This document shows positions 1-42,545 of a DNA stretch of 42,545 bases, one piece after another; the stretch's first letter is position 1, and every line of letters starts with the position of its first letter. Origin of the DNA: Gemmatimonadota bacterium (lineage in GTDB: Bacteria; Latescibacterota; UBA2968; UBA8231). A program made the translations under genes and the position numbers. The stretch is taken from contig PATE01000070.1 in assembly GCA_002712305.1 (NCBI GenBank), positions 3,880-46,424 on the forward strand, in the 5' to 3' direction. The notes under the pieces are model-generated. The model made no database searches. It was given only the letters and a program-made list of their open reading frames with translations, and was not told the origin of the DNA.

Positions 1-567
1 GGCGTGGGGATTGTGATACAGATTCGCCGTCAGGTCTGTTGGGCCAAAGGCGATACAGTCGAGACCCGGACGGGCTAGCTCGCTGGTGCTGGTCACCGCT
101 GCCACGGATTCAACCTGACACCAGAGCACACCGTGATCGTTCCACCAGGCACCGTACTCCTCCCAGGAGGATCTCTCGCCGACACCCACGCGATTCGCGC
201 CGCCAAAGCTCCGCATCCCCATGGGTGGATAGTAGAAACTGTCGATCGCTTCATCGACGGTGGCCACATCCTCGACCTGCGGCACCTCGATCCCTGTCGG
301 GCCAAGATCGAGATAACGACCGATCAGGTAGGCTTCGCGCGTGTGCCGAATCCGGTAACGCACGGGCACTGAAAACTCCTGTGCGATCTGACAGTAGGCG
401 ACGAGCCGATCGTCACTGTGCGGAGAATGCTGTGAATCCGCTTGAACGAAGTCGTAGTCGCGGACATTGAGGGCCCGCTCGAAGTCTTCCCGCGTAGACC
501 AACTGGGAAGGCTGACGCCGAGGATGTCGTCGCCATTGCGAATGCGCTGTTTGAGGCCGCGGGCCAT
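1..567 (-). CDS. HpcH/HpaI-family aldolase, 3' end cut by window edge
   Basis: Reading leftward from the ATG at 567, the frame stays open for 189 codons to the window edge, so the C-terminus is missing. The start has an excellent Shine-Dalgarno (GGAGG, five bases before ATG). The protein reads like the HpcH/HpaI aldolase / citrate lyase beta family, class II metal-dependent aldolases that cleave 2-keto-3-deoxy sugar acids to pyruvate or tartronate semialdehyde plus an aldehyde. Supporting stretches are the core segment GIEVPQVEDVATVDEAI, then YPPMGMRSFGG (family pattern YPP-G-RG-G), WCQVES (metal-ligand Glu region) and the D-IAFGPTDL strand near the cut. It follows the alpha/beta hydrolase gene after a 104-base gap in the same direction and may be the last member of the catabolic run. 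The substrate cannot be told from the sequence. Confidence 0.85.
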   Translation of the reverse strand, partial: MARGLKQRIRNGDDILGVSLPSWSTREDFERALNVRDYDFVQADSQHSPHSDDRLVAYCQIAQEFSVPVRYRIRHTREAYLIGRYLDLGPTGIEVPQVEDVATVDEAIDSFYYPPMGMRSFGGANRVGVGERSSWEEYGAWWNDHGVLWCQVESVAAVTSTSELARPGLDCIAFGPTDLTANLYHNPHA

Positions 568-671
568 TTCTTCCTCCGTGGACGATCATTCCGATGCTGG
601 AAGGCGACTCTATGTGCAGGCGCCAAAGTAGGACGGTCTCAACCCACCAGCAATGACCACGGGATCAAGCA

Positions 672-1832
672 CTACGATCTCGCTTCGAAGCTGCCCAGCC
701 ACCCTTCGAGGATGTACTGAGGGTTGCCGATCTCGTCCGGTCGGAGGCAGGCCAGGTCATGAGGAATGTGCTTCAGGCCCAGATCAGGAAGGGTCGCACC
801 CCGTTGATGCAGCGGTGTTCCGTAGAGTTTCTCCAGTTCGATGCCTTGGCCGTCACACCACTGCCCGGAGTTCACCGTGGGTAACTCCCGGATCTGCTCG
901 AGGGTCCAACCCGGTGTTCCGAGGTGACGATGGATCCATTCGAGGGCGACCTTGTAACCATGGTAGGGACGGTGCCCCCCGTCGGGCTCAAACCAGCAAG
1001 CCAGGCGACCATCATCAAAGTTTGGCGAGGCATCGGCCAAGGCTCGTTGGGTTCCCTCCCAAGCGGTGCCATCGCCCTCTCGGTCGATGATCGTGTCCGC
1101 GTCTCCGTTCAGGAACAAGACCGCGCAGTGTGGCGCCGCCAGGGACAGGAACTCTGGCCAGTCGCATCGTTCGCGCAATCGCTGATTGGGAATTCTCGTG
1201 CAGAACTTGCCGGTCTGCGTCATGTAGTCAGAGACTGCCCACCCCGACACGAGGGCCAGCTTCAAGCGCGTGTCCAGGGCCAGCATCCACGTGGCCTTTG
1301 CCCCACCAAGTGAATTGCCGGCCACACCGATCCGATCGGCATCGATGTCGCTTCGGCTTTGCAGGAAGTCAATTCCGCGCATCGTGTCGAACACCAACTT
1401 GCCCATGATCAGCCGTCCCGCCTGATCCGCCGCATCGTGCACGGGCTCAGGGTCGTGGGCACGGGTCCCCATCCCACCTGAGATGTGGCGTTCCTCCTCG
1501 CCGACGGGATCCAGCACGAGGCACGCGATACCCAGCCTCGCGTAGAGCTGTCCCACGTAGACGAACTGCCACTGACTCTTGCTGCCGCCGTGCCCGCAGG
1601 TGATCACCACGGCGGGCATCTTCTGGCTTGACGCCCTCGGCCGATAGAGGACCGACGGAACACGAGACCCTGGCTCGCTCGTCCAGATCCACTTCTCGAT
1701 CACAATGCCTTCACGCTCGATCGTGCCGCGCGCCTCAGGCGCCAGATCGCACCGCTCCGAAGGGATCCCGAGCAGGTCGGTCAGATCCTGGCGAAGGCCA
1801 TCGCCCCGCGTGCGCTCGTTCGGTTCAACCAT
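672..1832 (-). CDS. alpha/beta hydrolase, acetyl-xylan-esterase / dienelactone-hydrolase-like
   Basis: A 386-residue protein with the alpha/beta hydrolase layout. An oxyanion-loop region CGHGGSK lies near residues 79-85. The nucleophile elbow GNSLGG places the serine at residue 174. An acid follows in NGDADTIID (Asp245 or Asp250), and the catalytic His is in DGGHRP (His287). No signal peptide is visible, so it should act in the cytoplasm. Large hydrolases of this type (often called acetylxylan esterase or dienelactone hydrolase family) de-esterify sugars or small organic esters. The actual substrate is unknown. The gene starts 12 bases after the sulfatase stop, with AGGGG before the ATG, so co-transcription is very likely. 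Together with the sulfatase and aldolase it suggests stepwise breakdown of modified carbohydrates or organic acids. Confidence 0.85.
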   Translation of the reverse strand: MVEPNERTRGDGLRQDLTDLLGIPSERCDLAPEARGTIEREGIVIEKWIWTSEPGSRVPSVLYRPRASSQKMPAVVITCGHGGSKSQWQFVYVGQLYARLGIACLVLDPVGEEERHISGGMGTRAHDPEPVHDAADQAGRLIMGKLVFDTMRGIDFLQSRSDIDADRIGVAGNSLGGAKATWMLALDTRLKLALVSGWAVSDYMTQTGKFCTRIPNQRLRERCDWPEFLSLAAPHCAVLFLNGDADTIIDREGDGTAWEGTQRALADASPNFDDGRLACWFEPDGGHRPYHGYKVALEWIHRHLGTPGWTLEQIRELPTVNSGQWCDGQGIELEKLYGTPLHQRGATLPDLGLKHIPHDLACLRPDEIGNPQYILEGWLGSFEARS

Positions 1833-1844
1833 GCCCCTACCGTC

Positions 1845-3236
1845 TCAATAGAACAGCGTCGGTGGTTCACCTGTATTCACATCCAGCGTCGGTCCGTCGG
1901 GCTCGACGCCGTCTTCGATCAACACATCCCAATAGGGATCGCGCGCCTCCCGCAGCATCTCCACGAGGCGACGACGCATCGCCACACACTGATCCGGATT
2001 CGAGGCCGCCAGATTCACACGCTCGAAGGGGTCTTCCTGCAGATCGTACATCCGTTCTGTTCGATCTTCGAGGAAGGCGTACTTCCAGCGGTCATTGACC
2101 AGGCCTCGCCAGTCGGGCATACCCAGATTCCATCGCGGGGAGCCTTGCATTTCGAGCAGCACATCTTCGGGTGCCGAGAAGGATCCCTCGCCGGTGATCG
2201 CCGGTGCAAAGTCGGTCCCCTGACTCCAGCGCGGCGCCGGTTCGTCGATCAGACCCAACGTCGTGGCCAACAGGTCGACGAGACTGAACATGCCGTCATC
2301 GATCACGCCTCGCGCCGGGATGTGTCCGGGCCGATGAAAGATCGCCGGAATCCGCACCGACTCTTCGTGACAGTGTTCCTTGGTGTTGAAGCGACCGTGA
2401 CTCCCCATGTAGTCGCCGTGATCGGAGAAATACACGGTGAGCACATCTTCGAAGCCCTTTCCCCCCCCGAGCGTCTCCATGAGTCGACCGATGTTCCAGT
2501 CGAGATTCTCAATCATGGCGTAGTAGGTGGCGAGGTGTTTTCGCATGTCATCGCCACCGATGAAGTTGTCCCGTACCTCGAGACTGTGGAGATCGAATCG
2601 TTCCCAGCGTTCGGGCACGATCAGCGGGAAGTGCGGCGGCGTTACCGACAACACGAGAAACAGAGGTTCGTCGGAATCGTAGTTGCGCAGGTAGTCGATC
2701 GCCCTGTCCGTCAACGCATCGGTTTCATACCCCTCCAGCGGCGTGGGATCGATGTTGTCCCCTTCGTAGATCGAACTGTTGAAATGCTGGTTCAGATTCT
2801 CGAAACCGAACCAGTCTTCGAACCCGGCACGATGTGCCTCGGGCGTTCGATTCCGTGAGCCGCCACTGAATTGCCCCGTGTCATCCTCCTCGACCGAAGG
2901 AGGCACTTGATTGCGCACGATGCCGCAGTGCCACTTGCCGAAATAAGCCGTGCGATAGCCCTGCTTCCTCAATTCGGTCGCGATGCTGGGCGCCGTCGGC
3001 TTGAACACGTCGAAGAACCCCTGCACCGCGCCTGCATGGGCGTGACGACCAGTGAAGATCGTGCCGCGTGAGGGCGTGCAGATCGGGCAGTTGGCATACG
3101 CGCGATCGAAGCTCACGCCCTCCGACGCGAGCCGATCCATCCACGGCGTCTGCACATTCGGATCGCCTGCATGGCCCATCGCCTGACCGCGATGCTCATC
3201 GGAGAGGATGTAAAGGATGTGGGGCCGAGCACTCAT
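1845..3236 (-). CDS. sulfatase (formylglycine-dependent arylsulfatase type)
   Basis: A 463-residue sulfatase of the alkaline-phosphatase superfamily, which hydrolyses sulfate esters. The N-terminus PHILYILSDEH supplies a metal-binding Asp (Asp13; the usual pair is D-D, here D-E). The signature CTPSRG at residues 53-58 carries Cys53, the residue converted to formylglycine by a maturase, and matches the C-x-P-S-R consensus. GYRTAYFGKWHCG is the second family signature, with the Lys and His that contact the sulfate. Further on, YFSDHGDYMGSHGR holds the C-terminal metal ligands. No clear signal peptide is seen, so a cytoplasmic location is possible. The start overlaps the preceding stop by four bases (ATGA), indicating translational coupling to the upstream secreted-protein gene. 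No sulfatase-maturating enzyme is present in the window. Confidence 0.95.
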   Translation of the reverse strand: MSARPHILYILSDEHRGQAMGHAGDPNVQTPWMDRLASEGVSFDRAYANCPICTPSRGTIFTGRHAHAGAVQGFFDVFKPTAPSIATELRKQGYRTAYFGKWHCGIVRNQVPPSVEEDDTGQFSGGSRNRTPEAHRAGFEDWFGFENLNQHFNSSIYEGDNIDPTPLEGYETDALTDRAIDYLRNYDSDEPLFLVLSVTPPHFPLIVPERWERFDLHSLEVRDNFIGGDDMRKHLATYYAMIENLDWNIGRLMETLGGGKGFEDVLTVYFSDHGDYMGSHGRFNTKEHCHEESVRIPAIFHRPGHIPARGVIDDGMFSLVDLLATTLGLIDEPAPRWSQGTDFAPAITGEGSFSAPEDVLLEMQGSPRWNLGMPDWRGLVNDRWKYAFLEDRTERMYDLQEDPFERVNLAASNPDQCVAMRRRLVEMLREARDPYWDVLIEDGVEPDGPTLDVNTGEPPTLFY

Positions 3237-4150
3237 GGGAGCTTCAGCTGTTGGCGGTAGGACTCGTGCCCAAGATCGTTCAACTGCCAGTAGGGCAGAC
3301 GCATCGACGCCAGCAACTGCCCCTCACCTCCGTCGTTGTCTCGCCACTGCAGGATCCTGCGTGGATACGCCGCATCCACCCACATGGTCACTTCCCGATT
3401 CAGATAGTTCCACGTCCAGGGAATGGCGGAGTACGTCGTGCCGTCGAGATCGATCGATTCGGGCGCGCCCTTTCGGATCGTCGCTTTGACGAGAGCCCGC
3501 GGCTTGTGTCGCATGCGGAACTGCCACAACTCGGGCAACATCTGTACCGTGCGCGTCTCACCTGAGGCCATGAAGAGCCCCTTGAGTTCACGGATCTCGA
3601 TGGGCAGGTGATCTTCGCTGACGAACCGATCCGGGCGATCAAATCGCCATCCTTGTTTGCCCTCGCGCTCGAAGTAGCTGTTGAGATCTCCGAAGATGGC
3701 GTCGTCTCGAAGTTGAACCTCTTCGAAAACGTGACCGCACCATTCCTGGGCGCTCAAGGTGACCTTGCGCGCTTCGAAGGGCGATCCCGGTTCCGACGGG
3801 CCACCTTCCACAGCACTGAAGACACTCGTCATCACCGAGTATGGGTAGATCCCGGTAAGAAACTTCAGCGTCTTGTTGAGTTTGAAAGTGTATACGCGTT
3901 CCTGCTGCGGTTGATTGGATTCTACCTTGATCAGAGACTGCCGATTGATCTCCTCCGTGACGAAGATCATGACACTGTGTCCCTCGCGTGTCTCTCCGTA
4001 CCGAGGCTGCGTCACGCGATAACTCGAGAGTTCCGCGCGGCCATCACCCCAGTAGTCGTAGAAATCCTCGTCGGCCATCACGTCGATCGTCATCAGACCC
4101 ACCATTACGACCCGCGCGAGCATTGCGACGGGTCTTCCAATCTTCATCAT
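3233..4150 (-). CDS. secreted conserved protein of unknown function (Bacteroidota 'Maf-labelled' family)
   Basis: About 305 residues. I placed the start at the ATG at 4150, which overlaps the hydantoinase stop as ATGA. A longer frame begins at 4180 but would bury its first ten codons in the upstream gene. The N-terminus MMKIGRPVAM followed by a hydrophobic run ending near MADEDF looks like a signal peptide. The mature protein begins YDYWGDGRAELSSY and continues RYGETREGHSVMIFVTEE, LTGIYPYSVMTSVF and SAQEWCGHVFEE. This order resembles, from memory, a secreted family common in Bacteroidota that databases often label 'septum formation inhibitor Maf', although it is unrelated to true Maf nucleotide pyrophosphatases. 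The function is unknown. It sits between hydantoinase and sulfatase with four-base overlaps on both sides, so it is co-translated with both. Confidence 0.8.
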   Translation of the reverse strand: MMKIGRPVAMLARVVMVGLMTIDVMADEDFYDYWGDGRAELSSYRVTQPRYGETREGHSVMIFVTEEINRQSLIKVESNQPQQERVYTFKLNKTLKFLTGIYPYSVMTSVFSAVEGGPSEPGSPFEARKVTLSAQEWCGHVFEEVQLRDDAIFGDLNSYFEREGKQGWRFDRPDRFVSEDHLPIEIRELKGLFMASGETRTVQMLPELWQFRMRHKPRALVKATIRKGAPESIDLDGTTYSAIPWTWNYLNREVTMWVDAAYPRRILQWRDNDGGEGQLLASMRLPYWQLNDLGHESYRQQLKLP

Positions 4151-7100
4151 CCTGCCTTCTGCTCTTCCGGCTTCTCGCACGAAGCCTCAACTGCACCGTA
4201 TCCACCTCCGCCCGGTGTCTCCATGATCAGACGGTCGCCAGGGCCCACCTCGACGCCGTCGATCGCCTTCAATTCACGCACAGTGCCATCTGCGCGAATC
4301 CATCGCTGGCGGCCCGGTGCTCCCGCCTCGCCTCCATCTAAACCATGGGTTCCATGGTTTCGATGCTGGGTCAGCAACGACAGGGACATGTCCTGCAGAA
4401 ACGTCAGTTCCCGCACACAACCCTCTCCCCCACACCAGCGTCCTTGCCCTCCCGAATCGGTGCGAACCTCGAATCGTTCGATGCGCACCGGATAACGCCG
4501 CTCAACGATCTCCACATCGGTGATCCGCGTATTGGTCATGTGGCTATGCACGGCATCCGCGCCTGCGAATTGACGGCCAGCCCCCGTGCCACCGCACACA
4601 GTCTCGTAGTAGCCAAAACTCTCGTTGCCGAAGAGCGTGTTGTTCATCGTTCCCTGGCTACCCGCCATCAGCCCAAAGGCCTTCAGCAGCGTATCCACCA
4701 GACGCTGACTCGTTTCTACGTTGCCTCCACCCACAGCCGGCGCCTCATCTGTGTCGAAGGGTGGACTCAGAATCCCGGGTGGGATCACGATCTCGACGGG
4801 TTCGAGCAGGCCTTCGTTCAGCGGCAGCGATTCCTGCACGAGCAGACGCAGAACGTAGGTCAATGCGCTGTAGACGATGGCGGGTGTCGCATTCAGATTA
4901 CCGGGATGAACGTCCCCACTGCCGCCAAAGTCGATTCGTGCAGTGTCGCCGTCCACTTCGATGGAGACTTCCAGAGGCGTGCCATCATCGAGTTCTTCAC
5001 GAGCGCCATACACGCCGTCGGCGAGCCGACCGAGGGCGTGGCGGACACCGGCCGCCGCTTCCTGTCGCAGGGCGTCCATGTGTCCAGCGACCACGTCTTC
5101 GCCATGGTGGCGGGCCAGATCCTGAAGGGCTGCGCGGCCCCGGTGATTGGCCGCCAGCGCCGCCTCCAGATCGGCCAGGTTTTCATCGATCGCTCGAGAT
5201 GGACAATCGGCAGACGCCAGAAGCGCCTCCAAATCCTCCCAGAGAACGTGTTCCTCACGCACCAGATGACGCGGTGCGATCACGACGCCTTCCTGTGCGA
5301 GGCGGGTTGCATCGGGCGGCATGGAACCTGGGCGAGTCCCACCGATCTCAGCATGATGGGCGCGGCTGGCCACCCAGGCGAGAAGTCGCCCGGTCTCACC
5401 GTGAACAGGGGTCACGAGGGTGACATCGGGCAAATGTGATCCGCCATAACCGGGATGATTGGTGATGGCCGTATCCCCTGGCTTCAGCTCGAGCGACGAA
5501 GACACTGTGCGCACACACAGTCCGAGCGCACCGAGATGTACCGGAATGTGGGGTGCATTCACCACGAGTCGACCCACTCCATCGAGGACGCCACAAGAGA
5601 AGTCGAGTCGCTCCTTCACATTCGTCGACAGCGCCGTTCGCTGCAGGGCCGTTCCCATCTCCCTGGCGATGCTTTCCAGTGCATGGGTGAACAGCGCCAG
5701 ACGTACCGCCTCGGGTTGTGGAGTCCCTGCTGTCTCGGCACCGGAACGCTTGTCTGTGCATTCCAGAAGAAGACTTCCCTCATCACCTACACTCGCCGTC
5801 CACCCCGCGGCGACGAAGGTGGCACTGTGTCGCTCGAAGATCAGTCCCGGCCCCTCGATGGCGGCCTCCAGCGCCTCCCGTGGCCACGCGTCCACTTCGC
5901 GCCAACCATCGGCGGCCCATACCCGTCGCTGCTGAGGACCTGATGCGGTCGTCATCGAACGCCCGACGGGAACGTCGGCAAGATCGGTCGAGGCCACGAC
6001 CCGCATGGACTCAACCTCGATCGGGCGTGAGGGTGGAGCATGGCCATACAGCGACACATAGGCGTCGACGAAGGTCTCAGCGGGCGGTCCCCCATCCGCG
6101 TCGACGATGATGGTCGATTCCTGCCCCCTCAGTCGGAGATTCAGCAGTCGGCGCCGCACAGCCACGAGGGACGCGGGGACTCCCTCGTTGACGATGGCGC
6201 CCTTTGACTGGGCGGCAAGCTCGTCAAACCACGTCGGCAGATCCTCTTCAATGTCACTCAGCAGCCGTAGAACCTGGCGCTCGGCAAAACGCTCGATCGC
6301 TGCGGCACCGAGCCCACGAGCCGACAGCAACCCCGCGTCGGTGGGGATCAATACACGATCGATGCCGAGACGTGAAGCGACACCACAAGCGTGTTGCCCC
6401 CCTGCGCCTCCGAAGCTGACCAGAGCGAACTGGGTGGGGTCGACACCCCGTTCCAACGACACCCGACGAATGGCCGCCGCCATGCGATCGTCGGCGATGG
6501 CGATCAGCCCGGCCAGCACTTCGTGGTCGGACGCGTCGGCTCCACCTGATCGATCGTCTCGCATCTGACGCTGCAACTGGTCCAGAGCGGCCTGAGCGGC
6601 TTCGATACTCACGGGAATCTCGAACTGTGTGGCATCGAGACGACCCAGCAGGAGGTTTGCGTCGGTGACGGTCAGAGGTCCGCCTGCACCATAACAGGCC
6701 GGACCGGGATGAGCACCGGCGCTCTCGGGGCCGACGCGCAGCCGTCCGCCGGAATACGAGCAGATCGACCCGCCACCGGCAGCGACGGTTTCGATGGCCA
6801 ACGCCGGGGCGACCAGATGAGCGTCGCCCACTCGGTGCTCGAAGTTGTAGTCGAAATCGCCATCGTAGCGCGCCACGTCCGTGCTCGTGCCGCCCATATC
6901 GAAGGTCAGAATACGCTCGAAACCGGCACGCCGGGCGGCCTCTGCGGCACCGGCCACTCCACCTGCGGGGCCACTGAGAAGACTGTCCTTCGTCCGATAG
7001 TCGGCCCGCTGCGTCAGTCCGCCGGCACTGGTCATCACATGGAGATCCTGCCCACCGAGGGCCGACTCCACGCGATCGAGGTAGGCGCCGACGACGGGCG

Positions 7101-7944
7101 TCAGATACGCATCGACCACGGCCGTCTGCGCCCTCGGCAGGATCTTGATCAGCGGAGCCAGCTGGGAAGAGATCGACACATTCTCCATTCCCTGCTCGAT
7201 CAGGAAAGCGGCCAGGTCCAGCTCATGGGACGGATTCCGATAGGCGTGAACCAAGGCAATGGCGGCACTGCGGACACCAGCCTCGACGAGTTTTCGTATG
7301 CGCGGTGCCAGTTGCGCGGGATCGAGCTTGCGTTGCACCTGCCCCTGCGCGTCGAGCCGTTCATCGACCTCCACGACGGCCGTATACAGGACAGCGGGCT
7401 TCTCGATCTGAAGCGCGAACAGATCGGGACGCTGCTGGTCTCCGATCAGCAGCAAATCTCCGAACCCCTTGGTAACGAAAAGCGCCGTCGGTGCGCCTTT
7501 GCGTTCGAGCAAGGCGTTGGTGCCCCGCGTCGTGGCCAGACGCATCGACATCTGTGGCAGGGGCTGATCGGCGGGCGTCTCCGTCACCACGCGGGCGGCT
7601 AGAACGGGGGCCTCCTCCCCGGTGAACAGCTCGATCGCCACCCCCGGAGACAGACCCGCAAGCGGCTCGGTGACACGCAGCCTCTTTTTCTTCGGGTCAT
7701 ACTGCGTGACGATGGTGTGTTCCTGCTCGCCCAGGATGCGCAGACCGAAGCCGCGACAGAAATCGGCAGCCTCCGGCCACCGAGCCACCACATCAAAGGA
7801 CAGATCGTCGACAGTCGAGTCAATCCGGCCACGTAGAGCAGAGGAGGAAAGCACTTTGCAGCGACGCAGATCGCCATTCGGCGACAGCGCCAGGCAGTCG
7901 GTGAAGGTGCCGCCGGTGTCGACCCAGACCTGCCAATCGGTCAT
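4147..7944 (-). CDS. fused hydantoinase A/B (5-oxoprolinase-type, ATP-hydrolysing)
   Basis: A 1265-residue single chain joining the two hydantoinase subunits, the architecture of ATP-dependent 5-oxoprolinase (usually about 1,250-1,290 residues). The HyuA half opens with VWVDTGGTFTD (nucleotide-binding, residues 6-16). It continues with TTRGTNALLERKG, LLSGPAGGVAGA, TFDMGGTSTDVARYDG, VGPESAGAHPGPACYG and SFGGAGGQHACGVA. The HyuB half begins near LALFTHALESIAREMG and holds TNVKERLDFSCGVLD, NHPGYGGSHLPDVTLV, SRAHHAEIGGTRPGSMPP, CGGTGAGRQF and the Gly-rich end METPGGGGYGAVEA. Enzymes of this family open 5-membered cyclic amides such as 5-oxoproline or hydantoins using ATP, or carboxylate ketones. 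Which one applies cannot be decided here. It begins 10 bases after the stop of the four-helix membrane protein gene and overlaps the next gene by four bases. Confidence 0.93.
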   Translation of the reverse strand: MTDWQVWVDTGGTFTDCLALSPNGDLRRCKVLSSSALRGRIDSTVDDLSFDVVARWPEAADFCRGFGLRILGEQEHTIVTQYDPKKKRLRVTEPLAGLSPGVAIELFTGEEAPVLAARVVTETPADQPLPQMSMRLATTRGTNALLERKGAPTALFVTKGFGDLLLIGDQQRPDLFALQIEKPAVLYTAVVEVDERLDAQGQVQRKLDPAQLAPRIRKLVEAGVRSAAIALVHAYRNPSHELDLAAFLIEQGMENVSISSQLAPLIKILPRAQTAVVDAYLTPVVGAYLDRVESALGGQDLHVMTSAGGLTQRADYRTKDSLLSGPAGGVAGAAEAARRAGFERILTFDMGGTSTDVARYDGDFDYNFEHRVGDAHLVAPALAIETVAAGGGSICSYSGGRLRVGPESAGAHPGPACYGAGGPLTVTDANLLLGRLDATQFEIPVSIEAAQAALDQLQRQMRDDRSGGADASDHEVLAGLIAIADDRMAAAIRRVSLERGVDPTQFALVSFGGAGGQHACGVASRLGIDRVLIPTDAGLLSARGLGAAAIERFAERQVLRLLSDIEEDLPTWFDELAAQSKGAIVNEGVPASLVAVRRRLLNLRLRGQESTIIVDADGGPPAETFVDAYVSLYGHAPPSRPIEVESMRVVASTDLADVPVGRSMTTASGPQQRRVWAADGWREVDAWPREALEAAIEGPGLIFERHSATFVAAGWTASVGDEGSLLLECTDKRSGAETAGTPQPEAVRLALFTHALESIAREMGTALQRTALSTNVKERLDFSCGVLDGVGRLVVNAPHIPVHLGALGLCVRTVSSSLELKPGDTAITNHPGYGGSHLPDVTLVTPVHGETGRLLAWVASRAHHAEIGGTRPGSMPPDATRLAQEGVVIAPRHLVREEHVLWEDLEALLASADCPSRAIDENLADLEAALAANHRGRAALQDLARHHGEDVVAGHMDALRQEAAAGVRHALGRLADGVYGAREELDDGTPLEVSIEVDGDTARIDFGGSGDVHPGNLNATPAIVYSALTYVLRLLVQESLPLNEGLLEPVEIVIPPGILSPPFDTDEAPAVGGGNVETSQRLVDTLLKAFGLMAGSQGTMNNTLFGNESFGYYETVCGGTGAGRQFAGADAVHSHMTNTRITDVEIVERRYPVRIERFEVRTDSGGQGRWCGGEGCVRELTFLQDMSLSLLTQHRNHGTHGLDGGEAGAPGRQRWIRADGTVRELKAIDGVEVGPGDRLIMETPGGGGYGAVEASCEKPEEQKAG

Positions 7945-7954
7945 GTGACGGCGA

Positions 7955-8461
7955 TCAGTGCGGATGCTCGGAGCGCTCGATGCGCAGAAACCACATCTCG
8001 TACAGGGGAACGACGATGCACAGAAGCATCGTGATCCCGAGCAGAGCGGAGTTGATCGGCGCGAGAATGCCGAAACCGGGTGCCCCGTAGCGAATCAGCC
8101 AGGGCTTGGCGAGATCGAGGGCGATATAGACGAAGCAGGACGAGATGACGAAGGTCTTCCATCGTTGACTCCACGCGCTCATCAGGAACAGATGTCCCGT
8201 GGTCATGAAGATGATGGGCATGATGAAGAAGTGAAAGTGCGTCGTCTCCGTGAGCTCCGTCGCTTCCTTCGGAAACTGCATGCCCTCTTCATCGCCGGCA
8301 TAGTAGGCCGTCGCGCCCTCTGTATCGAGGCCGGTTCGCTCGAAGGACATGTAGATGGAAAAGGCCGACCCGGCGAGCATGAACACCAGGAAGTAGGTCA
8401 TGATCAACTTGGTGTTCAGGTCCATGCGGGCGAGCAAAGACCGATTTGTGAAGTAACGCAT
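7955..8461 (-). CDS. four-helix membrane protein with conserved-looking histidines
   Basis: 168 residues with about four membrane segments (roughly 17-38, 78-97, 103-118 and 132-158). Helix 2 is preceded by TTHFHFF and contains TTGHLFLMSAW, giving His75, His77 and His90 near or in the membrane, a spacing that could bind haem or metal. I do not recognise a named family. The sequence LNTKLIMTYFLVFMLAG followed by a short extracytoplasmic loop (GATAYYAGDEEGMQFP) suggests a small redox or transport partner. The gene lies directly after the FMN-binding protein gene (20-base gap) and 10 bases before the hydantoinase. Its constant company with the flavoprotein would be the best clue to a role. The start at 8461 is the first ATG and gives a plausible short basic N-terminus (MRYFTNRSLLAR). 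Confidence 0.8.
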   Translation of the reverse strand: MRYFTNRSLLARMDLNTKLIMTYFLVFMLAGSAFSIYMSFERTGLDTEGATAYYAGDEEGMQFPKEATELTETTHFHFFIMPIIFMTTGHLFLMSAWSQRWKTFVISSCFVYIALDLAKPWLIRYGAPGFGILAPINSALLGITMLLCIVVPLYEMWFLRIERSEHPH

Positions 8462-8481
8462 GGACCGCCGTAGAGCTGGAC

Positions 8482-9147
8482 TCAGCGCCTCGAGGTGAGA
8501 GGATCGCGATAGATCAGCTCGGTAAGAGCCAGTGTCTTGCGCACGCCGTAGTTGAGTGCACGCACCGACAACGTGGCGCCAGTGATATTGATGATGTCGC
8601 GATCGATGCGAATGGGATCCTCGCCATCCTTTCCGCGATACTGCCGCAGGAATCGCGTGCGTCGCACTTCTCCACCACGACTCTCACGGTACACGAGCAC
8701 AGCCACTTCCTGGATGCTCAGATCCGCGCCAACGCCCACCATGAAAGTGATGGGCCGGTACTTTCCGACTTCTTCGGTGAGTGCCGCGTATCCCAGCAAT
8801 TCCTCCTGGGCACCGCGGGCAATATACACGGCAAAGGAATCGTCTACAACGCGACGGCCGAGTCGTTCGCTGATCTCGGCACGGGCCGTGCTGTCGATCA
8901 TGTGCACGCGACGTTCGAAGTGGGTCGCATCCGGGAAGATCCGCGTGCGCGCTTGGGGCTCGGAGAGGTAGACCTGCACGGAGATCTGTTCGTCCGTGGG
9001 CATGGATTCAGCCGGCAAGGACTCAGCCTGAGCGGGTCTGCCCGTGAGGCAGAAACAGAGCAGCCCCATTGTCACGTGCCCGACGGTGGCGGTGACACGC
9101 TCTGCAGTTCGGCAGTACGGGTCGTCGACCATGCTTGGAAAGGCCAT
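8482..9147 (-). CDS. periplasmic FMN-binding (FMN_bind / NqrC-RnfG-like) protein
   Basis: 221 residues with an FMN_bind domain in the C-terminal two thirds. The segment YRPITFMVGVGADLS (residues 130-144), then VYRESRGGEVRR and finally NITGATLSVRAL (residues 187-198) match the family order; Thr192 is the position that carries covalent FMN in NqrC and RnfG. The usual flavinylation motif has Asp three residues before the first Ser/Thr of the S/T-G-A-T box. Here that position is Ile, so covalent attachment by ApbE is uncertain. The N-terminus has a hydrophobic run ending RPAQA at about residue 41, a probable signal peptide; an internal ATG (Met27) would give a shorter leader. The start follows the porin stop by two bases, so the two are probably one transcript. 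Known relatives move electrons outside the cytoplasm. A ferric reductase role beside the Feo genes is my inference. Confidence 0.88.
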   Translation of the reverse strand: MAFPSMVDDPYCRTAERVTATVGHVTMGLLCFCLTGRPAQAESLPAESMPTDEQISVQVYLSEPQARTRIFPDATHFERRVHMIDSTARAEISERLGRRVVDDSFAVYIARGAQEELLGYAALTEEVGKYRPITFMVGVGADLSIQEVAVLVYRESRGGEVRRTRFLRQYRGKDGEDPIRIDRDIINITGATLSVRALNYGVRKTLALTELIYRDPLTSRR

Positions 9148-9149
9148 AC

Positions 9150-10271
9150 TCAGAAATAGGAGGCCACGGAAAAGATCAACCCGCTGTTGCCATCCGCTTG
9201 ATCGTAGATCTCATAGTCGAGCTTGAGCACGGTCTCTTCTTCAGGTCTGAAGTTGATCCCCACCGTGTAGCGGGTTTCGTCACTGCCCCCCAGATCGACG
9301 TGGTCGTATCGCCCCACCAGCGTGAAGATCGAGTTGGGAAACTGAGGAAGTGCACCGGGCAGAAAATGATACGCCACCTGTCCGTAGTACCCGGAACGAC
9401 TGTCCTCGGCGGCACCGTCGACGCTCGCTGTGGCGATCTCACCGCGAAAGTCCAGTGGACCCCGATGCACGTTGGCATCCAGTGCGTAGATCGCCAGAGT
9501 GTGTTCGCCCGCGTCATCGTACGCCCCCACGTGAAGGGACCCCCCCAGATCGACACCGAGCCACGGTGAATAGTTGAGTCGGCCGACGATCGACTTCTCC
9601 TCGTTGTTGTCAGCTTTCTGACTGCCTCGCCCCGATCGCAGGCTGTTCGCCGCTGCCTCGTTGAAGCCATTCACCAGGTAGATCTCGTATCCGAGCAGCG
9701 AACCGTCAGAAGGGTACAGCGTCCCGTGCAGGCCCATGCCTGATTCCGCCAGGGTCGTGGGGATGATGTGGCGTACGACGAGGGGGCGATTGGTCAGGTC
9801 ATTCAGCGGACTGTCGTGCAGCAGGTTGAATCGACCGAGAGGAGACAGGATCACCCCCGCCCGGTAGACGATCGATTCGGCGAACTCGATGTCCACCGTG
9901 GCGAATTCGAGTTTCAATTCTCCATCGCTCGTGCCACTGCCCTTCACAAGCCCACCATGCTCGAATTCGATCTCCGCCATCACATGAATGCGTTCGCTCA
10001 CCTGTCCATGGATGAAGGGGATAAAGCGATGTTGATCGAAGGTTTTCTTCGAGTCCGTCCAGAACAATTCGTGATCGATGTAGCCGCCCAGAACGGTGCC
10101 TTCAAAACCGGCGCGTAAGTGGGGCTTGTCGTCACTTCCGCCCGGCACTGCGGATCGTTGTTCTGCGGAATCCTGCGCCGCAGACTCAAGTAGCGACAAC
10201 ATCAAGAGACAGAGGGCCAGGATGTAGGGGAGGCACTGGTTTCCTTGCTGCGAGGCGGTCGTCGTGTTCAT
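9150..10271 (-). CDS. outer-membrane porin-like beta-barrel
   Basis: 373 residues with a signal peptide (hydrophobic CLPYILALCLLMLSLLESAAQ, cut into two stretches by a polar edge) and a mature chain of alternating hydrophobic/polar strands. Examples are GYIDHELFWTDSKKTFDQHR, HVMAEIEFEHGG and DFRGEIATASVDG. The chain ends in VASYF, the C-terminal Phe signal used for outer-membrane insertion. Phrases such as RAGVILSPLGRFNLLHDSP and LVGRYDHVDLG resemble phosphate-selective-type porins (OprO/OprP family) and related sugar or ion channels. The substrate is not deducible. It is the first gene of the long minus-strand run and diverges from feoA across a 337-base control region. Confidence 0.85.
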   Translation of the reverse strand: MNTTTASQQGNQCLPYILALCLLMLSLLESAAQDSAEQRSAVPGGSDDKPHLRAGFEGTVLGGYIDHELFWTDSKKTFDQHRFIPFIHGQVSERIHVMAEIEFEHGGLVKGSGTSDGELKLEFATVDIEFAESIVYRAGVILSPLGRFNLLHDSPLNDLTNRPLVVRHIIPTTLAESGMGLHGTLYPSDGSLLGYEIYLVNGFNEAAANSLRSGRGSQKADNNEEKSIVGRLNYSPWLGVDLGGSLHVGAYDDAGEHTLAIYALDANVHRGPLDFRGEIATASVDGAAEDSRSGYYGQVAYHFLPGALPQFPNSIFTLVGRYDHVDLGGSDETRYTVGINFRPEEETVLKLDYEIYDQADGNSGLIFSVASYF

Positions 10272-10411
10272 GGATTGTGTGACTCCTTAGACTGTTTTCG
10301 GTGGATTGTGGAGGTGCACTGGTGTGCGAGTGCGCAGCATCGTGTGAGCTTTTTTGTCTAGCTCCTGCGTGGCTCAGCTCTTGTTTGGTTGGCGCTTGTT
10401 TTATTCACCGC

Positions 10412-10417
10412 ATTATA
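10412..10417 (-). promoter_or_regulatory. candidate -10 box for the porin operon
   Basis: On the minus strand this reads TATAAT, a perfect sigma-70-type -10, in an AT-rich setting. I could not find a good -35 at 16-18 bases, and the distance to the porin ATG (about 140 bases) implies a long leader, so the call is tentative. Confidence 0.35.
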
Positions 10418-10576
10418 GTTTATCATACAGAACCAAAGGACTGCAAGATAAACTGCAATCGTTTGGCTGTCAACGGAAAAGTGACGCAACCTTTGAAAAT
10501 CCTGAGGACTTAGGTATTTCACTTTGCCGCTTGCGCTTTGAGGACATCTGGGTATCTTTAGCCGCACCAACCGTCT

Positions 10577-10592
10577 GTTTGGATTACCAAAC
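10577..10592. promoter_or_regulatory. inverted repeat before feoA, possible operator
   Basis: GTTTGG, a four-base ATTA spacer, then CCAAAC form a perfect 6-bp inverted repeat 16 bases upstream of the feoA ATG. It could be an operator for a metal-responsive repressor or a small hairpin over the ribosome-binding site. It does not match the Fur or DtxR consensus that I know. Confidence 0.4.
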
Positions 10593-10608
10593 GAAAGATG
10601 AAGGTCCC

Positions 10609-10896
10609 ATGACTGTGTTGGGTGTGACAATCGGCAAGGCAGAAGAGCACGCGAGCGAACCCGCCGAAGCTTGTCTTTCTGATTGGCGTCGTGACTGCGA
10701 TGCCATCGTCCTTGAACTACCAGGTGGCGACCAACTCTCTGCACGCTTGCGCGAGTTGGGTATCTTGCCTGGTACGTTGATCCGTGTACTGCGCACCGGG
10801 GCTCACCTGGTCGTACAGACAGGCGACACACGCCTTGCATTGCGTCGCGAAGACTGCGACGGCGTTCGCGTCGGCGCAGTTCCTGCCGTCATCTGA
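10609..10896 (+). CDS. feoA: FeoA, ferrous iron transport accessory protein
   Basis: I chose the ATG at 10609, preceded by AAGG at a good distance, giving 95 residues, close to typical FeoA length (75-95). A longer frame from 10354 would add unrelated sequence. The C-terminal part is the SH3-like FeoA fold: LPGGDQLSARLRELGILPGT, then IRVLRTGAHLVVQTGDTRLA and REDCDGVRV. FeoA is a small cytoplasmic protein needed for FeoB-dependent Fe(II) uptake, probably by contacting FeoB. The first 35 residues (TIGKAEEHASEPAEACLSDW) are a short extension. feoB follows after 38 bases, so they form one operon. Confidence 0.9.
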   Translation: MTVLGVTIGKAEEHASEPAEACLSDWRRDCDAIVLELPGGDQLSARLRELGILPGTLIRVLRTGAHLVVQTGDTRLALRREDCDGVRVGAVPAVI

Positions 10897-10934
10897 CGGC
10901 AGCACCCTCCCGGCTTCTTGCGGCTTTTTCGGCA

Positions 10935-13127
10935 ATGTCTGATCAGCCGATCCGATCCGACCCTGCCATCGCCCTTGTCGGTAACCCGAACACGGGCAAG
11001 ACCACTCTCTTCAACGCACTCACCGGACTGTCCCAGCGTGTAGGGAACTACCCGGGCGTGACCGTTCAGTATCAATCCGGCCACATGGATCTCGCCTCGG
11101 GTGATGCACAGATCATCGACCTGCCCGGCACCTATTCTTTGTCAGCCTCCTCGCCCGACGAAGCGATCGCCGTCGATGTCCTTCTCGGGCAGCAGGTGGG
11201 GGCAGATCCTATCGACGTTGTCGTCGTCATCGCTGATGCGAGCAATCTGCGCCGTCATCTGTATCTGCTTTCCCAGATTATAGAGACGGGGCACCGTGTC
11301 GTGCTCGCTCTCAACATGATGGATCTGGCCCGTGAACGTGGTGTTCACGTCGACATCGACGAGTTATCGGCTCGCCTGGGCATTCGCGTCGTCCCCCTCA
11401 CGTCACATCGCGGCGATGGCATCGACGAGTTGATCCGGGCCGTGGAGGAGACCTTGCAGGAGCCTCGGTCGGAAGACGCTTTTTCGTCTCCCGTGCCCGG
11501 GTCGCTGGTCGCGGCGGCTCATGATCTGTGTCAGGACGAGACCCACCCCGTCAACAGCCACGTGGAAGCTCTGCGCGTTCTCGTCGACGCGGGGGGCCAC
11601 CTCGAAGAGCGATTGGTCGAGCGCACCAACGGTGACATCACCCAGCGGCTTGTCGCCCTGCGCGAGAAGGCCGCCACGGGCCGCCCTCTTTCGGCGGTCG
11701 AGAGTGAAGCGCGGTACGCCTGGGTGGCCCAACTCGTCGATGGCACACTTCGAGGCGACGAACAGTTGCGACCACGTCGCTCGGATCGCATCGATCGACT
11801 GCTGACACATCGCGTGGCCGGATTGGCTGTCTTCCTGGCGATCAGCGCAATCACTTTTCAGGGGATCTTCTCGTGGTCCGCTCCCCTGATGGACGCCATC
11901 GATGGTCTTTTCGGTGATCTCGGTGTCGTCGTGGGGCGTTACATCAACGAGGGCCCTCTGCAGAGCCTCGTCGTCGATGGGGTGATCGCCGGCGTCGGAG
12001 GCGTACTCGTCTTTCTGCCTCAAATTGCCATCCTCTTCCTCATCATCTCTCTGCTTGAGGATTGTGGCTACATGGCCCGGGCGGCGATGATGATGGATCG
12101 CCTGCTGCGTTTCTGTGGGCTGTCGGGACGCTCCTTCATCCCCATGCTCTCGAGTTTTGCATGCGCCGTTCCCGGCATCCTGTCGGCGCGAGCCATTTCC
12201 GACCGACGCGACCGCTACGTCACGATTCTCGTGGCGCCCCTGATGAGTTGCTCTGCCCGTCTGCCCGTATACGTCTTGTTCATCGCCGCCTTCATTCCCG
12301 ATCGCCCCATGCTGGGCAGTTGGCTCGGACTGCAGGGGCTGACCCTGCTGGCCATGTATGGTGTGGGTGCCAGTGTGGCCATCCCCGTCGCACTGTTGCT
12401 GCGACGCACACTCCTTCAGGGTCAGTCGACGCCCTTCCTTATCGAGTTGCCCTCGTACAAGTGGCCTGTACCGAAGGTCGTCCTCATGCGCGTGTATCTG
12501 AACAGCCGGGAGTTCGTCGTGCGAGCGGGGAGCATTATCCTGGCGGCGACCATCGTCATGTGGGCCCTGGCGTATTATCCACACTCGGCAGAGATCGCCA
12601 CCGATTTCGACGGCAGGCGACAGGCGGCCGAAACACTGCCCGAGGCGACTCGCACGACAACCCTCGAAGCGATCGACCTGGCCGAGGCGACGGCCTACCT
12701 CGAAGCGTCTTATCTGGGTCGGGCGGGCCGCTTTCTCGAACCCGTCGTCGAGCCACTGGGTTGGGACTGGCGGCTCGGCATGGCGGCGCTGGCCTCCTTC
12801 CCCGCCCGTGAGCTGATCATCTCAACCTTGGGGACTATCTACAGCCTCGGCGCCGACGCGAATGAGACCTCCTCCGATCTGCGGTCGGCGCTACGCGCGT
12901 CTCCCGGGGCGGATGGAGAGCCTCTCGACACGCCCGTGGCCCTGTCGGTGATGGTGTTCTTCGCCTTGTGCGCCCAGTGTACGTCGACCCTTGCCGTGAT
13001 TCGACGAGAGATGGGATCCTGGGGATGGGTCGTCCTGTCCTTCGGCTACATGACGGCGCTGGCCTATGCGGGCGCCTTCATCGTCTACCAGGTGACCGAG
13101 TCTCTGGGATGGGGCGCGGTCGGATGA
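10935..13127 (+). CDS. feoB: FeoB, ferrous iron transporter with G domain
   Basis: 730 residues. The N-terminal G domain has G1 GNPNTGKT (residues 16-23), G3 DLPGTYSL (62-69), G4 NMMD (127-130) and a G5-like TSHRGDG, followed by the helical GDI-like region. The membrane half shows the two Gate domains, including EDCGYMARAAMMMDRLLRFCG, GRSFIPMLSSFACAVPGI and SCSARLPVYVLFIAAF. Also visible are the C-terminal FPARELIISTLGTIYS and ALCAQCTSTLAVIRREMGSW. FeoB moves Fe(II) across the inner membrane in a GTP-dependent way. Length and motif order are typical. It overlaps the next small gene by four bases (ATGA), a strong sign of coupled translation. Confidence 0.97.
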   Translation: MSDQPIRSDPAIALVGNPNTGKTTLFNALTGLSQRVGNYPGVTVQYQSGHMDLASGDAQIIDLPGTYSLSASSPDEAIAVDVLLGQQVGADPIDVVVVIADASNLRRHLYLLSQIIETGHRVVLALNMMDLARERGVHVDIDELSARLGIRVVPLTSHRGDGIDELIRAVEETLQEPRSEDAFSSPVPGSLVAAAHDLCQDETHPVNSHVEALRVLVDAGGHLEERLVERTNGDITQRLVALREKAATGRPLSAVESEARYAWVAQLVDGTLRGDEQLRPRRSDRIDRLLTHRVAGLAVFLAISAITFQGIFSWSAPLMDAIDGLFGDLGVVVGRYINEGPLQSLVVDGVIAGVGGVLVFLPQIAILFLIISLLEDCGYMARAAMMMDRLLRFCGLSGRSFIPMLSSFACAVPGILSARAISDRRDRYVTILVAPLMSCSARLPVYVLFIAAFIPDRPMLGSWLGLQGLTLLAMYGVGASVAIPVALLLRRTLLQGQSTPFLIELPSYKWPVPKVVLMRVYLNSREFVVRAGSIILAATIVMWALAYYPHSAEIATDFDGRRQAAETLPEATRTTTLEAIDLAEATAYLEASYLGRAGRFLEPVVEPLGWDWRLGMAALASFPARELIISTLGTIYSLGADANETSSDLRSALRASPGADGEPLDTPVALSVMVFFALCAQCTSTLAVIRREMGSWGWVVLSFGYMTALAYAGAFIVYQVTESLGWGAVG

Positions 13128-13351
13128 GTGAGGTGATGGAAATGCTCAGGATCGACGGATGGCAGAGCCTCGTCGTGTTCATCCTCGTCGCATGGAGTGT
13201 CCGACATCTGGTGCGGGCGTTTCGTCACCCGCTCGATAACGAGAACGGCTGCGGCACCTGTGCGACGAATGCCGTCGGCGGCGATCAACTCATTCAGATC
13301 GAGACGACGCCAGACAAGTCGACCGGCAAGTCGACCCACGCGTCGAGCTAA
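13124..13351 (+). CDS. small FeoB-associated Cys-containing membrane protein
   Basis: The start is the ATG overlapping the feoB stop (ATGA), giving 75 residues; a longer frame reaching back into feoB is only a shadow. One membrane helix (about residues 13-31, SLVVFILVAW within) is followed by a cytoplasmic or periplasmic tail with NGCGTCATN, Cys43 and Cys46 in a C-x-x-C pair. This is the layout of the small Cys-rich proteins found next to feoB in many bacteria, thought to play a FeoC-like role by binding iron or an Fe-S cluster. The last four bases overlap the convergent dprA gene. Confidence 0.75.
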   Translation: MSEVMEMLRIDGWQSLVVFILVAWSVRHLVRAFRHPLDNENGCGTCATNAVGGDQLIQIETTPDKSTGKSTHASS

Positions 13352-14484
13352 CCGGCACGTGCGTAGCGCTGCCCTGGTAGACGCACGACACGCCCAACCA
13401 ACTCGAGCCGCAACAGCGCTTCCTGCACATGCCCGACGGACTGCCCGACCTGACGGGCGAGACTCTCGACGCCGTGTTCACCACTTTGGAGTGCTTCGAG
13501 CAGCGGGTTGGCGTCATCGATGGACCGGGCTTGGGGCATCTCATCTCCCCAGGCGGTGGGCAAGTGCACCTTCAACTCGTCGATGACATCCTTCGCGCCG
13601 CGCGCCAGGCCGGCACCGTCTCGGAGCAGTGAAAGGCATCCCGCACAACGCGGGTTGGTAATCTCTCCAGGGACGGCGAACACCTCACGGCCCTGCTCGC
13701 GTGCCAACCGTGCCGTCATCAGGGCACCGCTGCGCTTAGGCGCTTCGATAACGATGACAGCCTGCGCCAATCCACTGACGATTCGATTTCGACGTGGGAA
13801 ACTGCTGCGTTCGGGAGGTGTTCCGAGGGGCGACTCCGCCAATAGCAGGCCATCGGCCTGGATCTGTCGGTACAGCTTGGCATGATCGCGTGGATAGATC
13901 ACGTCGACGCCACCGCCGAGAACGGCGATCGTGGCACCACCGGCGTGCAGAGCCCCCTCGTGAGCCGCCCCGTCGATCCCACGTGCCAGGCCACTGACGA
14001 TGGTCACTCCAGCGGTGGCCAGATCAGACCCCAGCTGGGTCGACACACGTTTGCCGTAGCTGGTGCATCGTCGCGAACCGACGATGGCCACTGCAGGAGG
14101 TTGCAGAAGTCGCCGATCTCCGAGAGCATACAGGCTCAGCGGTGCGTCCGCAGCTTCGGCCAACCAGGACGGGTAGTCTCGATCGCCCCAGACAACCAAG
14201 AACCCACCTCGATCTTCCAGACGTCGCAGTTGCTCGTGCGCCCAATGAAGGTTATCGCTTCGGTTGACCCTTTGCAGCGTGCTCTTGCCAAGCACGGCTT
14301 CCCAGTCGGTGTCGGGGGCCGAAAGCGCCGCTCGCGCTGAGCCGCAGTGATCCACGAGCATGCGACTCCGTTGAGGGCCAATCTTCGGCAGCCGCCCCAG
14401 GGCCAGCAGTGCGACCCGTTCCTCGGCCCTGGATGGGTCTTCGGGAGAATCTGGCCCGTGCTCAGCCGTGCGTTCCGTCATCAT
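13348..14484 (-). CDS. dprA: DprA, DNA-processing / transformation protein
   Basis: 378 residues with the DprA/Smf Rossmann core: VGSRRCTSYGKR, SGLARGIDGAAHEGAL, AVLGGGVDVIYPRDH, FPRRNRIVSGLA, SGALMTARLA and VFAVPGEI. A C-terminal winged-helix-like segment follows (ESLARQVGQSVGHVQEALLR-LEL). DprA protects incoming single-stranded DNA and loads RecA during natural transformation. The N-terminal part (LGRLPKIGPQRSRMLVDHCG) is the helix-hairpin-helix-like SAM-type region of the family. Its ATG overlaps the obgE stop by four bases. Placement in the same run as ComEA-like and PilM/PilN-like genes supports a competence role, although dprA is present in many non-competent bacteria. Confidence 0.95.
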   Translation of the reverse strand: MMTERTAEHGPDSPEDPSRAEERVALLALGRLPKIGPQRSRMLVDHCGSARAALSAPDTDWEAVLGKSTLQRVNRSDNLHWAHEQLRRLEDRGGFLVVWGDRDYPSWLAEAADAPLSLYALGDRRLLQPPAVAIVGSRRCTSYGKRVSTQLGSDLATAGVTIVSGLARGIDGAAHEGALHAGGATIAVLGGGVDVIYPRDHAKLYRQIQADGLLLAESPLGTPPERSSFPRRNRIVSGLAQAVIVIEAPKRSGALMTARLAREQGREVFAVPGEITNPRCAGCLSLLRDGAGLARGAKDVIDELKVHLPTAWGDEMPQARSIDDANPLLEALQSGEHGVESLARQVGQSVGHVQEALLRLELVGRVVRLPGQRYARAG

Positions 14485-15536
14485 CCGTCGCCCAGGACGG
14501 TGTCACCCTCGACCTCTTCATCACCGAACTCGCCGTCCAACGCGGTCTGCTCTCGCTGCATCGTCACCTGGCTGCCCAGCGCCTGCACCAGTTGGTCCAG
14601 ACCAAAGCCGGAAACGGCAGAAATGAGGAAGTGATGGAGGCCGAGATCTGCTAGAGGGTTGGTGAAAGACGCCGCGTCCTCGACGGTCAGCAGATCCGCC
14701 TTCGTAAAGGCGAGGGCAAGCGGCTTTTCCAGGAGGGCAGGATTGAAGCTGGCCAGTTCCGCCCGCAGCGCCTCGAATTGATCGGCCTGGTCGTCGCCCG
14801 TCGCGTCGAGGGCGAACAACAGGATGCGTGTTCGCTCGATGTGTTTGAGGAAACGAATTCCCAGCCCCTTGCCCTCGTGAGCCCCCTCGATCAGACCCGG
14901 GAGATCGGCGAGCACGAAACTGTCGAAGTCACCGAATCGGACGATGCCGAGATTGGGTTCCAACGTCGTGAAGGGGTAATCGGCAATCTTCGGATGGGCT
15001 GCCGAAACGCGCGACAGCAAGGTAGACTTGCCCGCATTGGGGAAACCCACCAGACCGATATCTGCCAGGAGTTTGAGTTCGAGATGGACGACGATGTCGC
15101 GCCCCGGTCGTCCGCGATCGGCGCGGCGTGGAGCCTGGTCCTGTGCGGTTGCGAAACGCGCGTTGCCCCGCCCTCCCCGGCCACCCTTCAACAGAATCAT
15201 CTGCTGGCCAGGAGTGAGCAGATCCGCCACCACCTGGCCGTCGGCATCCTTGACCAGCGTTCCCGGGGGAACTCGGATGACGGCATCGTCACCTCGTGCA
15301 CCGGTCAGTTTCTTGCCCTTGCCGTGGCCACCCCGTTCGGCAGCGATCTTGGGACGATACCGCAGATCCACGAGCGTCGACAGTTTGTCATCCGTGTAGA
15401 GGACGACATTCCCACCATCTCCCCCATCGCCGCCGTCGGGTCCGCCGCGCGGGACGTATTTCTCCCTGCGAAAGCTCATGCAGCCATCACCACCGGCCCC
15501 CGAGCTAAGCGTGAGATTGACTTCATCGATAAACAT
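14481..15536 (-). CDS. obgE: Obg/CgtA GTPase
   Basis: 351 residues. The N-terminal Obg fold has its glycine-rich repeats (GGPDGGDGGDGGNV, KGGRGGRGNARFA). The G domain follows with P-loop GFPNAGKS (164-171), switch region YPFTTLEPNLG, DLPGLIEGAH (211-220), FTKADLL (T/NKxD) and ISAVSGFG. Obg is an essential cytoplasmic GTPase that binds the 50S ribosomal subunit and links assembly to growth state. The short C-terminal tail is acidic (DGEFGDEEVEGDTVLGDG). The gene begins 14 bases after coaD and overlaps dprA by four bases. Confidence 0.97.
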   Translation of the reverse strand: MFIDEVNLTLSSGAGGDGCMSFRREKYVPRGGPDGGDGGDGGNVVLYTDDKLSTLVDLRYRPKIAAERGGHGKGKKLTGARGDDAVIRVPPGTLVKDADGQVVADLLTPGQQMILLKGGRGGRGNARFATAQDQAPRRADRGRPGRDIVVHLELKLLADIGLVGFPNAGKSTLLSRVSAAHPKIADYPFTTLEPNLGIVRFGDFDSFVLADLPGLIEGAHEGKGLGIRFLKHIERTRILLFALDATGDDQADQFEALRAELASFNPALLEKPLALAFTKADLLTVEDAASFTNPLADLGLHHFLISAVSGFGLDQLVQALGSQVTMQREQTALDGEFGDEEVEGDTVLGDG

Positions 15537-15550
15537 GGATGATCACCAGA

Positions 15551-16027
15551 TCAGCTGAACTTCCTGCGCAACCGTTCGTCGACATGGGCCGGCACGAATT
15601 TGGAGACGTCGCCGCCGTATTCGGCGATCTGCTTCACCGTGGAGGAGCGCAGATACATGTATTCCGCACTCGTCATCAGATAGACCGTGTCAAACTCCTC
15701 CCACATGCTTCGATTCGTCAGCGCCATCGAGAATTCGGCATCGAAGTCGGTCACAGCCCGCAGACCACGCACGGCGTGATGGATGTTGTGCTTGCGAGCA
15801 TAGTCAACGAGCAGTCCACCCGTCTGATCGATCGTCACCTGCGGCCAGGCGGAGGTCGCCTCACGGATCATCTCGATATTTTCCTCGGCGCCGAACAGGG
15901 ACTGTTTTCCGGGGTTGGTCGCCAGCAGCACCACGAGGGAATCAAACATGTCGACGGCTCGCTCGATGATGTTCACATGTCCGAGCGTGATGGGATCGAA
16001 ACTTCCCGGATACACGGCGGTCTTCAT
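15551..16027 (-). CDS. coaD: phosphopantetheine adenylyltransferase
   Basis: 158 residues, the standard CoaD length. The nucleotidyltransferase signature GSFDPITLGH is at residues 8-17 (T/HxGH-type), with RGLRAVTDFDAEF and the ISSxxVK-like MYLRSSTVKQIA. It transfers AMP from ATP to 4'-phosphopantetheine, the penultimate step of coenzyme A synthesis, in the cytoplasm. The start overlaps the PilN-like stop by four bases, so this housekeeping gene is translated from the same message as the pilus-like genes. Confidence 0.97.
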   Translation of the reverse strand: MKTAVYPGSFDPITLGHVNIIERAVDMFDSLVVLLATNPGKQSLFGAEENIEMIREATSAWPQVTIDQTGGLLVDYARKHNIHHAVRGLRAVTDFDAEFSMALTNRSMWEEFDTVYLMTSAEYMYLRSSTVKQIAEYGGDVSKFVPAHVDERLRRKFS

Positions 16028-16995
16028 CTGCTCGGCTCCTTCCCGAGGAGGACGTCGATGGAGGCGGTCACCCGCAGGAGGCCTCCTTCGATCGATTCAG
16101 TGCTGAAAGATGTCAGACGTACCTGAGATTCGCTGGCCAGGGCCATGCCGAACGCCGCAACCTGCGAACGGTCGCCCACAGCCGAGAGCCCCTGCTCTAC
16201 ACGCGTGTTTCCCGGTGACCAGGTCTCATGGGTGGGGCGCAAGGTCGACAGGCGCAGCAGACCTGCCGTGCGTGCGTGATCCTGCGCCAGGTGCACCAGC
16301 GCGTCCACGTGCATGGATGCCCGCTGCGGTGGTGTTCGTGGCGCATCGGAGCCAGCAAAGCCTTGAATGGCGAAAGATGGCGTGCTCGCACTCGTGCCGG
16401 CCCGCCAGAACGTGAGGGTTGGTTGCAGGCCAAGGTCGTGTAGCATGCCCACACTCTGACGCAACCCATCATGCTGGTTCGACAAACTGGTGCCTTCGAG
16501 CCGGAATGTGCCATCGGCGTGACTCACGTGCCGTGTGACCGTTGTGCCGCGTGGTAGACGTCGGCTCATCCGCTGAGCCGTCTGCCACCAGGTCACCGGT
16601 GTCGAGGCGGCGGATTCTGCAGGGGACTGCGCAACGACGGTGGCTGTGGCAACCGCTGGCCGGGTGACTCGCGGTTGGGAGCGCCCTTGAGAAACGGGAG
16701 CTGATTCGATGGCCACCGTCATGGGCAGTGGCGCATCAGCGCTCTGTGTCACAGAGGCGGACCTATCGCCAGCTTCTGCATTGCCGTGGCCGGCTTCCGC
16801 AGCCACAGTGGAGGCCGAATCCTGGAGGATCGAGCCGGTGTACTGGCGCACGGCGTCGAAGTTCAGCACGTGCAGCAGACCCACCTGTCGATCGATCCCA
16901 TACAAGGCGGCGACGATGGCAATCACGCCCGCAGCGGCCAGATACATCGGCAGGCGCCGACGATCGTTCTCGAGTTCGATACGGATCATCGCCAT
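16024..16995 (-). CDS. PilN-like membrane protein (type IV pilus / secretion assembly)
   Basis: 323 residues. There is a short cytoplasmic N-terminus MAMIRIELENDRRRLP, one membrane helix (about 17-36), and then a long periplasmic part rich in Ala, Ser and Thr. The start resembles the PilN pattern MIRINLLP and would be Met3 if so. The C-terminal half has an alpha/beta flavour (GTFRLEGTSLSNQHDGLRQS) as in the PilN/PilO ferredoxin-like fold. Direct similarity is weak. The call rests mainly on topology and on the adjacent PilM-like gene (two-base gap). PilN/PilM form the inner-membrane alignment complex. The missing PilO, PilP and PilQ suggest a reduced or divergent system. Confidence 0.6.
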   Translation of the reverse strand: MAMIRIELENDRRRLPMYLAAAGVIAIVAALYGIDRQVGLLHVLNFDAVRQYTGSILQDSASTVAAEAGHGNAEAGDRSASVTQSADAPLPMTVAIESAPVSQGRSQPRVTRPAVATATVVAQSPAESAASTPVTWWQTAQRMSRRLPRGTTVTRHVSHADGTFRLEGTSLSNQHDGLRQSVGMLHDLGLQPTLTFWRAGTSASTPSFAIQGFAGSDAPRTPPQRASMHVDALVHLAQDHARTAGLLRLSTLRPTHETWSPGNTRVEQGLSAVGDRSQVAAFGMALASESQVRLTSFSTESIEGGLLRVTASIDVLLGKEPSR

Positions 16996-16997
16996 CG

Positions 16998-17924
16998 TCA
17001 GACGTCTGCCAGTCCGCGGAAAGCCAGGCCTGCAGCCACTGCCAGTGCCGCCCCACCACCTGGCATCGCTTCGAGGGCCTCATCGGCACTCGTTCGGCGG
17101 CGCAGTTGGGCGAACGGATCCAGCGGCGTGATCGAGCGCCCAAGGCCCGCCAGATGTTCGCCCGCATCCAGAGCCTGTACACTGGCAAGCCAGACGCGGT
17201 CTGCTGCTTCTGTGCCCTGACCTGTATCCAGCAGTCCTTCGACGTAGCTGCGCAGCAGATCGATTCGGGCCGCGCTGACGGCAGTCCCCTCGTCCTCCCA
17301 GTCCCAGACCGCTTCCGCCTCAAACTCGCCATCGCGCATGAGCACGACGCGCCCCTGGGCCGCTTCGAGTTGCACGAGCAGATCACTGCCCTCGTCTCGT
17401 GCGGCGCCTCCACCTTCGAGGGCGTTGACCAGCGCAAAGGGAATCATGTCGAAACCGGGTTTGCCGATCTTCGCCTGGCGGCAGAGTACACCGTAAAGCT
17501 CCAGTACCTCTCGACGAGCGGCCACGACGAAGCCGTATCGACTTGTCTGCAGCACGTCCAGCACAAAGTCGTCGTAGTCGTCTTCCAACGACTGGCGCGC
17601 CTCCCACATCAGTTGCTCTCGCGTTTCCGTCCTGCTGTTGGGAATCAGGAAACGCCGCTTCACGAAGGAGGAAGTCCCACCGAGACCGAAATACGGTCGC
17701 TGACACTCCACGCCCGCCACGGCCAGTTGGCGCAGCGCGGCGGCCAGTGCGGCGCGGTCGACATCCTCCGCAAGTCGCTCGGGCAGCTGATAGGGATCGG
17801 GAAGATCCACACGCGCGCAGGCCGACAGAGAGATGGTCTTGCGTCGCCGTGACATCTGGACCGCGTAGACGGCATCATCGGTGATATGAACACCGGTGCA
17901 GTATTTGGAGCCAGAACCAAACAC
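16998..17924 (-). CDS. PilM-like actin-fold protein
   Basis: 308 residues with a PilM/GspL-like order. An N-terminal strand pattern VHITDDAVYAVQMSRR comes first, then GGTSSFVKRRFLIPNSRTE (the 'v..R.i.iP' region) and EQLMWEARQSLEDDYDDF. These are followed by FVVAARREVLELYGVLCRQA, GFDMIPFALVNALEG and the C-terminal ALAVAAGLAFRGLADV (the 'a.GLAlRg' ending of PilM). The actin-type phosphate loops are eroded (the phosphate-2 region lacks a clear DxG), so ATP binding is doubtful. It is predicted to be a cytoplasmic partner of the PilN-like protein that follows it. The pair could serve a type IV pilus, DNA uptake or secretion device. Confidence 0.7.
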   Translation of the reverse strand: MFGSGSKYCTGVHITDDAVYAVQMSRRRKTISLSACARVDLPDPYQLPERLAEDVDRAALAAALRQLAVAGVECQRPYFGLGGTSSFVKRRFLIPNSRTETREQLMWEARQSLEDDYDDFVLDVLQTSRYGFVVAARREVLELYGVLCRQAKIGKPGFDMIPFALVNALEGGGAARDEGSDLLVQLEAAQGRVVLMRDGEFEAEAVWDWEDEGTAVSAARIDLLRSYVEGLLDTGQGTEAADRVWLASVQALDAGEHLAGLGRSITPLDPFAQLRRRTSADEALEAMPGGGAALAVAAGLAFRGLADV

Positions 17925-17962
17925 GTCGCGTCAGAGGCCAGGGTGAAGGGTGATGGACATCA

Positions 17963-18385
17963 TCAGTCCAGGCGCAGGTGTGGGCGCAATCGCTCAAGCG
18001 TGCGAACACCGATTCCGCGTACCTGCGTGAGCTCATCGATGTGCGCAAATCGACCATGTTGCTGCCGGTAGGTGACGATCGCCGCTGCCGTGTGTGGTCC
18101 GATACCGGGCAGTGTCTCCCATTGAACAAGCTCGGCCGAGTTGATGCCGATCGTCGTAGACACCGACGCGCCTCCTCCACCGACTTCGAGATCACTCTGC
18201 GCAGGTGGTACGGCCGCTGCGACCTCGACGTGCGGAGGATCGACGGCCTTCCGAATCACATGGAAGTCTTCCAGTCCGTCCTGCGTCCACGACTCGACCA
18301 CGAGTACCAGGCAACCGAGGAACAGAGTCGACGTCAGAAACAGCACGGCGACCTGCTCCTGCTTCGTCAGCACCAGCCAGTTCAT
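17963..18385 (-). CDS. ComEA-like helix-hairpin-helix protein
   Basis: I chose the ATG at 18385 (MNWLVL...), giving 140 residues. The longer frame from 18652 overlaps the sprA 3' end by nearly 200 bases on the same strand and its extra sequence looks random. One membrane anchor (about 12-31, VAVLFLTSTLFLGCLVLVV) leads to a low-complexity linker. A double helix-hairpin-helix domain follows at about 80-138: GINSAELVQWETLPGIGPHT, AAAIVTYRQQHGRFAHIDEL, VRGIGVRTLERLRPHL. This is the ComEA fold, which binds incoming double-stranded DNA in the periplasm during transformation. It starts 71 bases after sprA and is followed 38 bases later by the PilM-like gene. Confidence 0.85.
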   Translation of the reverse strand: MNWLVLTKQEQVAVLFLTSTLFLGCLVLVVESWTQDGLEDFHVIRKAVDPPHVEVAAAVPPAQSDLEVGGGGASVSTTIGINSAELVQWETLPGIGPHTAAAIVTYRQQHGRFAHIDELTQVRGIGVRTLERLRPHLRLD

Positions 18386-18455
18386 GGCTTTGTCTATCGG
18401 GAAGATACCGCGCCGCCAAGGGCACGTGCAATGAGAACCGGGCGCACAGTCGGCA

Positions 18456-21400
18456 TCAGCGGAAGAACAACGTCCCTGACATACGCAACTCGCGGACCTT
18501 GCGAGTGCGATCGGAGATGTTGTTGCGATCGTTTTCGTAGCGGACGATGCCATCACCACGGAAGTTCTCGCTGAAGGTGTAGGTCGCCCGCAACTCTGCT
18601 TTGACGCGGTCCGTAGATGAAATGGGCACAGGCTGCTCCGAGCCGGTCCCACTCTGTCTGATCTCCGATTCGAAGGAGACTTCGAATCTCAGATCGACAT
18701 TACTCTTGAGTTTGCCGAACAGAGGCAGTGTTCGAGGTCGCAGTTTGTAACGAACATCGAAGGTCGTCTTGTTTCGCTGCAGTTCCCCACTTCCACGCAG
18801 CGGCGGTAGCCCTCTCACGACGCCATTGGAGTCCTCCTCGGCCAACTCGTAGTCGAGATCCTCACTCGTGGACCGGTTGACCTCGAAACGTGTCGTGGGG
18901 CCCACTCGCCACTGACCTGTCCACGAGGCACGCCATTCGGTCGATTCCGATTGAGTGATCAAGTTGCGTGGCTGTAGATCTCGTTCGCCTTGATCGTTGG
19001 CCGACTGATCGAAGCGGATATTGACCTGTGCGCTGTTGAGAAACCGCTTCATATAGGGAATACGATCCGCACGTCCCCAGTTGACCGTGATCGACGGGAA
19101 CTGTTGCCGGCGTTCAACCCGGAGTCGGTTTTGTGTGCTGCCGGAGCGCTCCGATTGCGTCTCCTTGAGGCTACTCTTAACGCTGAATCCCATCGGCAGC
19201 CGCAGCCCCGTCGACATATCCGTGTCGGTGCTTCGGCTGCGTGTGTCCTGCTGTGTCAGGCCAGAGCCTTGCTGACCGATCTGAAGGGAATCCTCGATAC
19301 CGATCTGGAAGAGGAATGGCGGGCGCGCCACCAGATTGAAGCTGTTTGCGTCGGTGCTGCGCCGCCACGTCGTATTGAAGGGTTCGATGTAGCTGCTTAG
19401 GAAATAGAGGAATCTGCGCGCCACAAAGGGCTGCGAGACCTCCGGCTCCTCGATCGGATCGGGCGCGACGACCGCCTCGGCACTGTCGATCTCTGCCGCA
19501 CGGCGACGTGGACGCGCACGCGGGCGTCCCGCCCGACTTCGGTCGGCTGGGGCGCCGAGGAATTTCAGCAACTGTGGGAGTCGAACATTCACGCGCGCCG
19601 TCACCGTATTCTTCGTGATGATGTCGATCGTGCGAATCGGAATGCCCGTGATCGAATCGAGCACGGCCGATGTTCGACGACTGCGCGGATCGCCACTCTC
19701 CTGATAGTTGGCCGAAAACGTAAAGGAAGGATCGAGCCAGGTGATGACGCGCGGATTCACCTTCAAATCCACTTTCTGATTTCGTGAAACCTCCCGGCCG
19801 AAGCTGAGGCGCGAGGGCTCGAAATTCCTGCGTAGATCACGATTGACTTGGAGATTGTAGTCGCCCGAGAGTGAGCGGATCGGGCTGTATTTGCTTACAT
19901 ACGTCTCCTTCATATCGAACAGCTCGTTGAAGGTCGTGTCGCGCTGCGATGCTCTCCAGTTCTCGCTCTCCTGGCGATTGGCACTCATGGTGTAGCTCAT
20001 CAGCGTCGGCAACGGACTCAACTCAGATTTTCGCAGACGCTCCGGGATGAACTCCGGAAGCCACCTGAGATAGTCGACCTTCGGCTTCGGAATGGGCAGC
20101 TTGTAGCTGAAGTTCATGGTCTGCGAGTCACGGTCATCGACGGGTGTAACCGGAGACATGTTCCGTTCTCGCGTCTGCGACATCCGCAGATTCATCTGAT
20201 CGAAAGTCCAGTGAGAGAACCAATGGGTTCCACCTCGCTTGCTGATTGAAAACTCAAAGAATTCCTTGCGGCGTTCAGTGCGCAGCGAGTCCTTCTCGTC
20301 GGCTTGCAGTTCGACGTCGGAATTCGGACCAAAGCGAGGTAGCGACAGGTCGCGATTGAAGGAAGCCTTGATGGGAATGGAGAATCCCCAGCTTCCAGGC
20401 AGGAACTTGTGAACGTTCGTCGTCGTCGACACCGTCGTACGAAGATCGCCGCTCTTTCGTTCCGTGTTGTCGATGGTGCGAAAGTTCTGACTTCGCCAGT
20501 CGACGAGCGCGTCCAAATCCATGAAGTCGGCGAACTTCGTGTTGATTCGAGCAAAGGCCGCGATCCCGGCATCGTTGCGGGCATCATCCAGGCGCATTTC
20601 GTCGACGTAGACCTGTCCCGTGAATCGTCGGGCATCGGCGAGATTCCGAAGTCCCAGATTCAGCTGACGGATCTGCTGCAGCGATGGATTGCCCCGCACT
20701 CGGTAGATAGCCGGGGCGCCGTCACGACGGCCTGGCCGGGTGATCACCGTGTCCAGCTGGTTGAGGACCACTCCGAGACTGTCGAATCTCCCCGCCCGCA
20801 GTTCCGCTTTGAGCAGCGACATCTCCTCGAGTTCGATATCCACTTCGTTGCGCTCGTCCCAACCCACGAAGACCGGTGTGGCGAATTCGTAGTAGTTGAG
20901 CGAATCAACCCCGAAGCGAACGAAGAACTCCAGATCGCTCGAATCGATCCCGGTCACGTAGGTCGCATTCGAATCCCCATGCACGAACATCCGTAGGCGC
21001 GTGTACTTCGTGTAGTCGGCACTGCGTGACAGAACTTTGGTCGCTGACACCTGATGCTCCACGTCGAGATTCTCCACGTCGAGCACCAGGGATTGCTCAC
21101 GCTCGCGTACACGTGAGTTGGTCAGACGCCGCACTCTCACACCGGGTGGCTGTCGGTAGCTCTGATTCTCGTCGGTGCCGATGACGGTGACATTGATGGC
21201 CTCGTCCTCGGAGATGACTCCTGCATTCTCGAGAGCGACAATCTCATCTTCCTGCCACTCGTTGCCGATGATTTCGATCTGGGCGATCTGCACCATGATC
21301 GAATCACCTGCCGCGCGATCGGTGACCAACGCCAAACGGGCGAATTCGATGCGACTGGAGTCCGGTGTTCCTACACGCTCGATGTCCTCCGTGTAAAGAG

Positions 21401-24400
21401 GAACGCGGAAAAGGCGCCACTGATCACATTCGCCGGCTATCTCTGCAGCACTACACGTACCCGGCTCGTGATCATCGCTGGCCAGATCGATGGAATAGTG
21501 GTAGTAGTCGTTTCGTGTGTTGAGATTGCCGTCGTTGTTGAGATCCTCCGAGTCCGGTCGCAGCCCCCCTTCACCACCTCTGAGATTGCCCTGCGTTCCA
21601 TTGATTCGGCGGTAGTCGTCGCGGTTGCGTGTGGGATCGTAGTTCCAGTTGTCCCCCTCTGGGTCACTGGGTTCGCGGTCAGGCACCAAGGTCCTGAACT
21701 GACTCACCATCGCCTCTTCTGACTGCGTTGTGTCACCTCCGGCTTCGGCGAGATAGAACTTCAGTTCCTCTTTGTCGTCGCGGCCATCGATCCCCACGTC
21801 CTCACTGTCGGAAACCTGACCATCGCCTGTAGCACGCCCCGGCAGCGGTTTGTCCTCGGTATCGATGCGGTTGTTGAGGATCACGTCCTCGCTGAGATCT
21901 CCCAGATCCAGATGCAGCTCTCCCTCGACGCCTCGCACCCAGAGATCCAGAAACTTGGACTGGGAGAAATCTCTCACGCCACCGGTGAACACGGTCATGA
22001 CACCGCCCCACGTTTCGATCTCTTCTCCCGCGTGAACCTCCAGGGTGAGCACATCCGTCCGATTGTTCGCCGCCTCGACCTGGTCTTGCTGGCTGGGCCA
22101 GATCTCGGTGCGCAGAAACCGATCGTACGGATTGTACCAGCGCAGAAGACCCCGGTTGTCGGCATCAAAGCGCAGATCTTCAGGTAGACTGGAAGGCGTC
22201 CATCGACTTCGGAAGATCGACAGAATCTCCGGTCGCTCCGAGCCCTCGAAGTCGTCGATGTATCCCTCCCCCTTGGTATTGAGATTCGGACGACTCTGGG
22301 CGATCTCCGCCTGAACGGAGACATTCGACTCCGCCGCCGTCTTGAGCATGGGCAAGGCATCCACGAAACGCGTCAACAAGGGGGCTTCGAATCGTGCGCG
22401 CAGGTCGAGATCCCACACGATCGTGCGCGCAGGTTCCGACCCCACTCTGACTCGATTCTCAGGTGAGCGGACATTGTTGTAGATCAGCGTGCCGCCGATC
22501 GTGCCGTCACCTTGCCAGAATTCGTACTCACTACGCATGCCGAGCAGCGTCTTCTGCTGGCTGCCCAGACCGATCAGATCCTGGCTCTCGAAGGTGATCT
22601 CCAGGTCGGCCCCGGGATCGGCCACGGCATTGGCCGTTTCACCGACAAAGGTGACCTCACCGGTGAAGGTGACATTGAAGTCGGTGCCGCGCTGCAGCCG
22701 TTTGCCATTGAGTCGCACATCCACCGACTCGATGTCGATCCCGGCCAGACGTCCTTGTGTGAGGCTGATTCGCTGCTGTGCCGATGCATTGATAACCTGC
22801 AGGATGTATCGACTGGCCTCGATCTGATCTCGCTGCTGCTGCTTGTCGTAGATCTCCGGCACGCGGGTAGACACCGCGTATTTGTCTCCCACGGGATCGA
22901 AGGGTCGTTGGTCGGGGAAGATGAGGACGCCACGCGAACCGTCGAGGCCGACATAGTCGGCATCGATGATCTGATCCGGGCGTGTGCCGGCATCCTGTCC
23001 GTGTTTGTCGAGGCCCATCAACTGCAGGAAGGAGCGGCCCCCCTCCGTATTCTCCGGTTCATCACCGGGAATCTCGTGAAGGATTTCAACACGGATCTTG
23101 TCTTCGTCGAACAGTCGGCCCCGGGAAAAGCCACGCACGATGCGATAGACGTTCTTCCACTCCAGGTTCCATGTAGGGAATTCAGTTCGCGCATCGCGCG
23201 CCTTAAGCAGGCGCAGCTTGAGCGAATCCGGCTGGGCTGGTGTAAATCCGACACCGTCACCGGCGACGGTCCGATAGGCGACGGCCAGGGCATGTCGATC
23301 CTGCACGGGAACCCGCAGCACGATATAGCCGAGGGCCGAAACCATGGAGTAGTCATTGTCGGGGTCGAGGCGGTGCCACGTACCAACCTCGGTGTAGCCT
23401 GTGCGCGGATCATCCGGATTGCTGAGATCCGCGAAGGCTCGCCCCGGACGCGCCAATTGCTCGGGATCGTTGCTGACGTTGAAGTCGTTGATGTAAACCT
23501 GTAGGGACGTCTCGTCGATCGCGGCCGTCGGATCGAAATCCTCGGGGATGCCGGTATTGAGAACAGCAAAGTCCGTGAGTTGATCGCGATACACGTCGTC
23601 GAGGAAGAAGTACTGATTGCGCACATACTGGTAGTCACGGATTTCGACCGTGTCGATCTGCGCACCACCGCGGAAGCTCTGCCGGTTGCTCTCGCTCTCT
23701 TCGTGAGATGCGATGGTGGTAAAGGCGAAGGGGCCGATGTGGCCCTTGGCGCGGATTCCGAACAGCCCCTTGTGCTGCTGATTGAAGCCGACGAAGCGAG
23801 TACTGGGCAGCGACAGGGTCGTATTTCCCGCCTGCACTTCCTGGAAGATGTCGTCTTCGCTGCCCCGGTAGTCGAGTTTGATCTGATTCGTCAGCTGATC
23901 GGTGAGACTTTGCCCAAAGGCGGAACCGAGACTCTCCGTGTCCTGGGTGATGCGGATATTGATGGCCTCTCCCACACTGCCCTCGACCGAGAATTTGGAC
24001 TCCTGGTCCATACCCAGCGTGGGAAACTTCGATGGGCGCCCCGCCAGAGTTTGCACTTCTCCCGCCGTCCACTGGCTCTTTCCACCCAGAGAAGCGGTGT
24101 GCGACCCATTGATTCGCAACGACCCCTCTTCGCCGATCAGCCGGCGGATCGGCGCAGGGGCGGGAAAGGGCACGCGCCATTCCAGGCGATTCCGGCCACG
24201 ACCACCCCGTCCACCCTGTCCACCCAGATTCCGCCTGTGACGCTTGCGGATCAGATCTCGCCAGTTGGTCTGATACACGTGCTCCTGAGCAAGGTCGAGA
24301 TAGCTGTCCACACTGATCGTTACCGGAGCGCCCGCATCGAAACCGGCTGTTCGCGGTGTGTAGTGGACGCCAAGGGAATCCACCGTGACCTGTCGCATTT

Positions 24401-24647
24401 TGAAAGGCGCCTGACTCTCCACCAACGCTTTGCGGGGCGGGCGCTGGCGAATCATGGGATGACCGGGTCGGAAGGCGGAATACTCGCGCGGCTCTGCGAA
24501 CAACTCACCCATCACGCCAGGCAGGGCTGTGGGCTTCAGCCCGATCTGCGCCGTGCTCGGTCCAACGCCCAACACGAGCAGCACCAGGACGATAGGCCCT
24601 AGTGCCAGACGGGGAGCGGGTTGATTCAGACTCAAAGGTGCGCGCAT
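18456..24647 (-). CDS. sprA: SprA-type giant outer-membrane protein (Type 9 secretion translocon)
   Basis: 2063 residues with a signal peptide (LALGPIVLVLLVLGVG...TAQ, about 1-34). Recognisable SprA landmarks appear in order: VEGSVGEAINIRITQDTESL, DYRGSEDDIFQEVQAGNTTL, GLFGIRAKGHIGPFAFTTIA, GEGYIDDFEGSERPEIL and VYVDEMRLDDARNDAG. A very long run of alternating strands forms the barrel, ending in MSGTLFFR. In Bacteroidota, SprA/Sov forms the 36-strand outer-membrane pore of the Type 9 secretion system and is needed for gliding and export of CTD-tagged proteins. Some strands are rich in Arg/Asp, and an insert PRARPRRRAAEIDSAEA (near residues 1710-1725) is unusual. No other T9SS gene (PorK-N, PorV, PorT) lies in the window. 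It diverges from lptF. Confidence 0.88.
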   Translation of the reverse strand: MRAPLSLNQPAPRLALGPIVLVLLVLGVGPSTAQIGLKPTALPGVMGELFAEPREYSAFRPGHPMIRQRPPRKALVESQAPFKMRQVTVDSLGVHYTPRTAGFDAGAPVTISVDSYLDLAQEHVYQTNWRDLIRKRHRRNLGGQGGRGGRGRNRLEWRVPFPAPAPIRRLIGEEGSLRINGSHTASLGGKSQWTAGEVQTLAGRPSKFPTLGMDQESKFSVEGSVGEAINIRITQDTESLGSAFGQSLTDQLTNQIKLDYRGSEDDIFQEVQAGNTTLSLPSTRFVGFNQQHKGLFGIRAKGHIGPFAFTTIASHEESESNRQSFRGGAQIDTVEIRDYQYVRNQYFFLDDVYRDQLTDFAVLNTGIPEDFDPTAAIDETSLQVYINDFNVSNDPEQLARPGRAFADLSNPDDPRTGYTEVGTWHRLDPDNDYSMVSALGYIVLRVPVQDRHALAVAYRTVAGDGVGFTPAQPDSLKLRLLKARDARTEFPTWNLEWKNVYRIVRGFSRGRLFDEDKIRVEILHEIPGDEPENTEGGRSFLQLMGLDKHGQDAGTRPDQIIDADYVGLDGSRGVLIFPDQRPFDPVGDKYAVSTRVPEIYDKQQQRDQIEASRYILQVINASAQQRISLTQGRLAGIDIESVDVRLNGKRLQRGTDFNVTFTGEVTFVGETANAVADPGADLEITFESQDLIGLGSQQKTLLGMRSEYEFWQGDGTIGGTLIYNNVRSPENRVRVGSEPARTIVWDLDLRARFEAPLLTRFVDALPMLKTAAESNVSVQAEIAQSRPNLNTKGEGYIDDFEGSERPEILSIFRSRWTPSSLPEDLRFDADNRGLLRWYNPYDRFLRTEIWPSQQDQVEAANNRTDVLTLEVHAGEEIETWGGVMTVFTGGVRDFSQSKFLDLWVRGVEGELHLDLGDLSEDVILNNRIDTEDKPLPGRATGDGQVSDSEDVGIDGRDDKEELKFYLAEAGGDTTQSEEAMVSQFRTLVPDREPSDPEGDNWNYDPTRNRDDYRRINGTQGNLRGGEGGLRPDSEDLNNDGNLNTRNDYYHYSIDLASDDHEPGTCSAAEIAGECDQWRLFRVPLYTEDIERVGTPDSSRIEFARLALVTDRAAGDSIMVQIAQIEIIGNEWQEDEIVALENAGVISEDEAINVTVIGTDENQSYRQPPGVRVRRLTNSRVREREQSLVLDVENLDVEHQVSATKVLSRSADYTKYTRLRMFVHGDSNATYVTGIDSSDLEFFVRFGVDSLNYYEFATPVFVGWDERNEVDIELEEMSLLKAELRAGRFDSLGVVLNQLDTVITRPGRRDGAPAIYRVRGNPSLQQIRQLNLGLRNLADARRFTGQVYVDEMRLDDARNDAGIAAFARINTKFADFMDLDALVDWRSQNFRTIDNTERKSGDLRTTVSTTTNVHKFLPGSWGFSIPIKASFNRDLSLPRFGPNSDVELQADEKDSLRTERRKEFFEFSISKRGGTHWFSHWTFDQMNLRMSQTRERNMSPVTPVDDRDSQTMNFSYKLPIPKPKVDYLRWLPEFIPERLRKSELSPLPTLMSYTMSANRQESENWRASQRDTTFNELFDMKETYVSKYSPIRSLSGDYNLQVNRDLRRNFEPSRLSFGREVSRNQKVDLKVNPRVITWLDPSFTFSANYQESGDPRSRRTSAVLDSITGIPIRTIDIITKNTVTARVNVRLPQLLKFLGAPADRSRAGRPRARPRRRAAEIDSAEAVVAPDPIEEPEVSQPFVARRFLYFLSSYIEPFNTTWRRSTDANSFNLVARPPFLFQIGIEDSLQIGQQGSGLTQQDTRSRSTDTDMSTGLRLPMGFSVKSSLKETQSERSGSTQNRLRVERRQQFPSITVNWGRADRIPYMKRFLNSAQVNIRFDQSANDQGERDLQPRNLITQSESTEWRASWTGQWRVGPTTRFEVNRSTSEDLDYELAEEDSNGVVRGLPPLRGSGELQRNKTTFDVRYKLRPRTLPLFGKLKSNVDLRFEVSFESEIRQSGTGSEQPVPISSTDRVKAELRATYTFSENFRGDGIVRYENDRNNISDRTRKVRELRMSGTLFFR

Positions 24648-25123
24648 GGACGGGCCCCACTCGCGACAACAGCCGTGCGGCTGCCGCGGGCAGGTGCGAT
24701 CAGGTTTGGATGTCGATTTCAGGGGCCGCTCGACACGACCCCCACGGCCAAAGCCGTTGCCTCAACTACAGAAGATCACTGACCGCTCGCACTGCGCGAT
24801 AGGCTGGCTCTACGAAAGGGGTGCTCGGGGGGAGTTTCGGCATGTGAAGGGGCTGCCGAAGGCTCCGCAAAGTTACTCCTGTCGGGAGATTCCAGCAATG
24901 CAGTCGAGCGACGACGCTGCAAGAATCGTTCCCACTCGGTCTCCAACTCACAGCCCGGTTCAAGGCTCGGTGGTATATTGGACCGACCTGATGAGGATTC
25001 GCCGGAAACTGCCTGTGGATCCCAACTCCAGTTTGAGTCGTCTTGGTAACATGGGTGCCACCATCCGGTGCCACCTGCATTCTCGGCGACGACCTCTTCT
25101 ATCAAGGACACCGCAACCGGCTC
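24648..25123. other. divergent non-coding region between sprA and lptF
   Basis: About 475 bases with reading frames on both strands that lack family resemblance, Shine-Dalgarno support or consistent composition. A TATATT hexamer at 24974-24979 on the plus strand is a possible -10 for lptF, but no convincing -35 was found. I see no RNA gene or long repeat. Confidence 0.5.
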
Positions 25124-26434
25124 GTGGTTTCCCTCAGCATCTACATGTTGCGCCAGCATCTGCTGCCCTTCCTGCTTGGCTTGTCGTTGATCGTGTTCGT
25201 GCTGGTGATCGATGTGGTCCTGCAGATGCTTGACCAGGTGCTGAGCAAGGGACTCAGTGCAGCCCTCGCCGTGGACCTGTTCATCTACAATCTCGCCTGG
25301 ATCATCGCTCTCGCCGTGCCCATGGCGGTGCTCGTGTCGGTGTTGATGGCCTACGGGCGCCTCGCGGCGGACAATGAGATTCTCGCCCTCAAGGCGAGTG
25401 GGATTTCCTTCTCGCGCCTCCTGATTCCGACGCTGCTGGCTGCCACCGTGCTGGCCCTGATGATGGTCGCCTTCAATGACCAAGTCCTTCCCGACTTCAA
25501 CCACAAGGCGCGCAACCTCGCCGTGAGCCTGCGCCGCGCCAAGGCGGCTCTCGTCCTGAAGCAGAAAGAAGGTGTCTTCATCCGGGATCTGGGACCGTAT
25601 TCGTTGCTGGTGCGGCGCGTGGACGAGGAAGCCAACGAGTTGCACGATCTCACCCTGTACGACACGGGACACCCCGGTCCACCCACGACACTGCGCGCAG
25701 CTCGAGGCAAGGTGGAAATCTTCGATGAGGGGGGCTATGTGCGCCTCATGCTGCACGACGGCGAGGTCCACGAGATCGATGCCAACGACCCTTCGCGATT
25801 CACGCGCAGCACCTTCTCGCGCCAGCTCGTTCACATCCGGGATTCGAAACGCGATCTGTCTCCGAACTATCGGTCCAGCTACCGCTCCGACCGTGAAATG
25901 GACGTGCGTGCCATGCGCGTCGCCGTGGAGGGCTTGCACGAACAGAATCAGCAGTCGCGGACTCAACTCGACTCGATTGCGGTTGCGTTCCTCGAGCAGG
26001 TCCAGCAAGCTGGCCCCGAACAGGTCGGCCTGCAGTCCGAATCACGGCAGATTACACGTCGTCTCGAAAAACAGTGGCGACTCTTCGACTCTCGTGAGCG
26101 ACGCGCCAACGCCTACCTGGTAGAGATCCACAAGAAGTTCTCTATCGCCGTCGCCTGCATTGTGTTTGTCCTCGTCGGCGCCCCCCTGGGCGCGCTCGTG
26201 CGGGCCAGGGGCGCCGCCGTCTCCGTGACACTGAGTCTCGTGTTCTTCTTCGCCTACTGGATGTTCCTCATCGGTGGTGAGGAACTTGCCGACCGTGGCT
26301 TCATTCCGCCCTGGACGGCCATGTGGGCCCCGAATGCCGTTTTCGGCTTCGTCGGAATCCTGTTGCTGCGCGCCGTCGCCCTCGACCGCGGCTTTCTGGC
26401 CACCCTCCTCAGTTGGCGTCGAAACCCGCAATGA
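25124..26434 (+). CDS. lptF: LptF/LptG-family lipopolysaccharide export permease
   Basis: I placed the start at the GTG at 25124, so that SIYMLRQHLLPFLLG aligns with the usual N-terminal 'DRYILRRFLGPFL' of the family; AAGGA lies 15 bases before it. An ATG at 25043 would add 27 residues of doubtful value. The protein (about 436 residues) has three N-terminal and three C-terminal membrane helices flanking a periplasmic beta-jellyroll (about 145-245). It also has the conserved LADNEILALKASGIS region after helix 2. A long helical insert (VEGLHEQNQQSRTQLDSIAV) precedes the last helices. LptF/LptG with LptB2 extract LPS from the inner membrane. Its stop overlaps the next start (ATGA). F versus G is assigned only by order. 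Confidence 0.88.
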   Translation: MVSLSIYMLRQHLLPFLLGLSLIVFVLVIDVVLQMLDQVLSKGLSAALAVDLFIYNLAWIIALAVPMAVLVSVLMAYGRLAADNEILALKASGISFSRLLIPTLLAATVLALMMVAFNDQVLPDFNHKARNLAVSLRRAKAALVLKQKEGVFIRDLGPYSLLVRRVDEEANELHDLTLYDTGHPGPPTTLRAARGKVEIFDEGGYVRLMLHDGEVHEIDANDPSRFTRSTFSRQLVHIRDSKRDLSPNYRSSYRSDREMDVRAMRVAVEGLHEQNQQSRTQLDSIAVAFLEQVQQAGPEQVGLQSESRQITRRLEKQWRLFDSRERRANAYLVEIHKKFSIAVACIVFVLVGAPLGALVRARGAAVSVTLSLVFFFAYWMFLIGGEELADRGFIPPWTAMWAPNAVFGFVGILLLRAVALDRGFLATLLSWRRNPQ

Positions 26435-27558
26435 AGCTCCCGTCCATCAGCCTGCTCGATCGATACGTCCTGCGCCGGCACGTGTACTGCCTGGCCATGA
26501 GTGGCATCGCACTGTGGTCGATTGCCGTCATCGTCGACCTCATCGAGAACATCGACACCTTCATCGATCACGACGCAGGGCTCGTACAGATCATCCACTA
26601 CTATCTCTATCGCAGCCCCTATTGGATCGTTTTGACGCTGCCGATCACGACCCTGCTCGGTACGTTGTTTTCGCTCACGGGACTGGCCCGACGCAGTGAG
26701 GTCACCGCAGCCAAGGCGGCAGGGATCAGCCTGCATCGACTTCTGGCCCCCCTGTATCTGTTCTCCCTGCTCTTTGCGGGGCTCGCCTTCATCTTCACCG
26801 ACGTGATCGTGCCACCTGCCACCTATGCCTACAACACGACACGCGATGAGATCCGTTCCTATCGTCGCACCGATGGTTCACGGCGCCAGGTGCTGCTGCA
26901 GGATGTGAAAGGGCAATTCATCTTCGCCCGCTCGTACGACCACACTCGCGTGCGGGCTCACGATGTCACGTGGGAACGAACAAACCATCAGCGCACGATG
27001 GAACGCGCCGTAGGCCGTCAGTTGCAGTGGCGCCAAACCGATAGCAATCAGGCCGCTGGTGGTGACGCCACAAGCCAGGGGCGCTGGTGGCTCGTGGACG
27101 GGCACTACCACACCCTCGATGGTGAAAAGGTCGAGACCGTGCCCTTCGACAGCCTCGCCTTATCGCAGTTGACCCTCCTACCGGCTGACTTCGCTCGACA
27201 ACAACGCAAGCCGGAGGAAATGAACTACGCCCAGTTGGACAGATACATCGAGCGTGCTCAGGGCAATGGCGAGGACGTCACTCGACACCTCGTCGATCTC
27301 CATCTAAAGGTCTCTTTTCCCATCACCTGTGTCGTCATCTTCTGTCTCGGCGCACCACTGGCGGCCAACGCTCGAAGAAGTGGTCGCGCGAATGCCTTTG
27401 GAGTGGGGGTGCTCATCTGCTTCGTCTTCTACAGCTGCGTGAAGGCCGGCCAGGCCCTCGGATGGAATGGCGTCCTGGGACCGTGGTTGGGCGCCTGGGT
27501 GGCCAATCTCCTCTTCAGCATTCTCGGCTTCTTCCTGCTGCGCCGAACGCACACCTGA
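26431..27558 (+). CDS. lptG: LptG/LptF-family lipopolysaccharide export permease
   Basis: The ATG at 26431 overlaps the lptF stop and gives 375 residues. The N-terminus LLDRYVLRRHVYCLAMSG is the family start. Helix 2 is followed by GLARRSEVTAAKAAGISLHR, the coupling-helix region that contacts LptB. A periplasmic domain (about 130-270) has FIFARSYDHTRVRAHDVTWE and WWLVDGHYHTLDGEKVE. Three C-terminal helices end FSILGFFLLRR. Together with the upstream gene it forms the heterodimeric permease of the Lpt machine. The operon stops at a strong hairpin 34 bases downstream. Confidence 0.9.
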   Translation: MKLPSISLLDRYVLRRHVYCLAMSGIALWSIAVIVDLIENIDTFIDHDAGLVQIIHYYLYRSPYWIVLTLPITTLLGTLFSLTGLARRSEVTAAKAAGISLHRLLAPLYLFSLLFAGLAFIFTDVIVPPATYAYNTTRDEIRSYRRTDGSRRQVLLQDVKGQFIFARSYDHTRVRAHDVTWERTNHQRTMERAVGRQLQWRQTDSNQAAGGDATSQGRWWLVDGHYHTLDGEKVETVPFDSLALSQLTLLPADFARQQRKPEEMNYAQLDRYIERAQGNGEDVTRHLVDLHLKVSFPITCVVIFCLGAPLAANARRSGRANAFGVGVLICFVFYSCVKAGQALGWNGVLGPWLGAWVANLLFSILGFFLLRRTHT

Positions 27559-27591
27559 CTCGGCCACGCACCCGATCCTGCAGAACGAAAA

Positions 27592-27620
27592 AACGCCTCA
27601 GCCCTTTCGGGTGAGGCGTT
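27592..27620. terminator. bidirectional intrinsic terminator after lptG
   Basis: AACGCCTCA pairs perfectly with TGAGGCGTT around a GCCC...GGG loop that can add three more pairs. A run of A's precedes the stem and TTTT follows shortly after, so it can stop lptG transcripts and also those of the convergent gene ending at 27648. Confidence 0.85.
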
Positions 27621-27647
27621 GATTTTCGCATTGGCCTGGGTCTCTGG

Positions 27648-28937
27648 TCAGGCCAGCCCCTGCTGCATGTGGAAGATCTTCAGCTTCAGCGTTGGCGAAT
27701 GACTCTTCCATCTCTCCAGCAGATCCGCCGCCTGAGAATGACTCTCGCCACCGGCGATCTTGTCGACCAGCTCCATCAACAGTTTCGCCATCCGTTCGAG
27801 CCGCTCTTCAGTCGCCCCTTGTGTCAGCCGTTCGAAATCATCGAGCACTTCCGAACCGAGTGCGGCGCGTGTGCCCGCCATGGCTCGTTCCAGGAAACCG
27901 GCATGACGTCGAGCAAACGGCTCGTCTGAGGCACAGCGATTCACAAGGTAGCGAATCAGCTCAGGCCCGGGACGATCCAGCAAGGCTTGCGAAGTGAGAC
28001 GGGACAGATCGTGCCACTGCTTCAGGGCGAGGGTTTCACCTTCGGTCGGCTCAGGATTCAATGCCGGACGCGAACGACCTTCGACGAAGGCTTCGAACAG
28101 AGGGGCCTGCGGCAGATTCTCGAGCACGAGTCGCTGCTCGTCGGCGGACGAGAACGAAGCCATCACCTGCAGGACATCGATGGCCATCCTCGTGAGGCTC
28201 GTATGCATGCCGGGTAACTTCTGCGACAGGATCGTGTCCACATCGGGCGCACGCCCGACGAGCATCGCGTGAACGATCGCTTCTACTGTGCCCTCTGACA
28301 CGGGCACACCTAGTGCCGCCTCACGGGCCACGGTGTGCATCGGGTGCAGCAGAAATTCACGCAACTCCTCGCGCTGACGCAGTGTCCACACGAGCGAGGC
28401 GGCCATTTCCTGATCGCGCTCATCCCTGGCCAATCGCAGGATCGACTCGACGCGTTTGCGTGAAGAGAGCCACTGCCGATGATGGCCAAGAGCCTGAATC
28501 GCCGGCAGGCGTCGAACGTCCTCGACTTGGGCTGCAAACTCGAAGAGCAAGTCGATGCCGTGGGCGCCGGGCACCAGGGCACGCAGCTCGTTTGCCGCTC
28601 TGGCGCGGGTCTGAGCATCCCCCGTGGCCACCTGCGTGATCAGGTCTTCCAGGTCGACGGAGGGCGTGAGCGGTTCGGCCTCAACCTCTTCAGCGAGAAT
28701 GTCCATCGGCTGGTCCTGGTCGGCCGGCATGTGCCCAGACTCAGGTAACGACGGAGCTGCCGACTCGGGAATCGACCCAGATGCGGCCTCGGCGGGTATG
28801 GCGGCCTCTGCCGGTTCAGCCTTTGCAGGTTCGACCTTGGCCGGCTCTACCTTTGCAGGTTCTGACGCCGGCGCCTTCTGAGGCTTGGATTTCCCGTCCC
28901 CATCGTCGGCCCACGTTTGCCGAATGTCCATGACCAT
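27648..28937 (-). CDS. repeat-rich helical protein of unknown function
   Basis: 429 residues, not recognised as a named family. The first ~75 residues are disordered and contain tandem PAKVE/PAKAE units (EPAKVEPAKVEPAKAEPAEA) rich in Ala, Pro, Glu and Lys. From about residue 90 the chain is all-helical with HEAT-like pairs (AANELRALVPGAHGIDLLFE, RRLPAIQALGHHRQWLSS, ASLVWTLRQREELREFLL). It ends in a helical tail (LERMAKLLMELVDKIAGGES). No signal peptide is seen, so it is probably a cytoplasmic scaffold. It begins six bases after the PAS-like gene and is probably co-transcribed with it. The fliG gene on the other side hints at motility or signalling, but this is only context. Confidence 0.75.
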   Translation of the reverse strand: MVMDIRQTWADDGDGKSKPQKAPASEPAKVEPAKVEPAKAEPAEAAIPAEAASGSIPESAAPSLPESGHMPADQDQPMDILAEEVEAEPLTPSVDLEDLITQVATGDAQTRARAANELRALVPGAHGIDLLFEFAAQVEDVRRLPAIQALGHHRQWLSSRKRVESILRLARDERDQEMAASLVWTLRQREELREFLLHPMHTVAREAALGVPVSEGTVEAIVHAMLVGRAPDVDTILSQKLPGMHTSLTRMAIDVLQVMASFSSADEQRLVLENLPQAPLFEAFVEGRSRPALNPEPTEGETLALKQWHDLSRLTSQALLDRPGPELIRYLVNRCASDEPFARRHAGFLERAMAGTRAALGSEVLDDFERLTQGATEERLERMAKLLMELVDKIAGGESHSQAADLLERWKSHSPTLKLKIFHMQQGLA

Positions 28938-28943
28938 AGGGTT

Positions 28944-29990
28944 TCAGCAGGGCTCGGGGCCCTGTCCTTCCTGTGAGTCTCGCCGTGAGAGGTAGTGATT
29001 GCGTAAGAAGGCGTTGATCTGCTCCATGGCGAAGCGAGCCTCGACGAGACCTGTCGTGTCTGGCTTCTCGAGAAAGGCTTCAATCATGGAGAGCGGATCC
29101 ACCATCTGTTCCCGCATCTGTCCATACAGTTCCTCCTGCACGTCCGCCTGCATGCGGGAGACCTCTTCGAGCAGGGCAACATCGCGAAGGAAGATGAGGA
29201 TGACCTCGCCTGCGGCGAGTCGGTGCGGCTGGAGGGTGATTTCCAGGGGCTGCGGTTCGGTGAGCGAGAAACTCAACGACGTTTCCGCCGCCAATACGGA
29301 GAGGGGGTTCACACCGGTGGCCATCTCAAAACTGGCCCCGTCCAGATGCTCGATCGGCACATCGAGAAGACGGCCTGCCTCGAGGTTGGCCAGTTCAAGC
29401 GCCCCACTCGGGTGCAGCACGATCACACCAAAGGGCAATACGTCGAGAAGGTCTGCCTCACCCACTTCCTGGTCTGGTACCAGGGCCGACAGGGTGGCGG
29501 CGATCTCGCGAGCCAGATCTTCCAATCGGTTGGCAGAGGGTAGCAGGTCGAGCACGGCATCTTCGTCGATCCCATCGTCCGCCTCGGTCTGCAGGGCGCC
29601 GGAGAGGGATGCGAGTGCAGCGTGGGCCGTGTCGGCCGGATCCACTTCGGTGTGCGCCGTCTCTTCGGCGACACCCTCGTCCGGATCTACGCTGTCGGTG
29701 ACGTCGTCGTAGACCGGGCTCTGGGTCGGAAAGGTCAGATCCTCGGACAGCACGACGCCCCCGAGGTCGACGGTCAGCGCAAATCCACCGCCGGCGGCAG
29801 GCCGAAGCAGCCCTGCCTGACAGAGGCGATCCACCGCGTCGCTGACGTCGGCCAGATCCGCGCCAATCCGCAGGCAGATGCCGGAGACATCGTCATCGAG
29901 AAATGGGTTCTGCAGCCAGCATTCAAGGACCTGACGACGGATGTCGATCAGAAGTCCAGTTGACACCACCAAGATTTCGCCCTCGCGCAT
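28944..29990 (-). CDS. PAS-like signalling protein
   Basis: I chose the ATG at 29990 (MREGEILVVSTGLLID), giving 348 residues; a TTG at 30029 would add 13. Residues 1-90 look like a winged-helix-type domain (RIGADLADVSDAVDRLCQAG). An acidic linker follows (SVDPDEGVAEETAHTEVDPA). Then comes a PAS domain, DVLPFGVIVLHPSGALELAN followed by AGRLLDVPIEHLDGASF, and strands PLEITLQPHRLAAGEVILIF. A helix MQADVQEELYGQMREQMVDP comes next, resembling the dimerisation helix of histidine kinases but without a phosphorylatable His or an ATPase domain. It is therefore more likely a sensor or adaptor than a kinase. It diverges from fliG and precedes the helical-repeat gene. Confidence 0.75.
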   Translation of the reverse strand: MREGEILVVSTGLLIDIRRQVLECWLQNPFLDDDVSGICLRIGADLADVSDAVDRLCQAGLLRPAAGGGFALTVDLGGVVLSEDLTFPTQSPVYDDVTDSVDPDEGVAEETAHTEVDPADTAHAALASLSGALQTEADDGIDEDAVLDLLPSANRLEDLAREIAATLSALVPDQEVGEADLLDVLPFGVIVLHPSGALELANLEAGRLLDVPIEHLDGASFEMATGVNPLSVLAAETSLSFSLTEPQPLEITLQPHRLAAGEVILIFLRDVALLEEVSRMQADVQEELYGQMREQMVDPLSMIEAFLEKPDTTGLVEARFAMEQINAFLRNHYLSRRDSQEGQGPEPC

Positions 29991-30443
29991 AATGCGATCC
30001 ACGACCTTCGGTCTGCGGTTGGCGCACAAAGGGCGCTACCGTGACCTGGGAAGCCCGGGGAGGGGGCAAAGCATTTGGGAGGTGGGGATACAACAGGGAG
30101 TTCAAACTTCAGTTTTTATAGGGTGTTAGTCAATATAGCTCCGGCTCAGGCGCTAGGCAAGGTGGTTGCACCAGGGTTGCTCCAGCCATGGATTGGGCTG
30201 GACAATCCGCGTGGCCCTGCCTTTGCATGGTTCTCGGACATATTCGGCTGCGCATGCTGCATCTCAAAGCGTCGCCGTGTTCTAAATAGTTGTTTCAAAG
30301 GGATTTAGAACACCGCATTCACGGGTCACCCGGACCGGACTGCGGAAGTTTCTGCCTTGGGGCAGGAACGATCTGCCAGGATTGGCAACTAGAACCCTCG
30401 ACACCCCCACTGTGTCGACCTCAACATTGAAGGCGGAGCCCCG
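29991..30443. other. non-coding region upstream of fliG
   Basis: About 450 bases between divergent genes. The composition is mixed, with an AT-rich core around 30095-30140. A 77-residue frame (30075-30308) lacks a ribosome-binding site or recognisable sequence. I looked for sigma-28 and sigma-54 promoters for fliG and found none that meet the spacing rules. A small GGCAG/CTGCC repeat at 30361-30377 is of unclear value. Confidence 0.5.
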
Positions 30444-31484
30444 ATGAGCGAATCCAACGTCATCGCCAAAGGCAAGTATCTCGAGCAGGAAATTGAGCTC
30501 TCTCCCAGAGAGAAGTCGGCCATCATGATGGTCGTTCTTGGCCAGGAGGGTGCCGCGGATGTGATGAAGTTCCTCACCGATCACGAGATCGAGGAACTGA
30601 CACAGACCATCGCCGAACTGAAGTCCTTGCCCATCGAGCTCCAGGATGAGGTCCTGTCCGAGTTCGAGCAACACCTGCTCGCCGGTGAATACATGAGCCA
30701 GGGTGGCGTCGACTTCGCTCGTGGTGCTCTGGAGAGAGCGGTCGGTCCGCGCAAGGCGCAGGACATCCTCGATCGCGTCCTCAGCAGTGTGTCGTCAGGA
30801 TTCTACCTGCTTCGCAATGTGCCACCGGAGCAGATCGCCCCCTTTATCTCCCATGAACATCCGCAGACCATCGCCCTGATCCTGTCGCAGCTCGACTCCG
30901 GGCAGGCCGCGGGGATTCTGGCCCAACTGCCGGAGATGACCCAGGCCGAGGTCTCCTACCGCATCGCGACCATGGAGAACATCACCCCCAACGTGCTCAA
31001 GCAGATCGAGGAAAGCCTCGAGGCCAATCTGCGCGACATCCTGGGTGGCAATCAGGACGTGGGTGGCCCGAAGGTCGTGGCCGACATCCTGAATCTGACG
31101 GGTGGCTCGGTAGAGAGGAACGTCCTTGACCGACTCGATTCGCAGGACCCGGAAGTTGCCGAATACGTGCGCAATCAGATGTTCGTCTTCGAGGACCTGC
31201 AGAAACTCACCGACCGCGAGATTCAGGTCGTATTGCGAGAGGTCGAGCAGAAGGACATCGTCATCGCCTTGAAGGCAGCCAGCGAAGAGGTGAAGGAGAA
31301 GCTGCTCGGGAACATATCCGAGCGGATTCGTGCCTTCATCGAAGAAGAGATGGCATTCGCCGGCCCCATGCGCCTCAGCGAGGTAGAAGAGGTGCAGCTG
31401 CGCATCGTGCAGAAGATTCGCCAGCTGGAAGACCAGGGACAGGTCCAGATCATTCGCGGCGACGCCGGAGATCGATTCGTGTAG
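30444..31484 (+). CDS. fliG: FliG, flagellar motor switch protein
   Basis: 346 residues, close to the usual ~335. GGAG five bases before the ATG is a good ribosome-binding site. The N-terminal domain (LSPREKSAIMMVVLGQEGAA) binds FliF. The middle domain has HEHPQTIALILSQLDSGQAA with the EHPQT signature that contacts FliM. The C-terminal domain has QMFVFEDLQKLTDREIQVVL-REVEQ and ALKAASEEVKEKLLGNISER, with the charged torque helix. It acts at the cytoplasmic face of the flagellar rotor, where it meets MotA. It stands alone: no other flagellar gene is next to it in the window. Confidence 0.95.
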   Translation: MSESNVIAKGKYLEQEIELSPREKSAIMMVVLGQEGAADVMKFLTDHEIEELTQTIAELKSLPIELQDEVLSEFEQHLLAGEYMSQGGVDFARGALERAVGPRKAQDILDRVLSSVSSGFYLLRNVPPEQIAPFISHEHPQTIALILSQLDSGQAAGILAQLPEMTQAEVSYRIATMENITPNVLKQIEESLEANLRDILGGNQDVGGPKVVADILNLTGGSVERNVLDRLDSQDPEVAEYVRNQMFVFEDLQKLTDREIQVVLREVEQKDIVIALKAASEEVKEKLLGNISERIRAFIEEEMAFAGPMRLSEVEEVQLRIVQKIRQLEDQGQVQIIRGDAGDRFV

Positions 31485-31501
31485 CCATCGCGCAGCGATG
31501 G
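31485..31501. repeat. short hairpin after fliG
   Basis: CCATCGC and GCGATGG form a perfect 7-bp stem around GCA directly after the fliG stop. There is no T-run, so it may be a weak terminator or a 3'-end stabiliser. Confidence 0.45.
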
Positions 31502-31562
31502 CGTCTCGAGGCGTCAGTCCCCCGTCCGATAGCTTGTGTACAGATAGACGCCGGCGTGTAGT

Positions 31563-32030
31563 TCAGTCAGCCACAGATAGTGCCAGCGAAAACGGCTCGC
31601 CCTCTTCGGTGAGTTCGGCCACGAGCGTGATGTCTCCGTCGACGACGACCGTTGCCTTGCGACGCACCCTCAGTCCCTCACTCGACGGCACCTGAAGGAC
31701 CAGGTCGAATTCGACTTCCACGCCGGCGGATAGCTCTCCGTCGCTGATCGACACCGTCGCACCCACGGCGATATCACGACGGAAGATCCGCTCCCCCGTT
31801 TCATCCACATGCAGATACGCCGACTCCATGTCGTAGGACGTCTGGTTGGCCAGACTCACTTGCCCTGCTTCGGGCACGGGATCTTCCATATTCCGTAGAC
31901 CGGTGACATCGCCTCCGTCGCCGGATCCCCCGCCGCCACATCCACACCACGCACACAACAGCAGAATGCACCACCCCATCGTCGCCGTGCGAGCCACTCG
32001 CCAACTTGGCGGGACCGTCCGTGACGTCAT
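31563..32030 (-). CDS. small secreted protein of unknown function
   Basis: 155 residues. The start overlaps the selA stop by four bases (ATGA); Met18 (MGWCILLL) is an alternative start. A hydrophobic segment CILLLCAWCGC is followed by a Gly/Ser/Asp linker (GGGGSGDGGD). This looks like a signal peptide ending at Cys residues, but the residues before the Cys do not fit the lipobox well, so lipidation is uncertain. The remainder is predicted beta-rich (VSLANQTSYDMESAYLHVDE, TVSISDGELSAGVEVEFDLV), like a small immunoglobulin-like or C2-like fold. Function unknown. Being coupled to selA does not by itself imply a selenium role. Confidence 0.7.
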   Translation of the reverse strand: MTSRTVPPSWRVARTATMGWCILLLCAWCGCGGGGSGDGGDVTGLRNMEDPVPEAGQVSLANQTSYDMESAYLHVDETGERIFRRDIAVGATVSISDGELSAGVEVEFDLVLQVPSSEGLRVRRKATVVVDGDITLVAELTEEGEPFSLALSVAD

Positions 32031-33445
32031 CGATCAGTCGACGGCCAGAACTCTGCCAGAGCGGCTCGATTCAGCGCGGCCGCCAGTGCACGCAAGTCCT
32101 GATCACGCACCGTACGCAGATCCAGCACCAGGCGCTCCTGGGCGATCCTGCCGACCACCGCCTGCTGATCGTCCAATCGCAGCCGTCGTGCCAGTTCCTG
32201 TGCGTGGCCTTCGCCACAGGCCAGGCCGAAGCTGTCCAGCTCTTCTACGGGAAGCGCGCCACTGCCGGCTTGTGATGTCGTCGGCGTCACCAGGGCGCCC
32301 AGTTTTTCCTGAGTGGCGGGGGCCAGTTGCGCGAGCAGCGCTTCTGCCCGGGCACGGACGATCTCGGTGGACTCCGTCATCATGCGCAGCGTGGGCAGCG
32401 CCTGCTGCAGAGCCCGCGGTTCCAGACGATACAGATTGAGCGTCGCCGACAGGGCAGCCAGCGTCAGTTTGTCGCAGCGAAGGGCACGCATCATCGGACT
32501 CGCTGTCATGCGCTCGATCAGCTCCGCGCGACCGGCTAGAATCCCGGACTGGGGTCCACCGAGGATCTTGTCACCGCTGAAGGTGACCACGTCGTATCCG
32601 GCACGCAGACTGTTGGTGACGATCGGTTCGTGTGGCAGATCCCACTGTTCGAGGCCACGCAACGTGCCCCCTCCCAGGTCGAAGGCCACCGGCACGCCGG
32701 CACGTCGCCCCAGCTCGATCAGCGCACTCGCATCGGGTTCGGTCGTGAATCCAGCGACACGGTAGTTGCTGGGGTGGACCACCAGCAGCAGTGCTGTGTC
32801 CGCATCGATAGCCTCCTCGTAGTCACGCAGATGCGTGCGATTGGTCGTACCCACTTCCCGGATACGCGCGCCGCTGGCGGCGATGATATCCGGCATGCGG
32901 AAGGAACCGCCGATCTCGACCAGTTGTCCACGCGAGATGACCACTTCCCTGCCTGCAGCCAACGTGTGCAGCAACAGCAGCACCGCCGCCGCATTGTTGT
33001 TGACCACCGCCGTCGCCTCGGCACCGGTCAGTCGCCGGAGCGCCTGATCGACGTGATCGAGACGCCGACCGCGTCCACCGGTGGACAGATCGAGTTCGAG
33101 ATTGCAGTAGTCTTCGGCCGCTTCCTGCAGAGCTTGTTTGGCTTCAGGCGCCAGCGGCGCCCGCCCGAGACCGGTGTGCAGAATGACACCGGTCGCGTTG
33201 ATCACAGCTCGCAGAGATCCGCTACCGTGACGATCGAGTCGGGCCAGAAGACGGTTCGTCGCCTCCGCCGTGAGCGTGTCACGCTGGGCTTTCACCGTCC
33301 CTTCACGAACCGCGGTGCGCAGCTCATCCAGGACCTCACGCACCGTCGTCGTCACGTGCACGCGATCGAATTCGTCGAGATGAGAGGCCACGGTCGGTTG
33401 CAGCAGCAGCTGGTCGACAGAGGGCAGTTGGCTCAGATCAGACAT
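32027..33445 (-). CDS. selA: L-seryl-tRNA(Sec) selenium transferase
   Basis: I use the ATG at 33445 (MSDLSQLPSVDQLLLQP), giving 472 residues, close to known SelA (about 460). A longer frame from 33736 adds 97 basic residues that overlap the divergent gene's leader and signal sequence. The PLP fold type I core is clear: NATGVILHTGLGRAPL, NCLELDL-like YCNLELDLSTGGRGRR, VVNNNAAAVLLLLHTLAAGR, VAFDLGGGTLRG, and VTFSGDKILGGPQSG with the PLP-binding Lys293. SelA converts Ser-tRNA(Sec) to selenocysteinyl-tRNA using selenophosphate. Its presence implies that the organism makes selenoproteins. selB, selC and selD are not in the window. Confidence 0.96.
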   Translation of the reverse strand: MSDLSQLPSVDQLLLQPTVASHLDEFDRVHVTTTVREVLDELRTAVREGTVKAQRDTLTAEATNRLLARLDRHGSGSLRAVINATGVILHTGLGRAPLAPEAKQALQEAAEDYCNLELDLSTGGRGRRLDHVDQALRRLTGAEATAVVNNNAAAVLLLLHTLAAGREVVISRGQLVEIGGSFRMPDIIAASGARIREVGTTNRTHLRDYEEAIDADTALLLVVHPSNYRVAGFTTEPDASALIELGRRAGVPVAFDLGGGTLRGLEQWDLPHEPIVTNSLRAGYDVVTFSGDKILGGPQSGILAGRAELIERMTASPMMRALRCDKLTLAALSATLNLYRLEPRALQQALPTLRMMTESTEIVRARAEALLAQLAPATQEKLGALVTPTTSQAGSGALPVEELDSFGLACGEGHAQELARRLRLDDQQAVVGRIAQERLVLDLRTVRDQDLRALAAALNRAALAEFWPSTDR

Positions 33446-33476
33446 GGTCAAGGAAGATATCGTGACAGCGGACAGC

Positions 33477-33505
33477 GCGACAGACGGCGAATCAGTCCGT
33501 ATAAT
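33477..33505 (+). promoter_or_regulatory. promoter of the LysM amidase gene
   Basis: GCGACA, a 17-base spacer and a perfect TATAAT at 33500-33505 lie 98 bases before the GTG start. The -10 falls inside the longest possible frame of the downstream gene, which supports the later GTG start. Confidence 0.6.
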
Positions 33506-33602
33506 TGATACCTGCGTCCGCAACGCCTCCCCCGGCTGCCGTACAACGGACGTCCCCACCCTGACTACACCCCGTTCCGTCACCGATGGACGCCGCCTCG
33601 TC

Positions 33603-35726
33603 GTGAACAAGATCCGGCGTCTGTGTCTTGGTTGGTGTGGCCTCGTGTGCCTGCTGACGCTGACATGGACGACCTCCGTGTCTGCTGCCACGAAGCACAC
33701 GGTCCGCCGCGCCGAAACCCTCTCGGGTATCGCCAAGCGGTATGGTGTGTCCGTGGCACAGCTGCGTACGTGGAATCGGCTGTCCGGGGACGCGATCCAG
33801 ATCGGTCAGCAACTGACCGTCGACGTGACGCAATACACGGTCAAGTCCGGAGACACGCTGTCCGAGATCGCCCTTCGTTTCGGTCTGACCGTCGACAAAC
33901 TGCGCAGATATAACGGACTCGACAGTGACGTGCTGATCATCGGGCAGAAGCTGCGCCTGAAGGCGACGGTCACCCGCAATCGACCACCGACCGACAGCTA
34001 CAAGGTGCGTCGCGGCGATACGCTGTCAGAGATTGCCGTCCACCACGGCCTGCCTCTATCTGAACTGCGAGAGCTGAACGACCTGTCCGACGATCGTATC
34101 CAGATCGGCCAGGTGCTGCAGGTGCGCGCTGCACAACGACCCGCCGAAGCTCCGCAGACCTACACGGTCAAACGGGGAGACAACCTGTCGGCCATCGGCG
34201 CTCGGTTCGATGTGGGTCTGCGCATGCTGCGGCAGCTCAACGGACTGACCGGCGATCATATCTCACCGGGCCAGAAACTGCGCCTGCGTCCCTCGGCGAC
34301 GGAAGAGGGCATCCACGTTGTGCTGGCGGGACAGACCCTGTCACAGATCGCGCTGCTGCACGACGTCGAGTTGAGCCAACTTCGGCAGATCAACGGTCTC
34401 GACGGCGATCTGATTCGCATCGGTCAGAAGCTTCGACTTCGGTCGACACCGACCACCGTCCACGTTGTCGAACGAGGAGACGCCCTGTGGGAGATCGCCC
34501 GGGCCTACGGCATGACGGTGGCGCGCGTGCGCGAACTCAACGATTTGAGCGGATCGCGCATCTATCCCGGCCAGGAGCTGGCCTTGGAGGCCTCTGCGGA
34601 ACGCCGCTTCGCCGACTACACGGTGCGGCGAGGCGACAACCTCAGCGAGATCGCTCAGCTTCACCAGATGAGTGTGGACGAGGTCCATCGACTCAATAGC
34701 ATCGACGGTTCCATCATTCATCCGGGGCAGAAGCTTCGAGTACGCCCGCTGAATGCACAGCGCCACTGGGTGGAGCAGAGCGAGATTCCCTGGGATCAAC
34801 TGCTTGTCCATCCCGCGTCGGTCGGACGGATCGAGGCGGCCAATGGCCCCTACTTTTCAAAGCGCCCCAAGGCCGACTCACAGACGGGTCGACAGTACTT
34901 CGAATTGCATCCGCGCTCCCCACTGGCCGCCCTGAAGCAGGCACGCCAGCTGTGGAAGGGGTTCGATGCCGCCATCGACAAGGTGGGAAGGCTGAGCGAT
35001 GCCCTGTCGGCCTGGCACGTCGTACTGGATCCCGGTCACGGCGGCGTGGATCCGGGGGCCATCGTGCCCACCGTCGACGGAAATGGCCAACGGTTGTTCA
35101 TCGTCGAAGATGAGTATGTCTATGACGTGGCCGTGCGCGCCTACGTGCTGTTCCGCCTGCACGGGGCCAACGTGGATATCACCATCCTGAGCCCGAATCA
35201 TCTGTTTCGCCAGACCGCACCGCCGACGCAGACCTTCGTACATGAGCAGAACGAGATCTTCAACCACTACGGCCACAATCGCTCGAATCGGCCCAGCGCC
35301 TGGCCCATGGGCAATCCAGACGACCTTAAAATGCGGGTTCAGATCGCTCGCGAGGCCTTTCAGGGAGCCGACGCAAGCCGCACCATCTTCCTGTCGCTGC
35401 ACGCCGATATCACCCCAAACGCTCCGGCCGCACCGCTGGTGCTCTACTATGAGGGTCGCCGTGGGCGTAATCGGGATAACGCCTCACGGCGCTTCGCCCA
35501 GGCCATGCTGCCCGCCTTGGGGGCCGATGCGCATACGCGGGGTCAATCTTTGGGGGTCCTGCGGAATAACCCCGCCGGCGTGAAGGCGCTTGTCGAGGTG
35601 GGCAACCTGTTTCACGTCGAAGATGCCTGGGCTCTGAGGTACGAGCAGCTGCGCCATCGAAATGCAGAGAAGGTCGTGCGCGGCGTCCTCGACTATGCCG
35701 GGGGACGTCGATTGGTCCGCCGGTAG
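33603..35726 (+). CDS. N-acetylmuramoyl-L-alanine amidase with seven LysM domains
   Basis: I chose the GTG at 33603: it directly precedes a basic n-region (NKIRR), a hydrophobic core and a cleavage site after TSVSA, and it lies downstream of a good promoter. The 53 extra residues of the longer frame do not look like protein. Seven LysM repeats of about 43-60 residues follow (first KHTVRRAETLSGIAKRYGV, second YTVKSGDTLSEIALRFGLT, and so on). A linker and an Amidase_3 domain come next: DPGHGG (His479), Glu504 in EDEYVYD, SLHAD (His600) and VEVGN (Glu665), the zinc ligands and catalytic Glu. It should cleave the amide between MurNAc and the stem peptide in the periplasm. About 707 residues, longer than typical AmiC-type enzymes because of the LysM array. 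Confidence 0.93.
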   Translation: MNKIRRLCLGWCGLVCLLTLTWTTSVSAATKHTVRRAETLSGIAKRYGVSVAQLRTWNRLSGDAIQIGQQLTVDVTQYTVKSGDTLSEIALRFGLTVDKLRRYNGLDSDVLIIGQKLRLKATVTRNRPPTDSYKVRRGDTLSEIAVHHGLPLSELRELNDLSDDRIQIGQVLQVRAAQRPAEAPQTYTVKRGDNLSAIGARFDVGLRMLRQLNGLTGDHISPGQKLRLRPSATEEGIHVVLAGQTLSQIALLHDVELSQLRQINGLDGDLIRIGQKLRLRSTPTTVHVVERGDALWEIARAYGMTVARVRELNDLSGSRIYPGQELALEASAERRFADYTVRRGDNLSEIAQLHQMSVDEVHRLNSIDGSIIHPGQKLRVRPLNAQRHWVEQSEIPWDQLLVHPASVGRIEAANGPYFSKRPKADSQTGRQYFELHPRSPLAALKQARQLWKGFDAAIDKVGRLSDALSAWHVVLDPGHGGVDPGAIVPTVDGNGQRLFIVEDEYVYDVAVRAYVLFRLHGANVDITILSPNHLFRQTAPPTQTFVHEQNEIFNHYGHNRSNRPSAWPMGNPDDLKMRVQIAREAFQGADASRTIFLSLHADITPNAPAAPLVLYYEGRRGRNRDNASRRFAQAMLPALGADAHTRGQSLGVLRNNPAGVKALVEVGNLFHVEDAWALRYEQLRHRNAEKVVRGVLDYAGGRRLVRR

Positions 35727-35750
35727 CCGCGAGGGAACGCAGAACAGAAA

Positions 35751-35788
35751 AAAGGCCCCGGAACGTCGGTTCCGGGGCCTTTTTGTCT
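35751..35788 (+). terminator. strong intrinsic terminator after the LysM amidase
   Basis: A perfect 14-bp stem (AAAGGCCCCGGAAC with GTTCCGGGGCCTTT) closes a GTCG loop and runs into a T-rich tail. It lies 24 bases after the amidase stop. Confidence 0.93.
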
Positions 35789-35841
35789 TTTTTCCTGCCA
35801 CGGCCGTGAGGCCGCGATGGATCAAGCTGCGTTACAGATAA

Positions 35842-36093
35842 TCAAACGGCTGCTGGTTCGGCGCTACCCAACAGGCGGCGTGCTGCGCGTCGCACGACTT
35901 CTGGCTCAAGTCCGGCCAGTTCACACCAAGGATCTAGTCGACCACTCTCGACAAAATCGACTTCCGGTACCTCCTCGAACACTTCCTCAGTCTTCGAAAT
36001 CTCACGTAACGTACTAAGAATCATAGCGTTAGCGAGACGCCGATAGGCCAGGGACACGCGTTCGACTTGGGCGGCTGTCTGATCTGGGCGCAT
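35842..36093 (-). CDS. small hypothetical protein
   Basis: I chose the ATG at 36093 because TAGGA lies six bases before it, giving 83 residues; a longer frame from 36195 has no such site. The N-terminal half is helical and basic (AQVERVSLAYRRLANAMILS). An acidic stretch follows (KTEEVFEEVPEVDFVESGRL) and then WCELAGLEPEVVRRAARRLL, a helix-turn-helix-like pair. No membrane helix or signal is visible. I do not recognise the family; the ending recalls small phage- or plasmid-borne proteins. The gene and its upstream 150 bases are AT-richer than their neighbours, consistent with transfer. Confidence 0.55.
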   Translation of the reverse strand: MRPDQTAAQVERVSLAYRRLANAMILSTLREISKTEEVFEEVPEVDFVESGRLDPWCELAGLEPEVVRRAARRLLGSAEPAAV

Positions 36094-36248
36094 ATCGAAT
36101 CCTACGGTTTGGATTGGTAGGCTATGGATTCTTTGACCGAGACAATGTAATGCATTTAGCAACCATTTTCGTGAAAAAAGTTGCCTGATCTCCAAAAAAA
36201 CACCTGGAACGGGCCTGCTTTAGCCGCAACTAGCGGACGGAGAGTGGT

Positions 36249-37289
36249 TTAGGGGGAATTTCCCGAATCGGGAAGCGACTCGGGTGCACCGGCTGCCGCA
36301 GAGGACCGATAGAGTGCATCGATGCATTCGAGCGTTCTGACCCCTGAAAGGCCATCGGCAGCGATGGTTTGTTCGCCATCGATGGCCCTCACGAAGGCGT
36401 CCCACTCGGCTGCCCAGGAGAGATCCTCCCCTTCGAATCGTTGGCGCGTCTCTTCGGGAGCCCCCCCGTCGGCGCGGTGACCGAGGGTCAGCTGTGGCAC
36501 GCCATACGAACCGCCGAGACCCTCGACGTGGGCATAGCCGTCTCGACCGAACACCTCGAGGCTGAACAGATTCTTCCACTGGGTCCAGCTCACGTGGAGA
36601 GAGGCCGTTGTGCCCGTCGGGGTGGTGAGCAGCGCAAAGGCATTGTCCTCCACGGGCGCCATGTCCCAGAATGCCGTCTGCGTGCGCCCATTGACCTGTT
36701 CGACGGGGCCGAGCAGCCAGAGGCACAGGTCGATCAGGTGAGCCCCTTGGTCCAACAACTCTCCTCCGCCTGACACGCTGGCGTCGGCACGCCATTCCTG
36801 TTCGTACCCGGGCCTACCTCCGTGTCCGTATCGTCCGCGAATCAGCATCGCCTCACCCAGACTCCCCCCTGCAAGGGCCTCCTGCAACTGTCGTATCGCC
36901 GGGTGAAACCGGTGGTTATACCCCGCATGGAGAACCTTCCCTGATTCAGCCGCGGCAGCCGTTGCCTGCTTCGCCTCGGTGGCATTGCGGCCCAGAGGTT
37001 TCTCACACAGAACGTGTTTGCCTGCCTGCAGGGCGGCGGCTGAGATCGGCGCCAGCATGTCATGAGTCGTGGAGACGATGACCACATCCACATCGGTTGC
37101 TTCGACCGCGGTCTGCCAGTTGACGACGGTCCGGGCAGCCTGACCATCGACCTCGGACGCGATCTCGCGGGCGCGATCCTCGATCGTGTCGCAGACCAGG
37201 CATAGATCCGTCCTCTCATCCTGGCACACGGCCAGTGCCCGTCTGCGTCCGACCCCACCGGCACCGACAAGCCCCACACGCAGACTCAC
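36249..37289 (-). CDS. Gfo/Idh/MocA-family oxidoreductase
   Basis: 346 residues. An N-terminal Rossmann fold binds NAD(P) through GLVGAGGVGRRRA (residues 6-18). CEKPLGRN (95-102) carries the conserved Lys of the family. GGGELLDQGAHLIDLCLW supplies the catalytic Asp180 and His184. These enzymes oxidise or reduce sugars, inositols and related polyols. The substrate is not evident here. The ATG overlaps the stop of the SDR gene by four bases, so the two act in one operon and perhaps one pathway of sugar or polyol conversion. Confidence 0.93.
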   Translation of the reverse strand: MSLRVGLVGAGGVGRRRALAVCQDERTDLCLVCDTIEDRAREIASEVDGQAARTVVNWQTAVEATDVDVVIVSTTHDMLAPISAAALQAGKHVLCEKPLGRNATEAKQATAAAAESGKVLHAGYNHRFHPAIRQLQEALAGGSLGEAMLIRGRYGHGGRPGYEQEWRADASVSGGGELLDQGAHLIDLCLWLLGPVEQVNGRTQTAFWDMAPVEDNAFALLTTPTGTTASLHVSWTQWKNLFSLEVFGRDGYAHVEGLGGSYGVPQLTLGHRADGGAPEETRQRFEGEDLSWAAEWDAFVRAIDGEQTIAADGLSGVRTLECIDALYRSSAAAGAPESLPDSGNSP

Positions 37290-38155
37290 GACGACGCCTC
37301 GTCGGCGGGCGGCGGCTCAGATTTCTGCAGCTCAGGCTTCCGGCGGCGAACCGTGTAGAGTTCCGTCTCGCGGATCTCCTCCGCTTGAACCTGTTCCCAG
37401 TCGTCCCAAACAGCGTGGAACAGGCGACCCGTGATGCCGTCAGATCTGGATGACGCCAGAAAGAGCGCCAATTGGGCAGGTCGCCCGACGTCTGCTCCCC
37501 CCTCCTGCAGTTGGCGCAGCGCAGCAGCCGCCTCTTCCCCGGCAGGGTCGCCCGCCTCGGCCGTGACCTGTGTCATGTGGGTGTTCACCGCACCGGGTGC
37601 GATGGCGTTGACCTGAATCCCCGTGTCGGCGACCTCGGCAGCGAGGGTTTCCGTGAATCGGACGATCGCCGCTTTCGACGCCCCGTACGCGCTGAAGCGT
37701 GGTCGGGGGCTCACGGCACCGCCGCCGGACAGGTTGATGATCCTTCCCTGCCCCTGCGCCGTCATGCTCGGCAGGCAGGCGTGGGTACAGAGGAAACACC
37801 CGCCGAGATTGATCTGGATCGTCTCAAGCCAGGCCTCAGCGTCGACCGATTCGGTGAGACCGATGGGGCCGAGCACCCCAGCGTTGTTCACGAGGATATC
37901 CACGCCGCCCCATGCCTTTTGAACGGCATCCACAGAGCGTGCCACCGAATCGGCTTTCGACACGTCCAATTCGAGAGCCAGGGTCTCGGCCCCCGTTTCT
38001 GCGATCTGGTCGGCCATCTGCTGCACCTGATCCGCCGATCGGGCACCGATGGCGACCCGCGCACCAGCTCCGGCAAGTGCCGCGGCGATGGCGCCACCGA
38101 TGCCTCGTGCGCCACCGGTAACCAGGGCGCGGCGACCGGCCAGTTCAGCGTCCAT
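37286..38155 (-). CDS. short-chain dehydrogenase/reductase with extended C-terminus
   Basis: I chose the ATG at 38155 (MDAELAGRRALVTGG), giving 289 residues; a longer frame adds 37 residues with no Rossmann similarity. The cofactor motif TGGARGIG is at 13-20 and NNAG at 90-93. The catalytic residues are Ser143 (NLSGGGAVS), Tyr157 and Lys161 (YGASK). The family usually ends near residue 250. This protein carries about 40 extra residues (TELYTVRRRKPELQKSEPPP) that look disordered. It is an NAD(P)-dependent oxidoreductase of unknown substrate, coupled to the Gfo/Idh/MocA gene. Confidence 0.92.
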   Translation of the reverse strand: MDAELAGRRALVTGGARGIGGAIAAALAGAGARVAIGARSADQVQQMADQIAETGAETLALELDVSKADSVARSVDAVQKAWGGVDILVNNAGVLGPIGLTESVDAEAWLETIQINLGGCFLCTHACLPSMTAQGQGRIINLSGGGAVSPRPRFSAYGASKAAIVRFTETLAAEVADTGIQVNAIAPGAVNTHMTQVTAEAGDPAGEEAAAALRQLQEGGADVGRPAQLALFLASSRSDGITGRLFHAVWDDWEQVQAEEIRETELYTVRRRKPELQKSEPPPADEASS

Positions 38156-38254
38156 CGTCAATGCGGATTTCTCCAAGAGAATCGGGGGGCAGGGCGCCGA
38201 ACATACGACCCTCCGTCCTGTTCGAGCAACGGTGACAGGCCATCCCAGAGTCGA

Positions 38255-38282
38255 TTGACAGATCAACGCATCCCGCTACATT
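38255..38282 (+). promoter_or_regulatory. promoter of the ATP-grasp / larE / def operon
   Basis: A perfect TTGACA -35 at 38255-38260, a 16-base spacer and TACATT (4 of 6) at 38277-38282 lie about 60 bases before the ATG at 38345. Confidence 0.6.
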
Positions 38283-38344
38283 CTCAAGCACTTCCGCCGT
38301 TTCTGGCGAGGTCCACCCACCTGACGGGATGTTGAAAACGACGC

Positions 38345-39787
38345 ATGTCGTGTGCTACTGAAGCCGATCCGCGAGAGCTCTGTCTCCGCATCAACGAGAG
38401 CTCGCCCGTGGGAGGCCTCTTCGAAGGTGACCGGTCTCGAGTTCACCTCGACAGTCACCTGCCCTGGCGCATCTCGCCGGAACCCTTCTGGATCACACCC
38501 GAGCAGCACGATTTCCTGCTGCGTCTGGGGCCAGCTCTGCTCGCCTTCAATCGGGCAGCCAATCTTCTCTACCATCAAAGCCTGAAGGGCATTCAGCCCG
38601 AGTTCGTCCACGAATATCTCGACGCGGGCAAACCCGAGCGCATCCTCGAGTTGTCGCGACTCAATCGCGTGAAGTCGCATCAACCTCTGGTGCTTCGCCC
38701 CGATCTGATCGTCACCGCCGATGGTGTGCGTGTGGCCGAGTTGGACTCGATCCCGGGTGGTATCGGCTTCACCGCGCAGGTGACAGCGCTGTATGCCGAT
38801 CTCGGTTACGATGTGATCGGTGGCCGTGATGGCCTCGTCGAAGGTTTTTACGAAGCCCTCGATGCCACGGTGAAGGCCGACGCGCCACTGGTGTGCATCG
38901 TCGTCTCCGACGAATCGGATGCCTATCGCGAAGAGATGGCCTGGATCGCCGACACCTTGTCAGCCCAGGGCAAACGGGTCGTGTGTCGTCACCCACGTGA
39001 GTTGCATATGGATGACGAGAGCATCCTGATCGAACACGAGTCGGGTGAACGTGAGAAAGTCGACGTCGTCTATCGCTTCTTCGAACTGTTCGACCTGCCG
39101 AATATTCCGAAGGTCGAACTCGTCGCCTACCACGCCAAGAAGAACGCCGTTCGCATTACGCCGCCCATGAAGGCGTTCCTCGAAGAGAAGATGTGGCTCG
39201 CCCTGTTCCATCATCCCCAGCTGCAGACCTTCTGGGAAAAGGAACTGGGCGACGCGTGCGAATTGCTGCAGGCCATCATTCCGCCCAGCTGGATCATCGA
39301 TTCCAGACCGGCACCGCCCCACATGATCATTCCCGGCCTGCAGATCAGCGGCCAGCCCGTGAGCAATTGGGATCAGTTCTTGCATCTGTCCAAGAAACAG
39401 CGGGAACTTGTGATCAAGCCGTCGGGTTTCCACATGGATGCTCAGCAGAGCCGCGGCGTCACCGTGGGACACGATGTACCCGAAGAGGAATGGCAGCAGG
39501 CGTTGATGTCCGCCCGCGATGGTTTCGAGAATGGGCCCAGCATCCTGCAGGAGTTCCACAAAGGTGCTCGTTTGCCCTTCCGCTACTACGACTTCAACGC
39601 CGACGAGGTCAAGCCGATGCATGGTCGGGTGCTGTTGCGCCCCTACTACTATGTCATCGGTGACGACGTGCGTCTTGCAGGATCCCAGTGCATCGCCTGT
39701 CCTGCCGACAAGAAGATCCTCCACGGCATGACCGATGCGGTTCTGGTGCCGACGGCCGTTCGCGAGCCCCAGCCCGATCCGTCCTGA
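38345..39787 (+). CDS. circularly permuted ATP-grasp-like protein
   Basis: 480 residues without a signal peptide. The central part LRPDLIVTADGVRVAELDSI followed by PGGIGFTAQV resembles the Mg-binding strand of circularly permuted ATP-grasp proteins ('R-D-...-E-x-N/D-x-x-P-G-G'). VVYRFFELFDLPNIPKVELV, LEEKMWLALFHHPQL and LVIKPSGFHMDAQQSRGV supply the later nucleotide-binding region, with Lys in VIKPSG. ILQEFHKGARLPFRYYDF and LLRPYYYV close the fold. Relatives include glutathionylspermidine-synthase-like and CP_ATPgrasp_2 proteins, which form amide bonds using ATP. No partner ligase substrate is known. It is followed seven bases later by larE. Confidence 0.7.
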   Translation: MSCATEADPRELCLRINESSPVGGLFEGDRSRVHLDSHLPWRISPEPFWITPEQHDFLLRLGPALLAFNRAANLLYHQSLKGIQPEFVHEYLDAGKPERILELSRLNRVKSHQPLVLRPDLIVTADGVRVAELDSIPGGIGFTAQVTALYADLGYDVIGGRDGLVEGFYEALDATVKADAPLVCIVVSDESDAYREEMAWIADTLSAQGKRVVCRHPRELHMDDESILIEHESGEREKVDVVYRFFELFDLPNIPKVELVAYHAKKNAVRITPPMKAFLEEKMWLALFHHPQLQTFWEKELGDACELLQAIIPPSWIIDSRPAPPHMIIPGLQISGQPVSNWDQFLHLSKKQRELVIKPSGFHMDAQQSRGVTVGHDVPEEEWQQALMSARDGFENGPSILQEFHKGARLPFRYYDFNADEVKPMHGRVLLRPYYYVIGDDVRLAGSQCIACPADKKILHGMTDAVLVPTAVREPQPDPS

Positions 39788-39794
39788 GGCGAAC

Positions 39795-40877
39795 TTGACA
39801 ACGATTCAGATCGACAACGCACCCGCCCAGGGACTTGAGGATAGCAGCCTCGACGAGAAGCTCGAGCGTCTGGACGAGATCCTCGGCTCCATGGGAGGCA
39901 CTGTCCTGATCGGCTACTCTGGTGGCGTCGACAGCGCCATGCTCGCCGTGGCGGCGCACCGCGTGCTCGGCAAACGAGCCATCGCCGTCACCGCCGACTC
40001 GGAGAGCTATGCCGACGGTGAACTCGAAAGAGCCGTCGAGATCGTCGAGCAGTTTGGCATCCCTCACGAGGTCGTGCACACACGCGAAATCGACAATCCG
40101 GACTACGCCAGCAACCCCATCAATCGGTGCTACTTCTGCAAGAGCGAATTGTTCATCCACATGGGGAAGTTGGCCGAAAAGCACCAGGCCACGGCCATCC
40201 TCTACGGACAGAATGCCGACGATGTGGGTGACTTTCGACCCGGCGCCACGGCGGCACGCGAATACGGCGTGCGAGCACCCCTGATGGAAGCAGGCATGTC
40301 CAAAGACGACGTGCGTCAGCTCGCGAAGCGCTGGGGAGTGCCCGTGTGGAATCGCCCCGCCATGGCCTGCCTGTCGTCGCGTTTTCCCTACGGCACCGCG
40401 GTCACGTCTGAGGGCCTTCGACAGGTGGATCGCGCCGAGCGTTTCATGAAAGATCTGATCTGTGAACAGTTGCGCGTGCGGCACCACGACCACGTGGCAC
40501 GCATCGAATTGCCCGCCGATGAACTGACGTCCCTCGTCGCCGACGTCGCCCTGCGCCGCCTGATCGCTGACGAACTCAGCAGTCTCGGTTATCGCCGCGT
40601 CACCCTGGATGTGATCGGCTTTCGTTCGGGCAGCATGAATGAGGCCCTCGACAGCGGCGAAGACGCTCCCGTCCCCGACGCGGCAACCGTCTTCACCCAG
40701 ATGGGTCTTGAAGGCCGCGCCGAATTCGACGAACAGATCCTCTGCCTGCAGTTGGAGGAGACGGCGTTGATGAAGTTGATCGACCCCCAGGCGCGCATGA
40801 CCCTCGCCGGCGAACTGCGCCACACCGCGACACCGTATGTCGCCTTTGACCTGACGAGCGGATCCCCGACTGCATGA
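39795..40877 (+). CDS. larE: LarE-type ATP-dependent sulfur transferase
   Basis: I chose the TTG at 39795: GAGG lies five bases before it and it clears the upstream stop, whereas an ATG at 39735 would overlap the previous gene by 53 bases. The 360-residue protein has the PP-loop SGGVDS (42-47), NRCYFCKSELF (Cys112 and Cys115), GQNADDVGDFRPG and ACLSSRFPYG (Cys192). LarE adds sulfur to the nickel-pincer nucleotide precursor of lactate racemase and related enzymes. Cys192 corresponds to the sacrificial Cys of the Lactobacillus enzyme. The added C-x-x-C pair is the pattern reported for cluster-dependent LarE proteins. The C-terminal ~80 residues (EDAPVPDAATVFTQMGLEGR onward) go beyond the usual ~270-residue family. 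larB and larC are not in the window. Confidence 0.88.
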   Translation: MTTIQIDNAPAQGLEDSSLDEKLERLDEILGSMGGTVLIGYSGGVDSAMLAVAAHRVLGKRAIAVTADSESYADGELERAVEIVEQFGIPHEVVHTREIDNPDYASNPINRCYFCKSELFIHMGKLAEKHQATAILYGQNADDVGDFRPGATAAREYGVRAPLMEAGMSKDDVRQLAKRWGVPVWNRPAMACLSSRFPYGTAVTSEGLRQVDRAERFMKDLICEQLRVRHHDHVARIELPADELTSLVADVALRRLIADELSSLGYRRVTLDVIGFRSGSMNEALDSGEDAPVPDAATVFTQMGLEGRAEFDEQILCLQLEETALMKLIDPQARMTLAGELRHTATPYVAFDLTSGSPTA

Positions 40878-41407
40878 TCCGAGAAATCGTCATGTATGGC
40901 TCCAAGGTCCTGCGCCGGGAAGCAGATTCGGTCGCAGCAGTTGATGCCGAAGTGTCCGGCCTCGTGCAGGACTTGTTCGACACCCTCGAAGAAGCCGACG
41001 GCGTTGGTCTCGCCGCGCCACAGATCGGCGTATCTCGACGCGTGATCGTCGTCGATATCTCCGGCGCCGAACCGAATGCACCCCCCATCGCACTGGTGAA
41101 TCCCGTCATTGACATCGGCCAGGGCATGGCCACCGCCGAAGAAGGCTGTCTCAGCATTCCAGACGTGTATGGGGACGTGTCACGTTATACGAACATCGAA
41201 GTGACCGCTCTCGATCAGGCCGGCGAACCCTTCAAGCTGAACGCCGAGGGATTCATGGCGCGGGTGCTGCAACACGAGATCGACCACCTCGACGGCAAAC
41301 TCTTCATCGATCACATGCCACCCCTCAAACGCACCCTTCTTCGGGGGCCACTCAAGCGCCTCAAAAAAGAGGGTGAAGCGTGGGACAGACGACACGCCGT
41401 GTCCTGA
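40874..41407 (+). CDS. def: peptide deformylase
   Basis: 177 residues, the usual length. Motif 1 GVGLAAPQIG is at residues 43-52, motif 2 EGCLSIP holds the metal ligand Cys92, and motif 3 QHEIDHLDG holds the two His ligands and catalytic Glu (133-141). It removes the formyl group from nascent N-terminal Met at the ribosome, using Fe(II) or another divalent metal. The ATG overlaps the larE stop by four bases. fmt, the frequent partner, is not adjacent. Confidence 0.97.
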   Translation: MIREIVMYGSKVLRREADSVAAVDAEVSGLVQDLFDTLEEADGVGLAAPQIGVSRRVIVVDISGAEPNAPPIALVNPVIDIGQGMATAEEGCLSIPDVYGDVSRYTNIEVTALDQAGEPFKLNAEGFMARVLQHEIDHLDGKLFIDHMPPLKRTLLRGPLKRLKKEGEAWDRRHAVS

Positions 41408-41408
41408 G

Positions 41409-41437
41409 AACGGACGTCGAGTGCCCCTCAGTCCGTT
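41409..41437 (+). terminator. hairpin after def
   Basis: AACGGAC and GTCCGTT form a perfect 7-bp stem, and GAG/CTC can add an inner part. No T-run follows, and the right arm touches the -35 of the tRNA promoter, so it may act as a weak terminator. Confidence 0.45.
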
Positions 41438-41464
41438 GACAATGAAATCACAGAGGGTTAGGTT
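41436..41464 (+). promoter_or_regulatory. promoter of tRNA-Asp
   Basis: A perfect TTGACA at 41436-41441, 17 bases of spacer and TAGGTT at 41459-41464 lie 14 bases before the tRNA 5' end, the usual geometry for a tRNA promoter. Confidence 0.7.
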
Positions 41465-41478
41465 TTGTTGCCTTGCGC

Positions 41479-41555
41479 GGGATCGTAGTTCAGCTGGTTA
41501 GAACGCCGGCCTGTCACGCCGGAGGTCGCGAGTTCGAGTCTCGTCGGTCCCGCCA
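41479..41555 (+). tRNA. tRNA-Asp (GTC)
   Basis: A full cloverleaf can be drawn. The acceptor GGGATCG pairs with CGGTCCC (one G-U), the D stem is GTTC/GAAC, and the anticodon arm is CCGGC CTGTCAC GCCGG with anticodon GTC. The T arm is GCGAG TTCGAGT CTCGT. The discriminator is G and CCA is encoded. It has its own promoter and a strong terminator 11 bases after the CCA. Confidence 0.96.
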
Positions 41556-41565
41556 TTATAACCTC

Positions 41566-41620
41566 AACGGGCAGAACGATTTACGGGTTGAATCCGAAAA
41601 ATCGCTCTGTCCGTTTTTTT
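41566..41620 (+). terminator. terminator of tRNA-Asp
   Basis: A 17-bp stem with one mismatch and one G-U pair (41566-41582 with 41599-41615) overlaps a seven-T run at 41614-41620. Confidence 0.88.
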
Positions 41621-41706
41621 GTTCATCTAACAACCAGCAAACGGGCACATCAGAAAGACCCGAAGATTCGTCTGATCCGTGTTGATTCATTCATTTAAAC
41701 GGAAAC

Positions 41707-41735
41707 TTGTATACCTTACCATGCGTCTGTATAAT
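41707..41735 (+). promoter_or_regulatory. promoter of the MerR-like regulator gene
   Basis: TTGTAT, exactly 17 bases, then TATAAT at 41730-41735. This is one of the best sigma-70-type matches in the window. Confidence 0.75.
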
Positions 41736-41750
41736 TGTAAGTGGATTACA
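41736..41750. promoter_or_regulatory. palindrome at the regulator start site, possible operator
   Basis: TGTAA and TTACA are separated by GTGGA and lie directly after the -10 box, over the expected transcription start. The position suits repression of the following regulator gene by its own product. This is inference. Confidence 0.45.
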
Positions 41751-41766
41751 CGGAAAGGAGCGAGGC

Positions 41767-42237
41767 ATGCAGGAACGGGACTTCGAGCAATTGGCCGTGT
41801 TCACCGTCGGTGATGCAATCAAAACCGCCAAGGTGAATCGTCGCAGGATTCTTCTTCTGCTGGAGCAGAAGGTTGTGGACACCTCCCTGCCCTCTGCCGG
41901 TCGAGGGAACGCCCGACGCTTCAGCTTTCTGGATCTAGTCCGTGTTCGGATCGCCGCCGATCTGGAGAGAATGGGCCTCGCGCCGCGATTTCTCCGGAAG
42001 ATTTTGGCGAGATTTACGGACCTTGAGCTTGCTCCGACGGAGAAGGACGACGCCCCAGCTCTGGCCCTGATTAGTGAGGCGAAACGAGGATTCACCGTCA
42101 CATTCCATAGCGAGTTAACCCAAACAATGGCCATTCTCGCCGGCGAGGACATTGGGGCTGCGACGATCAGCATTCGTGTACCCGTCCGGGCCATCACCTC
42201 TGAAGTCAGAAAGGGGCTGGGTTTGAGGATCGGATGA
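41767..42237 (+). CDS. MerR-like helix-turn-helix regulator
   Basis: I chose the ATG at 41767: AAAGGAG lies six bases before it, and the first ATG of the longer frame (41707) lies in the promoter. The 156-residue protein begins with a winged-helix segment of MerR type, VFTVGDAIKTAKVNRRRIL followed by LLEQKVVDT and the wing SAGRGNARRFSFLDLVRVRI. A helix AADLERMGLAPRFLRKILAR follows. The C-terminal ~75 residues are an uncharacterised alpha/beta region (SEAKRGFTVTFHSELTQTMA) that might sense a ligand or mediate dimerisation. No metal-binding Cys pattern is present. It lies just downstream of tRNA-Asp in AT-richer DNA and before an excisionase-like gene, so control of a mobile element is plausible. 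Confidence 0.75.
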   Translation: MQERDFEQLAVFTVGDAIKTAKVNRRRILLLLEQKVVDTSLPSAGRGNARRFSFLDLVRVRIAADLERMGLAPRFLRKILARFTDLELAPTEKDDAPALALISEAKRGFTVTFHSELTQTMAILAGEDIGAATISIRVPVRAITSEVRKGLGLRIG

Positions 42238-42341
42238 GCAGCTTCCGCTCTCGTGGATTCTCTTTATTTCGCCTATTTAACCATAAATCTGTTTAGTTTT
42301 CCATATCTATGTTTCGACAACCATAACGGGAGAGCAATGCG

Positions 42342-42491
42342 ATGATCAGCGATGAATTGATGACAGTGGAAGAAGTGGCGAGCTACCTCCGGGTTCCAAA
42401 AAGTTGGGTCTACGAGAGGACCAGATTGGGCACGATACCCGTCCCAGTGCCTGTCCGATTTATAGCTTCAGGGTGGCGAAAAGGCTTATAG
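42342..42491 (+). CDS. short excisionase/AlpA-like HTH protein, probably frameshifted
   Basis: A 49-codon frame starting at ATG 42342, with GGGAGA before it. Residues 7-32 (MTVEEVASYLRVPKSWVYER followed by TRLGTI) are the Xis/AlpA-type helix-turn-helix found in recombination directionality factors and small phage regulators. The usual recognition wing 'IP-h-k-l-G-r-y-v-R-F' is shortened to IPVPVPVRF. The frame then runs IASGWRKGL and stops. In another frame, the following DNA reads RVAKRLIASEEYWTNLVYSP to the window edge, so a frameshift or short insertion has probably cut the gene. It may be a pseudogene or a real 49-residue protein. Confidence 0.5.
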   Translation: MISDELMTVEEVASYLRVPKSWVYERTRLGTIPVPVPVRFIASGWRKGL

Positions 42492-42497
42492 CTTCAG
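42460..42497 (+). repeat. 12-bp direct repeat, 26 bases apart
   Basis: TTATAGCTTCAG occurs at 42460-42471 and again at 42486-42497. The 26-base offset is not a multiple of three. Removing one repeat plus the spacer would join the HTH frame to the longer downstream frame, so the repeat may mark the event that broke the gene. Confidence 0.7.
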
Positions 42498-42545
42498 AAG
42501 AATATTGGACTAACTTGGTATATTCCCCATCCTCTGCGGCCCTTA

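Follow-up and report, generated by a model that had tools for sequence, protein, structure and literature searches.

The sprA gene run

The window is the whole stretch of DNA that was analysed (42,545 nucleotides); its host is a member of the Latescibacterota, with a genome of 4.77 Mb in 146 contigs from a MAG that is 90.9% complete. Between positions 13348 and 24647 it contains seven open, co-directional genes on the minus strand, packed in one tight run. Read along that strand from 24647 to 13348, they are sprA, comEA-like, pilM-like, pilN-like (here pilNO), coaD, obgE and dprA. The features, with the evidence for each, are:

18456..24647, minus strand: sprA, type IX secretion system (T9SS) outer-membrane translocon SprA/Sov, 2063 aa (TIGR04189)
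17963..18385, minus strand: comEA-like gene, 140 aa (HHH_3, TIGR00426; start from sequence)
16998..17924, minus strand: pilM-like gene, 308 aa (profile, predicted model, Foldseek)
16024..16995, minus strand: pilNO, 323 aa (VIA-align, PF05137 in homologues, alignment)
15551..16027, minus strand: coaD, pantetheine-phosphate adenylyltransferase, housekeeping (TIGR01510, 191 bits, above cut-off)
14481..15536, minus strand: obgE, Obg GTPase, housekeeping (TIGR02729, 419 bits, above cut-off)
13348..14484, minus strand: dprA, DNA-processing protein DprA with winged-helix domain (TIGR00732, 256 bits, above cut-off; PF02481; PF17782)
25043..26434, plus strand: putative lptF-type permease gene, divergent from sprA (named from sequence)

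Gaps of 70 nt between sprA and comEA, 38 nt between comEA and pilM, and 2 nt between pilM and pilNO are followed by a 4-nt ATGA overlap of pilNO with coaD, a gap of 14 nt between coaD and obgE, and a second 4-nt ATGA overlap of obgE with dprA, which agrees with the arrangement described in the first-pass annotation. At one end of the run dprA is convergent with feoB (which ends at 13127), and at the other sprA is divergent from lptF/lptG. No terminator-like sites were found on the minus strand from sprA to dprA, a weak result in that the scan finds fewer sites than in shuffles. The genes from sprA to dprA are probably read as a single transcript.

SprA matches TIGR04189 at E 7.9e-197 (657 bits against an equivalog cut-off of 200), and the first-pass names ComEA, CoaD, ObgE and DprA are likewise borne out by scores over the cut-offs. 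The open reading frame of the ComEA-like protein, listed from 18652, overlaps sprA; reading the sequence places the start at the ATG at 18385. The corrected protein has a short cytoplasmic tail, one membrane helix (an N-terminal anchor read from its hydrophobicity) and a C-terminal helix-hairpin-helix DNA-binding pair, with matches to HHH_3 (E 4.6e-17) and TIGR00426 (54.7 against a cut-off of 53.1), and is a putative DNA receptor. The name PilM stands by profile and fold, and the 'PilN-like' gene now reads better as a fusion of PilN and PilO.

The PilM-like and PilN-like proteins

With TIGR01175 the PilM-like protein scores 23 bits, below the curated cut-off of 133, and it is filed as PilM-like. 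A profile made from ten relatives matches, among PDB sequences, Myxococcus PilM (3jc8, E 1.2e-22) and Thermus PilM (2ych, 6.7e-16). When the AlphaFold model (pLDDT 87.5, pTM 0.89) was compared with the PDB using Foldseek, the ten best matches were all PilM (TM 0.68–0.76), followed in the ranking by the cytoplasmic domains of FtsA and GspL. The PilM signature 'WEA.Q.L' is mostly retained among the homologues, but ~50–60 residues present in known PilMs are missing near query positions 207–208 of the profile alignment. The confidently predicted fold points to a cytoplasmic, actin-fold PilM that is shorter than known PilMs, and given the missing residues its nucleotide binding may be altered. At rank 25 against the same model stands Bacteroides BT_3980 (PDB 3hrg), which we take to be a member of DUF3822 and which has an actin-like fold (TM 0.50–0.58). 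We dropped this link for the phyla considered here, as PF12864 matched in 0 of 16 non-Latescibacterota FCB-group SprA genomes in a scan where the family did ring in Bacteroides.

The product of pilNO, hereafter PilN-O, begins with an MIR[IV]xL tail, followed by one transmembrane helix, a long linker, a GspL/PilN-type domain (residues 134–214) and a PilO-type domain (residues 225–319). Aligned homologues start with MIR[IV]xL in family f1 and M[ML]K[IL]NL in family f7; a PilN N-terminal tail of this type docks PilM in PilM:PilN structures. In VIA-align comparisons, residues 225–319 match PilO (2rjz, Z 9.3, rmsd 2.3, 94 aligned; 3jc8_Oa, Z 9.1) clearly above the next rows, whereas the match of residues 134–214 to the XcpY/GspL periplasmic domain (5n7l, Z 6.3, rmsd 2.2, 76 aligned) exceeds them just modestly. 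The predicted model has a mean pLDDT of 62 and is confident solely in the two C-terminal domains, with a poor linker. PF05137 (PilN) matches 3 of 11 homologues; the window's own protein matches no Pfam family. A profile search of PDB sequences gave a chance match (mL43) and, besides that, PilO at E 0.72. On the basis of fold and motif, the protein is best read as a predicted one-chain PilN–PilO fusion.

With the type IVa pilus alignment subcomplex of Myxococcus, Pseudomonas and Thermus, PilM-PilN-PilO(-PilP), these two proteins share the actin fold of PilM, the PilN-like tail and the PilN- and PilO-type periplasmic domains; however, here PilN and PilO are fused with one transmembrane helix, PilM is shorter, no PilB or PilC was found and the secretin is absent. 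They also resemble GspL/GspM of type II secretion in their actin-like cytoplasmic and ferredoxin-like periplasmic parts, but neither GspE nor GspF occurs in the window's genome or in most relatives, and here the neighbour is ComEA.

Gene order and type IX secretion across the phylum

The first-pass annotation had asked whether this gene order recurs, and it does. Across the families of the phylum (f1–f10, numbered by the analysis tool), SprA is followed by ComEA in 8 of 9 evaluable families. ComEA lies directly downstream of SprA at 45 of 48 evaluable loci (in f1, f3, f4, f5, f6, f7, f8 and f9, not in f10), and at another f1 locus, L079, it is hidden in an oversized open reading frame, which brings the count to 46. 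Among evaluable loci the next genes are PilM (37/43, including most genomes of the window's class), PilN-O (24/43), CoaD (34/43) and DprA (21/31). In f7 and some Zixibacteria, SprA and ComEA are separated by a glutaminyl-cyclase-type M28 peptidase gene, and CoaD comes after RsmD. Outside the phylum, two MAGs whose phylum is uncertain (L101 and L111) and three Zixibacteria loci (L090, L112 and L139) show the SprA–ComEA link, and it is absent at the Marinimicrobia, KSB1, Ignavibacteria and Bacteroidetes SprA loci examined. Because the order recurs across the phylum, it is far beyond chance.

Such conservation has to be judged against a control. We chose LptF, a gene without reason to act with ComEA; it divergently adjoins SprA at 27 of 33 evaluable loci, including in f10, where ComEA is unlinked. 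The roughly equal linkage of LptF to SprA indicates a generally stable stretch of chromosome, which makes order alone weak evidence for a shared machine. Conservation inside the family to which the window belongs was set aside as evidence, with FeoAB, LptF and LptG equally conserved there. The place of sprA in the run probably reflects an ancient gene order and passive linkage, not a shared pore.

The genomes also indicate what SprA does. The SprA family is present in 63 of the phylum's 64 genomes. Of the other T9SS parts, which the first-pass annotation had proposed looking for, the PorV family and cargo with the C-terminal T9SS signal (CTD) are each found in all 64 of 64, with 10 and 41 copies, respectively, in the window's genome. 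With PorV and T9SS cargo encoded alongside it, SprA keeps its usual role, and it is best read as an ordinary T9SS translocon that exports T9SS cargo. SprA/Sov, the PorV family and the C-terminal cargo signal are common to this system and Bacteroidota type IX secretion; the differences are that GldM was not detected here (with no positive control ringing) and that ComEA and PilM genes adjoin sprA.

One could propose that PilM/PilN-O supplies the inner-membrane portion of this phylum's T9SS, replacing the GldL/GldM motor, a proposal that we consider very unlikely. It draws on the run shared with SprA and on the count for GldM, 0 of 64 despite SprA, PorV and cargo. However, the GldM family was equally silent in 16 comparison genomes (Ignavibacteria, Bacteroidetes, KSB1, Calditrichota, Zixibacteria, Marinimicrobia and unplaced), so that no positive control rang, the zeros are uninformative and absence cannot be claimed; we stopped using GldM to mark the T9SS motor. 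In addition, PilN-O has been lost in families that retain SprA, PorV and cargo, and at Calditrichota locus L115 PilM/PilN-like parts lie beside ComEA and away from SprA.

Putative pilus remnants and a possible route of DNA uptake

Loci that keep more or fewer of the genes suggest where the set came from. Locus L195 (f9) reads SprA-ComEA-[pilin-like]-PilM-PilN-RsmD, with a PilN that has a canonical INLL-type tail (MIKINLL) and a pilin-like protein that is short, degenerate and without a prepilin cleavage motif. At other f9 loci (L045–L047), the pilin-like gene alone is left between ComEA and RsmD. Zixibacteria locus L112 has ComEA, a pilin-like gene (GspG, E 1.5e-5), PilM (PF11104, 98 bits), RsmD and CoaD. 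At L115, ComEA is followed by one 495-aa protein in which a weakly PilM-matching region, a transmembrane helix and a PilN-like periplasmic part succeed one another, a GspL-like one-chain layout on which Pfam is silent. In f3 and f4, PilM is kept and PilN-O is undetectable anywhere in the genome, the closed genomes G038 and G039 included; in some families PilM is missing while SprA and ComEA persist. That the parts were shed piecemeal points to a reduced pilus-type uptake apparatus and speaks against a machine whose members strictly depend on one another.

The same losses could mean that the run is housekeeping linkage plus decaying pilus relics, with no joint function and with PilM/PilN-O on the way out; we regard this as unlikely, although it is the most serious of the alternatives. 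The presence of coaD, rsmD and obgE among the neighbours, the shortening of PilM and the disappearance of PilM, PilN-O and the pilin-like gene in one lineage after another all fit it. Yet the frames are open over ~40 genomes in many genera, ComEA is nearly always retained, and the WEA.Q.L motif of PilM and the PilN-type tail are kept, which counts against decay in that drift alone would erase both.

The rest of a pilus is scarce in these genomes. A T2SSE-type ATPase (PilB/GspE) exceeds the cut-off in 20 of 64 genomes of the phylum and T2SSF (PilC/GspF) in 12 of 64, neither of them in the window's genome or genus, and in the closed relatives G038, G039, G050 and G051 neither reaches the cut-off. 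Matches to PF00437 at ~20 bits in the window's own genome and relatives were set aside, being below the cut-off and looking like general P-loop matches. A secretin (PilQ/GspD) occurs in 26 of 60 genomes, including the sister species, and not in the window's 91%-complete genome. In the sister species, which is of the same genus, and in other f1 genomes, it is a lone protein of ~800 aa whose secretin domain lies centrally, encoded beside a small putative lipoprotein with no recognisable T2SS genes next to it. ComEC was not found in the window's MAG, whereas 49 of 64 genomes (16 of 19 good genomes) encode it, and the sister species has the full three-domain form (DUF4131, channel and metallo-beta-lactamase). 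The first-pass annotation had named a conventional pilQ/pilMNOP set elsewhere, together with an unconserved order, as what would speak against it; instead, motor, platform and secretin are missing here and the order is conserved. The locus is widely conserved and is not a conventional pilus locus: it combines a reduced pilus platform with ComEA in motor-less genomes.

How DNA might cross the outer membrane is where the first-pass annotation went furthest, suggesting, as speculation, a shared envelope machine or a divergent competence system in which SprA, instead of PilQ, could be the passage. In a fuller form of this idea, PilM/PilN-O would act as a trans-envelope link comparable to that from PilMNOP to PilQ. 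The conserved SprA–ComEA adjacency, the missing secretin here and in many relatives (closed ones included), the retention of ComEA and ComEC, and an outer-membrane step that is unknown in Bacteroidota competence (PMC11532111) can be read in its favour. Against these stand the equal linkage of LptF, the T9SS cargo and PorV that give SprA its own work, the persistence of SprA–ComEA adjacency where PilN-O (f3 and f4) or PilM (some families) is missing, the lone secretin in a same-genus genome, and the fact that most SprA loci outside the Latescibacterota have no ComEA nearby. Riemerella, which bears a T9SS, provides a further argument: with an sprA of ~7 kb in a genome of ~2.1 Mb, 3000 mutants lead one to expect ~10 insertions, enough to have revealed any strict requirement for SprA, at least in the phylum of Riemerella. 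A transposon screen of 3000 mutants recovered 16 transformation genes and no T9SS gene (PMC8459023); two other reports describe T9SS deletion mutants of Riemerella anatipestifer as viable (PMC5742166, PMC6549377). The SprA barrel itself has been described as shut towards the outside and accompanied by Plug or PorV (PMC10202324), which counts against a DNA port. Both the shared machine and the SprA passage therefore go unsupported, and we rate SprA as a DNA pore very improbable, the least probable of the readings considered.

We lean, with slightly better than even confidence, towards a run made of a T9SS translocon gene, linked since ancient times, and a reduced, motor-less DNA-uptake gene set descended from a type IV pilus. 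The ComEA/PilM/PilN-O set would then serve DNA uptake. ComEA would capture incoming double-stranded DNA in the periplasm, and ComEC, encoded elsewhere and present in most relatives, would pass a single strand inward, where DprA would protect it. PilM would dock on the cytoplasmic tail of PilN-O, and the two may form an inner-membrane scaffold, a remnant of the pilus alignment platform, that positions ComEA/ComEC or bridges to the envelope; uptake would proceed without any pilus motor or platform protein. The divergent competence system of the first-pass annotation is a fair description of this arrangement, given the conserved order and the absence here of motor, platform and secretin, once SprA as the port is removed from it.

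Some observations run counter to the uptake reading. ComEC is not among the genes found in the window's genome; the lone ~800-aa secretin of some same-family genomes could be a conventional outer-membrane port; and the loss of PilN-O in f3 and f4 while PilM stays implies that the platform need not be complete and could be a relic in decay.

Pilus-free transformation has precedents. Deletion of comEA or comEC abolishes transformation in Porphyromonas gingivalis, in which no pilus machinery is known to serve uptake and the outer-membrane step is unknown (PMC11532111). Riemerella anatipestifer, in which no homologues of pilus genes turned up, cannot do without an HHH protein, ComEC, DprA and ComF for transformation (PMC8459023). 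The Latescibacterota resemble both in ComEA/HHH and ComEC, and Riemerella in DprA; PilM/PilN-O and a comEA in the sprA run are reported for neither. A search of the literature on Latescibacterota with T9SS or competence found nothing useful.

In Bacteroidota it has yet to be explained how pilus-less Gram-negatives take DNA through the outer membrane (PMC11532111, PMC8459023). A phylum that keeps ComEA, ComEC and a stripped PilM/PilN–PilO while lacking the pilus motor would offer a genetic starting point for asking which parts are needed for uptake, and would make testable both pilus-free uptake and the idea that a relic of the pilus can still function once the pilus is gone. The predicted PilN–PilO fusion may in turn be a simpler system in which to model the pilus alignment platform.

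Lone secretin-domain proteins in family f1

Several genomes of the window's family (f1) encode a protein of ~800 aa whose central part is a secretin domain, and a ~145-aa putative lipoprotein adjoins it (L numbers denote loci in other genomes):

L182:7249-9708, lone secretin-domain protein, ~800 aa, same-genus genome G059
L036:484-2892, likewise, family f1
L032:616-3012, likewise, family f1

No T2SSE or T2SSF (the pilus/T2SS ATPase and platform families) was found in those f1 genomes, and the ~800-aa protein has no match in the window's genome.

Pilin-like and GspL-like proteins

In family f9 and one Zixibacteria MAG, ComEA is separated from PilM/RsmD by a short protein that resembles a pilin; these proteins are GspG-like, with weak E-values, and contain no prepilin cleavage motif:

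L195:4108-4455
L083:15912-16259
L112:5446-5799

Directly after comEA, a Calditrichota MAG encodes a one-chain protein of GspL-like layout (a PilM-like part, then a TM, then a PilN-like part), giving the order dnaJ-comEA, this gene, rsmD-ksgA-recO-dprA:

L115:12676-14163, one-chain protein, 495 aa

Variation in gene content

In several f4 genomes, the position of CoaD and PilN-O (the PilN-PilO fusion), from PilM to ObgE, is occupied by an NYN-domain protein, with equivalents in L118 and L133:

L096:17119-17877, NYN-domain protein (PF01936), between PilM and ObgE

Genus g3 of family f1 (L067, L069, L102) retains the run without ObgE, so that DprA directly follows CoaD. Common to Latescibacterota family f7 and Zixibacteria is an M28 peptidase of glutaminyl-cyclase type directly 3′ of sprA:

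L068:8447-9349
L090:7454-8356
L139:10771-11685
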